Of a DNA stretch of 64,000 bases, positions 1 through 64,000 are shown in pieces. The position numbers were made by a program, and so were the translations under genes. Each line of letters starts with the position of its first letter. The stretch's first letter is position 1. The stretch lies in NCBI GenBank assembly GCA_943787175.1, contig CALSLK010000028.1, positions 1 through 64,000 of the forward strand. Reading direction: 5' to 3'. A model generated the notes under the pieces. It worked only from the letters and a program-made list of their open reading frames with translations, searched no databases and was not told the origin of the DNA. This DNA comes from an uncultured Alphaproteobacteria bacterium (GTDB lineage Bacteria > Pseudomonadota > Alphaproteobacteria > SP197).

Positions 1-1
1 G

Positions 2-286
2 TTCTTCCGGCACGGCAAGGGCATGCCGGATCGCTATCAACGCACATCTTCTCCTGAAGCCATGGCTGCCTTGGTTTCTGGTGGGCTGGGTTTCTCGATT
101 GCTTCGGGGTGGCTCGCGCGTGACCTATGCGCGCGCTACCCCATGGTCGCCGTACCCTTGACGTCTGAAGGTTTGCGCTGTGCCTGGTCCGTCGTCACCA
201 GGAGCGGTGATGCGCCCGATCATCCGGCGGTTCTAGCGGCTACTGGCCTGGCCGATTGGTTGGCAGGTCATAGGCAGGGTTCATGA
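2..286 (+). CDS. LysR-family regulator, C-terminal substrate-binding fragment (truncated by window edge)
   Basis: Open frame from base 2: FFRHGKGMPDRY...AMAALVSGGLGFSIASGW..., resembles the C-terminal lobe of a LysR effector domain. Confidence 0.6.
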   Translation, partial: FFRHGKGMPDRYQRTSSPEAMAALVSGGLGFSIASGWLARDLCARYPMVAVPLTSEGLRCAWSVVTRSGDAPDHPAVLAATGLADWLAGHRQGS

Positions 287-369
287 ACGAGTTTCATGAA
301 GCTGCCTTGAATCATCAATTTGGTCTGAACCTGCGAACAGACGCATGATGCAACTTCACATGAGAGGTC

Positions 370-1923
370 ATGACGATGGCAAGGCGAGCAGGACGTCAGG
401 CGGCTGGCAAACGCAAAGGCGCTGCGGGCAGTGGTCCACGCAAGGTTTCCCAGCTTCCATGGACCGTGGTCCGCAACCGGCTGCCGCCAATCGAGATCGC
501 CAGCGCTGATGAAGTCGAAGCCGTGCACGATGCCTCACTGCGTGTTCTCGAAGAGATCGGCATCAACTTCCTGCTGCCCGAGGCGCGCGACATCCTGAAA
601 GCTGCCGGTGTTGCGGTCACGGACGGAGAGGAGCGGGTTCGCTTTGATCGCGGCTTCATCGAGGAAACCGTGGCCAGGGCTCCCGCTGAATGGACCCTGC
701 ATGCGCGCAACCCTGATCGCAGCCGCGTGTTCGGGGGCAACCACATCAACTTCCTGCCCGTCGCGGGCAATCCCAACATTTCCGATATCGAAGGTGGCCG
801 CCGCAGCGGCAACCTGAAGGACTATCGTGATCTGCTGCGCCTGGCTCAAGTGATCAATGCCGTGCATGGCTGTACCCCCATGTTGGAGCCCATGGATGTG
901 CCGCCCAATGTCCGATATCTCGACATCGTTGGCGAACAGCTTCTGATCACCGACAAAATCGCGTTCGGCTATTCGCTGGGTCGCCGCAAGATTCTCGATG
1001 CCATCGAAATGGTGCGCATCGCGCGCGGCATCGATGAAGAGACCCTGTCGCGGGAGCCCAGCCTCTGGACCGTAGTCAATTGTAACTCACCGCTCCAGCT
1101 CGATATCCCCATGTTGCTTGGCATGATCGAAATGGCACGGCGCAATCAGCCCATCGTGGTGACGCCCTTCACACTGGCTGGCGCCATGGCACCGGTCTCA
1201 ATCGCTGGCGCGCTGACCCAGCAGAATGCCGAAGCCCTGGCGGGGATCGCGTTTTGTCAGACGGTCAATCCCGGTGCGCCTGTGGTATATGGAGGCTTCA
1301 CCAGTAACGTCGATATGAAGTCCGGCGCACCTGCCTTCGGCACGCCGGAATATGTCAAAGCCGTGTTGCTGGGTGGCCAGATGGCCCGCCGTTACAAACT
1401 CCCTTACCGCTCATCGAATGTGAATGCGTCGAACTGGCCCGATGCCCAGGCGACCTATGAAGGCGCCATGTCGCTCTGGGCGACGGTCATGGGTCACACC
1501 AACATGATCATGCACAGCTTTGGCTGGCTTGAAGGCGGTTTGCGCGCTTCCTTCGAGAAGATCGTGATTGACCTTGAAATGGTCCAGACCCTCATGAAGT
1601 CGCTGGAACCCGTCGATTTTTCGGAATCGGAACTGGCCGTGGATGCCATGGCCGATGTTGGCCCCGGTGGACACTTCTTTGGCACACAGCACACCCTGGA
1701 TCGTTACGAAACCGCGTTCTACGAACCCGTGCTGTCAGACTGGCGCAACTTCGAAACCTGGGAACAGGACGGTGCGCGCGATGCCACACAACGCGCCCAC
1801 CTGGTCTACAAGCAGTTGCTGGAAGAATACGAGAAGCCCGCCATGGATCCTGCAATCCATGAGGAACTCACCGGCTTCATCGACCGTCGCAAGGCTGAAG
1901 GCGGAGCCACGGCAGACGACTAG
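370..1923 (+). CDS. Trimethylamine methyltransferase (MttB)-family protein, no in-frame amber codon
   Basis: 517 aa ORF; MttB superfamily pattern (ASLRVLEEIGINFLLPEARDILKAAG..., TPFTLAGAMAPVSIAGALTQQNAEALAGI). Confidence 0.85.
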   Translation: MTMARRAGRQAAGKRKGAAGSGPRKVSQLPWTVVRNRLPPIEIASADEVEAVHDASLRVLEEIGINFLLPEARDILKAAGVAVTDGEERVRFDRGFIEETVARAPAEWTLHARNPDRSRVFGGNHINFLPVAGNPNISDIEGGRRSGNLKDYRDLLRLAQVINAVHGCTPMLEPMDVPPNVRYLDIVGEQLLITDKIAFGYSLGRRKILDAIEMVRIARGIDEETLSREPSLWTVVNCNSPLQLDIPMLLGMIEMARRNQPIVVTPFTLAGAMAPVSIAGALTQQNAEALAGIAFCQTVNPGAPVVYGGFTSNVDMKSGAPAFGTPEYVKAVLLGGQMARRYKLPYRSSNVNASNWPDAQATYEGAMSLWATVMGHTNMIMHSFGWLEGGLRASFEKIVIDLEMVQTLMKSLEPVDFSESELAVDAMADVGPGGHFFGTQHTLDRYETAFYEPVLSDWRNFETWEQDGARDATQRAHLVYKQLLEEYEKPAMDPAIHEELTGFIDRRKAEGGATADD

Positions 1924-1948
1924 CCATCAGGGCCACTGACTGTCAGGG

Positions 1949-2830
1949 TTGGTCATGTCTGGTGAAGCTGTCGACTTTTCAAAACATGACGCCATGTCGC
2001 ATCCCGGTGCGCACAGATACGCCATGGCGTCGTGCGGTGATGACGTTGCTGGCCTCTGTGAAGCCGTGCAGGGCCTGCTGCTGCATGACCATTACGGCGG
2101 GCTTCTTTATGGAATTCCGCCGGACGGCTTTCTTGAACGCTCGCGGGTGACCCAGCCGGTCACGACACGGCTTGACGCTGTGCTTTCTCTCGATCCATCG
2201 CCGTTATCACAGGCCCGCAACGTTCACGACCGTGAGGTTGGCACGTGCCGTGACTTTGCCTTGCTGTTGACGTCCCTTTTGCGCGAGCAGGGAATGGCGG
2301 CCCGTGTCCGTTGTGGCTTTGCGTCGTACTTCACGCCGGGTCAGATGGAAGACCATTGGGTGTGCGAGTGCTGGGTTGAAGAGGAGCGCCGGTGGGCACG
2401 TATCGATGCTCAACTCGATGGCGCTCATTGCAGCCACCTCTCCATCGGGTTTGATACCACCGATCTTCCGGCTGATTGTTTCGTCTCGGGCGTTGATGCC
2501 TGGCGACGTGTACGCAGCGATGAGGACTGCGCGGTCTGGGGTAAAGGCGAAATCAGGGAACTCTGGTTTATAGAGGTAAACCTTGTCCGTGATGTGTTGT
2601 GGCTTCTTCGCGCTGATTCCTCAGCCTGGGATACCTGGCGCACATCACCACCTGCCTGCCAGACAATGACGCCGGATCGGCTTGCCGCTGCCGACAACCT
2701 TGCCGCATGGGCCCACAGAGCTGTTCGCGATCCAGCGCTGGAGCATCCTGGAAACGACGTTCTTGAGGCTGTTCAATGCCCGCCCTGGCAATCGGGTTCA
2801 GACACCAGGACTGACATCGCTCAAAAGTAA
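1949..2830 (+). CDS. Transglutaminase-like domain protein
   Basis: Cys/His/Asp core: REVGTCRDFALLLTSLLREQG ... EDHWVCECW ... RIDAQLD. Confidence 0.75.
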   Translation: MVMSGEAVDFSKHDAMSHPGAHRYAMASCGDDVAGLCEAVQGLLLHDHYGGLLYGIPPDGFLERSRVTQPVTTRLDAVLSLDPSPLSQARNVHDREVGTCRDFALLLTSLLREQGMAARVRCGFASYFTPGQMEDHWVCECWVEEERRWARIDAQLDGAHCSHLSIGFDTTDLPADCFVSGVDAWRRVRSDEDCAVWGKGEIRELWFIEVNLVRDVLWLLRADSSAWDTWRTSPPACQTMTPDRLAAADNLAAWAHRAVRDPALEHPGNDVLEAVQCPPWQSGSDTRTDIAQK

Positions 2831-2831
2831 A

Positions 2832-2857
2832 GGGGCGGCTCATTTCTGAACCGCCCC
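2832..2857 (-). terminator. Stem-loop between convergent genes; probable intrinsic terminator of the small-ORF unit
   Basis: ggggcgg-N12-ccgcccc inverted repeat; on the minus strand followed by TTTACTTTTG. Confidence 0.65.
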
Positions 2858-2876
2858 GGATGCCTTGTGTCTGTGA

Positions 2877-3050
2877 TCAGCCCTTTGTCAGCGAGTTCCA
2901 GATGGCACTGACGGACTTGCCGAAGTCACCATGTGCATTGCTGCGTGAGGCAGGCACCGGACGGGCTGCGTTCATGTTGACGCTGGAGCCCCAATAGGCG
3001 CGCTGCGAGGTCGGGTGACCGAGGATGCTTTGATCGAGAATTGTGTTCAT
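2877..3050 (-). CDS. Small protein of unknown function, copy A (57 aa)
   Basis: MNTILDQSILGHPTSQRAYWGSSVNMNAARPVPASRSNAHGDFGKSVSAIWNSLTKG*; preceded by AAGAAGGAG SD; near-identical tandem copy at 3088-3261. Below the ORF-track length cutoff. Confidence 0.8.
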   Translation of the reverse strand: MNTILDQSILGHPTSQRAYWGSSVNMNAARPVPASRSNAHGDFGKSVSAIWNSLTKG

Positions 3051-3087
3051 GTGCTTGCTCCTTCTTCTTGATGTCTTGTGTTTGAGA

Positions 3088-3261
3088 TCAGCCTTTTGTC
3101 AGTGAGCTCCAGATGGCGCTGACGGACTTGCCAAAATCACCGTGGGCGTGGCTGCGTGAGGCCGGCACCGGACGGGCTGCGTTCATATTGACGCTGGAGC
3201 TCCAATAGGTGCGCTGCGAGGTCGGGTGACCGAGGATTCCTTGATCGAGAATGGTGTTCAT
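3088..3261 (-). CDS. Small protein of unknown function, copy B (57 aa)
   Basis: MNTILDQGILGHPTSQRTYWSSSVNMNAARPVPASRSHAHGDFGKSVSAIWSSLTKG*; SD AAGAAGGAG upstream; many differences from copy A are synonymous. Confidence 0.8.
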   Translation of the reverse strand: MNTILDQGILGHPTSQRTYWSSSVNMNAARPVPASRSHAHGDFGKSVSAIWSSLTKG

Positions 3262-3388
3262 GCGCTTGCTCCTTCTTGTTGTGACGCTGTGCGTCGTTGT
3301 CTGATAGGAGATTTAGGGTTTCCGGCCCAAATGTTCAAAGGAGATGTTCTAAGCTTTCGCGATAGTTTTTCTCGTGTAAGATCGTGCC

Positions 3389-4321
3389 ATGTCCATTGCC
3401 AATCTTCCCCTCAATGCCCTGCGGGCCTTTGAAGCGGCCGGACGCCAGCTGAGCTTCAGCAGGGCGGCCGAAGAACTCAGTGTGACCGCGGCTGCGGTCA
3501 GCCATCAGGTGCGCGGCCTCGAGGAACGCCTGGGCCATGAGTTGTTCCGCCGCCGCCATCGCGCTCTTGAACTCACGGCGGCTGGCCACCTGCTCCTGCC
3601 GGGGCTGGCCGAGGGGCTTTCAACGCTGGAATATTCCGTGTCGCGCCTGTCGATGCTCGATAATGAATCACGTCTGGTCATCACTGCCGACCCGACGCTT
3701 GCGGCAAAGTGGCTGCTTCCCAACCTCCAGGCGTTTCAGGATTCCTATCCCGATCTCGATGTGCATCTTTCCAGTTCCTCCAACGTCATCGACCTGCATC
3801 AGCAGAAAGCCGACATCGCCTTGCGCTATGGCGCGGGGAATTACGAGGGCCTGCATGCCGAGGCGCTTTCCCAGGATTACATGACTCCGGTCTGCAATCC
3901 TTCGCTGCTGAAAGGCGAACATCCTCTGCGCAAACCCGAGGATCTTTCTCACCACACGCTCCTGCACGATGAAAGCTGGGGCTACATGGGTGCGGTGCCT
4001 GATTGGTCCATGTGGCTGAAGGCCGCGGGTGTCGAGGGGGTGGATGTTTCGCGCGGTCCCCATTTTGACGTAGCGGTGATGGCACTGGAAGCCGCTGCCA
4101 TGGGCCGGGGCGTTGCCCTCATGCCACGCGCGCTGGTGATCGATGACCTTGCCTGGGGAAGACTAATCGCACCCTTCGACCTCACGCTCCAGCTGGATTG
4201 CCGCGTCTACTTTGTCTGCGTTCCCCAGGCACTCGAACGGCCTGCGGTTGCTGCGTTCCGCGGCTGGGTCAAGGAGATGGCGGCTCGGACCTATCTTCCG
4301 CCCGATAACACCGCAGACTGA
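3389..4321 (+). CDS. LysR-family transcriptional regulator (GcvA-like)
   Basis: N-terminal HTH LNALRAFEAAGRQLSFSRAAEELSVTAAAVSHQVRGLEERLGHELFRR; full length 310 aa. Confidence 0.93.
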   Translation: MSIANLPLNALRAFEAAGRQLSFSRAAEELSVTAAAVSHQVRGLEERLGHELFRRRHRALELTAAGHLLLPGLAEGLSTLEYSVSRLSMLDNESRLVITADPTLAAKWLLPNLQAFQDSYPDLDVHLSSSSNVIDLHQQKADIALRYGAGNYEGLHAEALSQDYMTPVCNPSLLKGEHPLRKPEDLSHHTLLHDESWGYMGAVPDWSMWLKAAGVEGVDVSRGPHFDVAVMALEAAAMGRGVALMPRALVIDDLAWGRLIAPFDLTLQLDCRVYFVCVPQALERPAVAAFRGWVKEMAARTYLPPDNTAD

Positions 4322-4330
4322 TTCGACCGT

Positions 4331-5620
4331 TCAGGCAAGTGCTGCCGTGGTGTCGGCAACATCGCGCCGGTCAAGCAGGCCGCTGGTTGCCAGATGCCAT
4401 GTGATGCCCAGCTGTCGGAAGGCGTGGTTGGGCACGATATCGATGGGTTCAATTGGCATATCGGTATCCTCTCCCAGAACCGCGCGGGTCAGCTGGGTGC
4501 CAAACATGGTGCACATCGCCACGCCACGCCCGTTAAAGCCCAGCGCCGCATGCACGTTGTTGGCCAGTTTGAAGAGGCGGGGCGTATGGTCTGGCGTCAC
4601 GGCAACCTGGCCGCCCCACCCGTATTCCCATTCCATGCCCTCAAGTGCGGGAAAGATCTCGCGTGCGGTTCTCTTCAGGTGCTCGGTCGACCCTGGTTCC
4701 TTGAGGTTCGTTAGGTTGCCACGCCCGCCAATTACGAAGCGGTTGTCTCGATCCAGCTTGAAGTAGTGCAGCGCGCGCCGCGTTTCTGCGACCGCATGGC
4801 GACCGGGCAGAATCGTTGCCAACCTGTCTGTGTCCAGGGGTTTCGTTGCCGCAACAAAGGTCGTCACCGGAATGACGGACTTGCGCAGATTTGGCCACAG
4901 CGTGTCTGAATAGGCGTTGGTGCAGATCACGACATGTTCAGCTTCAACCTCACCGCCGTCGGTGGTTACACGCCACCCTGCGCCGGCTTCGTGGATCGCA
5001 TCGACCTTGCTGTTTCCGTGGACGGTGGCACCCTTGGAAATGGCGGTGCGTGCCAGGCCACGGGCAAAGGACAGCGGCTGCAGGTGGCCACCGCGTGGGT
5101 CGCGCATGGCAAAGGGATAGAAATCGGTGCCGATCAGGGTTTTCAGGCTGGCACGGTCATGGCGCTCCACCTTCACGCCCAGTTCGCCCCATTCCCTGAT
5201 CCAGCCATCCAGGAACGCCTTGCCGGTCTGGCCAAACCCGGCATGGACAAAGCCGGGGCGCTCGGCGTCACAGTCGATGGCGTGCCGATCGATCAGGTCG
5301 AAGGCGACATCGCAGGCCTTGTTCAGCATATCAAGCACCGCGGGTCCACGATTGCGGCCATACTTCTGCGTAATCTCGGACGGCAACATGCGCCAGCCCG
5401 GATTGGCCTGACCACCATTGCGCCCCGAAGCGCCCCATCCTGGTTCACCGGCCTCCAGAACCATCACCGATTTCCCGGCTTCAGCCAGATGCAGTGCTGT
5501 AGACAGGCCTGTGAAGCCGCCCCCGATCACCACGACATCAGCACCATGTTTTCCGGTCAGGGCCGGTGTGTCGGCGGGTGGTGTGGCGCTTGTCGCCCAC
5601 AGGCTATCTGGCAGCTTCAT
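4331..5620 (-). CDS. FAD-dependent oxidoreductase, DAO family (gamma-glutamylputrescine oxidase/OrdL-like)
   Basis: GADVVVIGGGFTGLSTALHLAEAGKSVMVLEAGEPGWGASGRNGGQ; start MKLPDSLW chosen over the longer ORF. Confidence 0.85.
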   Translation of the reverse strand: MKLPDSLWATSATPPADTPALTGKHGADVVVIGGGFTGLSTALHLAEAGKSVMVLEAGEPGWGASGRNGGQANPGWRMLPSEITQKYGRNRGPAVLDMLNKACDVAFDLIDRHAIDCDAERPGFVHAGFGQTGKAFLDGWIREWGELGVKVERHDRASLKTLIGTDFYPFAMRDPRGGHLQPLSFARGLARTAISKGATVHGNSKVDAIHEAGAGWRVTTDGGEVEAEHVVICTNAYSDTLWPNLRKSVIPVTTFVAATKPLDTDRLATILPGRHAVAETRRALHYFKLDRDNRFVIGGRGNLTNLKEPGSTEHLKRTAREIFPALEGMEWEYGWGGQVAVTPDHTPRLFKLANNVHAALGFNGRGVAMCTMFGTQLTRAVLGEDTDMPIEPIDIVPNHAFRQLGITWHLATSGLLDRRDVADTTAALA

Positions 5621-5702
5621 TGTGACACTCGTGTTGTTTCCGGGCAGTTTATTCTGATGGCGCGTCGCGTTACCAGACGTGCGGATCAGCAATGGGGGCA
5701 CC

Positions 5703-7232
5703 ATGGCCAAGAAACCCAACATTCTCTATCTCATGATGGATCAACTGGCGCCTCAGGTGCTTAAACCCTATGGCGGTGGGGTCTGCCGCACACCCAACAT
5801 CGAACGCCTGGCGGGCGAAGGCGTCGTCTTCGAGAACGCCTATTGCAATTACCCGATCTGCGCCCCGGCCCGGTTCAGCCTGATGTCAGGCAGGATGCCC
5901 AGCAAAATTGGTTCCTACGACAACGCCAACGAGTTCCCGTCTGAAATCCCGACCTTCGCGCATTACCTGCGCGACATGGATTATCACACCTGCCTTTCGG
6001 GCAAGATGCACTTCATCGGCGCCGATCAGCTCCACGGTTTCGAGGACCGCGTCACCACCGACGTTTATCCCTCCGATTTTTCCTGGGTCACGGATTGGTC
6101 GCTGGGCGCGACCTATTGGGTGCCCTGGTATCACTCCATGCGCGCGGTGCTCGATGCCGGTCCGTGGCGGCGCAGCGTCAACACGAACTATGACGAGGAA
6201 GTCACGGTCGAAGCCTGCCGTTGGCTCCACGACCATGCCGACCGTGGGGATGGCAAGCCGTTCTTCCTGGCAACCAGCTTCATCTCGCCCCACGACCCCT
6301 ATCTGGCCCCGCCCAGCCACTGGGACCAGTACAGCGATGACGAGATCGACGATCCCCGGGTCGGTGACATTCCGCTCGAGGAACGCGACGCCCACAGCCG
6401 GCGGCTCTACTACACGACCGGCCGTCACATGGATGAGGTTGGACCTGCCGATGTCCGTCGCGCACGCCGTGCCTACTATGCCGTGATGTCCTGGCTGGAC
6501 GACCGGGTCGGGCGCGTTCTCGATACCCTCGAGGCGATTGGCGAAAAGGACAACACCATCATCGTGCTGGCTGCCGACCACGGCGACATGCTGGGTGAGC
6601 GCGGCATGTGGTTCAAGATGAGCTTCCACGAATGGTCCGTGCGTGTGCCCATGATCGTCCATGCGCCCGGCATGTATCAACCGCGCCGTTTGAAAGAGAA
6701 TGTCTCTCTGCTGGATCTCTTCCCGACCTTCCTGGAATGGGCCGGTGATGGCACCATGCCCGAATTGGTCAGCCAGATTGACGGTAACAGCATGACCGGC
6801 CTTGCCGGTGGCAGCACCCAAGGCTGGCCCGATGTTGCCTACAGTGAATACTGCGGTGAAGGCTCTGAATTCCCCCTGATGATGGTCAAACGCGGCCGCT
6901 GGAAATACCTCTATGGCGAGGAGGATCCGCCGGTACTCTTTGATCTCGAAGCCGATCCCGATGAACTCACGAACCTGGCAGGGACGGACGCTGTCAAGGA
7001 GATCGAAGCCGAACTTCTGGCCGAGGTTCTGCGCCAGTGGGACCCCAAGGCGTTCAGGGAGAAGGTGCTGGAAAGCCAGCAGCGAAGGTTGTTTCTCCAT
7101 AAGGCTCTGGCAAAAGGCAAACGTGCAGCCTGGGACTGGAATCCCGGCCGCGACGCCTCACGCGAATACGTCCGCGACGAGGCCGACATCCAGGGCATCT
7201 ACGACACCGAATGGAGCGACCAGAAACGCTGA
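5703..7232 (+). CDS. betC: Choline-sulfatase-like sulfatase
   Basis: MAKKPNILYLMMDQLAPQ; sulfatase signature CAPARFSLMSGR (C-x-P-x-R); TFAHYLRDMDYHTCLSGKMHFIGADQLHGFEDR and the C-terminal extension resemble BetC. Confidence 0.83.
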   Translation: MAKKPNILYLMMDQLAPQVLKPYGGGVCRTPNIERLAGEGVVFENAYCNYPICAPARFSLMSGRMPSKIGSYDNANEFPSEIPTFAHYLRDMDYHTCLSGKMHFIGADQLHGFEDRVTTDVYPSDFSWVTDWSLGATYWVPWYHSMRAVLDAGPWRRSVNTNYDEEVTVEACRWLHDHADRGDGKPFFLATSFISPHDPYLAPPSHWDQYSDDEIDDPRVGDIPLEERDAHSRRLYYTTGRHMDEVGPADVRRARRAYYAVMSWLDDRVGRVLDTLEAIGEKDNTIIVLAADHGDMLGERGMWFKMSFHEWSVRVPMIVHAPGMYQPRRLKENVSLLDLFPTFLEWAGDGTMPELVSQIDGNSMTGLAGGSTQGWPDVAYSEYCGEGSEFPLMMVKRGRWKYLYGEEDPPVLFDLEADPDELTNLAGTDAVKEIEAELLAEVLRQWDPKAFREKVLESQQRRLFLHKALAKGKRAAWDWNPGRDASREYVRDEADIQGIYDTEWSDQKR

Positions 7233-7356
7233 GGCTCTAAGCTCACGTGTTACCCATGCACGGAAATCGGCAAACCCCGACGGCCCACGTCGAACACATA
7301 GGCAATGCAGCGTGTTTGGTGCCACCAATCAGGATGTGGTCTGATACCGCCGTGCT

Positions 7357-8997
7357 GTGGAGGGCAAGGATGTGGCTGACTACGACTACATCATCATTGG
7401 TGCGGGCTCCGGCGGCGGTTCGCTGGCTGCCCGTTTGACCGAAGAGCCTGATATCCGCGTTCTCCTGCTCGAGGCCGGCGGTGAATCCAACCACTGGTCG
7501 ATCAGGATGCCGGCTGCGTTCGGCATGCATTTTCTGGGCGGCAAGTGGAACTGGTCTTATGAGTCCGTGCCCCAGAAGAACCTTGCCAACCGCAAGATTT
7601 ATCAACCGCGCGGCAAGGGCCTGGGTGGCTCTTCGGCGATCAACGGCATGGCCTATATTCGCGGCCACGCGCTTGATTACGAACGCTGGGCAGAGCAGGG
7701 GGCAACGGGCTGGTCCTACGCCGACGTGCTGCCCTATTTCAAACGGTGTGAAACCAACAGCCGTGGCGAGAATGCCTGGCGTGGCGGTTCTGGACCCGTG
7801 GCAACACAAAGCCTGCCCATCGCCGATCCCCTGAACCGGGCCTTTGTCGAAGCCGGTGTCGAGGCAGGTTATCTGCGTACCGAAGACGTCAACGGTTTCC
7901 AGCAGGAAGGCTTTGGTCCCTACGACATGAATGTCGACAAGGGCGTGCGCGCCAGCACGGCCCATGCCTACATCAACCCCGCCCGCAACCGTCCCAACCT
8001 GACCGTCAGGACCAAGGTCGTGGCGCAGCGCATCGTGATGGAAGGCAAACGTGCGGTCGGTGTCGAGATCAAGGCTGGTACCGGAACGCAAGTCCTGCGT
8101 GCCGAACGCGAGGTCATTGTTGCTGCCAGCGCCTTTTCCTCACCTCATCTGCTGATGCTCTCGGGCATTGGGCCAGCCGATCATCTGCGTCAACATGGTA
8201 TCTCGGTCATCCATGACCTTCCCGGCGTCGGCGGTAACCTGCAGGATCACCTTGAAGTGCATGTTCAGTGGGGCGGCGATATCGCGCATTCGCGCAACCG
8301 CTACGCCCGTCCTGTTCCCAAGGTCATGGCCGGTGCGCGCTGGTTCCTCTCCAGGGACGGGGTCTGTGCCTCCAACCAGGTCGAGGTCGGCGCCTTCACA
8401 CGCTCGACGCCTGACATGCCGCATCCCGATATCCAGTACCATTTCTTCCCGTTTCTGCTTGATGGCTGGGGTGCCAGCACGACACATGGTGGATTCTGCA
8501 TGTGTGTTGGTACCCTGCGCGAACACAGCCGTGGCACCGTGCGCCTGGCCTCGGCTGATCCGTCCGAACGTCCCCTGATCGATTTCAACTTTCTAGATGA
8601 TTCCCGTGACCTCGAAGACCTGCGGGCTTGTGTCCATCAGGCCCGCGACATTGCGTCGCAATCTGCCTTCGATCCCTTCCGTGCCGGAGCCGAAGACCCC
8701 TGGGCATCGGCCAGGAGCGATACCCAGATCGATCAGTTGATCCGCGAAACCGCAGAAAGCGCCTATCACCCTTCGGGAACCTGCAAGATGGGCACCGACC
8801 CCATGGCCGTGGTTGATCCGCAATGCCGGGTCCGCGGCATCGACGGGCTGCGTGTGGTCGACAGTTCCATCATGCCCAGCATCACCAGCGGAAACCTCAA
8901 CGCGCCCTCCATGATGATCGGTGAGAAAGCCGCCGACATCATTCTTGAACGCCCGCCTCTGGCGCCCTCGAACGCTGATTTCTTTGTCAGGGGCTGA
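7357..8997 (+). CDS. betA: GMC-family oxidoreductase, choline dehydrogenase-like
   Basis: DYIIIGAGSGGGSLAARLTE...GKGLGGSSAINGMAYIRGHALDYERWAEQGATGWSY...; GTG start at 7372 also possible. Confidence 0.8.
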   Translation: MEGKDVADYDYIIIGAGSGGGSLAARLTEEPDIRVLLLEAGGESNHWSIRMPAAFGMHFLGGKWNWSYESVPQKNLANRKIYQPRGKGLGGSSAINGMAYIRGHALDYERWAEQGATGWSYADVLPYFKRCETNSRGENAWRGGSGPVATQSLPIADPLNRAFVEAGVEAGYLRTEDVNGFQQEGFGPYDMNVDKGVRASTAHAYINPARNRPNLTVRTKVVAQRIVMEGKRAVGVEIKAGTGTQVLRAEREVIVAASAFSSPHLLMLSGIGPADHLRQHGISVIHDLPGVGGNLQDHLEVHVQWGGDIAHSRNRYARPVPKVMAGARWFLSRDGVCASNQVEVGAFTRSTPDMPHPDIQYHFFPFLLDGWGASTTHGGFCMCVGTLREHSRGTVRLASADPSERPLIDFNFLDDSRDLEDLRACVHQARDIASQSAFDPFRAGAEDPWASARSDTQIDQLIRETAESAYHPSGTCKMGTDPMAVVDPQCRVRGIDGLRVVDSSIMPSITSGNLNAPSMMIGEKAADIILERPPLAPSNADFFVRG

Positions 8998-9037
8998 TAG
9001 CGTAAGTTCTGATGCGGTAAGGGGGCACGTTCGGGGC

Positions 9038-9994
9038 ATGGAACTCAAGAAGGCTTGGCCAGCGGACAAGCGTGACGTGGTTCAGCGTGGGGGAGGCTCA
9101 GGCTGGCTTTACGTTGGCCTCGTCATCGGAATGCTGATGATCGGAGGAGGTCTTTTCCTCAACTCTGATCAGGGTAGTGCCTTGATTGCCGGAGCTCCCG
9201 AGATTCTTGCAGACCAACTGCCCGAATTCAGTGAAACGCCGGAAACGTCTGAAGAGATCGATCAAAGGTTCCGCGATGCCTCTGGCTCGGATAACTGGCC
9301 CGAAGCTCTTGAACACGCTACGACCTATGTCGATCGTTGGCCGGACGATTATTACGGTTATGTCATTCGCGGTTATGCGTCCTGGAACCTCGACGATTGC
9401 GGATCTGCGATCGTCGATTTCAACACGGTAAACGACCTCGCACCCAACTATTCTTATGCCTATTGGGCGCAATCCTTTTGTCAGTTGTTCCTTGGCAATG
9501 CGGTCAGCGCCGAAGAGAGCTCGCGGATGGCGTTAGAGACGGCGGGTGACAGCACCGATCGTTACCATGCAGATCTGTTGGCTGGATGGTTCGCGTACCG
9601 CAGCCGGGACTATGCAACGGCTGCCGCCTATTTTGAAAAGGCCGGGCGCTTCGACAACGCAAATTCACAGGCTCTTGTCGGTCAGTGGTTGTCCCTTTCC
9701 ATGGATGGCAAGACCGCCACTCATGTTCTTGATCAGACTCAAAAACAGAGTTCGAATCGCGACTGGTTGCTGGATCTTGCGCTGGATCTGTTCAGCGGAG
9801 ATCTCCCGGCTCACACCTTCCTGGAAGAAGCTGATCATGACCCCGCCGCCTATTTCTACCTTGCCCAATACCACCTGGTGCAGGGGCAAGCGGCAGAGGT
9901 AAGAGAAGCATTGGAGCAGGCCGCACAGGGTGCCTCGGCAACCTTCATCGAAGTTCCCATGGCGCGTCAGATGTTGCGTGATCGCAATGAATGA
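9038..9994 (+). CDS. TPR-repeat protein with N-terminal transmembrane helix
   Basis: GWLYVGLVIGMLMIGGGLFL TM segment followed by TPR-like helices. Confidence 0.65.
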   Translation: MELKKAWPADKRDVVQRGGGSGWLYVGLVIGMLMIGGGLFLNSDQGSALIAGAPEILADQLPEFSETPETSEEIDQRFRDASGSDNWPEALEHATTYVDRWPDDYYGYVIRGYASWNLDDCGSAIVDFNTVNDLAPNYSYAYWAQSFCQLFLGNAVSAEESSRMALETAGDSTDRYHADLLAGWFAYRSRDYATAAAYFEKAGRFDNANSQALVGQWLSLSMDGKTATHVLDQTQKQSSNRDWLLDLALDLFSGDLPAHTFLEEADHDPAAYFYLAQYHLVQGQAAEVREALEQAAQGASATFIEVPMARQMLRDRNE

Positions 9995-11510
9995 CGTGCC
10001 CGCCACCGATGGTCGTGGAGATATCTTCCAGCAGATTTTCGAATATGCCGGTGTCGGCATCTATCAGACCTCGACGGATGGTCGCTTGCTACGTGCCAAC
10101 CAGAAGGTCGCTGACATGGCCGGATATGCGAGCCCGCAGGAGTTTATCGACGCTATCGATGACGTTGCAGCCCAGATCTATGTTGATCCCACCGCCCGGC
10201 AGCGCTTCCTCGCGTTGATCGAGCGTGACGGTCATGTCAGAAATTTTGTGGCGCGGATTCGCCGCCGTGACGGCACGGAAAGCTGGTGCAGTGAAGCTGC
10301 CATGCCGATCCGTGACGAGGATGGAAACACGCTCTACTTCGTGGGCACATCGGTTGATATCAATGAAATCGTCAGGCTTCAGGAAGCGCTGGATGAAGCC
10401 GGCGGCAGCTATCGCGACATCTTCGAGAATGCCAACATCGGCATCTATCGGTCATCGCCGGATGGCAGGCAGTTGTGCGCCAACCCGGCGTTGGCGCACC
10501 TCAATGGTTATTCGACCGAGCAGGAACAGCTTGATGCCGTGAACGACATTGCTGCGGAATGGTATGTTGATCCTTATCGCCGCGATGCGTTCAAGGAGGT
10601 CCTTGATCGTGACGGGCGTGTCGACAGTTTCGAATCTGAAATCTTCGCGCACAAAACTCGCAAGCGGCTCTGGATCTCCGAGAATGCCTGGGTCGTGCGC
10701 GACGACGCGGGCCAGATTCTCTATTACGAAGGCACCGTTCAGGACATCAGCGAACGCAGGCTTGCTGAACAGGATCTTGAAGTTGCACGCCTTGCAGTGG
10801 AAGCCTCGAGCCTCGCAAAATCAGAGTTTCTGGCCAACATGAGCCACGAATTGCGCACGCCGCTCAATGCCGTCATCGGTTTCTCCGACATCATGTTGCG
10901 CGAGATGTTCGGGCCCATCGGCACCGAGCGTTATCGCGGCTATCTGCGTGACATCAACGACAGCGCGCATCTTCTTTTGCGCCTCATCGAGGATATCCTT
11001 GATGTCGCCAAGGCTGAGTCAGGCAAAATGGAGATCGAAGAGGAAATCATCGACCTCTTCCACATCGCCACCGACAGTATTCGCCTAATCGCTCTGCGCG
11101 CAGAATCAAGTCAGGTGGTCGTGGTCAACGAACTTGAAGAAGGGCGTATCCGGTTACTGGGTGATGCGCGGCGCTTCCGTCAGATCGCACTCAACCTCAT
11201 CTCCAATGCCGTGAAATTCTCCAACAAAAATGGCCAGGTCATCATCGATGCACAAATTGATGATGAGGGCCGCGCCTGTTTCTCGGTCCGTGATAACGGA
11301 ATTGGCATCGTTGAGAAGGATATTCCGCTCGCATTTGAACCTTTCGTGCAACTCGCCGGACCCGGGCGAGCACAGGAAGGCACCGGCCTGGGGCTGTCTC
11401 TGACGCGCACCTTTGCGGAACTGCACGGCGGCACGCTTGAGCTCCAGAGCGAGCCGGGGGAGGGTACCACCGTAACGGTCCGGATTCCTGCCCATCGCGT
11501 TGTGCTCTAG
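9987..11510 (+). CDS. PAS-PAS sensor histidine kinase
   Basis: Two PAS domains; HisKA SLAKSEFLANMSHELRTPLNAVIGFSDIML; HATPase DNGIGIVEKDIPLAFEPF...GTGLGLSLTRTFAELHGG; start overlaps the preceding stop. Confidence 0.93.
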   Translation: MNDVPATDGRGDIFQQIFEYAGVGIYQTSTDGRLLRANQKVADMAGYASPQEFIDAIDDVAAQIYVDPTARQRFLALIERDGHVRNFVARIRRRDGTESWCSEAAMPIRDEDGNTLYFVGTSVDINEIVRLQEALDEAGGSYRDIFENANIGIYRSSPDGRQLCANPALAHLNGYSTEQEQLDAVNDIAAEWYVDPYRRDAFKEVLDRDGRVDSFESEIFAHKTRKRLWISENAWVVRDDAGQILYYEGTVQDISERRLAEQDLEVARLAVEASSLAKSEFLANMSHELRTPLNAVIGFSDIMLREMFGPIGTERYRGYLRDINDSAHLLLRLIEDILDVAKAESGKMEIEEEIIDLFHIATDSIRLIALRAESSQVVVVNELEEGRIRLLGDARRFRQIALNLISNAVKFSNKNGQVIIDAQIDDEGRACFSVRDNGIGIVEKDIPLAFEPFVQLAGPGRAQEGTGLGLSLTRTFAELHGGTLELQSEPGEGTTVTVRIPAHRVVL

Positions 11511-11518
11511 GCCTCGGC

Positions 11519-13015
11519 ATGCGTGTTCTGCTTGCTGAATTCGCCCATGAAAGCAACAGCTTTGCCACGCCGGTAACGGGTCGCAATCGGTTCGAGCAGA
11601 GCGAACTGATCTATGGCGATGCTGTCATCGAAGCCCATCGCGGCAAGGGAACGGTGTTGGGTGGCATGATCGACGGCCTGCAACAGCATGGTCATCAGCT
11701 CATCCCCGTATTTGCCGCTTCGGCTCCGCCTTCCGGACCGGTCGACGCAGCCTTTTTCGATACCCTTCTTGCCGACCTGGTGCGGGCCGCAGAACAGCAT
11801 AAACCGGATGGGGTCTTGCTGAGCCTGCATGGCGGCATGTCGGTCAGTGAGGACGGCAGGCCCGACGTCATCGATGATCCGGAAGGCGCGATCGCGGCTT
11901 CCCTGCGGCGCGTCCTCGGGCCTGGCGTGCCCCTGAGCGTCGTGATGGACCTTCATTCCGACACAACCGACAGGCTTCTCAAAGCCATCGATATCTCTCT
12001 GGCCTTCAACGAGGAGCCACATCGTGATGGTGCCGAGCGTGGGTACGAGATGGCTGGATTTATCGATGCTCTGGGCCGGGGGACGCTCAAAGCGGCTCAG
12101 GCACGCATCCGTGCGCCGATGTTGTTGCCTGCCATCAACATGGCAACCGATCAGGGGCCCATGGCCGACCTGCACCAGATGCGCCGTGAGCAGGAATGCC
12201 TGCCGGGCGTGCTCGATGTCTCCATTCATGCCGGCTTCTATGGCTCGGACCAGTCGCAGGCAGGTTTCAGCGTGGTTTGCACCACCAACGGCGATCGGGA
12301 ACTGGCGCATAGGGTTGCTGCTGATCTTGCCCGGGAAGCCTGGAACATGCGCGAGGCATTCCTGATGGAGCTCGTGCGACCCGCTGATGGCGTGGCGCGT
12401 GCTCTGTCAGAACAGCGCACGATTGCGCTGGTTGATGAAGCCGATGACCCCGCAGGGGGCGGCGCCTGTGATGGAGTGGAGCTTTTGCGTGCCATGATTG
12501 AGGGCGGCATCACATCGGGCGGCGTTTCCACGGTGTTTGACCCTGAAACCGTCAATCGCATGGCAGAGGTTGGCCTGGGTGCTGAACTGGATGTCACGCT
12601 TGGTGCAAGAACCGATCTGTTTCACGGGAAACCGCTGTCCTGCCGGGGGAGGGTGCGCCTCCTGACTGATCAGCCCGTGCCAAAGGATGGCTGGTCCAGC
12701 CGAATGTCACATGCTGGTCTCATTGGTGTCCTCGATATCGGCGGCATCCTGGTCATTGTGACGCAGCGGCGTCTGGTGTCAGAGAACATCGATCTGTTCG
12801 ACCACCTGGGCTTTGACGTCAGGGTCATGCAAGCCGTTGTTTTCAAAGGCCTAACTCTGCATGTGCGGCAGGCACTCAAGGGCAAGATATCCGTCTTTCT
12901 TCCCGTTGACGGGCTCGGTGTAACCCACCCGGATGTTACCAGGCTGGGTCCTTACCAACGCCTGATACGGCCGTGCTGGCCGTTTGATCCCCAAACGACC
13001 TTCCAAATTCCCTGA
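11519..13015 (+). CDS. M81-family metallopeptidase (MlrC/microcystinase C-like)
   Basis: MRVLLAEFAHESNSFATPVT...LLSLHGGMSVSEDGRPDVIDDPEGAI...VVMDLHSDTTDRLL. Confidence 0.88.
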   Translation: MRVLLAEFAHESNSFATPVTGRNRFEQSELIYGDAVIEAHRGKGTVLGGMIDGLQQHGHQLIPVFAASAPPSGPVDAAFFDTLLADLVRAAEQHKPDGVLLSLHGGMSVSEDGRPDVIDDPEGAIAASLRRVLGPGVPLSVVMDLHSDTTDRLLKAIDISLAFNEEPHRDGAERGYEMAGFIDALGRGTLKAAQARIRAPMLLPAINMATDQGPMADLHQMRREQECLPGVLDVSIHAGFYGSDQSQAGFSVVCTTNGDRELAHRVAADLAREAWNMREAFLMELVRPADGVARALSEQRTIALVDEADDPAGGGACDGVELLRAMIEGGITSGGVSTVFDPETVNRMAEVGLGAELDVTLGARTDLFHGKPLSCRGRVRLLTDQPVPKDGWSSRMSHAGLIGVLDIGGILVIVTQRRLVSENIDLFDHLGFDVRVMQAVVFKGLTLHVRQALKGKISVFLPVDGLGVTHPDVTRLGPYQRLIRPCWPFDPQTTFQIP

Positions 13016-13113
13016 AACCGTTGGTCATCATGGCATAGGGGCTTGCACCCAGGCGCTTCCCCGATCAACCTGCGCTCTTCGCCGCCAAGCGTTGTAGCCA
13101 TGCCTGCCTCAGT

Positions 13114-15978
13114 GTGAACGCGGCACTGTTTGATCTGGAGTCCTTTGTGTCGGACGACCAACGCCGCCTGGAACGCCGCATTGCCGAAATGCCACCTGTC
13201 GCCGACGAGATCGTCACGACGACCTGCTATATGTGCGCCTGCCGCTGTGGCATCCGCGTACACAAGAAGGAAGGCAAGCCGGTTTACATCGATGGCAACC
13301 GCGACCACCCCGTGAACAAGGGTGTGTTGTGCGGAAAGGGCGCAGCCGGCTTGATGAGCCATCGCTCACCTGCGCGCCTGACGACCCCGCTCAAACGCGT
13401 CGGTGCACGTGGTGAAAACGCCTTTGAACCGATCTCCTGGGAAGAAGCGCTCGATCTTGCGGTTTCCTGGCTCAAGCCCATCCGTGATGACGATCCGCGC
13501 AAGCTGGCGCTCTTCACCGGCAGGGATCAGAGTCAGGCCTTCACCGGTTGGTGGGCATCACAGTTCGGCACGCCCAATTACGCTGCCCATGGCGGCTTCT
13601 GTTCCGTCAACATGGCAGCCGCCGGGCTTTACACCACCGGCGGTTCGTTCTGGGAGTTCGGTGAGCCCGATTGGGAACGTACCGAATATCTGGTGCTGTT
13701 TGGTGTGGCTGAAGATCACGCCAGCAACCCGCTCAAGATCGGTCTGGGCAAGCTCAAGGAACGCGGGGTCAAGATCCTCTCGATCAATCCTGTCCGTACG
13801 GGTTATTCGGCGATTGCCGATGAATGGGTCGGCATCACGCCGGGCACCGATGGCCAGCTCGTCATGGCAATTTGCCACGAGTTGCTGCGCACGGGGCGCG
13901 TCGATCTCGATTATCTCATTCGCTACACGAACGCGCCCTGGCTGATTATCCAGGATCCCGGTGCTGTTGATGACGGCCTGGCCGCGCGCGACGACAACGG
14001 AACGCCTCTGGTCTGGGATCGCAAGCGCGATAGGGCCGTGCCGTCTGATGACCCGGACGCCGCCCCCGCCATGAAAGGCGAAGTGACGTTGCCTGACGGC
14101 AGGAAGGCGGTACCGGCCTTCGAACTCATCGCACGGCGTTGCCTGGATGATGCCTATACGCCTGAAAAGGCGGCCGAAGGCACAGGCATGGATGCTGCTG
14201 ACATCCGGCGTATTGCCGACGAACTGGCAGAAGCCGCCTTCGAGCGTGAAGTCGTGATCGAGCAGCCCTGGACCGATAGCTGGGGCCGCAAACACGATCG
14301 CATGGTCGGGCGCCCCGTCAGCATGCATGCCATGCGCGGCATCTCGGCACATTCCAACGGCTTCCACACCTGTCGCTCGATCCACATTCTCCAGTTGCTG
14401 TTGGGCAGTGTGGATACCCCCGGCGGTCATCGCTACAAGCCACCATTCCCCCGCCATATCCCGTGCCCTGCCAAGCCGACCGGCAAGCCTGACCAGATCG
14501 TCTCCTGCCAGGCCATGCCCGGCATGCCGCTGGGTTTCCCCGGCGGACCCGAAGATCTGTTGCTGGAAGACGACGGTACGGCGGTGCGTATCGACAAGGC
14601 CTATTCCTGGGATGCGCCGCTTGCCATTCACGGCATGATGCACAGTGTCATTTCCAATGCCTGGAAGGGTGATCCCTATAAGATCGACACGCTCTTCATG
14701 TTCATGGCCAACATGGCCTGGAACTCGGCCATGAACACGCCGGGCACCCTCGACATGCTGACCGATGTCGATCCCGAAACCGGCGATTACAAGATTCCCC
14801 ACATCATCTATTCCGACGCCTATCAGTCCGAGATGGTGGCCTATGCCGATCTGGTCTTTCCCGATACGACCTATCTGGAGCGCTGGGACTGCATCTCGCT
14901 GTTGGATCGTCCCATCAGTGACCCCGACGCCATGGCGGACGCCATCCGCCAGCCCGTGGTGGAGCCCGACCGCAATGTGCGCCCGTTTCAGGATGTCTTG
15001 TTGGAACTGGGCCATCGTCTGGAGCTTCAGGGACTCACGGCAGAAGACGGCTCGGCGAAATATCCCGGCGGTTATTCCGATTACCTCGTCAACCACCTGC
15101 GCAAGCCCAATGTCGGCTCGCTGGCGGGCTTCCGCGGCGAAGACGGAGACCAGGCCGGCAAGGGCGCAGTCAATCCCGACCAGCTCGATGCCTATATCGC
15201 CAATGGTTGCCATTGGCGTCATGAGCTGGGTGAGGGGCACCGGTTCTTCAAGTTCGCGAACGCCGGTTATCTCGAGGAAGCCAAGAGCCTGGGCCTGATC
15301 GACAACGCCAGTCCCATCGTCATGCAGATCTACAGTGAGGAACTCCAGAAGTTCCGTCTGGCCGCCCAGGGCCATGGCAAGCAGCAACCGCCCGACAGCG
15401 AACGCAAGCGCATCGAGACCTATTTCGATCCCCTGCCGCTCTGGTATCCGCCGTTCGAGCAGGAAAGCGAAACCTATCCGCTCCACGCCATCACCCAGCG
15501 CCCCATGGCGATGTATCATAGTTGGGGTTCGCAGAACTCCTGGCTGCGTCAGATTCACGGCTGGAACCGTCTCCATATCGGTCGTGCCGTGGCAGAACGT
15601 GAAGGGCTTGCCGAGGACGAATGGGCCTGGGTCGAAAGCCGTCACGGCAAGATCAAGGCGCGCATCGCGATCACCGACGGCGTGAACCCCAATACGATCT
15701 GGACCTGGAACGCCATCGGTAAACGCTCGGGCGCCTGGGCGCTGGCTGCTGATGCCGCAGAAGCCATGGACGGGTTTCTGTTGAACCATCTGATCGATGA
15801 TCTGCTGCCGCCACGCGAAGACGGCTACCGCTATTCGAACTCTGATCCGGTGACAGGGCAGGCGGCCTGGTATGATCTCACGGTCAAGGTGACCCGTGCT
15901 GATCAGGGGCCCTCGGTCAGTGAGCCGCACTTTGTGACGCTCAAGGACGGTGCATCTGTTGTGGGAGAAAAATCATGA
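13114..15978 (+). CDS. soeA: Cytoplasmic sulfite dehydrogenase molybdopterin subunit SoeA-like
   Basis: 954 aa; TTTCYMCACRCGIRVHKKEG Fe-S motif, no TAT signal; FTGRDQSQAFTGWWASQFGTPNYAAHGGFCSVNMAAAGLYTTGGSFWEFGEPDWE typical of SoeA; GTG start. Confidence 0.82.
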   Translation: MNAALFDLESFVSDDQRRLERRIAEMPPVADEIVTTTCYMCACRCGIRVHKKEGKPVYIDGNRDHPVNKGVLCGKGAAGLMSHRSPARLTTPLKRVGARGENAFEPISWEEALDLAVSWLKPIRDDDPRKLALFTGRDQSQAFTGWWASQFGTPNYAAHGGFCSVNMAAAGLYTTGGSFWEFGEPDWERTEYLVLFGVAEDHASNPLKIGLGKLKERGVKILSINPVRTGYSAIADEWVGITPGTDGQLVMAICHELLRTGRVDLDYLIRYTNAPWLIIQDPGAVDDGLAARDDNGTPLVWDRKRDRAVPSDDPDAAPAMKGEVTLPDGRKAVPAFELIARRCLDDAYTPEKAAEGTGMDAADIRRIADELAEAAFEREVVIEQPWTDSWGRKHDRMVGRPVSMHAMRGISAHSNGFHTCRSIHILQLLLGSVDTPGGHRYKPPFPRHIPCPAKPTGKPDQIVSCQAMPGMPLGFPGGPEDLLLEDDGTAVRIDKAYSWDAPLAIHGMMHSVISNAWKGDPYKIDTLFMFMANMAWNSAMNTPGTLDMLTDVDPETGDYKIPHIIYSDAYQSEMVAYADLVFPDTTYLERWDCISLLDRPISDPDAMADAIRQPVVEPDRNVRPFQDVLLELGHRLELQGLTAEDGSAKYPGGYSDYLVNHLRKPNVGSLAGFRGEDGDQAGKGAVNPDQLDAYIANGCHWRHELGEGHRFFKFANAGYLEEAKSLGLIDNASPIVMQIYSEELQKFRLAAQGHGKQQPPDSERKRIETYFDPLPLWYPPFEQESETYPLHAITQRPMAMYHSWGSQNSWLRQIHGWNRLHIGRAVAEREGLAEDEWAWVESRHGKIKARIAITDGVNPNTIWTWNAIGKRSGAWALAADAAEAMDGFLLNHLIDDLLPPREDGYRYSNSDPVTGQAAWYDLTVKVTRADQGPSVSEPHFVTLKDGASVVGEKS

Positions 15979-16712
15979 CAATGTTGCCCGCAAGCACTGA
16001 GAAGAAACTAGGCCTCGTCATTGATCTTGATATCTGCGTGGGCTGTCATGCCTGTGCCGTGGCCTGCAAGTCCTGGAACTCGACCGGGACGGCCGCACCG
16101 CTCAGCGACATCACGCCTTATGGCGCCGAAGCAACCGGTACCTGGCTCAACCGTATCCATTCGTTCGAGGTTGATGACGGAGAGGGCGGCTTTACGCTCC
16201 ATTTTCCGCGTTCATGCCTTCATTGCGACGATGCGCCCTGCGTTCCCGTCTGCCCGACCGGCGCTTCCTACAAGCGTGAGAAGGACGGCATTGTCCTGGT
16301 TGATGAAGACCTGTGCATCGGTTGTGGCCTGTGCGCGTGGTCGTGTCCCTATGGTGCGCGCGAGCTCGACGACGGCACCGGAACCATGAAGAAATGCACG
16401 CTGTGTGTTGACCGCATCGAGAACGACGATCTTGAAGAAATCGATCGCGTGCCTGCCTGTGTGAAGACGTGCCCGACCTCTGCCCGCCATTTTGGCGACC
16501 TTGGTGATCCTAACTCTGAAGTCTCACTGCTGGTTGCCGCGCGCGACGGTGTTGCGTTGATGCCTGAAAGCGGTGCCAAACCGGTCAATCGTTACCTGCC
16601 CCCGCGCAGCCGGCATCCCGAGCGGCCCTCTGCTCCTGCCCGCGCGCGGACCGAAGACACCAGTGGTGCCACCGGATTTCTGGCCTGGCTCGACCAGGCA
16701 TTATCGGACTGA
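15975..16712 (+). CDS. soeB: 4Fe-4S ferredoxin subunit SoeB-like
   Basis: DLDICVGCHACAVACKSWN, CPTGASYKREKDGIVLVDEDLCIGCGLCAWSCPYGARE, multiple Cys clusters; overlaps soeA stop. Confidence 0.85.
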   Translation: MTMLPASTEKKLGLVIDLDICVGCHACAVACKSWNSTGTAAPLSDITPYGAEATGTWLNRIHSFEVDDGEGGFTLHFPRSCLHCDDAPCVPVCPTGASYKREKDGIVLVDEDLCIGCGLCAWSCPYGARELDDGTGTMKKCTLCVDRIENDDLEEIDRVPACVKTCPTSARHFGDLGDPNSEVSLLVAARDGVALMPESGAKPVNRYLPPRSRHPERPSAPARARTEDTSGATGFLAWLDQALSD

Positions 16713-16716
16713 AGCG

Positions 16717-17676
16717 ATGCATCCAGCAGTTTCCATTGTTCTGTTCACCAGCCTTTCAGGCGCGGGTTATGGCGCCCTGATCTGGCTTGGCCTTCTTCAT
16801 GGTTTCGGTCTCCTGCGCCTGCCGCCCGTTCTGGTCGGCGTCTTTGCGGTCATCGCGATGGTTCTGGTCGCCATGGGACTGGTCAGTTCGACCTTCCATC
16901 TGCGCCACCCCGAACGGGCCTGGCGTGCGCTGTCCCAATGGCGGTCGTCTTGGCTTTCGCGTGAAGGTGTCATGGCGCTGATCACCTACATCCCTGCGGT
17001 TCTGTTCGCGGGCGCTCTTATCTCCTTCGACGAGCCACCGGTCTATGTTCAGATTCTGGGCTATGTGACAGCAGCTTGTGCTGTCGTGACCATCATCTGC
17101 ACCGCCATGATCTACCGTTCGCTCTGGACCATTCCGCAGTGGCACAATGCCTGGACGGCACCGTGTTTCCTGGCCATCGGTCTTGCCGGCGGCGCGCTGA
17201 TCGTCTGTGCCTTTGTCGCAGTCAGCACAGGCGGCAGCGACGTTGCGCCTGCGGCTGGGATTGTGGCGCTGGTGGCTCTGGTTGGTGCCGCACTGCTGAA
17301 AATGGGTGCGTGGCGCGCTTCTGCCAGCGCAACGCCACAAAGCACCATCGCAAGTGCGATCGGCATGCCGCAGAGAGCAAAGTCCGCGCGACTTCTGGAA
17401 TCGCCCAACAGCGCTCAGAACTATCTCCAGAAGGAAATGGCGTTCAAGATTGCCCGCAAACATGCCCTGAAGCTGCGCCGTTTGGTGCTTTTGTTGGGGT
17501 TTGTGGCGCCGGTTCTTCTCCTGACCATCGGCATTCTTCTGGGTTCTTGGTTCGGCACCTTCCTGATCCTCCTTAGCGCTGGTTCAGGTCTTGCCGGCAC
17601 ACTGGTCGAGAGGTGGTTGTTTTTTGCCGAGGCGACCCACAAGGTTTCGCTCTACTACGGCACCGAAGCCGTCTGA
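16717..17676 (+). CDS. soeC: DmsC/NrfD-like membrane anchor SoeC-like
   Basis: Multiple TM helices; SSTFHLRHPERAWRALSQWRSSWLSREGV motif of DmsC family. Confidence 0.82.
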   Translation: MHPAVSIVLFTSLSGAGYGALIWLGLLHGFGLLRLPPVLVGVFAVIAMVLVAMGLVSSTFHLRHPERAWRALSQWRSSWLSREGVMALITYIPAVLFAGALISFDEPPVYVQILGYVTAACAVVTIICTAMIYRSLWTIPQWHNAWTAPCFLAIGLAGGALIVCAFVAVSTGGSDVAPAAGIVALVALVGAALLKMGAWRASASATPQSTIASAIGMPQRAKSARLLESPNSAQNYLQKEMAFKIARKHALKLRRLVLLLGFVAPVLLLTIGILLGSWFGTFLILLSAGSGLAGTLVERWLFFAEATHKVSLYYGTEAV

Positions 17677-17718
17677 CCCTCGTTGCACTGGCCTGTGCGG
17701 CGACACAGGAGAATTTCC

Positions 17719-18456
17719 ATGTATCTGGTGACTGGCGGCACGCACGGTATTGGCCGTGCCTGCGTTGAAAAGCTTGCAGGTGAGGGGCTGCCTGTCCTCT
17801 TTACCGGCCGCGACCATGATGCGGGCACGGAACTTTCCACAGCACTACCCGGAACGATCTTCGTGGCCGGTGATGTTTCCCGTGAAACCGATTGCCGCAC
17901 GATCGTCGACAAGGCACTGGAGCTGGGCAATGGTGCCATCATGGGGCTGGTCAACAACGCTGGAACATCACGGCGGGTGACCTTTGCCCGGTCTGGCATT
18001 GAAGACTGGGATGCCGTTCTCGACGTCAACGCACGCAGCGCCTTTCTGTTCATGCGTTTTGCGCTGGATGGTCTGATTGCAGCGAAGGGTTCGGTGGTCA
18101 ACATCGCGTCGGTCGCCGGCCTGCGGGGCGAAGAGGGGCTTGCGATCTATTGTGCATCCAAGGCCGCCGTCATTGGCATGACGCAGGCCCTGGCCTTGGA
18201 ATACGGGGAAACTGTGCGTTTCAACGTCGTTTGTCCCGGCCAGGTCGACACCCGCATGATGGAACGCATCTCCAGCGATCCGGCTCTGCGCCGTCCGCTT
18301 GAGCTGCGCATCCCGGCAGCCCGATTCGGCCAGCCAGGCGAGATTGCCGACGTCGTCTCGTGGTTGCTTTCCGATGCCGCCTCATACGTTAATGGTGCCG
18401 TCATCCCGGTCGATGGCGGGGAAACGTCGGGGCTCAGAACACCCCGGCAGGTTTAG
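17719..18456 (+). CDS. SDR-family oxidoreductase
   Basis: VTGGTHGIGRACVEKL, NNAG, YCASKAAVIGMTQ. Confidence 0.9.
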   Translation: MYLVTGGTHGIGRACVEKLAGEGLPVLFTGRDHDAGTELSTALPGTIFVAGDVSRETDCRTIVDKALELGNGAIMGLVNNAGTSRRVTFARSGIEDWDAVLDVNARSAFLFMRFALDGLIAAKGSVVNIASVAGLRGEEGLAIYCASKAAVIGMTQALALEYGETVRFNVVCPGQVDTRMMERISSDPALRRPLELRIPAARFGQPGEIADVVSWLLSDAASYVNGAVIPVDGGETSGLRTPRQV

Positions 18457-18480
18457 TGGATTTGGAGGCAGTGTTTGACC

Positions 18481-19737
18481 ATGGCTGATCAGCATCATGT
18501 GACCATTATCGGGGCGGGCATCGTTGGCGTATGTGCCGGCTTGGCGCTGCTGCGTGACGGTCATGACGTCACCATCGTTGATCGCGACGGCGTTGCCGAG
18601 AACTGCTCATTCGGCAATGCCGGCGTTATCTGCCAGACCGATGGTTCCATGCCGCTGCCTTATCCAGGCATTCTGCGCGATGTCCCCAAAATGCTCATGG
18701 ACCGGCGTCGCTACCTCACCATTCGGTGGGGTTACATGCCTTCGCTTTTGCCCTGGATGCTGGCGTTCCTGAAGAGCGCAAACGCTGAGGTTCGCGAGTC
18801 CAACGCGCGCGCCATGTATGCCCTGCTCGATGGCACCGTCTCCTCATATGAGGCCTTGACGAAAGGCACTCCTGGCGAGCGCCTCATCCGCAAGAACGGG
18901 ACTCTCGTCATCTACAAAACCGATGAGGGTTATGAAGGTGGCGCTGACGACAGAGCCTTCCTGGAAAACCTTGGTGCCAATTCGCAACATCTGGCTTCCG
19001 AAGAGTTGCGTCAGATGGAGCCCTGTCTTTCACCTGACTTGCGCCATGCCACCTACTTTCCGGAATCCTACAGTACGACCAACCCATACAAGCTGACCTG
19101 TGCCATCGGCGATCAATTCGTTGCTGAAGGCGGCAAGATTGAACTTGCCGAGGTGACCGGCATGCGTCACGGCGCCGGGCGCGTCAGCGAGCTCGAGACC
19201 ACGGCCGGTGACCGCAAGGTGGACCGGTTGCTGGTTGCCGCAGGTGCCTGGTCGCATCGCGTCGCAGCCATGATGGGACTCAAGGTTCTGCTCGATACCG
19301 AGCGCGGTTATCATACCGTGTTGCACGGCGTTGACACGGGCCTCACCCGTCCGCTGATCCATGCCGAAGACCATTATGGCCTCAACCAGATGGACGAAGG
19401 TGTGCGGTTTGCCGGCACCGTCGAACTGGCCGGCGTGGATGCTGCGCCAAACTACGATCGCGCCGACATTGTTTACGAGAAGGGCCGTACCGCCTTCCGC
19501 GATTTTGATCCCTCGGGCGCCACCAAGGTTACCAAATGGATGGGCCGACGCCCCACCATGCCTGATTATCTGCCCGCATTGGGCCCGGCCTCGGGCTTTT
19601 CCAATGTCTGGTTCGATTTTGGCCACCAGCATCTGGGCCTCTCGCTTGCCGCACGCTCAGGCATGGTGGTCTCTGACCTGATTTCGGGCCGTGATCCCGG
19701 TCTGGATCTCCATGCATTTCGTCCGGAACGTTTCTGA
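18481..19737 (+). CDS. FAD-dependent D-amino-acid dehydrogenase (DadA-like)
   Basis: VTIIGAGIVGVCAGLALLRDGHDVTIVDRDGVAENCSFGNAGVI; DFGHQHLGLSLAARSG C-terminus. Confidence 0.85.
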   Translation: MADQHHVTIIGAGIVGVCAGLALLRDGHDVTIVDRDGVAENCSFGNAGVICQTDGSMPLPYPGILRDVPKMLMDRRRYLTIRWGYMPSLLPWMLAFLKSANAEVRESNARAMYALLDGTVSSYEALTKGTPGERLIRKNGTLVIYKTDEGYEGGADDRAFLENLGANSQHLASEELRQMEPCLSPDLRHATYFPESYSTTNPYKLTCAIGDQFVAEGGKIELAEVTGMRHGAGRVSELETTAGDRKVDRLLVAAGAWSHRVAAMMGLKVLLDTERGYHTVLHGVDTGLTRPLIHAEDHYGLNQMDEGVRFAGTVELAGVDAAPNYDRADIVYEKGRTAFRDFDPSGATKVTKWMGRRPTMPDYLPALGPASGFSNVWFDFGHQHLGLSLAARSGMVVSDLISGRDPGLDLHAFRPERF

Positions 19738-19803
19738 TCCGTGAGCGTTCCCGTCGTCTTCACGACTGAAAGGTCGACGCGGCACCAGGAGAATGCTCTC
19801 CAG

Positions 19804-20754
19804 ATGGCGCCCGACAGCCTCGCAATCACCATGTTGCGTGAACCCGCCGCGGTGCAACTTCACGCCGCTTTGGCCGATGCCCGCTATCTCATCTCTGAAC
19901 GACGCGGCGAGATCGGTGCCGACCTCTTCGATGCAGCGCCTGAGCTCGCCATGGTCCTGCGCCTTGGCAGCATGATTCATGACATTGATTTTGACGAGGC
20001 GGCCCGGCGCAACATCATCGTGTGTCAGCGCGGACAGGAAGGTGCGATGCGGGTTGCCGAACATCTCATGCTGCAGATTCTGGCTTTGCTCAAGCGCCTG
20101 ATGGAAACCGAAGCAATCGCGCGGGCCGCTGATGACTGGGCCGAACGCCACGCTACCGATGAGAATACCTTTGCCTTCAACTGGTCGCGTCAGGAACGGC
20201 TCTATGGCCTGCACGACAGAACCATCGGCATCCTGGGGTTCGGTGAAATCGGCGCGGAACTCGCCCGGCGTCTGGCGGGCTGGCGCTGCAACATTCTCTA
20301 CCACCGCCGCAAACGTCTTCCTGAGCAGGCAGAAACCCGGCTTGGCATCAGGTTCTGTCCCCGGGACGACCTGGCAGCACAGTCTGATGTCCTTGTCTGC
20401 CTGTTGCCCTTCACCCCGCAAACCCTGGCGTCCGTGAACGCGTCGTTCCTGGCGCGCATGAAACCCGGCGCCCTGCTGGTTTCAGCCGGTAGTGGCGGTG
20501 TGATTGACGAACCTGCACTGGCACAGGCCGTCCTGACTGGGCGTCTGGCTGGCGCTGCGCTCGATACCTTTGCGGTCGAGCCCATCGAAGCCTCCAACCC
20601 CCTGGTTCTGGCTGCGCGAAAGGGAGCAAACGTGCTGCTGACCCCCCATGTTGCAGGCGGTGCGCCCGATGATGCATGGCAGGAGCTTGCTGACATGTTC
20701 GACCCCATCCAGGAACATCTTGCGGGCAAACCGCCAACTGGCCGCCTCGTCTGA
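19804..20754 (+). CDS. D-isomer-specific 2-hydroxyacid dehydrogenase
   Basis: TIGILGFGEIGAELARRLAGWRCNILYHRRK; GALLVSAGSGGVIDEPALAQAVLTGRLAGAALDTFAVEP. Confidence 0.88.
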   Translation: MAPDSLAITMLREPAAVQLHAALADARYLISERRGEIGADLFDAAPELAMVLRLGSMIHDIDFDEAARRNIIVCQRGQEGAMRVAEHLMLQILALLKRLMETEAIARAADDWAERHATDENTFAFNWSRQERLYGLHDRTIGILGFGEIGAELARRLAGWRCNILYHRRKRLPEQAETRLGIRFCPRDDLAAQSDVLVCLLPFTPQTLASVNASFLARMKPGALLVSAGSGGVIDEPALAQAVLTGRLAGAALDTFAVEPIEASNPLVLAARKGANVLLTPHVAGGAPDDAWQELADMFDPIQEHLAGKPPTGRLV

Positions 20755-20877
20755 GCGAGGGTTCACCAGCAAGTTTGCGCTGAATCAATGTGAAACTTGG
20801 CTCGATGAAACAGGATCACCATATGGAAGATAAGGGAAATGCCTGTCGTGTCAGGCGTATCATATGAGGATCATGTC

Positions 20878-21378
20878 ATGAGCAGAGCCTTTGTCAGGGA
20901 ACCCGATGGCGATCAGGTCGAAGATGATCTGCCCGAACTCCCGCAGCAGCCGATTCCCAACCTTGTCACGCCCGAAGGGCTGGCTGACCTGAAGTCATGG
21001 GCCGAGCGCCTGAAGGCCGAGCGGGATGCTCTTGCTGCCAACAAGGATGACATCTCCGACAAGAGCAAACTTGCTCATGTCAAACGCGACCTGCGCTATG
21101 TCGAAGGTCGCCTGGGCCATGCTGTCGAGGTCGACCCTGCCGAACAGCCTGCTGATACCGTCGACTTTGGGGCCTCTGTTGAAGTGAGGAACGAGGAAGG
21201 CAAAAAGCGGACCTGGCGGATCGTCGGTGAGGACCAGTCCGACGTTGAATCTGGCATGGTAAGCTGGGTCAGCCCGCTGGCGCGCGCGCTCAAGGGCGCG
21301 ATGGTCGGTGATGTCGTGACCTGGCGTCGGCCCGCTGGTGATCTGGAGCTTGAAATTTTAGCTATTCGCTATGGCTGA
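20878..21378 (+). CDS. GreA/GreB-family transcription elongation factor
   Basis: MSRAFVREPDGDQVEDDLPELPQQPIPNLVTPEGLADL; C-terminal VDFGASVEVRNEEGKKRTWRIVGEDQSDVESGMVSWVSPLARALKGAMVGDVV. Confidence 0.9.
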   Translation: MSRAFVREPDGDQVEDDLPELPQQPIPNLVTPEGLADLKSWAERLKAERDALAANKDDISDKSKLAHVKRDLRYVEGRLGHAVEVDPAEQPADTVDFGASVEVRNEEGKKRTWRIVGEDQSDVESGMVSWVSPLARALKGAMVGDVVTWRRPAGDLELEILAIRYG

Positions 21379-21466
21379 CAGCCGTTGACGGGCCGGTGCC
21401 GGGAAAGTATGGTCCGCGCCTTCCCGAAATGCAGGCCACGTGGTCGGCATCACCCGAGGATCGACC

Positions 21467-21593
21467 ATGAAGATCGCCAATTCACTGCGCTCGCTCAAGA
21501 AGCGCCACATGCAATGCCGTGCCGTGCGCCGCAAGGGCCGCGTCTACGTCATCAACAAGCAGAACCCCCCGCTTCAAGGCGCGTCAGGGCTGA
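21467..21593 (+). CDS. rpmJ: 50S ribosomal protein L36 (zinc-free form), apparent +1 frameshift at C6 run 21565-21570
   Basis: [34 protein letters not shown]; deleting one C restores RFKARQG* and gives the canonical 41 aa. Confidence 0.9.
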
Positions 21594-21713
21594 TTTGTTG
21601 CTGCCGGCGCCTCGCGTCGGCTGTTTTCTGCGCCGGGGCACGTCCCCGGCGTTGACGTTTCTGGTGGCTGCCATGATGCTGGTTCCCCTTGTCCTCACGG
21701 GAGTCCGCCGCCC

Positions 21714-23213
21714 ATGACCATCTCGATGCCAAAGCCTGATCAGGCCGTCCTGGAAGGCCGTGACGCCTTTCTTGGCTGCGCTGGCCGGCTGCATTCCCTG
21801 CAGACAATCTGATTGCCGATTCGGTCGGGCTCAAGGCCTACGAATGTGATGCCCTGTCGGCCTACCGCACCCTGCCTCTGGCCGTCGTTGCTGCCGGAAA
21901 ACACCGACCAGGTCGCGGATGTCGTGCGCCTCTGCCACGCCAATCAGGTCAAGGTCGTACCCGCGCGGCTCCGGCACCGGCCTGTCCGGGGGGCGCCTTG
22001 CCGCTGGAAGACGGCGTCATTCGTGGGCCTGGGAAAGTTCAACCGCATTCTCGATATCGACTACGCCAACCGCTGCGTCACGGTACAGCCCGGCGTCACC
22101 AACCTTGCGATCTCGCAGGCCGTTTCGGCCGCGGGCTTCTATTACGCGCCCGATCCGTCCAGCCAGATCGCCTGCTCCATCGGCGGCAACGTTGCGGAGA
22201 ACTCCGGTGGCGTGCATTGCCTGAAATACGGCGTGACGACCAACAACCTGCTCGGCCTCGAAATCGTCCTGATGAACGGCGATGTCGTCCGTCTGGGCGG
22301 CAAACACATGGATTCCGACGGCTACGACCTGCTCGGCATCCTGACCGGCTCGGAAGGCCTGCTGGGCGTCATCACCGAGGTCACGGTCCGTATCCTGCCC
22401 AAGCCGGCCACCGTGGGTGCTCAACTCCTGGGCTTTGGCGATCTGCAGTCGGCCGGCGACTGCGTCGCGCGCATCATTGCCGCCGGGATCATCCCTGCCG
22501 GCCTGGAAATGATGGACAAGCCCGCCGTCCACGCCACCGAGGACTACTGCAAGGCCGGCTACCCGCTCGACGTCGAAGCCCTGCTGATCTGCGAGCTTGA
22601 TGGGCCCAGCGCAGAAGTTGATGAACTCTCCGACCGGGTCGAAGAGATTGCCCGTGACTGCGGCGCCACAACGATCCGGCGCGCAACCAGCGAGGATGAA
22701 CGCCAGCGCTTCTGGCTTGGGCGAAAGTCCGCGTTTCCCGCAGTCGGCAAGATCTCGCCTGATTACTACTGCATCGATGGTACGATCCCGCGTGGCAGGC
22801 TCTCTGAAGTCCTCACGCGTATGGGTGAGCTCTCCAAGCAGCACGGCCTGGGCGTCGTCAACGTCTTCCATGCTGGCGACGGCAACCTGCACCCGCTCAT
22901 TATGTACGATGCCGGAAAACCCGGTGACCTCGAAACGACCGAAGCGCTTGCCGCCGACATTCTGCGTCTTTGCGTCGAAGTGGGTGGTGTCCTGAGCGGC
23001 GAACACGGCATCGGCGTCGAGAAACGCGACCTCATGGGTGTCATGTTCACAGAAGACGACATGAAGCAGCAGCAGCGCATCAAGTGCGCCTTTGATCCCG
23101 ACGGCCTGCTCAATCCCGGCAAGGTTTTCCCTCTGCTGCACCGTTGCGCTGAACTGGGCCACATGCATGTGCACCACGGGAAGGTGCCGTTCCCCGACCT
23201 CCCGCGTTTCTGA
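21714..23213 (+). CDS. glcD: Glycolate oxidase FAD subunit GlcD; several indels in first ~300 nt
   Basis: Main ORF 21813-23213; MTISMPKPDQAVLEGRDAFL start at 21714; IDYANRCVTVQPGVTNLAISQAV...SGEHGIGVEKRDLM. Confidence 0.88.
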
Positions 23214-23223
23214 GTCTGTCTGC

Positions 23224-24438
23224 ATGACCGAAATCCTTAGACCACAGACCGCAGACGACACGCGCGACCTGCTGGCCTGGGCGGTTTCTGAGCAGAAGCC
23301 TCTCGAAATCGTGGGCAACGGGACAAAACGCGGCTTTGGCCATCCCGTTGCAGCTTCGCACAGCCTCGATCTCTCGGGCCTGTCGGGAATTGTCGAATAT
23401 GAGCCGGCCGAACTGGTCCTCACGGCCCGTGCGGCGACACCGATTTCGGAAATCGAAGCACTCCTGCGCCAGTCCAACCAGCAACTGGCCTTCGAGCCGC
23501 CTGATCTGGGCCCGCTTTATGGTGCACAGGCAGAGCGCGCCACGCTGGGCGGCATTGTCGCGGGCAATCTTTCAGGCCCGCGTCGCGTTCAAACCGGTGC
23601 GGCGCGTGATCACACCCTGGGTGTTCAGGTTGCCACGGGCAGAGGCGAGTTGATCAAGGCCGGCGGGCGCGTGGTCAAGAACGTGAGTGGATATGATCTC
23701 ACCAAGCTCATGTGCGGCTCCTGGGGCACGCTCGGCGTACTCACACAGATTTCGATCAAGGTGCTGCCGGCGCCTGAAAAGACCCGTACCGTTTTGATCG
23801 CCGGGCAAGACGCCGCTGATGCCTGCCTTGCCATGACCGCTGCGCTGTCCAGTCCACACGAAGTCTCTGCCGCGGCGTTTCTGCCTGCCCCGATCGCTGC
23901 GCGGTCGCGTGTCAGTTATGTCGCAGGGGCAGGGGCCTCTGTTACGGCTATCCGTATCGAAGGCCCGCCCGTTTCCGTGAGTGTGCGCAACACCGCGCTG
24001 CGTGATCTCCTTTCCGCGTTCGGTGACATCGAGGAACTGCACGGCCACAACTCCGGCGCCCTCTGGCAGGAGGTGCGTGACGCAACCCCGTTCTCCAGTG
24101 GCGATTCCGTGCTCTGGCGTCTCTCGGTTGCTCCGGCTTCAGGTGGTGCCGTGTTGGATGCACTTGGTGACCTGGGTATCGAGGGTTATCTCGACTGGGG
24201 CGGCGGCCTTATCTGGGCATCTTCAGGTGAAGATAACGAACACGCCCATCAGGTCCGCACCCTTTCTGAAAGCGCTGGTGGTCATGCCACCCTGGTGCGT
24301 GCCCCTGAAGTTCTGAAGAGCGCCATTGGCGTGTTTCACCCTCAGCCCGCCACCCGGGACGGTTTGAGTCAGCGCATCAAGGATGGCTTTGACCCCAATG
24401 GCATTCTCAATCCCGGCCGTATGGTCCAGGGAGCCTGA
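23224..24438 (+). CDS. glcE: Glycolate oxidase subunit GlcE
   Basis: FAD-binding domain LEIVGNGTKRGFG...TLGGIVAGNLSGPRRVQTGAARDHTLGVQ; between glcD and glcF. Confidence 0.9.
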   Translation: MTEILRPQTADDTRDLLAWAVSEQKPLEIVGNGTKRGFGHPVAASHSLDLSGLSGIVEYEPAELVLTARAATPISEIEALLRQSNQQLAFEPPDLGPLYGAQAERATLGGIVAGNLSGPRRVQTGAARDHTLGVQVATGRGELIKAGGRVVKNVSGYDLTKLMCGSWGTLGVLTQISIKVLPAPEKTRTVLIAGQDAADACLAMTAALSSPHEVSAAAFLPAPIAARSRVSYVAGAGASVTAIRIEGPPVSVSVRNTALRDLLSAFGDIEELHGHNSGALWQEVRDATPFSSGDSVLWRLSVAPASGGAVLDALGDLGIEGYLDWGGGLIWASSGEDNEHAHQVRTLSESAGGHATLVRAPEVLKSAIGVFHPQPATRDGLSQRIKDGFDPNGILNPGRMVQGA

Positions 24439-24440
24439 TC

Positions 24441-25721
24441 ATGGAAACCCGCTTCGACCTGGTTCGATTGGCTGATCCGCACATCAAGGAAGCTGAACGC
24501 ATCCTCAAGGCCTGCGTGCATTGCGGCTTCTGTCTTGCGACCTGCCCGACCTATCTGCTCCTCGGTGACGAGCGCGACAGCCCCCGCGGGCGTATCTACA
24601 TGATCAAGGACATGCTGGAGGAGGGGCGCCCTGCTGACGCAACGACTACCCGCCATGTTGATCGCTGCCTATCTTGTCTTTCCTGCATGACCACGTGCCC
24701 GTCGGGTGTGAACTACATGCATCTGGTCGATCATGCCCGCGCCCACATTGCAGAAACCCGCCAGCGCCCCTGGATGGAGCGCTTCGTGCGCGGTCTCATC
24801 GCGCGCACCGTGCCCAATCCCGGACTCTTCCGCCTTTCCCTGATCGGCGCCCTGCTGGCGCGGCCCTTGAGTGGCCTGCTGCCCAAACAGCTCGGTGCCA
24901 TGGTGCGTCTTGCACCGCGCCGCATTCCCGAACCATCGTGGTCGGACAAACCTGGGGTTCATCCCGCCCAGGGCGAGACCCGCAAACGTGTCGTGCTGTT
25001 GAACGGCTGTGCCCAACAGGTTCTGACACCCCAGGTCAACGAGGCGACCATCCGTCTGCTGACCCGGCTGGGCTGTGAAGTCGTTGTTGCTCCAGACGGG
25101 GGGTGTTGCGGTTCGCTCGTCCTGCACATGGGCGACCACGACAACGCGCTGGCCTCAGCTCGCGCCAATATTGCGGCCTGGAACAAGACCGGCCCCTTCG
25201 ATGCCGTGATCGCGAATGCCTCTGGCTGCGGTACCCAACTGAAGGAATACGGCTTTCTCCTCAAAGACGATCCCGATTGGTCCGCTGTCGCCGCCGATGT
25301 CTCGGCCAAGGCAAAGGATGTTTCCGAACTGGTGGGCGACCTGCTGGAATCTGGCTCTGCGCCGCCTGATGCGCCCAGCATTGCCTATCACGCGGCCTGT
25401 TCCCTGCAGCACGGTCAGAAGATCGTCGCTGAACCCGCCGATCTGCTGCGGCGCGCCGGATTTTCCGTCTGCGATATTCCTGAAGGCCATATCTGCTGTG
25501 GCTCAGCGGGCACCTACAACATGCTCCAGCCTGAACTCTCGGCAAAACTCCTCGAGCGAAAGGCCGCCAACATTGCCACCACCGGTGCCGATGTCGTCGC
25601 CGCCGGTAATGTCGGCTGCATGGTCCAGATCGCCGGGGGCATCGGTAAACCCGTTGTGCATCCCGTCGAACTGATCGACTGGGCAACCGGCGGCCCACGT
25701 CCCGCATCGCTCAACGATTAG
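24441..25721 (+). CDS. glcF: Glycolate oxidase iron-sulfur subunit GlcF
   Basis: CVHCGFCLATCPTYLLLGDERDSPRGRIYMIK; CLSCLSCMTTCPSGVNYMHLVDHAR; CCGSAGTYN. Confidence 0.93.
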   Translation: METRFDLVRLADPHIKEAERILKACVHCGFCLATCPTYLLLGDERDSPRGRIYMIKDMLEEGRPADATTTRHVDRCLSCLSCMTTCPSGVNYMHLVDHARAHIAETRQRPWMERFVRGLIARTVPNPGLFRLSLIGALLARPLSGLLPKQLGAMVRLAPRRIPEPSWSDKPGVHPAQGETRKRVVLLNGCAQQVLTPQVNEATIRLLTRLGCEVVVAPDGGCCGSLVLHMGDHDNALASARANIAAWNKTGPFDAVIANASGCGTQLKEYGFLLKDDPDWSAVAADVSAKAKDVSELVGDLLESGSAPPDAPSIAYHAACSLQHGQKIVAEPADLLRRAGFSVCDIPEGHICCGSAGTYNMLQPELSAKLLERKAANIATTGADVVAAGNVGCMVQIAGGIGKPVVHPVELIDWATGGPRPASLND

Positions 25722-25730
25722 GAGCCCCCC

Positions 25731-26096
25731 GTGGCTGAACCCAGGGTTACCCAACAGCACTGCGTTCTCGCGGTCCCCGACATTAGAGCGACCGCGGATT
25801 GGTGGGTCGAGATCATGGGCATGGAAATCTGGATGGAGCCGGATGGCTGGATCTTCCTGCGCATGGATTCGTTCTCGCTCATGATCGGTGAATGCCCCGA
25901 TGCCATCCCGCCTCGCGACCTCGGCGATCATCAGTATTTCGCCTATGTCGTGCTCGATGACGTCAATGCCTATCACGCCCAGATCACGGCACACGGCCTG
26001 GACGTCGCCGCGCCCCAGGACAAACCCTGGGGCATGCGCGAGATGCACGTGCAGACACCAGACGGCCATCGCATCATGTTTGGTCAGAACCTCTGA
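25731..26096 (+). CDS. VOC-family (glyoxalase-like) protein
   Basis: QQHCVLAVPDIRATADWWVEIMGMEIW...MHVQTPDGHRIMFGQ; GTG start. Confidence 0.8.
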   Translation: MAEPRVTQQHCVLAVPDIRATADWWVEIMGMEIWMEPDGWIFLRMDSFSLMIGECPDAIPPRDLGDHQYFAYVVLDDVNAYHAQITAHGLDVAAPQDKPWGMREMHVQTPDGHRIMFGQNL

Positions 26097-26165
26097 TCGG
26101 CTTCAACCTTGTCTTTGGCCACCTGTGCGCCTATCTCTCAGGCTCCACCAACCGGAGATATGGTG

Positions 26166-26342
26166 ATGGCTCGTAAACCCCCGCGTGTGCGGCGGCGTTC
26201 GGGTGCTGCCCGGGCGCTTGCCGATCCCCGATACCGCCAGAAGGTTGTCCGCAACCCCAAGGCCTACACAAGAAAGGGCCGTCGCCCCACTGGGCGCGGC
26301 CCTTCTGATTCCGGGGATACAATCACCAGCTTGTGTGCGTGA
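26166..26342 (+). CDS. Small basic protein resembling alternative ribosome-rescue factor ArfA
   Basis: MARKPPRVRRRSGAARALADPRYRQKVVRNPKAYTRKGRRPTGRGPSDSGDTITSLCA; core ADPxYRQKVVRNxKxYTRKGR resembles ArfA DPLFRQRVxxxKKGKGSYxRKG; SD CGGAG; hairpin inside ORF. Confidence 0.6.
   Translation: MARKPPRVRRRSGAARALADPRYRQKVVRNPKAYTRKGRRPTGRGPSDSGDTITSLCA
26271..26306 (+). terminator. Stem-loop inside the ArfA-like ORF
   Basis: agaaagggccgtcgcccCACTgggcgcggcccttct: AGAA-GGGCCG-CGCCC arms pair with two single-base bulges. Confidence 0.7.
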
Positions 26343-26382
26343 CTGCCTTGGCAGCCCACCGGCGTGTTCCTAGACTTGCTGC

Positions 26383-26946
26383 ATGATCAGATCCATCGCC
26401 CTGGCCACTGCGACTGTGGCCCTTTCATGCTGGCTTGCCGGTCAGACACTCCAGGCAGCCCAGGACGACCCACGGCTGGACTCACTCTTCGAGCAACTCC
26501 ATCAAACCAGTGACTCTGCAGAGGCCCAACTGATCCAGAGCTACATCTGGGCGCTTTGGGTTGAAGCCCATGACGATGGCCTGAACCAGCTCATGGATGG
26601 CGGCACACGGGCCATGCAGGTCGGCGATCACAACGAAGCCATCGGCATGTTCGGCCAGCTGATCGAGGTTGCGCCGGACTTTGCCGAAGCATGGAACAAG
26701 CGCGCCACCGTCTACTACATGATCGGCCGCTACGATGATTCCATTGCCGATTGCATGAAGGTTCTGGAACTCGAGCCCCGCCACTTCGGCGCGCTTTCCG
26801 GGCTGGGCCTCATCTATACCTCGATGGATGACAAACCAGCCGCTCTCCATTGGTTCCGCGAAGCCCTCCGGCAAAACCCTCACATGGACAACATTCGCGA
26901 TCGCGTCGAAGACCTTTCCCGCGAAGTCGAGGGCGAAGCGATCTAA
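26383..26946 (+). CDS. Secreted/periplasmic TPR protein
   Basis: N-terminal hydrophobic signal-like segment; TPR motifs AMQVGDHNEAIGMFGQLIEVAPDFAEAWNKRATVYYMIGRYDDSIADCMKVLELEPRHFGAL. Confidence 0.8.
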   Translation: MIRSIALATATVALSCWLAGQTLQAAQDDPRLDSLFEQLHQTSDSAEAQLIQSYIWALWVEAHDDGLNQLMDGGTRAMQVGDHNEAIGMFGQLIEVAPDFAEAWNKRATVYYMIGRYDDSIADCMKVLELEPRHFGALSGLGLIYTSMDDKPAALHWFREALRQNPHMDNIRDRVEDLSREVEGEAI

Positions 26947-28346
26947 TAGACCCGCGCAATACGCAGGGTGTTGGTGCTGCCCGGGGTGCCAAAGGGGACA
27001 CCGGCGGTAATGACGATACGTTCGCCGGGAACCGCAAAGCCTTCATCCTTGGCAAGAGCAACGGCGTGCCTGACCATGTCGACGAAGTCATGAGCGTCTT
27101 GGGTATGGACGGAATGCACGCCCCATACCAGTGCCAGGCGGCGGGCTGATTCAACCTTGGGCGTGAGGCCCAGAATGGGAACCTCGGGGCGCTCACGTGC
27201 GGCGCGCAGTGTTGTGGAGCCGGAGACAGAATAGGCAACAATGGCACTTGCGTTGACGGTCTCCACGACCTGTCTTGCGGCGGCCGAAATGGCATCGGCG
27301 CTGGTCGCTTCGGGTGATGCGATGGTCGGCTCGTAAAGCGTGTCCTGTTCCACAACGACCATGATCCGGTCCATCATGCCCACGGTCTCGGCTGCGTATT
27401 CACCCACGGCGGTTTCGCCCGACAGCATCAACGCATCGGCACCGTCATAGACAGCGGTTGCCACATCGGACGCCTCGGCTCTTGTCGGCGTGGGTGCCGT
27501 GATCATGGATTCCAGCATCTGGGTTGCAACAATCACCGGCTTGCCGGCCTTGCGGCATGCACGGATGATGCGTTTCTGCAGGCCGGGCACTTCCTCGGGC
27601 TTCAGCTCGACGCCCAAATCGCCGCGCGCGACCATGATGCCGTCAGACAGGGCAACAATTTCGTCGAGCTCAACAATCGCTGATGGCTTTTCAAGCTTGG
27701 CCATCACGGCAGCCCGTCCACCGACCAGTTCGTGCGCTTCGATGATGTCTTCAGGGCGTTGTACGAACGAGAGGGCGATCCAATCGGCACCCAGTTCCAG
27801 GGCAAAGTCGAGGTCGGCGCGATCCTTATCGGTAAGTGCGGCAATCGGCAGCGCGACACCCGGCAGGTTGAGACCCTTGTTGTTGGAAAGGCCATCGCCG
27901 GCGATTACCGTTGTCTCGGCGAAATCCTCACCACTGCGCGTTACCTCCAGCACGACACGGCCATCATCCAGGAGAATGCGATGGCCAGCCTTGATCACGG
28001 CGAAGATTTCGGGATGCGGCATACCGACCCGCAAGGTGTCTCCGGGTGCTTCGTCAAGATCCAGCCGGAATGCCTGTCCACGTTCCAGCTCGATCGCATC
28101 GTTGGCAAAACTGCCGATGCGCAGCTTGGGGCCTTGCAGATCGGCCAGGACGCCGATGGGCCGCCCGAACCGGGTCTCCAGTTCACGCAAAATGTCGTAA
28201 TTCTTGCGATGGTCCTCCTGACTGCCGTGGCTCATGTTCAGGCGGAAGACGTCAGCACCGGCCTGGAACAAGGCAGTAATGGTGTCACGGCTGGAGGTTG
28301 CCGGGCCCAGCGTTGCCACGATTTTGGCTTGTCGTTGGCGGCGCAT
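26943..28346 (-). CDS. pyk: Pyruvate kinase
   Basis: KIVATLGPATSSRDTITALFQAGADVFRLNMSHG; MVARGDLGVELKPEEVPGLQKRIIRACRKAGKPVIVATQMLESMI. Confidence 0.97.
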   Translation of the reverse strand: MRRQRQAKIVATLGPATSSRDTITALFQAGADVFRLNMSHGSQEDHRKNYDILRELETRFGRPIGVLADLQGPKLRIGSFANDAIELERGQAFRLDLDEAPGDTLRVGMPHPEIFAVIKAGHRILLDDGRVVLEVTRSGEDFAETTVIAGDGLSNNKGLNLPGVALPIAALTDKDRADLDFALELGADWIALSFVQRPEDIIEAHELVGGRAAVMAKLEKPSAIVELDEIVALSDGIMVARGDLGVELKPEEVPGLQKRIIRACRKAGKPVIVATQMLESMITAPTPTRAEASDVATAVYDGADALMLSGETAVGEYAAETVGMMDRIMVVVEQDTLYEPTIASPEATSADAISAAARQVVETVNASAIVAYSVSGSTTLRAARERPEVPILGLTPKVESARRLALVWGVHSVHTQDAHDFVDMVRHAVALAKDEGFAVPGERIVITAGVPFGTPGSTNTLRIARVY

Positions 28347-28357
28347 GGTTTTGTTTC

Positions 28358-29632
28358 CTACGGTTTTGCGGTGATCAGAATAGCGCGAAAATCATTAACA
28401 TTCGTGCGCGTCGGGCCGGTGATGATGACGTCACCCAGAGCAGTGAAGACACCGCCGCTGTCCTGTCGCTCCAAAGCGTCTCTTAAATTGATCCCCGCAG
28501 ATGCCGCGCGCTCTGGTGTTGAGGGGTCGATGATTGCACCTGCTGCCTTGCTGAACCCGTCGATACCATCGGTATCGCATGCAAGTGCATGAATGCATGG
28601 GGTTCCCAATAGGGCAGACGCCAGGGCCAGCAGGAATTCCTGATTGCGCCCGCCGCTGCCACCTTCGCCACGCAGTGTGACGGTGGTTTCTCCGCCCGAA
28701 AGAATCACAGCCGGTGGCGTTGCCAGCCTGCCGTTCCGGGCAACCTCGCGCGCTACAGCTGCATGGACCAGTGCCACATCGCGGGCTTCGCCCTCTACCG
28801 TATCTCCCAATACCACCGGCGTAACACCGTGCTCACGTGCCATGGCTGCGGCAGCCTGCAGGGAATCCTGCGGCGTGGTGATGACTTCGGCGGTGACACC
28901 AAAAAGGCGCGGGTCGCCGGGCTTGGGTGTTTCGCTCGCGGGGTCCTGCAGATGCTCCAGAACGGATGCGGGTGCTGCAATCTGGTATCGCTCGATCAGC
29001 GCCAGGGCCTCTTCGCGCGTGCTGGGGTCAGCCACGGTGGGCCCCGAAGCGATGACCGAGATGTCATCGCCGGGCACATCCGAGATAGCAAGTGTGACGA
29101 CCCGTGCCGGCGCGGCGGCCACACCAAGGCGCCCGCCCTTGATCGCCGAGAGGTGTTTGCGCACGCAGTTCATCTCGTGAATCGTTGCGCCTGATCGCAG
29201 CAATGCCTTTGTGACGGCCTGCTTGTCTTCCAGCAAAACCCTGGGAGCAGGCAGGGCGAGAAGCGCGGAGCCACCCCCAGAGATCAGGCAAAGCACCAGA
29301 TCATCCTCGGTCAGCCCTTTTACGGCCTCAAGCACGCGCTGGGCGCCGTGTGTTCCTGCCTCGTCAGGCACCGGGTGCGAAGCCTGCACGACCTCGATGT
29401 GGCGGGTGGGTACATCATGGCCATAGGGCGTCACCACAAGGCCCGAAAGCTGGCCCTGCCACTGTGCCTCCACGGCTGCAGCCATGGCTGCGGCAGCCTT
29501 GCCTGCGCCGACCACGACGGTGCGGCCCCTGGGCGGTTCGGGAAGACGTCCGGCCAGACATACATCGGCGCGTGCAGCGTCTACGGCAGCATCGAAAAGC
29601 GCTCTAAGGAACTGGCGTGGATCATCAATCAT
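28358..29632 (-). CDS. Glycerate 2-kinase (MOFRL family, GckA/TtuD-like)
   Basis: TVVVGAGKAAAAMAAAVE; LCLISGGGSALLALP; GGRNQEFLLALA; TDGIDGFSKAAGAI. Confidence 0.92.
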   Translation of the reverse strand: MIDDPRQFLRALFDAAVDAARADVCLAGRLPEPPRGRTVVVGAGKAAAAMAAAVEAQWQGQLSGLVVTPYGHDVPTRHIEVVQASHPVPDEAGTHGAQRVLEAVKGLTEDDLVLCLISGGGSALLALPAPRVLLEDKQAVTKALLRSGATIHEMNCVRKHLSAIKGGRLGVAAAPARVVTLAISDVPGDDISVIASGPTVADPSTREEALALIERYQIAAPASVLEHLQDPASETPKPGDPRLFGVTAEVITTPQDSLQAAAAMAREHGVTPVVLGDTVEGEARDVALVHAAVAREVARNGRLATPPAVILSGGETTVTLRGEGGSGGRNQEFLLALASALLGTPCIHALACDTDGIDGFSKAAGAIIDPSTPERAASAGINLRDALERQDSGGVFTALGDVIITGPTRTNVNDFRAILITAKP

Positions 29633-29783
29633 GGAGCATCGTTCTGGCATGGCGCGTCTGGACTGGCAACGCACATCGTGGCCTCTGCGCTTAAATTGGT
29701 GGCGAGATTCGGGGGAATATCCCGCTCGTGTGGCGCTACTGGGTGGTTCCACGAAGCCCTGATCCGCTTTAGGGTCCGGCCCC

Positions 29784-30611
29784 ATGGATACGGTACAACG
29801 AGACTCCTTTACGGACACGCGTGTGGACGGCGACCCCCTGTTGGGTCCCGACGATCCGCCTGCCTATGAAATCCTCAATCCCCGCGGCAAGGCATCGTTC
29901 GTGTTTCTGTGCGATCACGCCAGTAACAAGGTACCTCTGGCGCTGGAAAATCTGGGGCTCCCGGCAGAAGAACTGAACCGTCATATCGGCTGGGATATCG
30001 GTGCTGCTGCGATCACGCGTCGTCTTTCTGCGCATTTTGACGCACCTGGTGTGCTTGCCGGTTATTCGCGTTTGGTTATCGACTGTAACCGCCAGCTAAC
30101 GGATGAGCAGTCGATCGTGCCCATCAGCGACGGCTCGCCTGTTCCGGCTAATCAGGACATCAGTGATCAGGACGCCGCCGATCGGGCCGATGCCTGTTTC
30201 TGGCCCTATCACGAGGCATGTGCCGCCGTGATTGAAGGGGTCGAGGCGCGTGGCAAGGTTCCACCCATCATCATGATGCACAGCTTCACCCCGGTCATGG
30301 GAATAGGCGAGCGGCCCTGGCACATCGGTGTTCTCTGGGATCGTGATGGCCGCATGGCGCACCCCCTCATCGACCACCTGCGCAGTCGCGGCGACCTTTG
30401 TGTCGGCGACAATGAACCCTATTCAGGGGCTTCGCCCCACGGCTACACCATGCCGATGCATGCCGCGCGGTATGGTCGCGCGAACATCCAGATCGAAATC
30501 CGTCAGGATCTGATCGATGATGAAGCAGGGGTGGAACGTTGGACCCAGATAATGATCGAGAGTTTCAGTGCCATCCTGGACAATGAAGCACTCTACCGGC
30601 GGGAGGGTTGA
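29784..30611 (+). CDS. N-formylglutamate amidohydrolase family protein
   Basis: FVFLCDHASNKVPLALENLGLP...IGWDIGAAAITRRLS...YSRLVIDCNR; ANIQIEIRQDLI. Confidence 0.88.
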   Translation: MDTVQRDSFTDTRVDGDPLLGPDDPPAYEILNPRGKASFVFLCDHASNKVPLALENLGLPAEELNRHIGWDIGAAAITRRLSAHFDAPGVLAGYSRLVIDCNRQLTDEQSIVPISDGSPVPANQDISDQDAADRADACFWPYHEACAAVIEGVEARGKVPPIIMMHSFTPVMGIGERPWHIGVLWDRDGRMAHPLIDHLRSRGDLCVGDNEPYSGASPHGYTMPMHAARYGRANIQIEIRQDLIDDEAGVERWTQIMIESFSAILDNEALYRREG

Positions 30612-30614
30612 TGC

Positions 30615-31751
30615 ATGGCCTTGCGTGAACCAGCTTTCACCATGGGTGTCGAGGAAGAGTATCTCCTGGTCGACACCCAGACCGGTGATCTCGCCGATAA
30701 CCCGCCTGATTCCCTGATCGATGATTGCGTCAAGGAGCTGGGCGATCAGGTAACGCCGGAATTCCTTCGTGCCCAGGTCGAGATCGGCACGCGGGTCTGC
30801 AAGAATATCAGCGAAGTGCGTGCCGAGCTGATGCGCCTCAGAAGCGGCGTCGCCAGAGTTGCCGGCAAGTACGGCCTTGCCCCCATTGCCGCTTCAACCC
30901 ATCCCTATGGTGACTGGCGCGACCAGAGTTACGTGCCCAAACAGCGTTACGAAGACCTTGCCCGCGATATGCAGGCGGTCGCGCGCCGGTTGCTCATATG
31001 CGGCATGCATGTCCATGTCGGGATCGAGGACGAAGAGCTGCGTATCGACCTGATGAACCAGGCACGTTACTTCCTGCCGCACCTGCTTTGCCTGTCGACC
31101 TCCTCACCGTTCTGGCAGGGCAGGGATACCGGTCTGAAATGCTATCGTCTCACCGTATTCGACAGCCTGCCGCGCACCGGCCTTCCCGAACCCATGGCAA
31201 GCTGGACCGACTATCAGCGCACGATTGAACACATGACCAGTTCCGGACTGGTTCAGGATGGCTCCAAGCTCTGGTGGGATCTGCGTCCAAGCTCCAGTTT
31301 TCCGACACTCGAGATGCGCATCTGCGATGTCTGTCCCAGCATGGAGGATGCGCTGACCATTGCCGCGCTGTTCCAGTGCATCTTGCGCATGCTCTACCGG
31401 CTTCGGGTCGGCAACCAGCGCTGGCGCGAGTATCCCAACATCCTGATTCAAGAGAACCGTTGGCTTGCGCAGCGTTACGGCAGCCAGAGCCAGCTTGTCG
31501 ATTTCGGCAAACGCTCGCTCATTCCCTATAGCGACCTGCTCGAAGAGATCCTGGAACTGGTAGCCGAAGACGCAGAAGCCCTGGGCTGCACCGCTGAAGT
31601 CGAACGCGCACGCGCGATCGTGCGCGACGGCACCGGGGCCGAACATCAGCTTGCGGTCTATGCCGGGGCTGGTGGAGAAGATCAGCACAAGGATGCAATG
31701 CGTGCCGTTGTCGCTGATATCGCGCAACGCACGGTCGCTGGAACATCTTGA
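30615..31751 (+). CDS. Carboxylate-amine ligase (GCS2/YbdK family)
   Basis: FTMGVEEEYLLVDTQTGDL; STHPYGDWRDQ; MHVHVGIEDEELRIDLMNQ. Confidence 0.9.
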   Translation: MALREPAFTMGVEEEYLLVDTQTGDLADNPPDSLIDDCVKELGDQVTPEFLRAQVEIGTRVCKNISEVRAELMRLRSGVARVAGKYGLAPIAASTHPYGDWRDQSYVPKQRYEDLARDMQAVARRLLICGMHVHVGIEDEELRIDLMNQARYFLPHLLCLSTSSPFWQGRDTGLKCYRLTVFDSLPRTGLPEPMASWTDYQRTIEHMTSSGLVQDGSKLWWDLRPSSSFPTLEMRICDVCPSMEDALTIAALFQCILRMLYRLRVGNQRWREYPNILIQENRWLAQRYGSQSQLVDFGKRSLIPYSDLLEEILELVAEDAEALGCTAEVERARAIVRDGTGAEHQLAVYAGAGGEDQHKDAMRAVVADIAQRTVAGTS

Positions 31752-31818
31752 GGTTCGCCGCCGCCGATCCCACATGAACAGATGAAACCGACACGCACCA
31801 AGCGACAGGAGAAGCGCC

Positions 31819-32148
31819 ATGGATGATGCCACCCGTACCGAGATCGAAGCTGCCGTCTTCCGGCGTCTGCAGGATCACTTCCAGCGCAAGCCTGATGTGC
31901 AGAACATCGACCTCATGAATCTGGCTGATTTCTGCCGGAACTGCCTGTCAAAATGGTACCGCGCCGAAGCCCAGGAGCGTGGCGTCGAGATCGATTACGA
32001 TGAAGCCCGCGAAGTGATCTACGGCATGCCTTATGGCGACTACAAAACCAAACACCAGGAAAAGGCACCCGCTGAAAAGATCGCCATTTTTGAAGAGGGC
32101 GAAAGGCGCCGCGCCGCTGAAGCCGCGGCCCGCGGCGAGAGCCACTGA
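31819..32148 (+). CDS. DUF1244 family protein
   Basis: AAVFRRLQDHFQRKPDVQNIDLMNLADFCRNCLSKWYRAEAQERGVEIDYDEAREVIYGMPYGDYKTKHQ. Confidence 0.9.
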   Translation: MDDATRTEIEAAVFRRLQDHFQRKPDVQNIDLMNLADFCRNCLSKWYRAEAQERGVEIDYDEAREVIYGMPYGDYKTKHQEKAPAEKIAIFEEGERRRAAEAAARGESH

Positions 32149-32160
32149 GCCAGACTGTGC

Positions 32161-32262
32161 CGTGTCATCCCGGCCTTGAGCCGGGACCTCGCGATGACGT
32201 GTTTCAGGAGCAATGTGCGGACCGAGATCCCGGATGTCGCGATGCTCCTCTGGAATGACACG
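32161..32262. repeat. Palindromic intergenic element (~102 bp)
   Basis: Ends CGTGTCATcc ... ggaATGACACG inverted; internal palindrome cccggccttgagccggg. Confidence 0.6.
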
Positions 32263-32280
32263 AATACTGGAAAGCCACCG

Positions 32281-33011
32281 TCACCATTTCTCGATCGCGG
32301 GCCGCAGATCGACTTCATGGCTCCAGGCCGTGTGGTGCTGGCGGTGCAGAGCCAGATAGGTCTGGGCGATGGCATCGGGGTCAAGCAGGGCGTCAACGCC
32401 CTTTTCGGCGATCTCGTGGGCGTGATCGGGGCCGTTGATCTCACCATCGATGTTGACGATGGCAACATGCACCCCCTGGGGCCCCAATTCGCGTGCCATG
32501 GATTGCGCCAGCGCGCGCAAGCCGAACTTGCCGACAGCAAACCCTGCGAAGTTCGCTGAACCCTTGTAGCAGGCCGTCGCGCCCGTGAAGAGGAGGCTGC
32601 CGCTGCCGCGTTCGCTCATGCGCCGCGCTGCTTCCCGCCCGACGATGAAGCCCCCCAAGCAGGTCACGTTCCACTGCTGCACCAGCTCGTCGGTCTCGAT
32701 CTCCATGACCGGCTTCATCAGGAATCCGCTGGCGTTGTAGACCACCAGATCGGGCAGGCCCAGCTCTCCGCTCACCCGGTCGAACAGCGCGGCCACGTCG
32801 GTCTCATCGGTCGCGTCGCAGCCATAGCCATGCGCCGGGCCCTCGGTCACCCTGAGTCACATCCCTGGCCAATCCCTTCTGCGTTGTGTGGGATTGCGCG
32901 ACGCAATCGCGACCTCCATGCCCGCAGATGAAAACTGCCGTGCCAATCCCGCAGCCCAGACCACGCGCCGGCGCCGATCACCAATGCTACGCCACTCTCC
33001 TGGTCCGCCAT
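32281..33011 (-). CDS. SDR-family oxidoreductase, frameshifted near N-terminus
   Basis: Main ORF 32281-32850 (VVYNASGFLMKPVMEIETDELVQQWNVTCLGG); N-terminus MADQESGVALVIGAG at 33011 in another frame. Confidence 0.75.
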
Positions 33012-33031
33012 GTCGTCTCTCCCTCCCTGGA

Positions 33032-36000
33032 TTACTGCGCGGCCTGCGCCTGTTCCGGCGGTGCTGCAAACGCTGCCAGCAGCGCACTCGCGCCGCTCGG
33101 CTGCGCGTTGCATCGCCTGCTTCCTTGACCGGCCCGAACCCGCGGATCTCCAATGCGGCAATCGCGCCAGCGCCACGGCAAGGAGCGTGGTTCGCCGGGC
33201 GTCAGGCCTGCCAGCAGTCTGGCAACGTCCTCTTCATACTGGCTGATCAGGCTTGCGTGCGGCGCGGCGCTCCGCCGCTGTAGCCGAAGGGGTCGAGCGC
33301 TGGTGTTCCGCAAACCCTTCACGGCCCGCAAGGCCGCGCAGGAACGGTTTCACCCACGGCCCGAAGCTGATCTTGCGCGGGCGTCCCGTTGCCGGGTCCT
33401 GGCGCGCAAGCAGGGGCGGGGCGAGGTGGAAACGTGCATCGACTCCGCACCGGGCTGAAAGTCGCGGGCGAGCCTGGCCTCGAAGCACAGGGGCCGTCAG
33501 AAGCCGCGCGACTTCGTATTCGTCCTTGATCGCCAGCAGTTTGTGATACCCCGTTGCGACCGGCCTCGGTCAGGTCGGTACGACGCCGGGCATGGCTGGC
33601 CTCTTCGGCCGCACCGTGCACTGCTCCACAAGCGCGCGATAACGCGCGGCCAGCGCCGGGTTCTGGTAGCCCGCCAGGTGCTCGCTTCGCCTGGTCGATC
33701 CGCTCGTCCAGCGTCTCCGAGAGGCTGTTGATCCCCGTGACACCGGGCGAGTGTCTGCACCGCGGCCCGGGCGACCGCGTCGGGGTTCCGCCGCGGCATG
33801 GCGCCCCAGGGCAAAGGCCCGGCGATTGCCCTCGATGGCCACGCCGTTCAGCGCGATCGCCTGATCGATCGCTTCCAGGCGGATGGGCACCAGGCCCTTC
33901 TGCCAGGCCGCCCCCAGCAGCATCATGTTGGCCGCGATGCTGTCGCCGAACAGGGCCGCTGCCTGCTCCGTCATGATCGCTGGCTCCACACATCGCATGG
34001 GTCACCCTGCTCGATCCGCGTCGATCAGGGGCCGCGCTGCGATGGTGGCCTCGACATCGCGCGTGAAGGCGCCCGTCGGAGCGCCGCGTGGCGGTTGACG
34101 ACCGCACGGGTGCGCCCCGCATCGCCGCGCGCCAGCACCTCGGTCGCCGCACACTGGACGAGATCGCAGCCCAGCAGCAGATCGGCCTCGCCAACGCCGA
34201 TTTTGGAGGCATGAAGACCTTCGGGAGATGCCGCGACCCGCACATGGCTCGTCACGCCGCCATACTTCTGGGCGAGGCCGATCTGGTCCAGCACCGCGAT
34301 GCCCCGGCCGTCGATATGGGCGGCCCAGCCAAGAATCTGCGCCAGCGTGACGACGCCGGTGCCCCCGACGCCCTGCAATCACGATGGACCACGGATTTGC
34401 CAGATCAGGCAGTTCGGGTTCGGCAATCTCTTCGCTCAGAAGCGTATCCAGATTGGTCGGTTGGGGCTTTTGGAGTTCCGTGCCTTCAACCGTGACAAAG
34501 CTGGGGCAGAACCCCTTCAGGCAGCTCATGTCCTTGTTGCAGGACGACTGATCGATCCTGCGCTTGAGACCGAATTCGGTTTCCATCGGCACGACGGAAA
34601 GGCAGTTGGAAGCCACACCGCAATCTCCGCAGCCTTCGCAGATCGCTTCGTTGATGACAACGCGTTTGGGCGGATCAACCAACGTGCCGCGTTTGCGCCG
34701 CCTCCGTTTCTCGGTGGCACAGACCTGATCGTAGATCAGCGCAGAAACGCCGGGCACATCCCGCAAGCCTCGCTGCACCGCGTCGAGTTCCTCGCGGTCG
34801 TGGATCGTGACGCCCTCGGCAAACCCGGTACCTGCGCCATACTTTCCCGGTTCATCGGTCACGACGGCAATGCGCCGGATGCCCTCACCATAGAGCTGAT
34901 GGCTGATCGCCTGCACGCTGGGCGAACCTTCGAACGGCTGACCGCCGGTCATGGCGACTGCGTCGTTGTAGAGGATCTTGTAGGTCACGTTGACGCCCGC
35001 AGAAACAGCCGCACGGATCGCCAGAAGACCGGAATGAACATAGGTGCCGTCACCGATGTTGACGAACACATGGTTGGTCGCGCGAAACGGTGACAGGCCG
35101 ATCCAGTTGGCACCCTCGGCACCCATCTGGGTGAAGGTGACGATGTTGCGCTCCATGCTCTGGACCAGATAGTGGCAACCAATGCCGGCAAAGGCCTGAC
35201 TGCCCTGGGGAACATGGGTCGAACTGCTGTGCGGACAGCCTGAGCAGAAGTAGGGGATGCGTGAGACCGGCGCGCTGTCCATGGCGGCAAGGTCCAAACG
35301 TTCCTGCAGTGCCGTTGCGCGCTCCGTCAGGTCACCTGCGCCGCCCAGCTTCTCGAGTCTGGCGACCAGAGCGGCAGCAATCATGGCCGGGGAAAGTTCG
35401 TCCCAGGAGGGCAGAAGCGTTTCACCATCCTCGTCCTTTTTGCCGACCACCTGCGGCCTCGCACCATCGGGAAGCGCATAAAGAAGATCGCGAATCTGGG
35501 GTTCGATCAGCCCGCGTTTCTCTTCGATGACAAAGATCTCGTCCAGGTCTTCGGCAAAGGCCTTGATGCCCGTGGGTTCCAGGGGCCATGGCATGGCGAC
35601 TTTGTAGAGGCTGATACCGTGCTTCCTGGTCGCTTCATCATCAAGACCCAGTTGCGCCAGAGCCTGGCGTACGTCCAGATAGGACTTGCCGACCGTAACA
35701 ATACCCAGCCGCGCGCCTGGCGTGTCGATCACGGTCCGGTCCAGGCCGTTGGCCCTGGCATAAACCAGCGCCAGATCGATCTTGTAGCGATGCAGCCGCT
35801 CTTCCTTGGCCAGCGCATCATCGGGCCAGCGGATGTGCACGCCTTCCGGCGGCATGAGTCCATCCTGTGGCAGCACAATTGGGGGCCTGGCCGGATCGAT
35901 CATCACCGACGTTGTCGTATCGACGGTTTCCGACACCAGCTTCATGCCGGCCCAAAGTCCGGAATAGCGCGATAGCGCCCATCCATGCAGGCCGTAGTCC

Positions 36001-36590
36001 AGGAACTCCTGGGCACCGGCGGGATGCAGCACGGGAATCATCGCGTCGACCAGGGCGAACTCGCTCTGATGGGCCGATGTCGAGGACTTGCAGGTGTGGT
36101 CGTCGCCGGCCAGCACAAGGACACCGCCGTTGCGCGACGTCCCGGCTGTGTTGCCGTGTTTCAGGGCGTCCCCGGAGCGATCAATACCCGGCCCCTTGGC
36201 ATAAAGCATGGCAAACACGCCATCGACAGTGGCGTCGGGAAAGAGGTCGGTCTGCTGGCTGCCCCAGACCGACGGTTGCCGCCAGGTCTTCGTTGAGGCC
36301 CGGCGTGAAGTGGATGGCGTGCTTGCTCGGCAAACTGGCGCGCCTGCCAAAGTGCGGAGTCGAGGCCCCCCAGGGGGGAGCCCCGGTAACCCGGTCACGA
36401 AAGCAGGCCGTGTTCAGCCCGGCGGCCTGATCCCTGCGCGTACTGCAGCATGGGCAGGCGCACCAGGGCGTGGGTGCCAGACAGCAGCACGCGGCCTTCC
36501 TGGCGGGCATAGCGATCGTCAAGGGTGACGCTGGCGTGGCTCACGTGGATCTCCGTCAGCAAGGCGTCGTCGTGCAGGACATCAACCTAC
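33032..36590 (-). CDS. Fused indolepyruvate ferredoxin oxidoreductase (IorAB-like), frameshifted at both ends
   Basis: Intact middle ~34390-36270: GTAGTSRNGGVLVLAGDDHTCKSSTSAHQSE, CSGCPHSSST, EGCGDCGVASNC; C-terminal gamma domain in other frames (QGVGGTGVVTLAQILGWAAHIDGRG). 5' end approximate. Confidence 0.85.
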
Positions 36591-36652
36591 ACCCGGCCGA
36601 ACCTCGCAGGCCATGGCTTCATCGGGCAGGGGCGCCCTCGGGCTGCGGGCCG

Positions 36653-38112
36653 TCAGGGATCGTCACCGGCGTCCAGGCCCATGTCGCGAACCTTGCGGTA
36701 AAGCGTCGAGCGGCCGATGCCCAGACGGCGCGCCACGCGCGACATCTGCCCGCGATAATGATCCAGCGCATAGCGGATCACGTCAGCTTCCACCTCGGCC
36801 AGCGCACGGATTTCGCCGTCCTGGCCAAGGACGGGAAGACGTCCGTTCATTTCCTCACTGCCGCTGGGCTGGGGCGCTGCCTTGGTGCCGGCCCCAATCA
36901 GGCCTTCCAGCGGCACGCCCTGGGCGCGCGCAATATGCGGGAAGTCGCTGGTTGAAAGGCGCTCTCCGTCACACAGCACCACCGCGCGGAACACGGCATT
37001 CTCAAGCTGGCGCACATTGCCGGGCCAGGCGTAACCTGAAAGCATCGTCATGGCGGCATCTTCGACCGACGATACCGGCTTGTGCTCGAGTGCGGCAAAG
37101 CGCCGCACGAAATGGTTCACCAGCTCGGGAATGTCCGAATTGCGTTCACGCAGCGGCGGAACATGCAACGGGAACACGTTGATGCGGTAATAGAGATCTT
37201 CGCGGAAGCCGTTTTCGTTCACCATCGCGAAAAGGTCGCGGTTGGTTGCGGCAATCAGGCGCACATCAACATGCACCGTCTTGCGCCCGCCGACCGGGTC
37301 GACCGTGCCTTCCTGCAGGGTGCGCAGCAGCTTGACCTGCATGTCGGGTTTCAGCTCGCCGATCTCGTCCAGGAACAGGGTGCCGCCGTCGGCCTCCTCG
37401 AACTTGCCGATATGCTTGGCCGAGGCGCCGGTGAACGCGCCCTTTTCGTGGCCGAACAGCATGCTCTCGATCAGGTTCTCGGGGATCGCGCCACAGTTCA
37501 CCGTCACGAACGGCTTGCCGACACGCGGGGCCCGTTGCTCTGCACGAACCGCGCGATCAGTTCCTTGCCGACGCCGCTTTCGCCTTCGATCAGCACCGGA
37601 ATCTGCGATTGGGCCGCACGCATCGCCAGATCGATCGTGGCGCGCAGGGCGTCACTGTTGCCGACATGATGTCGTCGGTGCGGATGCCGCCATCGGCCTG
37701 GCGCTGCAGCCGCGAAACCTCGCCCCGCAGCGAACCCAGCTTCATGGCGTTGTCCAGCGTGACCTTCAGCCGCTCAGGGCGCTACCGGCTTCACGATGAA
37801 GTCGGCCGCGCCGGCGCGCATCGCCTTCACCGCTATATCGACGCCGCCATGGCCGGTCAGCACAACCACGGGAAGGTCGGGCAGGGTCGGTGTCAGCTTT
37901 TCCAGCACCGTCATGCCGTCGACACCAGGCATGTTGAGGTCCAGAAGCACGCAATCTGGCCGCAGCGGCTGATTGGCATCCAGCAGCATTTCCAGCGCAA
38001 CACCGCCGTCATCGGCCGTTTCTGCGCGGAATCCCATGGATTCGACGATTTCGCTATATAGGCGACGTTGAACGGGGATCGCCGTCGACGATCAGAAGTT
38101 GCTGCGAAATGA
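36653..38112 (-). CDS. Sigma54-dependent response regulator (NtrC/DctD family), frameshifted in N-terminal half
   Basis: Receiver [18 protein letters not shown]...[32 protein letters not shown]+ domain with [11 protein letters not shown]-terminal Fis [27 protein letters not shown]. Confidence 0.85.
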
Positions 38113-38205
38113 CGTTTTCCTGTTCCTTAATGGAACACTGTTGCCGGTTCGTATCACATCGGCACAGTTTGGGGCAAGAAAATTGGGGCCATGCCAGACG
38201 GGCGG

Positions 38206-39976
38206 TTAGTAAAGGTTGTTCATCGCCTCGCCATAAACGTCTTTCACAGCGTGCCGCCGTACCTTCATGGTCGGCGTCATCTGACCGTTGTCCACGGTGA
38301 AGGCTTCACTGGCAACCATCACGCGTTTGACCTTTTCGATCGCTGAAAGATGCTGGTTGGCGCGATCAACCGCCGCTCTGATCTCGCTGAGCAATGCAGG
38401 TTCATCGGCAAGGTTGGCAAGGCGCGGCGATGAAAGATTGTGGCGTTTGGCAAACTCCACAAGGTAGCTTTCATCGGGCACGATCAGGGCTGCCAGATAG
38501 GGGCGTTGGTCGCCGATGACCACGGACTGGCCGATCTCGCGCTCCAGGTTCAGAATGCCTTCGACCCGCTGGGGGGCAATGTTGTCGCCGCCGGAATTGA
38601 CGATCAGGTCCTTCTTGCGGTCGGTAATCATGAGATGGCCGTCTTCATCGAAGACACCGATATCACCGGTATGCAGCCAGCCATCCTTCAACGCTTCAGC
38701 TGTTGCTTCGGGATTGTTCCAGTAACCATCCATCAGCAGGCCGCCCCGCACCAGGATCTCCCCGTCCTCGGCAATTCTGACCTCAACTTCGGGCAGAGGC
38801 GGTCCTACCGCATTCATCTTGATGCAGTCAGGCAGGTTGCAGGAAACCACGGGCGCGGATTCTGTCTGCCCGTATCCCTGCAACAGCGTCAGACCCAGTG
38901 CCGTGAAAAACGTCCCGATTTCCGGATTGAGCGGTGCGCCGCCCGATACCAGTGCATTGAGCCTGCCGCCAAACCGGGCCCGCACCTTGTCGCGCACCAG
39001 CTTGTCGAGAACCCGGTCCTGAAGCCGCTCGATCAGGCCAAGTTTCTCTCCGTTGACCTTCTTGGTCCCCAGATAAACCGCCTTTTCGAAGAACTCCTTC
39101 TTCTTGCCTTTCTCGCGATTCACGCCGGCCAGAATGCGCTGTCGCATGACCTCATAGAGCCTGGGCACACACGGCATGATCGTGGGCCGCGCCTCTGGCA
39201 TGTTGGTGATCAGTGTGTCGGCACCCTCGGCATAATAGATTTCGGCACCGATCGAGATCGGGAAATAGAGGCCGCAGGTATGTTCATAGGAATGGGAGAG
39301 CGGCAGGAATGAGAGAAACGTATCGATGTCTGACAGCAGCGGCTTGTAGCCCAGATAGATGCTCTTGATGTTCGACATCACCGCGTGATGGGACAGCACC
39401 ACACCTTTGGGCATGCCGCCGGTTCCTGACGTATAGATGAAGCATGCGGTATCCCTGCGGGTCATCTGGGGCCGCGCGATCTTCGACCGCACCCGGTTCC
39501 CCGCGTGTCATGGCCTCTTTCCAACCAAGCACCGTGATCCCGTCGACGTCTTCCGTCGCTTCCATCGTGATGACCGTGTGGGCATCGGTTGCTGCACAGG
39601 CAGGAAGCAGCCGCTTGGCCAGGGCTGCCGTGGAGACAATGGCGAGTTTGGCCCCGCTGTCGCGCAGGACATGCTCGTGCAGCGCCTGCGTATTGGTGGT
39701 GTAGGCAGGCACCGTGATGCCACCCGCCGCCATGATCGCCAGATCGGCCACCACCCAGTTTGGCCGGTTTTCGGCAACCAGAACGACACGATCGCCCTGT
39801 TCCACACCCAGCTCTGTCAGCCCGGCCGACAGCTTGCGCACTTCATCAGCCACGCTTGCCCAACTCTGGGGCCGGTAGGTGCCATCGTGTTTCGACCACA
39901 GGAATGCACGGTCGCTATGTTGGCGTGCCTTATCAAAGAACATGGTGGCCAGATTTGGCCAGTCGTCATAGGTCAT
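38206..39976 (-). CDS. Long-chain acyl-CoA synthetase (AMP-dependent), one frameshift at 39468-39471
   Basis: DTACFIYTSGTGGMPKGVVLSHHAV; GGLLMDGYWNNPEATAEALKDGWLHTGDIG; N-terminal part in adjacent frame. Confidence 0.9.
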
Positions 39977-40102
39977 GGATCTCCGCCCGCAGCTTGCCCC
40001 ATCACTAGATAGTGTGCTCGGACGCCTGAAACAAACGGTGGTGGCGAAGTATCCCCGCCTCACCCATATGAAGGGGCGACAAAGACCGCGTTTTCAACCC
40101 CG

Positions 40103-41897
40103 ATGGAGTTCTACATGTCAGACGCCGCCAACCTTGGTCATTTGCCCGAATGGGACCTTACAGACCTCTATGCCGGTCCTGACGACAAGGCATTGGAATC
40201 CGATCTCAAGGCTGTCGATGGCCAGGCCGAGCAGTTCGAGAAGGACTTCAAGGGCAACCTTTCCACGCTTTCTCCTGCCGGGTTCCACGAAGCAATCGGG
40301 CGCTATGAGGCGATCGATGACACGTTGGGACGCATTGCCAGCTATTCCCAGCTTCTCTTTGCCGGCGACCAGACCAATCCGGATTTTGCCCAGTTCTACC
40401 AGGACATTCAGGAGCGTCTGACGGTCACGACCAGCCGTTTGATTTTTTTCACCCTGGAGATCAACAAGATCGAAGATGCGGCTATGAAAACCTTGCTGGC
40501 TGACAGCGCCGTGGCACGTTACCAGCCCTGGCTCGATGACATCCGCTCGTTCCGCCCGCATCAGCTCTCTGATGATGCAGAGGCCATGCTGCACGAACTT
40601 TCGGTGGTTCGCGGGCAATCCTGGAGTCGTCTGTTTGATCAGACCATTGCTGGACTGCGGTTCGACATCGATGGCGAGTCGCTTTCGGAAGCCCAGACGC
40701 TCGACCTTCTCTCATCAAGCGATGGTGCCAAACGTGAGGTAGCCGCACGTGAACTCGCACGGGTCTTCAAGGCCAATGAATCTCTCTTTGCCCTGGTCAC
40801 CAACACCCTGGCCAAATCAAAGGCGATCGAAGACGGCTGGCGTCACTTTGCCCGCCCGATCTCGTCGCGCAATCTTGCCAACCAGGTTGAGGACGAAGTG
40901 GTCGATGCCCTGATCACATCCGTCCGTGACGCCTATCCCCGGCTCTCGCACCGATATTACGCCATGAAGGCGCGCTGGATGGGGGTCGAAAAGCTAAACT
41001 GGTGGGATCGCAACGCGCCGTTGCCCAATCAGGACGACCGTGAAATTCCCTGGGATGATGCCCGCGCCACGGTGCTGGGCGCTTATGGCGACTTCGCCCC
41101 GGAGATGGCTGAGATCGCTAAGGTCTTTTTCGACAAGAACTGGATTGATGCTCCGGCACGTCCCGGCAAATCAGGCGGCGCATTCGCGCATCCCACGGTG
41201 CCGTCGGCCCATCCCTTCGTGTTGCTCAACTATCAGGGCAAAAACCCGTGACGTCATGACCCTTGCCCATGAACTGGGCCATGGCGTGCATCAGGTCCTG
41301 GCAGCAGAGCAGGGGCCCCTGCTGGCCGATACGCCGCTTACCCTGGCCGAAACCGCTTCGGTCTTTGGCGAGCAACTCACCTTCCGCCGCCTGCTCGATA
41401 CCGAGAAGGACCCGCAGCGCCGCCGCATGATTCTGGCTTCTAAGGTCGAAGACATGCTCAACACCGTGGTGCGCCAGATCGCCTTCTGCGAGTTCGAGCG
41501 CCGTATCCATGATGCCCGTGCCGATGGTGAACTCACGCCTGACCAGATCGGCGACATCTGGATGGCGGTCCAGCACGAAAGCCTGGGTGATGTCTTCAAC
41601 TTCGATGACGATTACCGCAGCTTCTGGTGTTACATCCCTCACTTCATTCACACGCCGTTTTACGTCTACGCCTATGCCTTCGGTGATTGCCTGGTGAACG
41701 CGCTTTATGCTCACTACCAGAAAGCTGAAGAGGGCTTCCAGGACCGCTTCTTCGACATGCTCAAAGCCGGTGGGACCAAGCGCCACAAGGAACTGCTCGC
41801 CCCCTTCGGCCTTGATGCCTCCGACCCTGCTTTCTGGTCCATGGGTCTCAACGTGATCGAAGGCTTCATCGACGAACTCGATGATGCCGGCGGCTGA
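40103..41897 (+). CDS. pepF: Oligoendopeptidase F (M3), one frameshift at A5 run 41240-41244
   Basis: N-terminal ORF 40103-41251 and C-terminal ORF 41040-41897 with TLAHELGHGVHQVL; removing one A joins them. Confidence 0.9.
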
Positions 41898-41954
41898 TCC
41901 AACCTCCGGAGTAGCCGCGTAGAATTTAGTGCAATTGGGCGAAAGGCCCGCGCC

Positions 41955-43298
41955 ATGGCCGACAAACCTGCCAACGAATCCAACCGCCTGACAGGGCGCA
42001 TGGCGCGTTACGCCCGTGTCGGTTCCTCCGTGGGCAAGGTCGGCGCGCGTATGGCTGCCGGCCGGTTCCTGGGTGTGCCGACCGATCAGGCCGACATGGC
42101 CAACGACCTGCGGGCAGCACTTGGCGGTCTCAAGGGGCCGTTGATGAAGGTTGCCCAGTTGCTGGCCACCATTCCCGACGCCCTGCCATCCGACTACGCC
42201 GCTGAACTGGCGCAATTGCAATCGAACGCGCCTGCCATGGGCTGGCCCTTCATTCGCCGCCGCATGGCAAGCGAACTGGGGCCTGACTGGCAATCAAAGT
42301 TCGGTTCGTTCGAGCGTGAGGCCGCTGCTGCCGCGTCCCTGGGGCAGGTTCATCGTGCAACCTCGCCCGATGGCAAACCGCTTGCCTGCAAGCTGCAATA
42401 TCCCGACATGCAATCGGCGGTCGAAGCCGACCTGTCGCAACTCAAGCTGATCTTCGGAATCTACCGGCGTTACGACAAGGCGATCGATCCCAGCCAGATC
42501 CATGCCGAGATTGCCGAACGCCTGCGCGAAGAACTCGATTATGAACGCGAAGCCAAACACCAGCAGCTTTACGCCCACATTCTGAAAGATCAGCTACGCG
42601 TTGACGTGCCCCAGGTCGTTCCGGAGCTTTCCACCAGCCGTCTGCTAACCATGGGCTGGCTCGACGGCACGCCGCTCATGGAGGCCGTCGATCGCCCGCT
42701 CGAGGAACGCAACGAGCTTGCCATGTCGATGTTCCACGCCTGGTATCAGCCGTTCTACAACTACGGCGTCATCCACGGTGATCCGCATCTGGGCAACTAC
42801 AAGGTGCGCCCCGACATGGGCGTCAACCTGCTCGATTTCGGCTGCGTGCGCGTCTTCCCGCCCAGCTTCGTCACCGGTGTCATCGATCTTTATCACGCCA
42901 TTCTCAATGACGACCGCGAGCTTGCCGTGCATGCCTATGAAACCTGGGGCTTCACGGGCCTGTCCAATGACGTGATCGACACGCTCCATCTCTGGGCCAG
43001 CTTCGTTTACGCCCCGCTTCTGGAAGACAAACCCCGCGCCATCCAGGATGAAGGCACCATGTATGGCGCCCGTGTCGCCTCACAGGTTCATGGCCGCCTG
43101 CGCGAGTTGGGTGGTGTCACGGTGCCGCGCGAATTCGTCTTTATGGATCGTGCCGCTATCGGTCTGGGCAGTGTCTTCCTGCATCTCAAGGCCGAAGTGA
43201 ACTGGTACCAGATTTTCCACGGCCTGATCGAAGGTTACGAAGAGCAGAAGCTCGCCAAACGCCAGAGCGCAGCACTGAAAAAGGTTGGCCTGACATGA
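41955..43298 (+). CDS. ABC1/UbiB (AarF) atypical kinase family protein
   Basis: LRAALGGLKGPLMKVAQLLATIPDALP; REAAAAASLGQVHRATSPDGKPLACKLQYPDM; GVIHGDPHLGNYKVRPDMGVNLLDFGCVRVF. Confidence 0.93.
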   Translation: MADKPANESNRLTGRMARYARVGSSVGKVGARMAAGRFLGVPTDQADMANDLRAALGGLKGPLMKVAQLLATIPDALPSDYAAELAQLQSNAPAMGWPFIRRRMASELGPDWQSKFGSFEREAAAAASLGQVHRATSPDGKPLACKLQYPDMQSAVEADLSQLKLIFGIYRRYDKAIDPSQIHAEIAERLREELDYEREAKHQQLYAHILKDQLRVDVPQVVPELSTSRLLTMGWLDGTPLMEAVDRPLEERNELAMSMFHAWYQPFYNYGVIHGDPHLGNYKVRPDMGVNLLDFGCVRVFPPSFVTGVIDLYHAILNDDRELAVHAYETWGFTGLSNDVIDTLHLWASFVYAPLLEDKPRAIQDEGTMYGARVASQVHGRLRELGGVTVPREFVFMDRAAIGLGSVFLHLKAEVNWYQIFHGLIEGYEEQKLAKRQSAALKKVGLT

Positions 43299-44200
43299 TC
43301 AAGAGCCCGTTTAAGCCGCCGCTTACCTTTCTGAATCTGCCACTCTCGACAGAGTTTTCTTCCGGTGACATCGCCGTGGTCGGCCTGCCGTTTGATTGCG
43401 GCAACTCCAGGACACGGTTCGGTTGCCGGCTTGGGCCCAACGCTGTGCGCCAGGCTTCAATTCTGACCGCTGACCTGCTGACCGATGCAGAACCGTCTCC
43501 GCTCGATAGTCGACGCATCGTCGATGCCGGGGATATCGACTTGCCGCTCGATGACATCCACGCCGCATTTGACGCGATTGAACGGGGTATCCGCGAGATT
43601 GTCGAAGCCGGGGCGACCCCGCTCACCCTTGGTGGTGACGGTTCGGTCAGCCTGCCGGTCCTGCGTGCAATGCACCAGCGCTACCCCGATCTTGCCGTAT
43701 TGCATCTCGACGCTCACACCGATGCCTATCCGCTCGCCGGCAACAACCACTATGACAACGCAACCCAGTTCACCCATGCCTTGAATGAAGGGCTGGTCGA
43801 CGTTGCCCATGCCATCCACATCGGCACCCGTGGTCCCGTCAATGCCATGAAGACGATCCTTCATGTCCGGGACATGGGCTACGAGGTCATTCCCTTCGAT
43901 ATGATGCGCGAATGGGGCGAGAAACGCCTGCTCGAACACCTCCATGCACGTCTCGAAGGCCGTCCGCTCTACCTCTGCTTCGACATGGATGTCTTCGATC
44001 CCTCCGTTGCACCCGGTGTTGCGACGCCGACACCAGGCGGATTGCTGCCGGCTGATGGTATCGCCCTGCTGCGTGGTCTCGCGGGGCTCAACATCGTCTG
44101 TGCCGACGTCAACACACCCACGCCCGTGCATGATCCAAGTGGCGCGACTGCAGGGCTTGCCGCTGCCATTGCCACAGAGTGTCTGGCTCTGCTGAACTGA
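43295..44200 (+). CDS. Agmatinase/arginase (ureohydrolase) family protein
   Basis: LGGDGSVSLPVL; LHLDAHTDAYP; CFDMDVFDPSVAPGVATPTPGG. Confidence 0.92.
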   Translation: MIKSPFKPPLTFLNLPLSTEFSSGDIAVVGLPFDCGNSRTRFGCRLGPNAVRQASILTADLLTDAEPSPLDSRRIVDAGDIDLPLDDIHAAFDAIERGIREIVEAGATPLTLGGDGSVSLPVLRAMHQRYPDLAVLHLDAHTDAYPLAGNNHYDNATQFTHALNEGLVDVAHAIHIGTRGPVNAMKTILHVRDMGYEVIPFDMMREWGEKRLLEHLHARLEGRPLYLCFDMDVFDPSVAPGVATPTPGGLLPADGIALLRGLAGLNIVCADVNTPTPVHDPSGATAGLAAAIATECLALLN

Positions 44201-44277
44201 CCTGGATCAAGATTCCCTCGCGGTTCCGATGTAGGTTGGGTCGATCCAACGCTTTCATTGTTCCGGGAGGATCCTCA

Positions 44278-45774
44278 ATGAAATCCACTCTTTTGCGTAC
44301 TGCGCTCGGCGCTGCCGTCGCCGTTCTTGTTTTCACAGGGCAGGCCAGGGCTCTGACCTATGAAGAGGCCGTGCCGGAGAGCCTGCGAACCCTCGTCACG
44401 CAAGCGGCATTCGATGATGCACGGTCTTCCCTGCAGCCGCTGGTCGATGGCGGCAGCCTGCAAAACAATCTGGCTGCCGGGATCGCCGGATCGCCCTGTG
44501 CGCCCTCAATCAGCCGGTTTGTCCAGGCCGTCTACGCCAACGAACCGCACTACCAGGCCATCTTCGATGAAATCAATGCCGGCTTCACGGACCCGCCTGC
44601 CGCCTACAACCGTGCCAATCCGTGGCGCGTTGATTTCGGTAGCTCCAGCCACCAGCATCTGATCGCCAACCTTGTGGCAAGTTTTGTCGATTGGTGTGTT
44701 TTCCTGCCGCAGATCAATGGCGATCAGGACAACGGCCTGAAGTACATCCAGAACTTTGCCTGGTTCTACTATCGCAACCCGGCCGGCCAGGTCTTCACCC
44801 AGGGCTTCGATCCCATGACCGGTGAGCCCGAGACCGTGTTCCGGGACTTTCTGGAAGATTTCTCGATTCAGCGCGGCGCGTTCATGAACACACCTGAAAG
44901 TGCTGCCTATGTTGCGCAGTGGCTGAACGACCCCCGCATCGAAATTCAGGATTATCAGAGACAGGAAGTTGCCGATTACGATTCCTGGAACGATTTCTTT
45001 GCACGTGAAATCACCATCGATGAGACTACCCAGACGATCCCGTCACGACCCACCACCCTGCCGGATCGCGACTATGTGGTGAGTGCGCCGACCGACTGCA
45101 TCATGAATCCCCTTGTCCAGGTTCTCGATGCCGGCGGTGAGATCGGACAGGTGAGGGCGCTTATCGATAATCCGCTCACTGCCAACACGATTATCGATGT
45201 GAAGTCCTATCCCATTGCCCTCAACCAGCTTCTGGGCAACGCACCCGAATCACTCAAACAGAAGTTTGTCGGCGGTACGGGCGTGGCCTGTGTCCTGATG
45301 CCCAACACCTATCACCACTTCCACACGCCGGTAACGGGCGAGGTTGTACATGCCGAGGTCGTCGAGATCGGCTCCAACGGTGCGCTGGGCACCTATGGCT
45401 ACTTCGATTGGCCCAACTGGGTGCCAAGGGAAGGCAATGTCGGACAGCCTGGAACAGATTTCAGCCAGTTCGAGGTCTTCCAGCGCGGTGTCGTGATTAT
45501 CAAGATCAGCTATGCTGGCGCTGAGCCCGGGGAGGTACTGGAAGGCTACGTTGCTTCCATCCCTGTCGGCCTCGATACCATTGGCTCTGTCGTGCTCGAC
45601 AGCGACATCGTGCCCGGCGCACAGGTAAAGCGCGGCTATACCCGTCTGGGCAACTTTTACTACGGTGGTTCCCTCAACATCCTGCTGTTCTCAAAGGGCA
45701 TCGCTTCGCCGGCCATTCAGGTCCGCCTGGGCAACCAGATTGCGATCCTGAATGCAGGCAACGCGCCGGAGTAA
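44278..45774 (+). CDS. Secreted phosphatidylserine decarboxylase-family protein (PsiD-like, with N-terminal PSDC-like domain)
   Basis: Signal peptide MKSTLLRTALGAAVAVLVFTGQARA; YDSWNDFFAREI; MPNTYHHFHTPVTGEVV; pyruvoyl-type motif FYYGGSLNILLF. Confidence 0.78.
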   Translation: MKSTLLRTALGAAVAVLVFTGQARALTYEEAVPESLRTLVTQAAFDDARSSLQPLVDGGSLQNNLAAGIAGSPCAPSISRFVQAVYANEPHYQAIFDEINAGFTDPPAAYNRANPWRVDFGSSSHQHLIANLVASFVDWCVFLPQINGDQDNGLKYIQNFAWFYYRNPAGQVFTQGFDPMTGEPETVFRDFLEDFSIQRGAFMNTPESAAYVAQWLNDPRIEIQDYQRQEVADYDSWNDFFAREITIDETTQTIPSRPTTLPDRDYVVSAPTDCIMNPLVQVLDAGGEIGQVRALIDNPLTANTIIDVKSYPIALNQLLGNAPESLKQKFVGGTGVACVLMPNTYHHFHTPVTGEVVHAEVVEIGSNGALGTYGYFDWPNWVPREGNVGQPGTDFSQFEVFQRGVVIIKISYAGAEPGEVLEGYVASIPVGLDTIGSVVLDSDIVPGAQVKRGYTRLGNFYYGGSLNILLFSKGIASPAIQVRLGNQIAILNAGNAPE

Positions 45775-45782
45775 CGACAGAC

Positions 45783-45810
45783 CTGATCCCCGGCCTTCGC
45801 TGGGGATCAG
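45783..45810. terminator. Bidirectional stem-loop between convergent genes
   Basis: ctgatcccc-N10-ggggatcag, 9-bp perfect stem. Confidence 0.6.
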
Positions 45811-46349
45811 CCTGTGCGCTCAGCCTCTTTATCCACGGTTTCGGCAAAGGCGTTCAGTTCGTCGACCGATCCGATCCGCACCACCTTGATTCCGACCGCT
45901 TCCGCTTCGTCCACATTGGCGCGGATCGTGGGCATCCAGTCCTGTTCGGTGTCCCACAGGGTCTCGAACATGGCGCGTGTGCTGATGGGTTCGCTAAGTC
46001 CGGCAATGGGATGTTCCAGCTTTCCCATCTCCTGTTTGATTTGACGTTCGGCGGCGAGCCAGAAGTGTTGCCATAGCACCATGTCGATGAAGATGATCCA
46101 GGTTGCACGCAACAGGCGCGGCCGGATCGAATCCAGCTTGCCCATGCCTTCGATAATCCAGCTCTCGCCTGCGATCAGCGGGCCATGTTCGGCCTCGAAC
46201 GCGTCATCTGATGCTTCAACCCAGCCTGGTTTCCACAACAGCTTGTCGACCTCGGTCAGCGGCAATTCACGCGCCGCAGCAAGCTGCCGTGCCAGGGTCG
46301 ATTTGCCACCGCCCGCATTGCCCAGAATGGCGATGCGTTCGTTGCTCAA
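45807..46349 (-). CDS. P-loop NTPase (adenylate kinase/FlaR-like)
   Basis: RIAILGNAGGGKSTLARQLA Walker A; VDKLLWKPGW. Confidence 0.8.
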   Translation of the reverse strand: MSNERIAILGNAGGGKSTLARQLAAARELPLTEVDKLLWKPGWVEASDDAFEAEHGPLIAGESWIIEGMGKLDSIRPRLLRATWIIFIDMVLWQHFWLAAERQIKQEMGKLEHPIAGLSEPISTRAMFETLWDTEQDWMPTIRANVDEAEAVGIKVVRIGSVDELNAFAETVDKEAERTG

Positions 46350-47439
46350 TGATCAAACACGATCACGCTGCGGGCGATCTCGCCACCTTTCATTTCATCG
46401 AAGGCTTCGTTGATCTGGTCCAGCTTGATGCGCCGGCTGATCATGTCGTCGAGTTTGAGTTTGCCGTTGAGGTAGAAGTCCACATAACGCGGCATGTCCC
46501 GGCGGAATGCGTTCGACCCCATGTTCGAACCGCGCAGCACCTTGTCGCTCAGCAGGTCGTCGGCGGGGGATTTCCAGGGTCTCGCCCTCGGGCACCATGC
46601 CGATGATCGTGGCCATGCCTGAGGTGCGCAGCATGCGGAAGGCCTGTTCGCTGGTGGTCTTCATGCCCAGCGCCTCGAACGAATATTCCACACCGCCACC
46701 GGTCAGCTCCTTCACCGCCTCGACAGGGTCGCACTCGGCAGCATTGACCACATCGGTCGCGCCGAAATGTTTGGCCAGGTTCAGCTTGGAACCCTTGATG
46801 TCGACCGCGATGATGCGTCCGGCCCCGGCAATCGCTGCGCCGTTGATACACGAGAGGCCCACACCGCCACAGCCGATCACCGCCACAGTGCTGCCACCTC
46901 GATATCGGCCGTGTTGATGACTGCGCCAAAGCCGGTCGTCACGCCGCAGCCGATCAGGGCGGCGCGATCCAGCGGCATATCCTTGCGGATCTTCACCAGA
47001 GCATGTTCATGGACCAGCATCTGCTCGGCGAAGGAACCCAGGCTGAACCACTGGGTGATGTGCTGCGCCGCTGTCCGACAGGCGGGGTTCCTCGCCCTTC
47101 GCCAGCGGTCCACCTCCGGGTTCTCGCAACTGAACGGCCGCCCGGTCGTGCAGTACTCGCAATGACCGCAGAACACGCTCAGGCAGGTGATGACATGGTC
47201 GCCGGGCTTCACATAGGTCACCTCAGCTGCCGACCTGTTCCACCACCCCGGCTGATTCATGGCCCAGGATCATCGGCATCGGGCCTGCTGTAGCGTGCCT
47301 TCGATGTAGTGCAGGTCGCTGTGGCACACGCCGCAGGCCGCCGTGCGGATCAGCACCTCGTGCGACTTCGGCTTGGAGACCGAAACCTCCTCGATCGAGG
47401 AGCGGCTGTGTTCACTTCACGCAGCACGGCGGCTTTCAT
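46346..47439 (-). CDS. Zn-dependent alcohol dehydrogenase, multiply frameshifted
   Basis: Fragments in different frames: MKAAVLREVN (start 47439), CGHCEYCTTGRPFSCENP, GCGVTTGFGAVINTADIEV, AVIGCGGVGLSCINGAAIAGAGRIIAVDI, C-terminal KLKLDDMISRRIKLDQINEAFDEMKGGEIARSVIVF. Confidence 0.8.
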
Positions 47440-47568
47440 GGCATTTCCCCGAAGTTTGAATGTCGTTGGCGGCAGTCTAACCACGCAGCACCACGAATGT
47501 CAGTTCCGGTTGCCTCGATTGGAGCGTTTCCTTCATGCGGCGGCCGCGTGCCTCGACGGTCTGTTTTT

Positions 47569-47802
47569 GGCACGCAGAGACGCGGAGCCGCAGTGAACCG
47601 AAATAACAAGAAGCGAATGCACACAGAGGCACAGCGACTCGGAGGCTGCGAGACTTTGGTCGGGCATCCGTGTGATACGAAGATCGTTACAACAACGAGG
47701 TTCGCTCTGCGATCCCTTCGGCAAGGCAATCACAGAACCCTCTCTGTGCCTCATGCCTGCGCAAGAGCTCCGCGCCTCTGCGTCTCTGCCTGCCACCACT
47801 TT
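47569..47802. repeat. Intergenic inverted-repeat element with CGCAGAGACGCGGAG-type arms
   Basis: Left ggcacgcagagacgcggagc / right gctccgcgcctctgcgtctctgcc; inner acacagaggcacag / ctctctgtgcctc. Confidence 0.55.
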
Positions 47803-47884
47803 TTTGGTTTTTCCTGTTTCACGAATCCACCTTGTCGCGGCGTTCATGCAGTGATCTAGTTTGGTTCCAAACATGGAGGTCCGC

Positions 47885-48745
47885 ATGGCACAGGCAGAAC
47901 GGTTCCCGGTTTCCCAGGGTGATATTGATACCTTCTGGCGCGATGGCGCGGTGATGCTCAAAAACGTGTTGAGCGACCAGTGGCTGGAGGAACTCCGCCA
48001 TGGTGTCGCCACCAACATGGAACAGCCGACCAAACGCACCGTTGACTGGGTCAACAACAAGGAAACCGGCGAGCGCCTGTTTCACGACCAGCTCACCGTG
48101 CAACACAATCCCCATTTCGAGCGTTACATGCTGGGCTCGCCACTGGGCTCGATCGCGGCCCAGGTCATGGCCTCGCCCACCGCACTCGCGTTTTACGTCA
48201 CTACCTTCGTGCGCAGCCCCGGAACCCAGTCACGCACGCCCTGGCATCAGGATCAGTCCTATTGGTGTGCGGAAGGCCGACAGGCGCTCAGCATCTGGAC
48301 CGCGCTTGATTCCGTGGCCGCCGGTACGGAACTGGAACTGGTGAAGGGTTCCCATCTCTGGGAGCGCCCGCTGGCACAATCCCAGTTCGGCGAAAGCCAG
48401 CTTGGCGGCGTGATCGACGTCGATGGTATGGAAACCATGCCGGTCCCCGATTTTACCGGTGCGGATGCCGACAAGTACGACATGATGCGCTGGCCCATGG
48501 AGCCCGGCGATATTCTCATTTTCCACGGCATGACCGTCCACGGTGGCTCCGGCGCCTTGCCTCCGGGCGTGCAGCGCCGCAGCATCTCCGCGCAGTTCCT
48601 GGGCGAAGACGCCCGCGTCACCGACCGCCCCAGCGGCTGCAATCCTGACTGGCTGCCTGAACTTGCCGAAAACGGCATCGGCCTTGGTGATTATCCCGCC
48701 TGCGCCATGTGCCCTACGATCACCGCCGAAGGTGCCGTACTTTGA
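47885..48745 (+). CDS. Phytanoyl-CoA dioxygenase (PhyH) family protein
   Basis: TPWHQDQSYWCAEGRQALSIWTALDSVAAGTELELVKGSH; GDILIFHGMTVHGGSG (HxD...H). Confidence 0.88.
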   Translation: MAQAERFPVSQGDIDTFWRDGAVMLKNVLSDQWLEELRHGVATNMEQPTKRTVDWVNNKETGERLFHDQLTVQHNPHFERYMLGSPLGSIAAQVMASPTALAFYVTTFVRSPGTQSRTPWHQDQSYWCAEGRQALSIWTALDSVAAGTELELVKGSHLWERPLAQSQFGESQLGGVIDVDGMETMPVPDFTGADADKYDMMRWPMEPGDILIFHGMTVHGGSGALPPGVQRRSISAQFLGEDARVTDRPSGCNPDWLPELAENGIGLGDYPACAMCPTITAEGAVL

Positions 48746-48763
48746 CCCCGTAAGGAGCGTTCC

Positions 48764-50017
48764 ATGACCAATGTAGGTTTGCAGCCCGGCCATTTTGATG
48801 CCTCCAAGATGGAAGCCATCGAACTGCCCTTCACGGTGGAAGAATACGACGCAAGGCTCCAACGCCTGCTCGGTATGGCGCGCAAGCAGGGGCTTGATCT
48901 GCTCTGGATTACGTCACCGGAAGGTGTTCGCTTGGACCCACGGATTCTTCGCCTCCTGGTACAAGGGGCAGGGGCCCATGCGGTATCCCCAATGTTACGG
49001 CACCGCGGTCCATGTCGAATCCGGTCGCTTCATCCATTTCGACAACCCGACCGAGGAGCCGGTGCTGGCCCGCACGTCGGTCTCTCAGGGACAACCGCTA
49101 CACGCCCGACCGGGAGGCCGAGCCCAACATCCGGTTCATCATGGACGAGCTTGCCGGCCGAAGGCTGGCTCGGCGGCACCGTGGGCATGGAGTTCTGGAG
49201 TTACGTGCCCAACCGCGCCATCTCCACCATGTTCGAAGGCGCCTTCCTCATGCACGGCTGCCGCCCCGTCGACATGAGCGAGATGGTCCGCACCGCGCGC
49301 CGGCAGAAGTCGCCCCAGGAAATCGCCTATACCGAACAGGCCATGGCCTGCTGCGACATCGGCCACCAGGCGATCATGGAACACCTGCGCCCCGGCATCA
49401 CGGAGCTCGACCTCTTCGGCAAGGTCATGGCCGCCATGATGGAGGCCGGCGGTGAGTTCTCCGCGCTCATCCCCATCTTCAACACCTCGCCCATGGACGG
49501 CGAAATCCCCATGTCGAACGGCCACACCATGGCCTCGCGCAAGGTCATCCAGGCCGGTGAAATCCTCTGCGCCGACCTCTGCGGCGTCTTCAACCGCTAC
49601 CACGCCAATGCGCTGCGCGGTTACTTCGTGGGCGACAACCCGCCGCAAAGCCTGGTCGAACAATACAAGAAGTCGGCGGGCAGCTTCGAGGTCATCACCT
49701 CGGAGGTGAAAGCCGGCATGACCGTCGCCGAAGTCATCCGCCTGCTGCGCGCCTATTACGAAGAGGTCGGCATCTGGACCGAAACCGCAGGCTGGGGTGT
49801 GGGCTATGAACTCGGCTGGTCGCTGCCGCCTGACTGGGTCGGCGACTTCTACTTCCATCTGGGCGACGACAAATACCTCGACCGCGTGTTCGAGGAAAAC
49901 ATGGTCACCAACTTCGAAAGCCTCTTCAACACCCACCTCATCGACACCCTGGTCTATGAGAAGGACCAAACGCGCATTCTCTCCAAGACCCCCCTCGAAC
50001 TCATCGCGGTGGGGTAG
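48764..50017 (+). CDS. M24-family metallopeptidase (Xaa-Pro/ectoine hydrolase DoeA-like); indels ~48925-49165
   Basis: MVRTARRQKSPQEIAYTEQAMACCDIGHQAIMEHLRPGITELDLF; missing N-domain residues read in another frame (THGFFASWYKGQGPMRYPQCYGTAVHVESGRFIHFDNPTEEPVLARTS). Confidence 0.78.
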   Translation: MTNVGLQPGHFDASKMEAIELPFTVEEYDARLQRLLGMARKQGLDLLWITSPEGVRLDPRILRLLVQGAGAHAVSPMLRHRGPCRIRSLHPFRQPDRGAGAGPHVGLSGTTATRPTGRPSPTSGSSWTSLPAEGWLGGTVGMEFWSYVPNRAISTMFEGAFLMHGCRPVDMSEMVRTARRQKSPQEIAYTEQAMACCDIGHQAIMEHLRPGITELDLFGKVMAAMMEAGGEFSALIPIFNTSPMDGEIPMSNGHTMASRKVIQAGEILCADLCGVFNRYHANALRGYFVGDNPPQSLVEQYKKSAGSFEVITSEVKAGMTVAEVIRLLRAYYEEVGIWTETAGWGVGYELGWSLPPDWVGDFYFHLGDDKYLDRVFEENMVTNFESLFNTHLIDTLVYEKDQTRILSKTPLELIAVG

Positions 50018-50420
50018 GGGCGGAACCATCTCCAATCCCGTCATGGCCCCACTCGATGGGGCCATCCATACCGGCGACCCAGCCAACGACCGTGACCAGT
50101 TGATCGCTGCACCAGCAGTGCATGGATCGTCGGATCAAGTCCGACGACGACAAGATTTGTGGTGTGACGTGCAACGGTCGCGCCCCCCACAGGGTCATTC
50201 TCGGGCTTGACCGGAGAATCCATGCACGGACCTCTCTCAGGGCGCTGTCAGCAGCAACCGCAACATGCACCAGCCCGTCATCAATCTGCGTGGCGAAGTC
50301 GGCCACCATCGGCGCGGGCTCGCGCCCGATGCGTTCCACATACTTGGCATAGGCATCGCGTGCGCAGGATTCTATGGCGGCAAAGTCGTTCGGTGTCGCA
50401 AGCCTGATGGTGATCATCAA
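50001..50420 (-). pseudogene. GNAT acetyltransferase remnant interrupted by a palindromic element
   Basis: N-terminus MITIRLATPNDFAAIESCARDAYAKYVERIGREPAPMVADF...VHVAVAADS then element-encoded sequence; no GNAT acetyl-CoA site recognisable after it. Confidence 0.6.
50118..50227. repeat. MITE-like palindromic element (110 bp) with perfect 10-bp terminal inverted repeats
   Basis: GTGCATGGAT (50118-50127) ... ATCCATGCAC (50218-50227); internal gtcggatcaagtccgac and tctcgggcttgaccggaga palindromes. Confidence 0.75.
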
Positions 50421-50445
50421 TCGACCTGTTTCCTCTTGGTGGCCT

Positions 50446-51039
50446 TTACTTCAGGCGATCTCTCAGATCGTCCAGGATCGCCTTGGATTGCCTGCAGTTT
50501 ATCAGGCCGTTTCGGCAGACAAAATACAGAGCCTCCTGTTCGCCAGAGGATGCGCAATGACCAATGGTAATCGCGCTCAACCTGCCAAATGGGCCGTTAC
50601 CAACCCGAACCATGCAGTCGAGCGTGTTATCAAGAAGCAACTCCAGATCATCCGTGCTGCGGGTTTCCCTGACATAGCTGTCGAGTGCCGTTGAATGGCG
50701 CGGCCACTTCAGGGGCAGAAGGCTGGCCGCCCTGGGGCACAGGCCCAGGGTGAATTTCCTGGCATTCAGATCAGGTGCGATGGCTTCGGTCGCATCGGTC
50801 AGATCTTCAAGGGTTCTCGAGATGTTGGGAAAATAGGTTTCGCCTTCTCTGGTCAACAAAAGGCCGTGTGGCAATCGGCGGAACAGCGCGATACCCAAAG
50901 ATGTTTCCAGCTTCTTGACCTGCTGGCTCACCGCACCAGGCGTAACCCCAAGCTCACTTGCAGCGGTCGTGAAACTCAAGTGCCGCGCGGCGGCCTCAAA
51001 CGCGCGTAATCCATTAAGTGCCGGGATTCTGTAGGTCAT
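50446..51039 (-). CDS. LysR-family regulator with shortened effector domain (197 aa)
   Basis: N-terminal HTH LNGLRAFEAAARHLSFTTAASELGVTPGAVSQQVKKLETSLGIALFRRLP; effector domain ~100 aa shorter than usual. Confidence 0.8.
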   Translation of the reverse strand: MTYRIPALNGLRAFEAAARHLSFTTAASELGVTPGAVSQQVKKLETSLGIALFRRLPHGLLLTREGETYFPNISRTLEDLTDATEAIAPDLNARKFTLGLCPRAASLLPLKWPRHSTALDSYVRETRSTDDLELLLDNTLDCMVRVGNGPFGRLSAITIGHCASSGEQEALYFVCRNGLINCRQSKAILDDLRDRLK

Positions 51040-51194
51040 CTGTCACCTTGTCTTCGGTGTCGTGATTAGCATGGTTGGCGAATGCGCCAGCACCAGCTTT
51101 TCTAGGCCTCGACGAGAGCTTTTCTGGTTTGCGCAATGGCCCACCGTTCTCCCACTCTCTGGGCCTTGGACCAGTGTAAAACGGAGTGAACACC

Positions 51195-51680
51195 ATGCCT
51201 TGCAAACAATCCAACGCCGAAGTTTACGACGCCATCAAGGAGCGCGGCAGGTTGTTCCTCGTCGTGTTTCGGGAACTCTCGGAGCGGTATGGCAAGGACG
51301 AAGCTGTCAGCGTGATGCGCAGTGCAAGCTATGCCTTCGGCAAAACCATCGGCGAAGCGCTGGCATGTTTCGCTCCTCGCGACTTTGCCGGCATGGCCGA
51401 GGCATTCGCGAAATCGCCAGATGACGGAGCGACCTTTTCTCCAGACATCAGACAGCTCGATGATACCTGCCTTGAAGTTCAGATGATGACCTGCCCGATC
51501 AAGGATTCATGGGTGGAAGCTGGATGCAGCGACGAAGAAATCTGCACCTTGCTGCATTGCGCATCCGCCCTTGATGAAGCCACTCTCGACGCTGCGGGGT
51601 TCGACTACACACTTGAATTGTGGTCACCGGGCAAGAAGGGCTGCTGCCTTACGCGGTTAACAGAGAAATCTCGGCTCTAA
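51195..51680 (+). CDS. L-2-amino-thiazoline-4-carboxylic acid (ATC) hydrolase-family protein
   Basis: CLEVQMMTCPIKDSWVEAGCSDEEICTLLHCASALDEATLDAAGFDYTLELWSPGKKGCCLTRL. Confidence 0.7.
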   Translation: MPCKQSNAEVYDAIKERGRLFLVVFRELSERYGKDEAVSVMRSASYAFGKTIGEALACFAPRDFAGMAEAFAKSPDDGATFSPDIRQLDDTCLEVQMMTCPIKDSWVEAGCSDEEICTLLHCASALDEATLDAAGFDYTLELWSPGKKGCCLTRLTEKSRL

Positions 51681-51729
51681 GCTGGTGTATGGCCGGCCAC
51701 TGAGCAGGTTCGATCGCTGGAAGCGGCTG

Positions 51730-52968
51730 CTACTCTGCCGCCGCCACCATCATCGAGGCTGGCGGCTTCTGGCGGATCAGGAAGACCATCAGGCCGGCCA
51801 GCACGGCAAGCGCCATGGACGAGAGCCATACCCAGTAATAGGCGCTGTAGAGATCAAACAGGTAACCGCCCAGAAAGGCGCCGATCGCGGCACCAATGGC
51901 ATGACCGGCCGAGATCAGGCCCATGGACAATCCCATGACGTGAAGGCCCAGATGGCTTTTCACCAGGCTTGCGGTGACCGGCACGGTCGAGAAATCGACG
52001 GTGCCAAAGATCACGGCAAACAGGACCAGCGTGCTGTAATCAGCCCCGATATTGAGCAGCAGAATGAACGACAGTCCCCGGATCAGATAGATCATGCCCA
52101 GCAGCAGCGGTCGGTTCATGCGATCGGTCAGCCAGCCCACCAGGATCATGCCGCCCAGATTGGCGACCGACAGCACGCCAAAGGCTGCGGCGCTGGGCAC
52201 GGGGCCGAAGCCGCAGAACGAAGCAAAGGGCAGAAAATGGGTCTCGATCACGCCCGATGTCGTGTAGCCGCAGATGAAAAAACTCCAGAACAACAGATGG
52301 AACGTGGGCGACTTCAGGATGTGAATGAAGTCACGGCGCAGGGTTTTCTCACCTGCAGCCGAAGCATCTGTTGCATCGGCTGGTTTTCCCGGCATGTGGC
52401 GCCACAGGAACGGCACCAGCAGGAAACACAGCAGGCCCGTTGCCGCGAAACACCAGCGCCAGTCGGCATAGACCGCAATGGCAGCGATGATCGGCAGAAT
52501 GAGAAACTGACCCGCCGTCGCGCCCGATGTCGCAATGCCGGTCGCCAAGCCGACTCGCTCATCCGTCGCCTGGGCAATCGATGTGCTCACCACGCTCATC
52601 GCAGCCAGCCCCTGGCCCAGGGCAAAAATCCCGGCAAAGGCAAGAATGAAGAGAACCGCGCCCTGGCTCAGGGCGACCGCGAAACACCCCAGCCCCAGAA
52701 CGGTAACGCCGGTCACCAGCACCAGCCGCGCACCATGTCGGTCGACAAAACGTCCGGCAAAAGGTGCAAGTGCAGCCATCATGACCAGCGAGGCTGCTGC
52801 AATGCTCGACAGGAAGGTCCGCGTCCAGCCCATCTCGGCTTCCAGGTCCGGCATCACCAGACTCAGGGTGGCCCGCCCGGAAAAGCCGACGGCTAGCACC
52901 AGGAAACCCAGGATAATGACCAGCCGCAGTGAGGGGCCAGATTTTGTGGCAGGCGATGGCATCGGCAT
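51730..52968 (-). CDS. MFS transporter
   Basis: 12-TM pattern; ATLSLVMPDLEAEMGWTRTFLSSIAAASLVMMAALAPFAGRFVDRHGARLVL. Confidence 0.9.
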   Translation of the reverse strand: MPMPSPATKSGPSLRLVIILGFLVLAVGFSGRATLSLVMPDLEAEMGWTRTFLSSIAAASLVMMAALAPFAGRFVDRHGARLVLVTGVTVLGLGCFAVALSQGAVLFILAFAGIFALGQGLAAMSVVSTSIAQATDERVGLATGIATSGATAGQFLILPIIAAIAVYADWRWCFAATGLLCFLLVPFLWRHMPGKPADATDASAAGEKTLRRDFIHILKSPTFHLLFWSFFICGYTTSGVIETHFLPFASFCGFGPVPSAAAFGVLSVANLGGMILVGWLTDRMNRPLLLGMIYLIRGLSFILLLNIGADYSTLVLFAVIFGTVDFSTVPVTASLVKSHLGLHVMGLSMGLISAGHAIGAAIGAFLGGYLFDLYSAYYWVWLSSMALAVLAGLMVFLIRQKPPASMMVAAAE

Positions 52969-53023
52969 ATCCTTGTGAACCGGGTACTGGCTAAGGGGTT
53001 TCGGTTATGGCAGAAAGGACAAT

Positions 53024-54031
53024 ATGACCTCATTTCCTGCCAAACGGGATTCGCCGCCTCGCCGCATTGTTATCGTTGTTTATCACGGTGTCACCCTGTT
53101 GGACGCTACAGGCCCTGCCGAGGTGTTTGGCACTGCGTCGAACGCCGATGCCGGTGGTCCCGCGGCCTATCAGGTCGTGTTGGCCTCAAGGGATGGCGGC
53201 ATCGTCACCACGGATGGTGGCGTTGATCTGGGCACCTGTTCGCTAACCCAAGCCTCCGCCGAACCCATCGATACTCTGCTGGTCGCAGGCGGCAACGGCG
53301 TCTTCGACGTCATGGGCGACAGTACGCTGGTAAACTGGATCGCACGCGAAGCGCAACGTGCCCGCCGTTGCGGTTCGACCTGCATGGGCGCGTTCCTGCT
53401 TGCCGCTGCCGACCTGCTCGATGGGCGCCGCGTCGTCACGCACTGGCGCTGGTGTGACCGTCTACGGTCGGAGTTCCCCGACCTTGCCGTCGAAGACGAT
53501 CCCATCTTCATTCAAGACGGTTCGCTCTGGTCCTCAGCCGGTGTTTCCGCAGGCATCGACATGGCGCTGGCCATGGTCGAGGAGGATGAGGGTCATGCCC
53601 TGGCGCTGGAAGTCGCGCGCCGCCTGGTGGTCTACCTCAAACGCCCTGGCGGTCAGTCACAGTTCAGCGAAACTCTCAAAGCCCAGGGCAGTGACACCAA
53701 CGGCGGCAGCGGCGCACTTGATCAACTCCATGTCTGGATGCGCGACAATCTTTCTGAGGATCTGCGCGTGGAACGTCTTGCAAAGGTCGCGGGCATGAGC
53801 CCGCGCAACTTCGCGCGCGTCTTCACCAGCCGTTTTGACATGACGCCGGCCAAGGCGGTCGAAGCCATGCGCATCGAAGTCTCCAAACAACAGCTCGTCG
53901 CCCAAAAAACCGCCATTGCCCAGATCGCGCGCCAATGCGGCTTCCAGGACGACGAACGCATGCGCCGCGCCTTCCTGCGCCACACCGGCATCGCACCGAT
54001 GGATTACCGCAGGAGGTTTGGTGTTCAGTAA
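53024..54031 (+). CDS. GlxA-type AraC-family regulator (DJ-1/PfpI-like domain + AraC HTH)
   Basis: IVIVVYHGVTLLDATGPAEVFGTA; C-terminal RVERLAKVAGMSPRNFARVFTSRFDMTPAKAVEAMRIE. Confidence 0.92.
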   Translation: MTSFPAKRDSPPRRIVIVVYHGVTLLDATGPAEVFGTASNADAGGPAAYQVVLASRDGGIVTTDGGVDLGTCSLTQASAEPIDTLLVAGGNGVFDVMGDSTLVNWIAREAQRARRCGSTCMGAFLLAAADLLDGRRVVTHWRWCDRLRSEFPDLAVEDDPIFIQDGSLWSSAGVSAGIDMALAMVEEDEGHALALEVARRLVVYLKRPGGQSQFSETLKAQGSDTNGGSGALDQLHVWMRDNLSEDLRVERLAKVAGMSPRNFARVFTSRFDMTPAKAVEAMRIEVSKQQLVAQKTAIAQIARQCGFQDDERMRRAFLRHTGIAPMDYRRRFGVQ

Positions 54032-54095
54032 TCCGTAATTTGGTCAAAATTTGGAGTCAGTCTGTCCTTCTTGGCAGATCAAACATGATGGTTAG

Positions 54096-54563
54096 ATGAA
54101 AATTGAGGGTAGAAATATTTTATTGATTCTTTCAATATTGCTTTTTTCCATCATAATTCTGGGAAATGCATCTGGTGTGTGTTGGGGTTCATTTAGTTAT
54201 AGAGATAATGATAGTGTATTGAGGAATTTTGTTGAGAGAGATATGCTAGGTCCGGAATTTGGTGAAATTCTAGTTTGGAGTGAAGGGGAAATAGTTGAAG
54301 TAAAATACAAAAGAAATAACTTTTCATCATATAATGAATTGTTAAACAAATTTCCAGATTGTTGTAATGTTTCTTTGGTGCAAGGTTTTGAAGGTGTTAC
54401 AGGTTTTATTCTTTTTCTGGGTTTTGGAGTTTCTATGTATAAGTTAACGATCACCTACATGGGAACGCAAGTGACTGGCGAGGTTTTTGAGGGTGCCTTG
54501 AAAGGTTACTGGGAGAGGCCAACGGAGATTCAGTTTCGTGTATATGAGAGCAAGTGTTTATAG
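54096..54563 (+). CDS. AT-rich orphan hypothetical protein with N-terminal TM/signal segment
   Basis: 155 aa, MKIEGRNILLILSILLFSIIILGNASG...; 19/60 G+C at 54121-54180, far below flanks. Confidence 0.7.
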   Translation: MKIEGRNILLILSILLFSIIILGNASGVCWGSFSYRDNDSVLRNFVERDMLGPEFGEILVWSEGEIVEVKYKRNNFSSYNELLNKFPDCCNVSLVQGFEGVTGFILFLGFGVSMYKLTITYMGTQVTGEVFEGALKGYWERPTEIQFRVYESKCL

Positions 54564-54932
54564 AAGCGCAATGCGGTAGACGTTGTCTTCGGATGATTCT
54601 CACATCGTCCTGAACTCGCTTCACCGATTTGTCGAACGCATCCCAGCGCTGCATCGTCAATGGAGTGTTTTGGTGACAGTTTACATTTTACCTGCTGGTC
54701 CGTAACGCCCCAGAAAACCCTTGCTATAACCGCCGATCCGGAGAACATCGTGGGGTCATCTGACAGCCCGAAACGTCCGGGCCGATGACCTCTCTCAAAT
54801 CCGGCTTGCGTGGCGTCCACGCGGCCCCGGTAACCCACGTTTTCTACTTTGCATGGGGTTGAACCGGAAAAAACGCGGAAGCCCCCCTGTCATGTTCAGC
54901 AACGGTACGCATTCGGCAGGGCCTGACGTCTC

Positions 54933-56105
54933 ATGACATCGGCGACACCTGCGCCCACCAGACGTCTGGCTTCGCTCTTTGCCGTCATCGGCAGCATGAC
55001 CGGCATGGCGATGTTCTATGGCTACACCGGCCCGTTGCTGTCCATCGTGCTGGAAGACAACGGGGTCAGCGGCGCACTCATCGGGTTCAACGGTGCCGTC
55101 CAGATGGCGGGCGTCTTCATCATCCTGCCGTTCCTGCCCTTCCTCATCCGCAAGCTGGGTCCCGCGCGTCTGATGATGATCGGAGCCAGCGTGGCGCTGC
55201 TCACCATCCTGCTCATGGCGACCTTCGTCGATGTCTGGCTCTGGTTTCCCCTGCGCTTCATGATGGGCGCGGCCCAGTCGATGATGTGGACCACGGGCGA
55301 GACCTGGATCAACCATTCCAGCGATGACCGCAGCCGTGGGCGCACCATCGGTTATTTCATGAGTGCGGTGGCAGCCGGTTTCGCGACCGGCCCGTTCCTG
55401 CAGGCCGAGTTTGGTTCTGTTGGCTGGCTGCCCTTCCTGGTCGGTGCCTCCATGATCGGGCTCATCATCCTGCCGCTGTTTGCCGGCCTGCGTGATCGTA
55501 TCGAGACCGAAGGCCGCCCGTCGGTGCGCCTGCCGCAATATGTGCGTCTGGCGCCGGTGCCGATGCTCTCCAACCTGTTCTTTGCCATGATCGCCAGTTC
55601 CATGATGGCGCTGCTTGCGGTCTATGGCCTGCGTCTGGAGATGGAGGCGGGTTCTGCCTCGCGCATGGTCGGCTGGATGGGCTGGGGCGGCGTATTCATG
55701 CCGCTGTTGATCGGCTATCTCGCCGACAAGATGGACCGCACCCTGTTGCTCGCCTGTTTTGTCGGCTTCGGCGCTGTCTGTGCCGCGATCCTGCCCTGGG
55801 TCGCCGATATGGGCGCGTGGATGGCGCCGATTTACCTGATGATTTTCGGCGGCTTGCGCGGTGGCCATTACGGCCTGGCAGTCATGCTCATTGGTGAGCG
55901 CTTCCGGGGGGCTGATCTTCCCTCGGCCACGGTGGTCTTTGGTTTCATGTTCGGCATCGGCTCAGTCATGGGCCCGGCGATCTCGGGCCTGGCCATCGAT
56001 ATCTGGGACCCGCACGGCCTGCCGCTGGCCATTGCGGTCTTCTATCTCGTCTTCCTGCCGCTTCCGCTCATCGCGTGGTGGCGCCGCCGTCAAGCCAGCC
56101 TGTAA
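54933..56105 (+). CDS. MFS transporter
   Basis: Hydrophobic 12-TM pattern; GYTGPLLSIVLEDNGVSGALIGFNGAVQMAGVFI. Confidence 0.88.
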   Translation: MTSATPAPTRRLASLFAVIGSMTGMAMFYGYTGPLLSIVLEDNGVSGALIGFNGAVQMAGVFIILPFLPFLIRKLGPARLMMIGASVALLTILLMATFVDVWLWFPLRFMMGAAQSMMWTTGETWINHSSDDRSRGRTIGYFMSAVAAGFATGPFLQAEFGSVGWLPFLVGASMIGLIILPLFAGLRDRIETEGRPSVRLPQYVRLAPVPMLSNLFFAMIASSMMALLAVYGLRLEMEAGSASRMVGWMGWGGVFMPLLIGYLADKMDRTLLLACFVGFGAVCAAILPWVADMGAWMAPIYLMIFGGLRGGHYGLAVMLIGERFRGADLPSATVVFGFMFGIGSVMGPAISGLAIDIWDPHGLPLAIAVFYLVFLPLPLIAWWRRRQASL

Positions 56106-56839
56106 TCCACCGTGTACCCGCGCTTCTCGAAGGAGCCTTCGACAAACAGATCGCCCAGATAAATCAGGTCACCGACCGCCACAGGGCTTGTTACCCGGTA
56201 ACGCAGCGCCTCGTGTGATGAACCCTGATAGCTCAATGTCGTGGTTGCCGGCGACTGGACTGTCACCTCGACGATCTCGCCCTTCTTGGCATTGAGAAGC
56301 GCGTGTGTTCCCGGTTCCGGCGCAGCCCAGATATCGTTGCTGGTCATGATGTCGTGGGGCGCCAGCGCGTCGGTTTCCTTGATCAGGGCATCGGCATTGT
56401 TTGTGTCTTGCTCGGTGGTGGAGAAGACCAGGCCTTCGGCAGTTGCCGTGCCGGTCACCTCGAACAGGTCGCCGTCATCAAGGGTCGTGCTGGAAAACGC
56501 GGCCATCCTGCCATCGCGCCAGGTCTCTTTGCTGGTGTGGGTAAAGCGCATGACGTCGAACAGGACAAGGTCGACCATCATGTCGACCTGATTGGTGACC
56601 GTGAAGTTGCCGGCACCGCCGTCGTCGGTAACAGAGACGGCGTGATGGCCAACCGGAATGCCGGTCCAGGTCACGTCATAACCCTGCCGTCGCGTGCCCG
56701 GTGTTTCAGGGAGTGACAGCCCATCGGCACCGGCCGTCACAGGCAGGAGTACTGCAGCACCAGCGCCCAATAGCAGGGACCGGCGGTTCGTTTGGAAGGT
56801 CATGGCATCAAAAGCTTGTTTCAACATCAGGAATGACAC
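56090..56839 (-). CDS. DUF6134-like secreted protein
   Basis: TAT-like NRRSLLLGAGAAVLLPVTAGA; YDVTWTGIPVGHHAVSV. Confidence 0.65.
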   Translation of the reverse strand: MSFLMLKQAFDAMTFQTNRRSLLLGAGAAVLLPVTAGADGLSLPETPGTRRQGYDVTWTGIPVGHHAVSVTDDGGAGNFTVTNQVDMMVDLVLFDVMRFTHTSKETWRDGRMAAFSSTTLDDGDLFEVTGTATAEGLVFSTTEQDTNNADALIKETDALAPHDIMTSNDIWAAPEPGTHALLNAKKGEIVEVTVQSPATTTLSYQGSSHEALRYRVTSPVAVGDLIYLGDLFVEGSFEKRGYTVDYRLA

Positions 56840-56851
56840 GTGCCAAAGGAT

Positions 56852-57979
56852 CTAACCCGACATTGTGGGCCCTTTGTGGCGACCGAACCGGCCAAGAACA
56901 TCGATCACGGCATCATTTGGCAGCTCAGGCGAGATGTTGCCATCAATGCCGGTCATGGCGGGCGAAGCGATCATGCTGTTGATGACCGCTTCTTCGGCGG
57001 CTTGCACGGCAGCTTCGAACAGCGGGTCGATATGGGCGTCGTGCAGGAACGCGGCCTGGCGCAGGCCATCGGTGTCGGCCCATGTTTCGCGGTTGGCTGT
57101 CGAAAGGGCGACGAACATGTCACCGGAATTGTTGCGCCCGATCGCACCTGTGCGCGCCACACCCAGGCCAACCCGCTGGGCGATGCGTTTCAATTGAGGG
57201 GAGAGCAGGGGCGCATCGGTGATTGCCGTGCCGATGATCGACCCGGATTCGCTGTCCTTCCAGCCGCCGCCCAGCTCACGGCCCACGCGCACGCCGGCAA
57301 TCGTGAGGTCGTCGCGCAGGCCGTGGTTGGCCTGGACAATGACGCCCAGGGTCCAGCGGCCCGGCCCGGCCTCGAACACTCTGCTGGCGGTGCCGATGCC
57401 GGCCTTGAACTCATAGGCCGTCATGCCGGTGCCGCCGCCCACGCTGCCCTCGGCAACCGGCCCGCCACGCGCGCTTTCCAGCGCGGCAATCACATGGTCG
57501 CGTGTCACGTGCTGGCCGACGATGTCGTTGAGATAGCCGTCATGGGTTTCGCCGACCACACGGATCGACTGGCCCATCAGTGCCATCATGCGTTCGTTGT
57601 CATGACCTTCTGTAAGCCAGCGCGCAATCGTATCGCGCACCAGGCCGACCGACATGGAGTTGGTCGTGGCAAGCGGCCCGCCCATCAGGCCTTGCGCCTC
57701 CAGCCGTGCAATCCCGGTCAGTTCGCCCCAGGGATTGAGCCCGTGATAACCGGCAAAACACGGCGCCATGATTCCGTCGCGGCCACGCGGAAAGACCACC
57801 GTCGCGCCTGTTCGCACAGGCCCTTGGCCGGTCACGAGTGGGCCATCGCCGCTGATGATCGTGGTGTGGCCGACTTCGACCCCGGCAACGTCGGTGACCG
57901 TATTCAGGGGGCCAGGTTCGCCGTCGAAGGGAATGCCCAGGTCGCGGGCACGCAGACGGGATGGGGATGGGTTGTTCAT
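56852..57979 (-). CDS. P1-family peptidase (DmpA-like)
   Basis: RARDLGIPFDGEPGPLNTVTDVAGVEVGHTTI; GSVGGGTGMTAYEFKAGIGTASR; GRNNSGDMFVALSTAN. Confidence 0.92.
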   Translation of the reverse strand: MNNPSPSRLRARDLGIPFDGEPGPLNTVTDVAGVEVGHTTIISGDGPLVTGQGPVRTGATVVFPRGRDGIMAPCFAGYHGLNPWGELTGIARLEAQGLMGGPLATTNSMSVGLVRDTIARWLTEGHDNERMMALMGQSIRVVGETHDGYLNDIVGQHVTRDHVIAALESARGGPVAEGSVGGGTGMTAYEFKAGIGTASRVFEAGPGRWTLGVIVQANHGLRDDLTIAGVRVGRELGGGWKDSESGSIIGTAITDAPLLSPQLKRIAQRVGLGVARTGAIGRNNSGDMFVALSTANRETWADTDGLRQAAFLHDAHIDPLFEAAVQAAEEAVINSMIASPAMTGIDGNISPELPNDAVIDVLGRFGRHKGPTMSG

Positions 57980-58051
57980 GCCCGGACGCTAACGCGCGAG
58001 GCGATCAGGCGCCACAACGCGATCGGGACTGCGTCGCGGCGCCTGGAGTCA

Positions 58052-58675
58052 TCAGCCCATCTGGGGAACGGTCGCTTGCACGCTGGGGCGCTCGTTCATG
58101 CGGTCAAGCCAACCCGAGAGGTTGCCTTGGGCTGCCAGCAGGCCCTGCGTGTCAGGACAAAGCGAGGCGTAGTAGAGAGTGGGCAGCAATTGCCAGTCGG
58201 CCTGGGTCGGCTCGGTGCCACCAAAGTGGCCGCCATCGCCGACAGCTGCGTCCAGAGCTGCGAAGATTCGCTCCACCTTCGGCAGGTTCTCGGCAATCAC
58301 GGCCTCATCGGTTTCCATGCCGAAATGTGGTTTGGCCAGACGTTCGAAAATGACGCCCATGCCAAGTTGGCGCTGCACGGTGTCGTTCATCGTGCTGATC
58401 CATTGCAGGGTGCGCACGCTGGCGGCGCCTTCGGGAATCAGGCGTGGCCCATCAAAATGAGCATCGAGATAGGCGGCGATCGCCAAGGTCTCGAAGATGG
58501 TGTTGTCGCTATGCACCAGCACGGGGATCTTGCCGAAGGGATTGAGCTTGAAGTGTTCTTCGCTGCCCATTTCCAAAGGCATGGAATCGTATTCCAGACC
58601 CTTCTCGTGGAGGCCGATGCGCACGGTGCGCACGAACGTGCTCATGTTGAAGCCATAGAGTTTGAGGTCAGCCAT
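58052..58675 (-). CDS. Glutathione S-transferase family protein
   Basis: LKLYGFNMSTFVRTVRIGLHEKGLEYDSMPLEMGSEEHFKLNPFGKIPVLVHSDNTIFETLAIAAYLD. Confidence 0.92.
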   Translation of the reverse strand: MADLKLYGFNMSTFVRTVRIGLHEKGLEYDSMPLEMGSEEHFKLNPFGKIPVLVHSDNTIFETLAIAAYLDAHFDGPRLIPEGAASVRTLQWISTMNDTVQRQLGMGVIFERLAKPHFGMETDEAVIAENLPKVERIFAALDAAVGDGGHFGGTEPTQADWQLLPTLYYASLCPDTQGLLAAQGNLSGWLDRMNERPSVQATVPQMG

Positions 58676-58699
58676 GGTGTTCTCCTTGCGCGTTGGCGC

Positions 58700-59134
58700 T
58701 TAAGCGTTGAGGTAACGTTCGAGTTTGTTGAACGAGCTGGACCAGCCCTCATTGTGCATCCGGGCCGCTTCGTCGGACGCCATCAGGGTCTGGTGGAGGT
58801 CAAGCACGGTGCCGTCGCCGGCTTGCGTGAAGATCAGTGTCACAAGCATTTCGAGACTGTCAGGGTTGTGAATCCAGCGCCATGTGAAGGCGAGGCGCTC
58901 GTGCCTGGTGATCTCGCGATAAACCCCTGCGACCGTATGGACCTTGCCTTCACTGTTAATGATCGACAGCTCATAGGTCCCGCCAACGGTCGGGTCGACC
59001 TTGGGTTTGGGGCAGGTCATGCTTTCTGGCCCCCACCACTGGCGCAGGGCCTCGGGATCGAGAAAGGCGTTGAAAACCCGTTCTTGCGGGGCAGCAAAGC
59101 GCCGGGTGATCTTGAGTTCGCTTTCCTGGGGCAT
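58700..59134 (-). CDS. SRPBCC/AHSA1-domain protein
   Basis: ITRRFAAPQERVFNAFLDPEALRQWWGPESMTCP; downstream of arsR. Confidence 0.88.
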   Translation of the reverse strand: MPQESELKITRRFAAPQERVFNAFLDPEALRQWWGPESMTCPKPKVDPTVGGTYELSIINSEGKVHTVAGVYREITRHERLAFTWRWIHNPDSLEMLVTLIFTQAGDGTVLDLHQTLMASDEAARMHNEGWSSSFNKLERYLNA

Positions 59135-59135
59135 C

Positions 59136-59504
59136 TCAGGTGTTCTCCTTTTTTGTGTTGTCGGGAGCGTCGGGGCCGCTGGTCTGTTCCAGAAAGCGGG
59201 CCAGACGGTCGAACTGCTGGCGCCAAATCTTTCGGTGTTCCTCGATCCAGCCGTTGGCGGCGTCGAGCGGCTCGGGTGCCAGGCGGCATTGATGGACACG
59301 CCCGTCGATGGTGCGCCGGATCAGCCCGGCGCCTTCCAGAACCTTCAGGTGTTTCGAGATGGCCGGAAGCGACATGGCGAAGGGTTCGGCTAGTGTGCTC
59401 ACGCGCTCTTCGCCCATTGCCAGCCGCGCCAGGATGGCCCGGCGCGTTGGATCAGCAAGCGCATGGAAGGTAGCCGTGAGAGTGTCGTCTTTATAATTAA
59501 CCAT
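59136..59504 (-). CDS. ArsR-family transcriptional regulator
   Basis: TATFHALADPTRRAILARLAMGEERVSTLAEPFAMSLPAISKHLKVLEGAGLIRR. Confidence 0.93.
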   Translation of the reverse strand: MVNYKDDTLTATFHALADPTRRAILARLAMGEERVSTLAEPFAMSLPAISKHLKVLEGAGLIRRTIDGRVHQCRLAPEPLDAANGWIEEHRKIWRQQFDRLARFLEQTSGPDAPDNTKKENT

Positions 59505-59512
59505 ATGGTTAA
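59497..59512. promoter_or_regulatory. Perfect 16-bp palindrome TTAACCATATGGTTAA, candidate ArsR operator
   Basis: Overlaps arsR start codon (59504-59502). Confidence 0.6.
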
Positions 59513-59668
59513 CTTATTGATCGCTGCGAAGTTTGGCAAGCCGCAGTGCCATCACGACGCCGTGATCCCCGTCGAACGCGAACGTGTCGTTGCCGCGCCC
59601 TTCACAAACGCAATGCCTTGGGTCATGGTGCAGCGCAACATTTCCCGCCAGAAGTCTTTGGAAACCCT

Positions 59669-60820
59669 ATGAAGCTTGCGATTTTGAAGGAACGGCATCC
59701 CGGTGAGACCAGGGTTGCTGCCTCTCCCGACATGGTGAAGAAGCTGGTTGGCATGGGCCTTGAGGTCACCGTGGAAACCGGCTCTGGCGTTGCCTCGGGT
59801 GTCAGCGATGCCGCGTTCTCAGATGCCGGTGCCAGCATCGCGGCTGATCCCGGCCAGACCCTGAGCAACGCTGCCGTTGTCATGAAGGTCCGCCGCCCTG
59901 TTGTCGAAGGTGAGGGCGAAACCGACGAGCTGGCACTCATTCCTGATGGCGCGCTGCTGATCGGCCTGATCAATCCGCTGGGCGACCCAGGGCAGTTTCA
60001 GGCCTATGCCGCCAAGCGCCTGACGGTCCTGGCGATGGAGCTGGTGCCACGCATCAGCCGTGCCCAGTCGATGGATGCGCTGTCATCGCAGGCGAACCTG
60101 GCTGGATACAAGTCGGTCCTGGACGCCTGCATCTATTACAAACGCGCCATGCCCCTGATGATGACGGCTGCAGGCACGCTGGCACCGGCAAAGGTGTTGA
60201 TCCTGGGTGCCGGTGTTGCCGGACTTCAGGCCATTGCAACGGCGCGCCGTCTGGGCGCGGTAGTGACCGCTTCGGACGTGCGCCCGGCGGTCAAGGAACA
60301 GGTCGAGAGCCTGGGTGCGAACTTTCTGGAAGTCGAAGGCGCCGTCGATGCCGAGACTGCTGGTGGCTATGCCAAGGAGATGGATGACGACTATAAGCGC
60401 CGCCAGGCTCAGGCCGTGCACGATGCGCTGAAGAAATCCGATATCTGCATCACCACGGCCCAGATCCTCGGGCGGCCATCGCCCAAGCTGATCACCGCCG
60501 CCATGGTGCATGACATGAAACCCGGCTCCGTCATTGTCGACCTGGCCGCGGAGGGCGGTGGCAACTGCGAGCTCACGCAGGTCGATCAGGTTGTCGTGAC
60601 AGAGGGCGTCACCATTGTCGGTTTTGCCAATGTGGCAGCCCGCATGGCAACCGATGCCTCGTCGCTCTATGCGCGCAACCTGCTCAATCTGGTGCAGCCG
60701 TTCATCGATAAGGAAAGCGGCGATCTTGCCCTCGACTTCGAGGACGAGGTGATTGCCGGTGCCTGCGCTATGCGCGCCGGCGAGCTTGTTCATCCCATGC
60801 TGACCAAAAAGGAGGGCTGA
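59669..60820 (+). CDS. pntAA: NAD(P) transhydrogenase alpha-1 subunit
   Basis: [81 protein letters not shown]. Confidence 0.95.
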
Positions 60821-60824
60821 GGCC

Positions 60825-61136
60825 ATGGAAGCCGCAGTCGACCCCTTCATCTTCCGTCTTTCGATCTTCGTTCTGGCGATTTTCGTGGGCTATTTCGTCG
60901 TGTGGTCGGTGACCCCGGCACTCCACACCCCTCTGATGGCGGTCACCAACGCCATCTCCAGCGTCATCATCGTGGGCGCGCTGATTGCTGTGGGCCCCGA
61001 AGGCGCTGATCTCTCCAAGATTCTGGGCTTCATTGCCGTGACCCTGGCTGCGGTGAACATCTTTGGCGGGTTTACCGTGACCCATCGCATGCTGCAGATG
61101 TTCAAGAAGAAGGAACGCGCAGGGGGAGACAAGTGA
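60825..61136 (+). CDS. pntAB: NAD(P) transhydrogenase alpha-2 (membrane) subunit
   Basis: [36 protein letters not shown]. Confidence 0.95.
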
Positions 61137-62524
61137 TGTCGGGTAACCTCGCAGCGCTCGCCTATCTCGTTGCAGCGGTCTGTTTCATTCTGGCGCTGAA
61201 GGGGCTTTCGTCGCCCACGTCTTCGCGCCGGGGCAACATGATCGGCATTATCGGCATGATCATTGCCGTCGCCACGACCGTCGCAGACCCCACGGTTATC
61301 TCCTACACCTGGATCATCGGCGGCCTCGTACTGGGTGGTGCCATCGGCGTGGTCATCGCACTCAAGATCCAGATGACCGCCATGCCCCAGCTGGTCGCGG
61401 CCTTCCACAGTCTGGTCGGCATGGCTGCCGTGCTGGTTGCTGCTTCTGCCTACTACGCGCCGGAGGCCTATGGCATCCTGGGCGAAGACGGCATGATCAA
61501 GACCACCAGTTCGATCGAGATGATCCTGGGCATGGCGATCGGCGCGATCACCTTCTCGGGCTCGGTCATCGCCTTCACCAAGCTTCAGGGCCTTGTTTCC
61601 GGCGCCCCGGTCGTGTTCCCCGGCCAGCACCTGCTCAATCTGGCGCTGGGCATCGTGATTGTCGGTGCGGGCGCATGGTTTGTGACCGGACAGACCGAGA
61701 TCGCCTTCCTGGTGGTTGTGGCTCTGGCCTTCATCATCGGCATCACGTTGATCATCCCCATTGGTGGGGCCGACATGCCGGTCGTGGTTTCCATGCTCAA
61801 CAGCTATTCGGGCTGGGCCGCGGCGGGAATCGGCTTCACGCTGGAGAACGAGCTTCTCATCATCACCGGTGCGCTGGTCGGCTCGTCAGGCGCAATCCTC
61901 TCCTACATCATGTGCAAGGCGATGAACCGCTCGTTCGTCAGCGTCATTCTGGGTGGGTTTGGTGCTGAGGCCGGAGTTATGGCCGATCTGGGTGACCGCA
62001 ACGTCAAGCAGGGCAGTGCTGATGACGCCGCTTTCATCATGCAGAATGCCCGCAAGGTCATCATTGTGCCGGGCTACGGCATGGCCGTGGCCCAGGCACA
62101 GCACGCAGTGCGCGAAATGGCCGATATGCTGAAGGCGGAGGGCGTGGAAGTCTCCTATGCCATCCATCCCGTCGCCGGTCGTATGCCGGGCCACATGAAC
62201 GTGCTGCTGGCCGAAGCCAACGTGCCTTATGACGAGGTCTTTGAGCTCGAAGAGATCAACAGTCAGTTTGCCACGGCTGATGTGGCCTTCGTGATTGGCG
62301 CCAACGATGTCTGCAATCCACTGGCCAAGACCGATCCGGCCAGCCCCATCGCTGGCATGCCGGTTCTCGATACCGAGAAAGCGGGCACCGTGCTGGTCGT
62401 CAAACGCTCGCTGTCGCCCGGATATGCGGGCATCGACAACCCGCTGTTCTACCGCGACAACACCATGATGCTCTTTGCCGACGCCAAGAAGATGGTCGAA
62501 GGCATCGTCAAGGCGCTGGACTGA
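61133..62524 (+). CDS. pntB: NAD(P) transhydrogenase beta subunit
   Basis: [82 protein letters not shown]. Confidence 0.96.
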
Positions 62525-62600
62525 TATTCTCCCCACGAATTTGATGGGTTTGTCATTCGGCTTGGTTCTATCGTTTCGGTCGAACCAGGGATGATCCGCG

Positions 62601-63974
62601 ATGACGCAAGCAAGACCTTCGCTTGAGCACCTTGCCGAGTGGGCAAGCTCGGTTTCCGGCAATGACTTGAGAAAAGGCCACGCGCGCGCGGGCGATGCCA
62701 TCCTCGACACGCTGGCCTGCATGGTTTCCGGCCAGGACTCCGATTCAACCGCCATGGCGCTTGCAGCCGTGGGCCGTTGGGGCGAGGGCGCTGCTACCGT
62801 TGTCGGGCACGGCCGCCAGCTTCCCGCGCCGTTCGCTGCTCTGGTCAATGCCGCTTCGGGCCATTGCCAGGACTGGGACGATCACGAACTTCCCGGACAG
62901 ACCCATCCCAGCGTCGTGCTGGTGCCCGCCGTGCTGGCGATGGGAGAAGAACGCGGGTCGAGCGGCGCTGCCGTGCTGGATGCCTATATCGTCGGTCTGG
63001 AAGCGATCGTCCGGATCGGGGAAGCCTGTGGCATCTCGCTCTACAGCCGTGGCTGGCATGCAACCTCGACCATCGGTGCGGTTGGTGCGGCGGCTGCCTG
63101 TGCCCGCCTGCTGGGTCTCGACAGGGCGGCAACGGCTCATGCATTGGGGCTTTCCATCAGCATGGCCTCGGGCTTCATCAACCAGTTCGGCACGACGGCC
63201 AAACATCTGCACTGCGGCCTGGCGGCAAAGGCCGGCATCATGGCTGCAGGGTTTGCCGAGGCGGGTTTTGATGCTTCCCATGACGGACTTGACGGAACCT
63301 ACAGTCTGCTCACGCGCATGGCCCATGATGACGCGCCGGGATTCGGCGGGTTTGCGGGCAAGCTGGGCAACCCGCTCGCCATCATCGAGCACGGTGTCGT
63401 CGTCAAACGTTACCCAAGTTGCGGTTGTACGCAGCGCATCATGGATGGTGTGGAGGAACTGCGCACCGAATACGGCTTCACGGCAGATGACGTGGTTTCC
63501 GTCACCGGTCGCCTGCCGGCCGAATACATGGCGGTGCTGCAGTACGAACGCCCGGAGAATGCCGCGCAGGCCCGATTCTGCGTGGAATATTGTGTGGCCG
63601 CCCAGCTGGTCGATGGCGCACTGTCGCCAGTGCATTTTCTGCCCGATTCACTGCGGCGCGAAGACCTGGTGGCCATGATGCCACGCATCACCAAGGCGGA
63701 ACTTTGCCAGGCCGATGGACCGACCTATTCCGCGGTGGGGCTGGCAGACGAGATTGTCGAGATTGTCCTGAAGGACCGGCGTGCACTGCGCATTGTCGTG
63801 CGTGATCCCGTCGGGGCGCCGACACGGCCCATGAGCCCTGCGGCCTTTGAAGCCAAGGCCCGGCTCTGCTTCTCTGGCGCACTGCAGGATACCGATCAGG
63901 ATGCCGTCATCGCGCTCTGCGGTGATCTGATGCGTTGCGATCAAATCGGAGAGCTGATGCGGCTGGTGGCCTGA
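62601..63974 (+). CDS. MmgE/PrpD-family protein
   Basis: GHARAGDAILDTLACMVSGQDSDST; SGHCQDWDDHELPGQTHPSVVLVPAVLA; KRYPSCGCTQRIMDGVEEL. Confidence 0.9.
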   Translation: MTQARPSLEHLAEWASSVSGNDLRKGHARAGDAILDTLACMVSGQDSDSTAMALAAVGRWGEGAATVVGHGRQLPAPFAALVNAASGHCQDWDDHELPGQTHPSVVLVPAVLAMGEERGSSGAAVLDAYIVGLEAIVRIGEACGISLYSRGWHATSTIGAVGAAAACARLLGLDRAATAHALGLSISMASGFINQFGTTAKHLHCGLAAKAGIMAAGFAEAGFDASHDGLDGTYSLLTRMAHDDAPGFGGFAGKLGNPLAIIEHGVVVKRYPSCGCTQRIMDGVEELRTEYGFTADDVVSVTGRLPAEYMAVLQYERPENAAQARFCVEYCVAAQLVDGALSPVHFLPDSLRREDLVAMMPRITKAELCQADGPTYSAVGLADEIVEIVLKDRRALRIVVRDPVGAPTRPMSPAAFEAKARLCFSGALQDTDQDAVIALCGDLMRCDQIGELMRLVA

Positions 63975-64000
63975 CCAACGGCAAAAGCCGCCGCTCTTCA

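Follow-up and report, generated by a model that had tools for sequence, protein, structure and literature searches.

A short open reading frame (ORF) in an uncultured alphaproteobacterium raises the question whether ribosome rescue of the ArfA type, in which the rescue factor is made from non-stop mRNA, extends to this class. In E. coli, a hairpin in arfA causes transcription termination or RNase III cleavage, so that ArfA is translated from non-stop mRNA; tmRNA tags the protein, which is then degraded but builds up when trans-translation fails (PMC3989581, PMC8012679). According to a review and a survey, ArfA occurs in gamma- and some betaproteobacteria (PMC11633108, PMC8874680). The survey, published in 2024 and covering 15,259 genomes, adds a Bacillus group, reports arfA in none of 2,376 alphaproteobacteria, and used nucleotide profiles with nhmmer at E 0.05 (PMC11633108). 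Its failure to find alphaproteobacterial members may stem from these nucleotide profiles.

The ORF lies at positions 26166–26342 of the window, by which we mean the whole 64,000-nucleotide stretch of DNA that was analysed; all features described here are on the + strand. It runs from an ATG at 26166 to a TGA at 26340–26342 and encodes a protein of 58 amino acids, MARKPPRVRRRSGAARALADPRYRQKVVRNPKAYTRKGRRPTGRGPSDSGDTITSLCA. A Shine–Dalgarno-like GGAG (26154–26157) is placed 8 nt upstream of the ATG, and GGAG is found 7–8 nt upstream of the start in all nine orthologues. The 58-codon ORF predicted by the first-pass annotation is therefore real, with the sequence quoted there and a GGAG ribosome-binding site upstream. 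An alternative in-frame TTG start at 26109, which would give a longer ORF of 77 amino acids, remains a caveat on the 58-residue start.

The orthologues were identified by searches of 61 genomes, followed by a profile search of 16 genomes of the order; nine of the 16 carry the gene, and all nine belong to one family. A scan of named genomes returned only four loci, all in MAGs that carry the label uncultured Alphaproteobacteria or Rhodospirillaceae. Within the sequence stretches retrieved, the gene order glcF–arfA-like–TPR-like gene–pykA is common to the nine orthologues, with a VOC gene inserted in this neighbourhood at four of the nine loci.

ArfA is poorly structured when not bound to the ribosome, and homology to it was assessed with sequence profiles. 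Scanned against Pfam and NCBIfam, the window protein had no useful match, PF03889 (ArfA) and DUF7230 (PF23876) included, and searches of the window's genome with PF03889 and with DUF7230 found no match either. A match of the window protein to an NHLP leader was dismissed, as its score of 11.9 bits fell below the cut-off of 50.9. When a profile of the nine orthologues was compared with the PDB (177,635 sequences), six ArfA sequences topped the whole set, but only marginally (E = 0.03). A profile of all 27 members matched ArfA at E = 2e-8. Without the three intermediates that contain KGK or KGR, ArfA was matched at E = 3.4e-6, the next match lying at 0.99, and hhalign aligned this intermediate-free set to E. 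coli ArfA residues 12–48 with a probability of 92%. Among ten relatives that were scanned, L054 and L068 score above the PF03889 cut-off and one just below it; L055 exceeds the cut-off of DUF7230, below which others score. The resemblance to the ArfA core noted at first pass thus holds through profiles and PF03889-passing intermediates, whereas the direct PF03889 match that was to confirm it is missing.

The conserved core, RRRSGAARALADPRYRQKVVRNPKAYTRKGR, spans residues 10–40 (26193–26285). It shares with E. coli ArfA (YhdL, PF03889) a short basic pattern, AL-DP-(F/Y)RQ(R/K)V-N-Y-RKG, and the pattern common to the relatives is RRNxxAxxLxxPxxRxRVVxxKKxYxRKG. DUF7230, a family of unknown function, has the same core motif as the ArfA-like members of the class, although it does not match the window protein itself. 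Compared with E. coli ArfA, the window protein has one residue fewer between Ala18-Leu19 and Asp22 and three fewer before the Tyr; the position of Phe25 is occupied by Tyr23, and by Phe in some orthologues. The mRNA-channel motif KGKGS is absent from the window protein, which has NPKAYTRKGRR in its place; KGK is present in L054 and L068. On the strength of the profile matches, we call the window protein ArfA-like and homologous to ArfA without counting it as a strict PF03889 member.

These data also bear on a rival reading, in which the likeness to ArfA is confined to the basic core and the ORF encodes a small basic protein that binds RNA or the ribosome but serves another function. The missed PF03889 match, the lack of KGKGS and the shortness of the match, about 30 residues, would all be expected of such a protein. 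Nevertheless, we regard it as quite unlikely, since ArfA alone stands out among the PDB sequences, the intermediates bridge the window protein to ArfA, and the ORF shares an internal hairpin, a feature that marks arfA and brfA as well.

This terminator-like hairpin, agaaagggccgtcgccccactgggcgcggcccttct, occupies 26271–26306 and lies inside the ORF, with the RKGR codons of the conserved core as its 5' arm. Its most stable part (26274–26304) has a folding energy of −25.4 kcal/mol, and the 61-nt stretch around it reaches −29.8 kcal/mol (z = −3.5 relative to dinucleotide-shuffled sequences). The strong stem-loop starting on the RKG codons that the first-pass annotation had noted was recovered at exactly the same coordinates, and its fold stability was confirmed. 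An Rfam scan of the window gave no match. When codons were shuffled synonymously, support for the window hairpin alone was moderate (z = −2.1; 7/200). The stem is followed by a weak U-rich stretch (CTTCTGATTCCG, 26302–26313), which we presume to be the zone of the mRNA 3' end; the end itself is inferred. The U-tract 3' of the stem, CUUCUGAUUCC, is weak, and several relatives have stronger T runs.

In all nine orthologues the hairpin is found at the same place within the ORF, on the codons directly after YT. The nine pairs of the outer stem are unbroken throughout; one change is two-sided (G-C to A-U) and three pairs show one-sided changes. Sliding the stem partners lowers pairing from 87% to at most 61%. 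Stem covariation across the nine orthologues is weak and does not exceed that of within-pair shuffles, so that support for the hairpin rests on codon-preserving shuffles and on hairpins in other families. Such shuffles gave 0–14/200 in seven of the eight other orthologues, five orthologues being at 6/200 or fewer; the hairpin of L009 was not significant in this statistic. Synonymous codon identity downstream of the Tyr is only slightly higher than in the core (0.66 vs 0.58). Conservation of the hairpin inside the ORF, a check proposed at first pass, is met by these nine orthologues and by similar hairpins in other alphaproteobacterial families.

Downstream of the hairpin the protein is not conserved. 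Total length varies from 56 to 140 amino acids among the nine orthologues, and their tails diverge beyond a GPFDS stretch, except in the closest pair. The C-terminal tail of the window protein (DTITSLCA, 26316–26339) is not conserved, the tails of more distant orthologues differing wholly in length and sequence. This agrees with the earlier view of the tail as dispensable, as does a promoter-like site that overlaps the ORF end in two orthologues; its presence there indicates that the tail can accommodate other signals.

In the window, the promoter-like site (TTGGCA-N17-TAGACT, 26348–26376) precedes the TPR-like gene. The pattern TTGGC[AT]-N17-TANANT recurs close 3' of the hairpin in seven of the nine orthologues, and farther downstream in an eighth, against a background of about 0.01 per 300 nt. 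A promoter in this position is consistent with a transcript that ends at the hairpin. A short ORF with a terminator-like hairpin directly 5' of a gene in conserved position could also be a leader-peptide attenuator controlling the TPR-like gene. This we consider highly improbable, given that the TPR-like gene has its own promoter-like site 3' of the hairpin and that the core of the peptide is conserved at the protein level and is seen in multiple families.

To define the spread of the gene, 387 alphaproteobacterial genomes were sampled by profile search. The wider profile found members in 34 of them, as short ORFs from many families, whereas PF03889 reached its cut-off in eight; a search of a plasmid collection found no alphaproteobacterial relative. 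In a single-script scan with uniform thresholds, a terminator-like hairpin before the stop was detected in 18 of 34 ArfA-like ORFs examined, compared with 10 of 123 control ORFs (p = 5e-8; p = 7e-5 with the window's family counted once). As controls we used long reading frames between stop codons, taken from the window and from these same loci; some of them may be in the wrong frame. Codon-preserving shuffles of one member per family, hairpin-less members included, gave a Fisher combined p of 2.7e-5. Several hairpins resemble textbook terminators, among them those of L064 (AAAAGGCCGCTC...GAGCGGCCTTTTT) and L137 (...GGCGCT, then TTTTTGTT).

In most hairpins of the class, the 5' arm begins 3–9 nt past the start of the Tyr codon, which means that the RKG codons make up the stem. 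In the window's family this distance is 7–9 nt, whereas the same script placed the in-ORF hairpins of the E. coli, Pasteurella and Vibrio arfA controls 24–41 nt past the corresponding point (the Vibrio anchor being approximate). The alphaproteobacterial counterpart of the arfA architecture that the first-pass annotation had suggested is therefore borne out as far as the in-ORF hairpin is concerned. Its scope had been understated, as the branch is spread through the class, and the hairpin sits on the RKG codons while that of E. coli lies further downstream. Six members from small AT-rich genomes (L053, L058, L059, L060, L062 and L071) have a normal stop just after the RK codons and no hairpin; regulation by a hairpin would hence not be universal.

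The hairpin could still be no more than an ordinary terminator overlapping the 3' end of a gene for an ArfA-like rescue factor, in which case full-length mRNA would suffice and tmRNA would not be regulatory. Members that end normally after the core without a hairpin, and the weak U-tract of the window, are compatible with this. Terminators normally come after the stop codon. Here, the stop lies 27–279 nt past the hairpin in all nine orthologues, and in-ORF hairpins are enriched among ArfA-like ORFs, which makes a mere overlap unlikely. Efficient termination at the hairpin would, in any case, yield non-stop mRNA.

The window's genome encodes tmRNA, as do all 16 relatives tested and 26 of 30 further members of the class. 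ArfB is also present in the window's own genome. A published figure puts ArfB in 85% of alphaproteobacteria; among class members carrying the ArfA-like gene we found it in 6 of 30. An anti-correlation between the two factors is not claimed, because in the window's family ArfB occurs only among genomes positive for the ArfA-like gene (5/9, vs 0/7 of the negative genomes). In these seven genomes of the family (G001, G003, G006, G007, G010, G011 and G013), neither the ArfA-like gene nor ArfB was detected; either trans-translation is their sole rescue route, or another factor went undetected. In E. coli, the V198/F217 pocket of RF2 takes Phe25 of ArfA (PMC6299226). We mapped these positions onto the RF2 of the relatives, a step that is ours and not from that paper, and found Val and Phe retained, with Ala at the Phe position in RF1. 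RF2 was not found in the window's own genome, which is incomplete.

Starting from what is observed, namely the ORF, its homology to ArfA, the hairpin, its conservation within the ORF and the presence of tmRNA, we propose with a probability of about 0.72 that the product of the ORF is an ArfA-like rescue factor that depends on a release factor, is made from non-stop mRNA and accumulates only when trans-translation fails. At the hairpin, which lies on the RKG codons, either transcription would stop or RNase III would cut; the weak U-tract of the window would be compatible with either. Most of the arfA-like mRNA would then end before the stop codon, and the ribosome would stall at the mRNA 3' end. 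An end near 26306–26315 would give about 47–50 residues, and cleavage of the stem by RNase III a product ending near residue 40. With working tmRNA, this product of about 40–50 residues would be tagged and degraded; when trans-translation fails, it would accumulate. The non-stop mRNA, tagging by tmRNA, recruitment of RF2, rescue activity and the transcript 3' end are all inferred, in the absence of expression data. Against this reading we count the missed PF03889 match, the lack of KGKGS, the weak covariation, the weak U-tract, the presence of ArfB, the hairpin-less members and the seven gene-negative genomes.

The proposed factor shares with E. coli ArfA the in-ORF hairpin before the stop, the dispensable tail and a tmRNA in the genome. 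An internal terminator is also known from BrfA of Bacillus subtilis, a rescue factor made from non-stop mRNA (PMC6881298); BrfA belongs to a Gram-positive bacterium and is described as distinct from ArfA. ArfT of Francisella tularensis is likewise a small basic rescue peptide that recruits release factors (PMC6299226). It differs from the window protein in that, at about 40 amino acids, it works with RF1 or RF2 and has no internal terminator, whereas the window ORF has a hairpin; ArfT also lacks a hydrophobic residue at the F25 position, where the window protein keeps an aromatic one.

On balance, we favour the view that these genes form an overlooked, divergent alphaproteobacterial ArfA branch that includes DUF7230, in which the codons for the channel-binding RKG residues double as the 5' arm of a terminator. 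Such a branch would be new relative to the surveyed literature, in which no mention of DUF7230 was found; an earlier mention of alphaproteobacterial members cannot be excluded. If this is true, one piece of sequence serves both as the protein's ribosome-binding end and as the switch that makes its mRNA non-stop, and the backup logic known from gammaproteobacterial arfA also operates in lineages that were assumed to depend on tmRNA and ArfB alone. A divergent ArfA-like branch with internal terminators of its own would extend the fail-safe circuit to another class, would suggest a function for DUF7230, and would bear on when alphaproteobacteria without ArfB can lose trans-translation. A basic core combined with an in-ORF terminator may also serve as a signature for rescue factors that sequence searches have missed.

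Two further observations concern the release factors. The RF1 gene of the window's genome (L163, G000:C12:31000-33200) is split by several apparent frameshifts, one of them at the GGQ region; these are likely assembly errors, as the copies in relatives are intact. The stop-codon recognition motif of RF2, SPF, is kept in L096 and reads SPY in L097 and L098.
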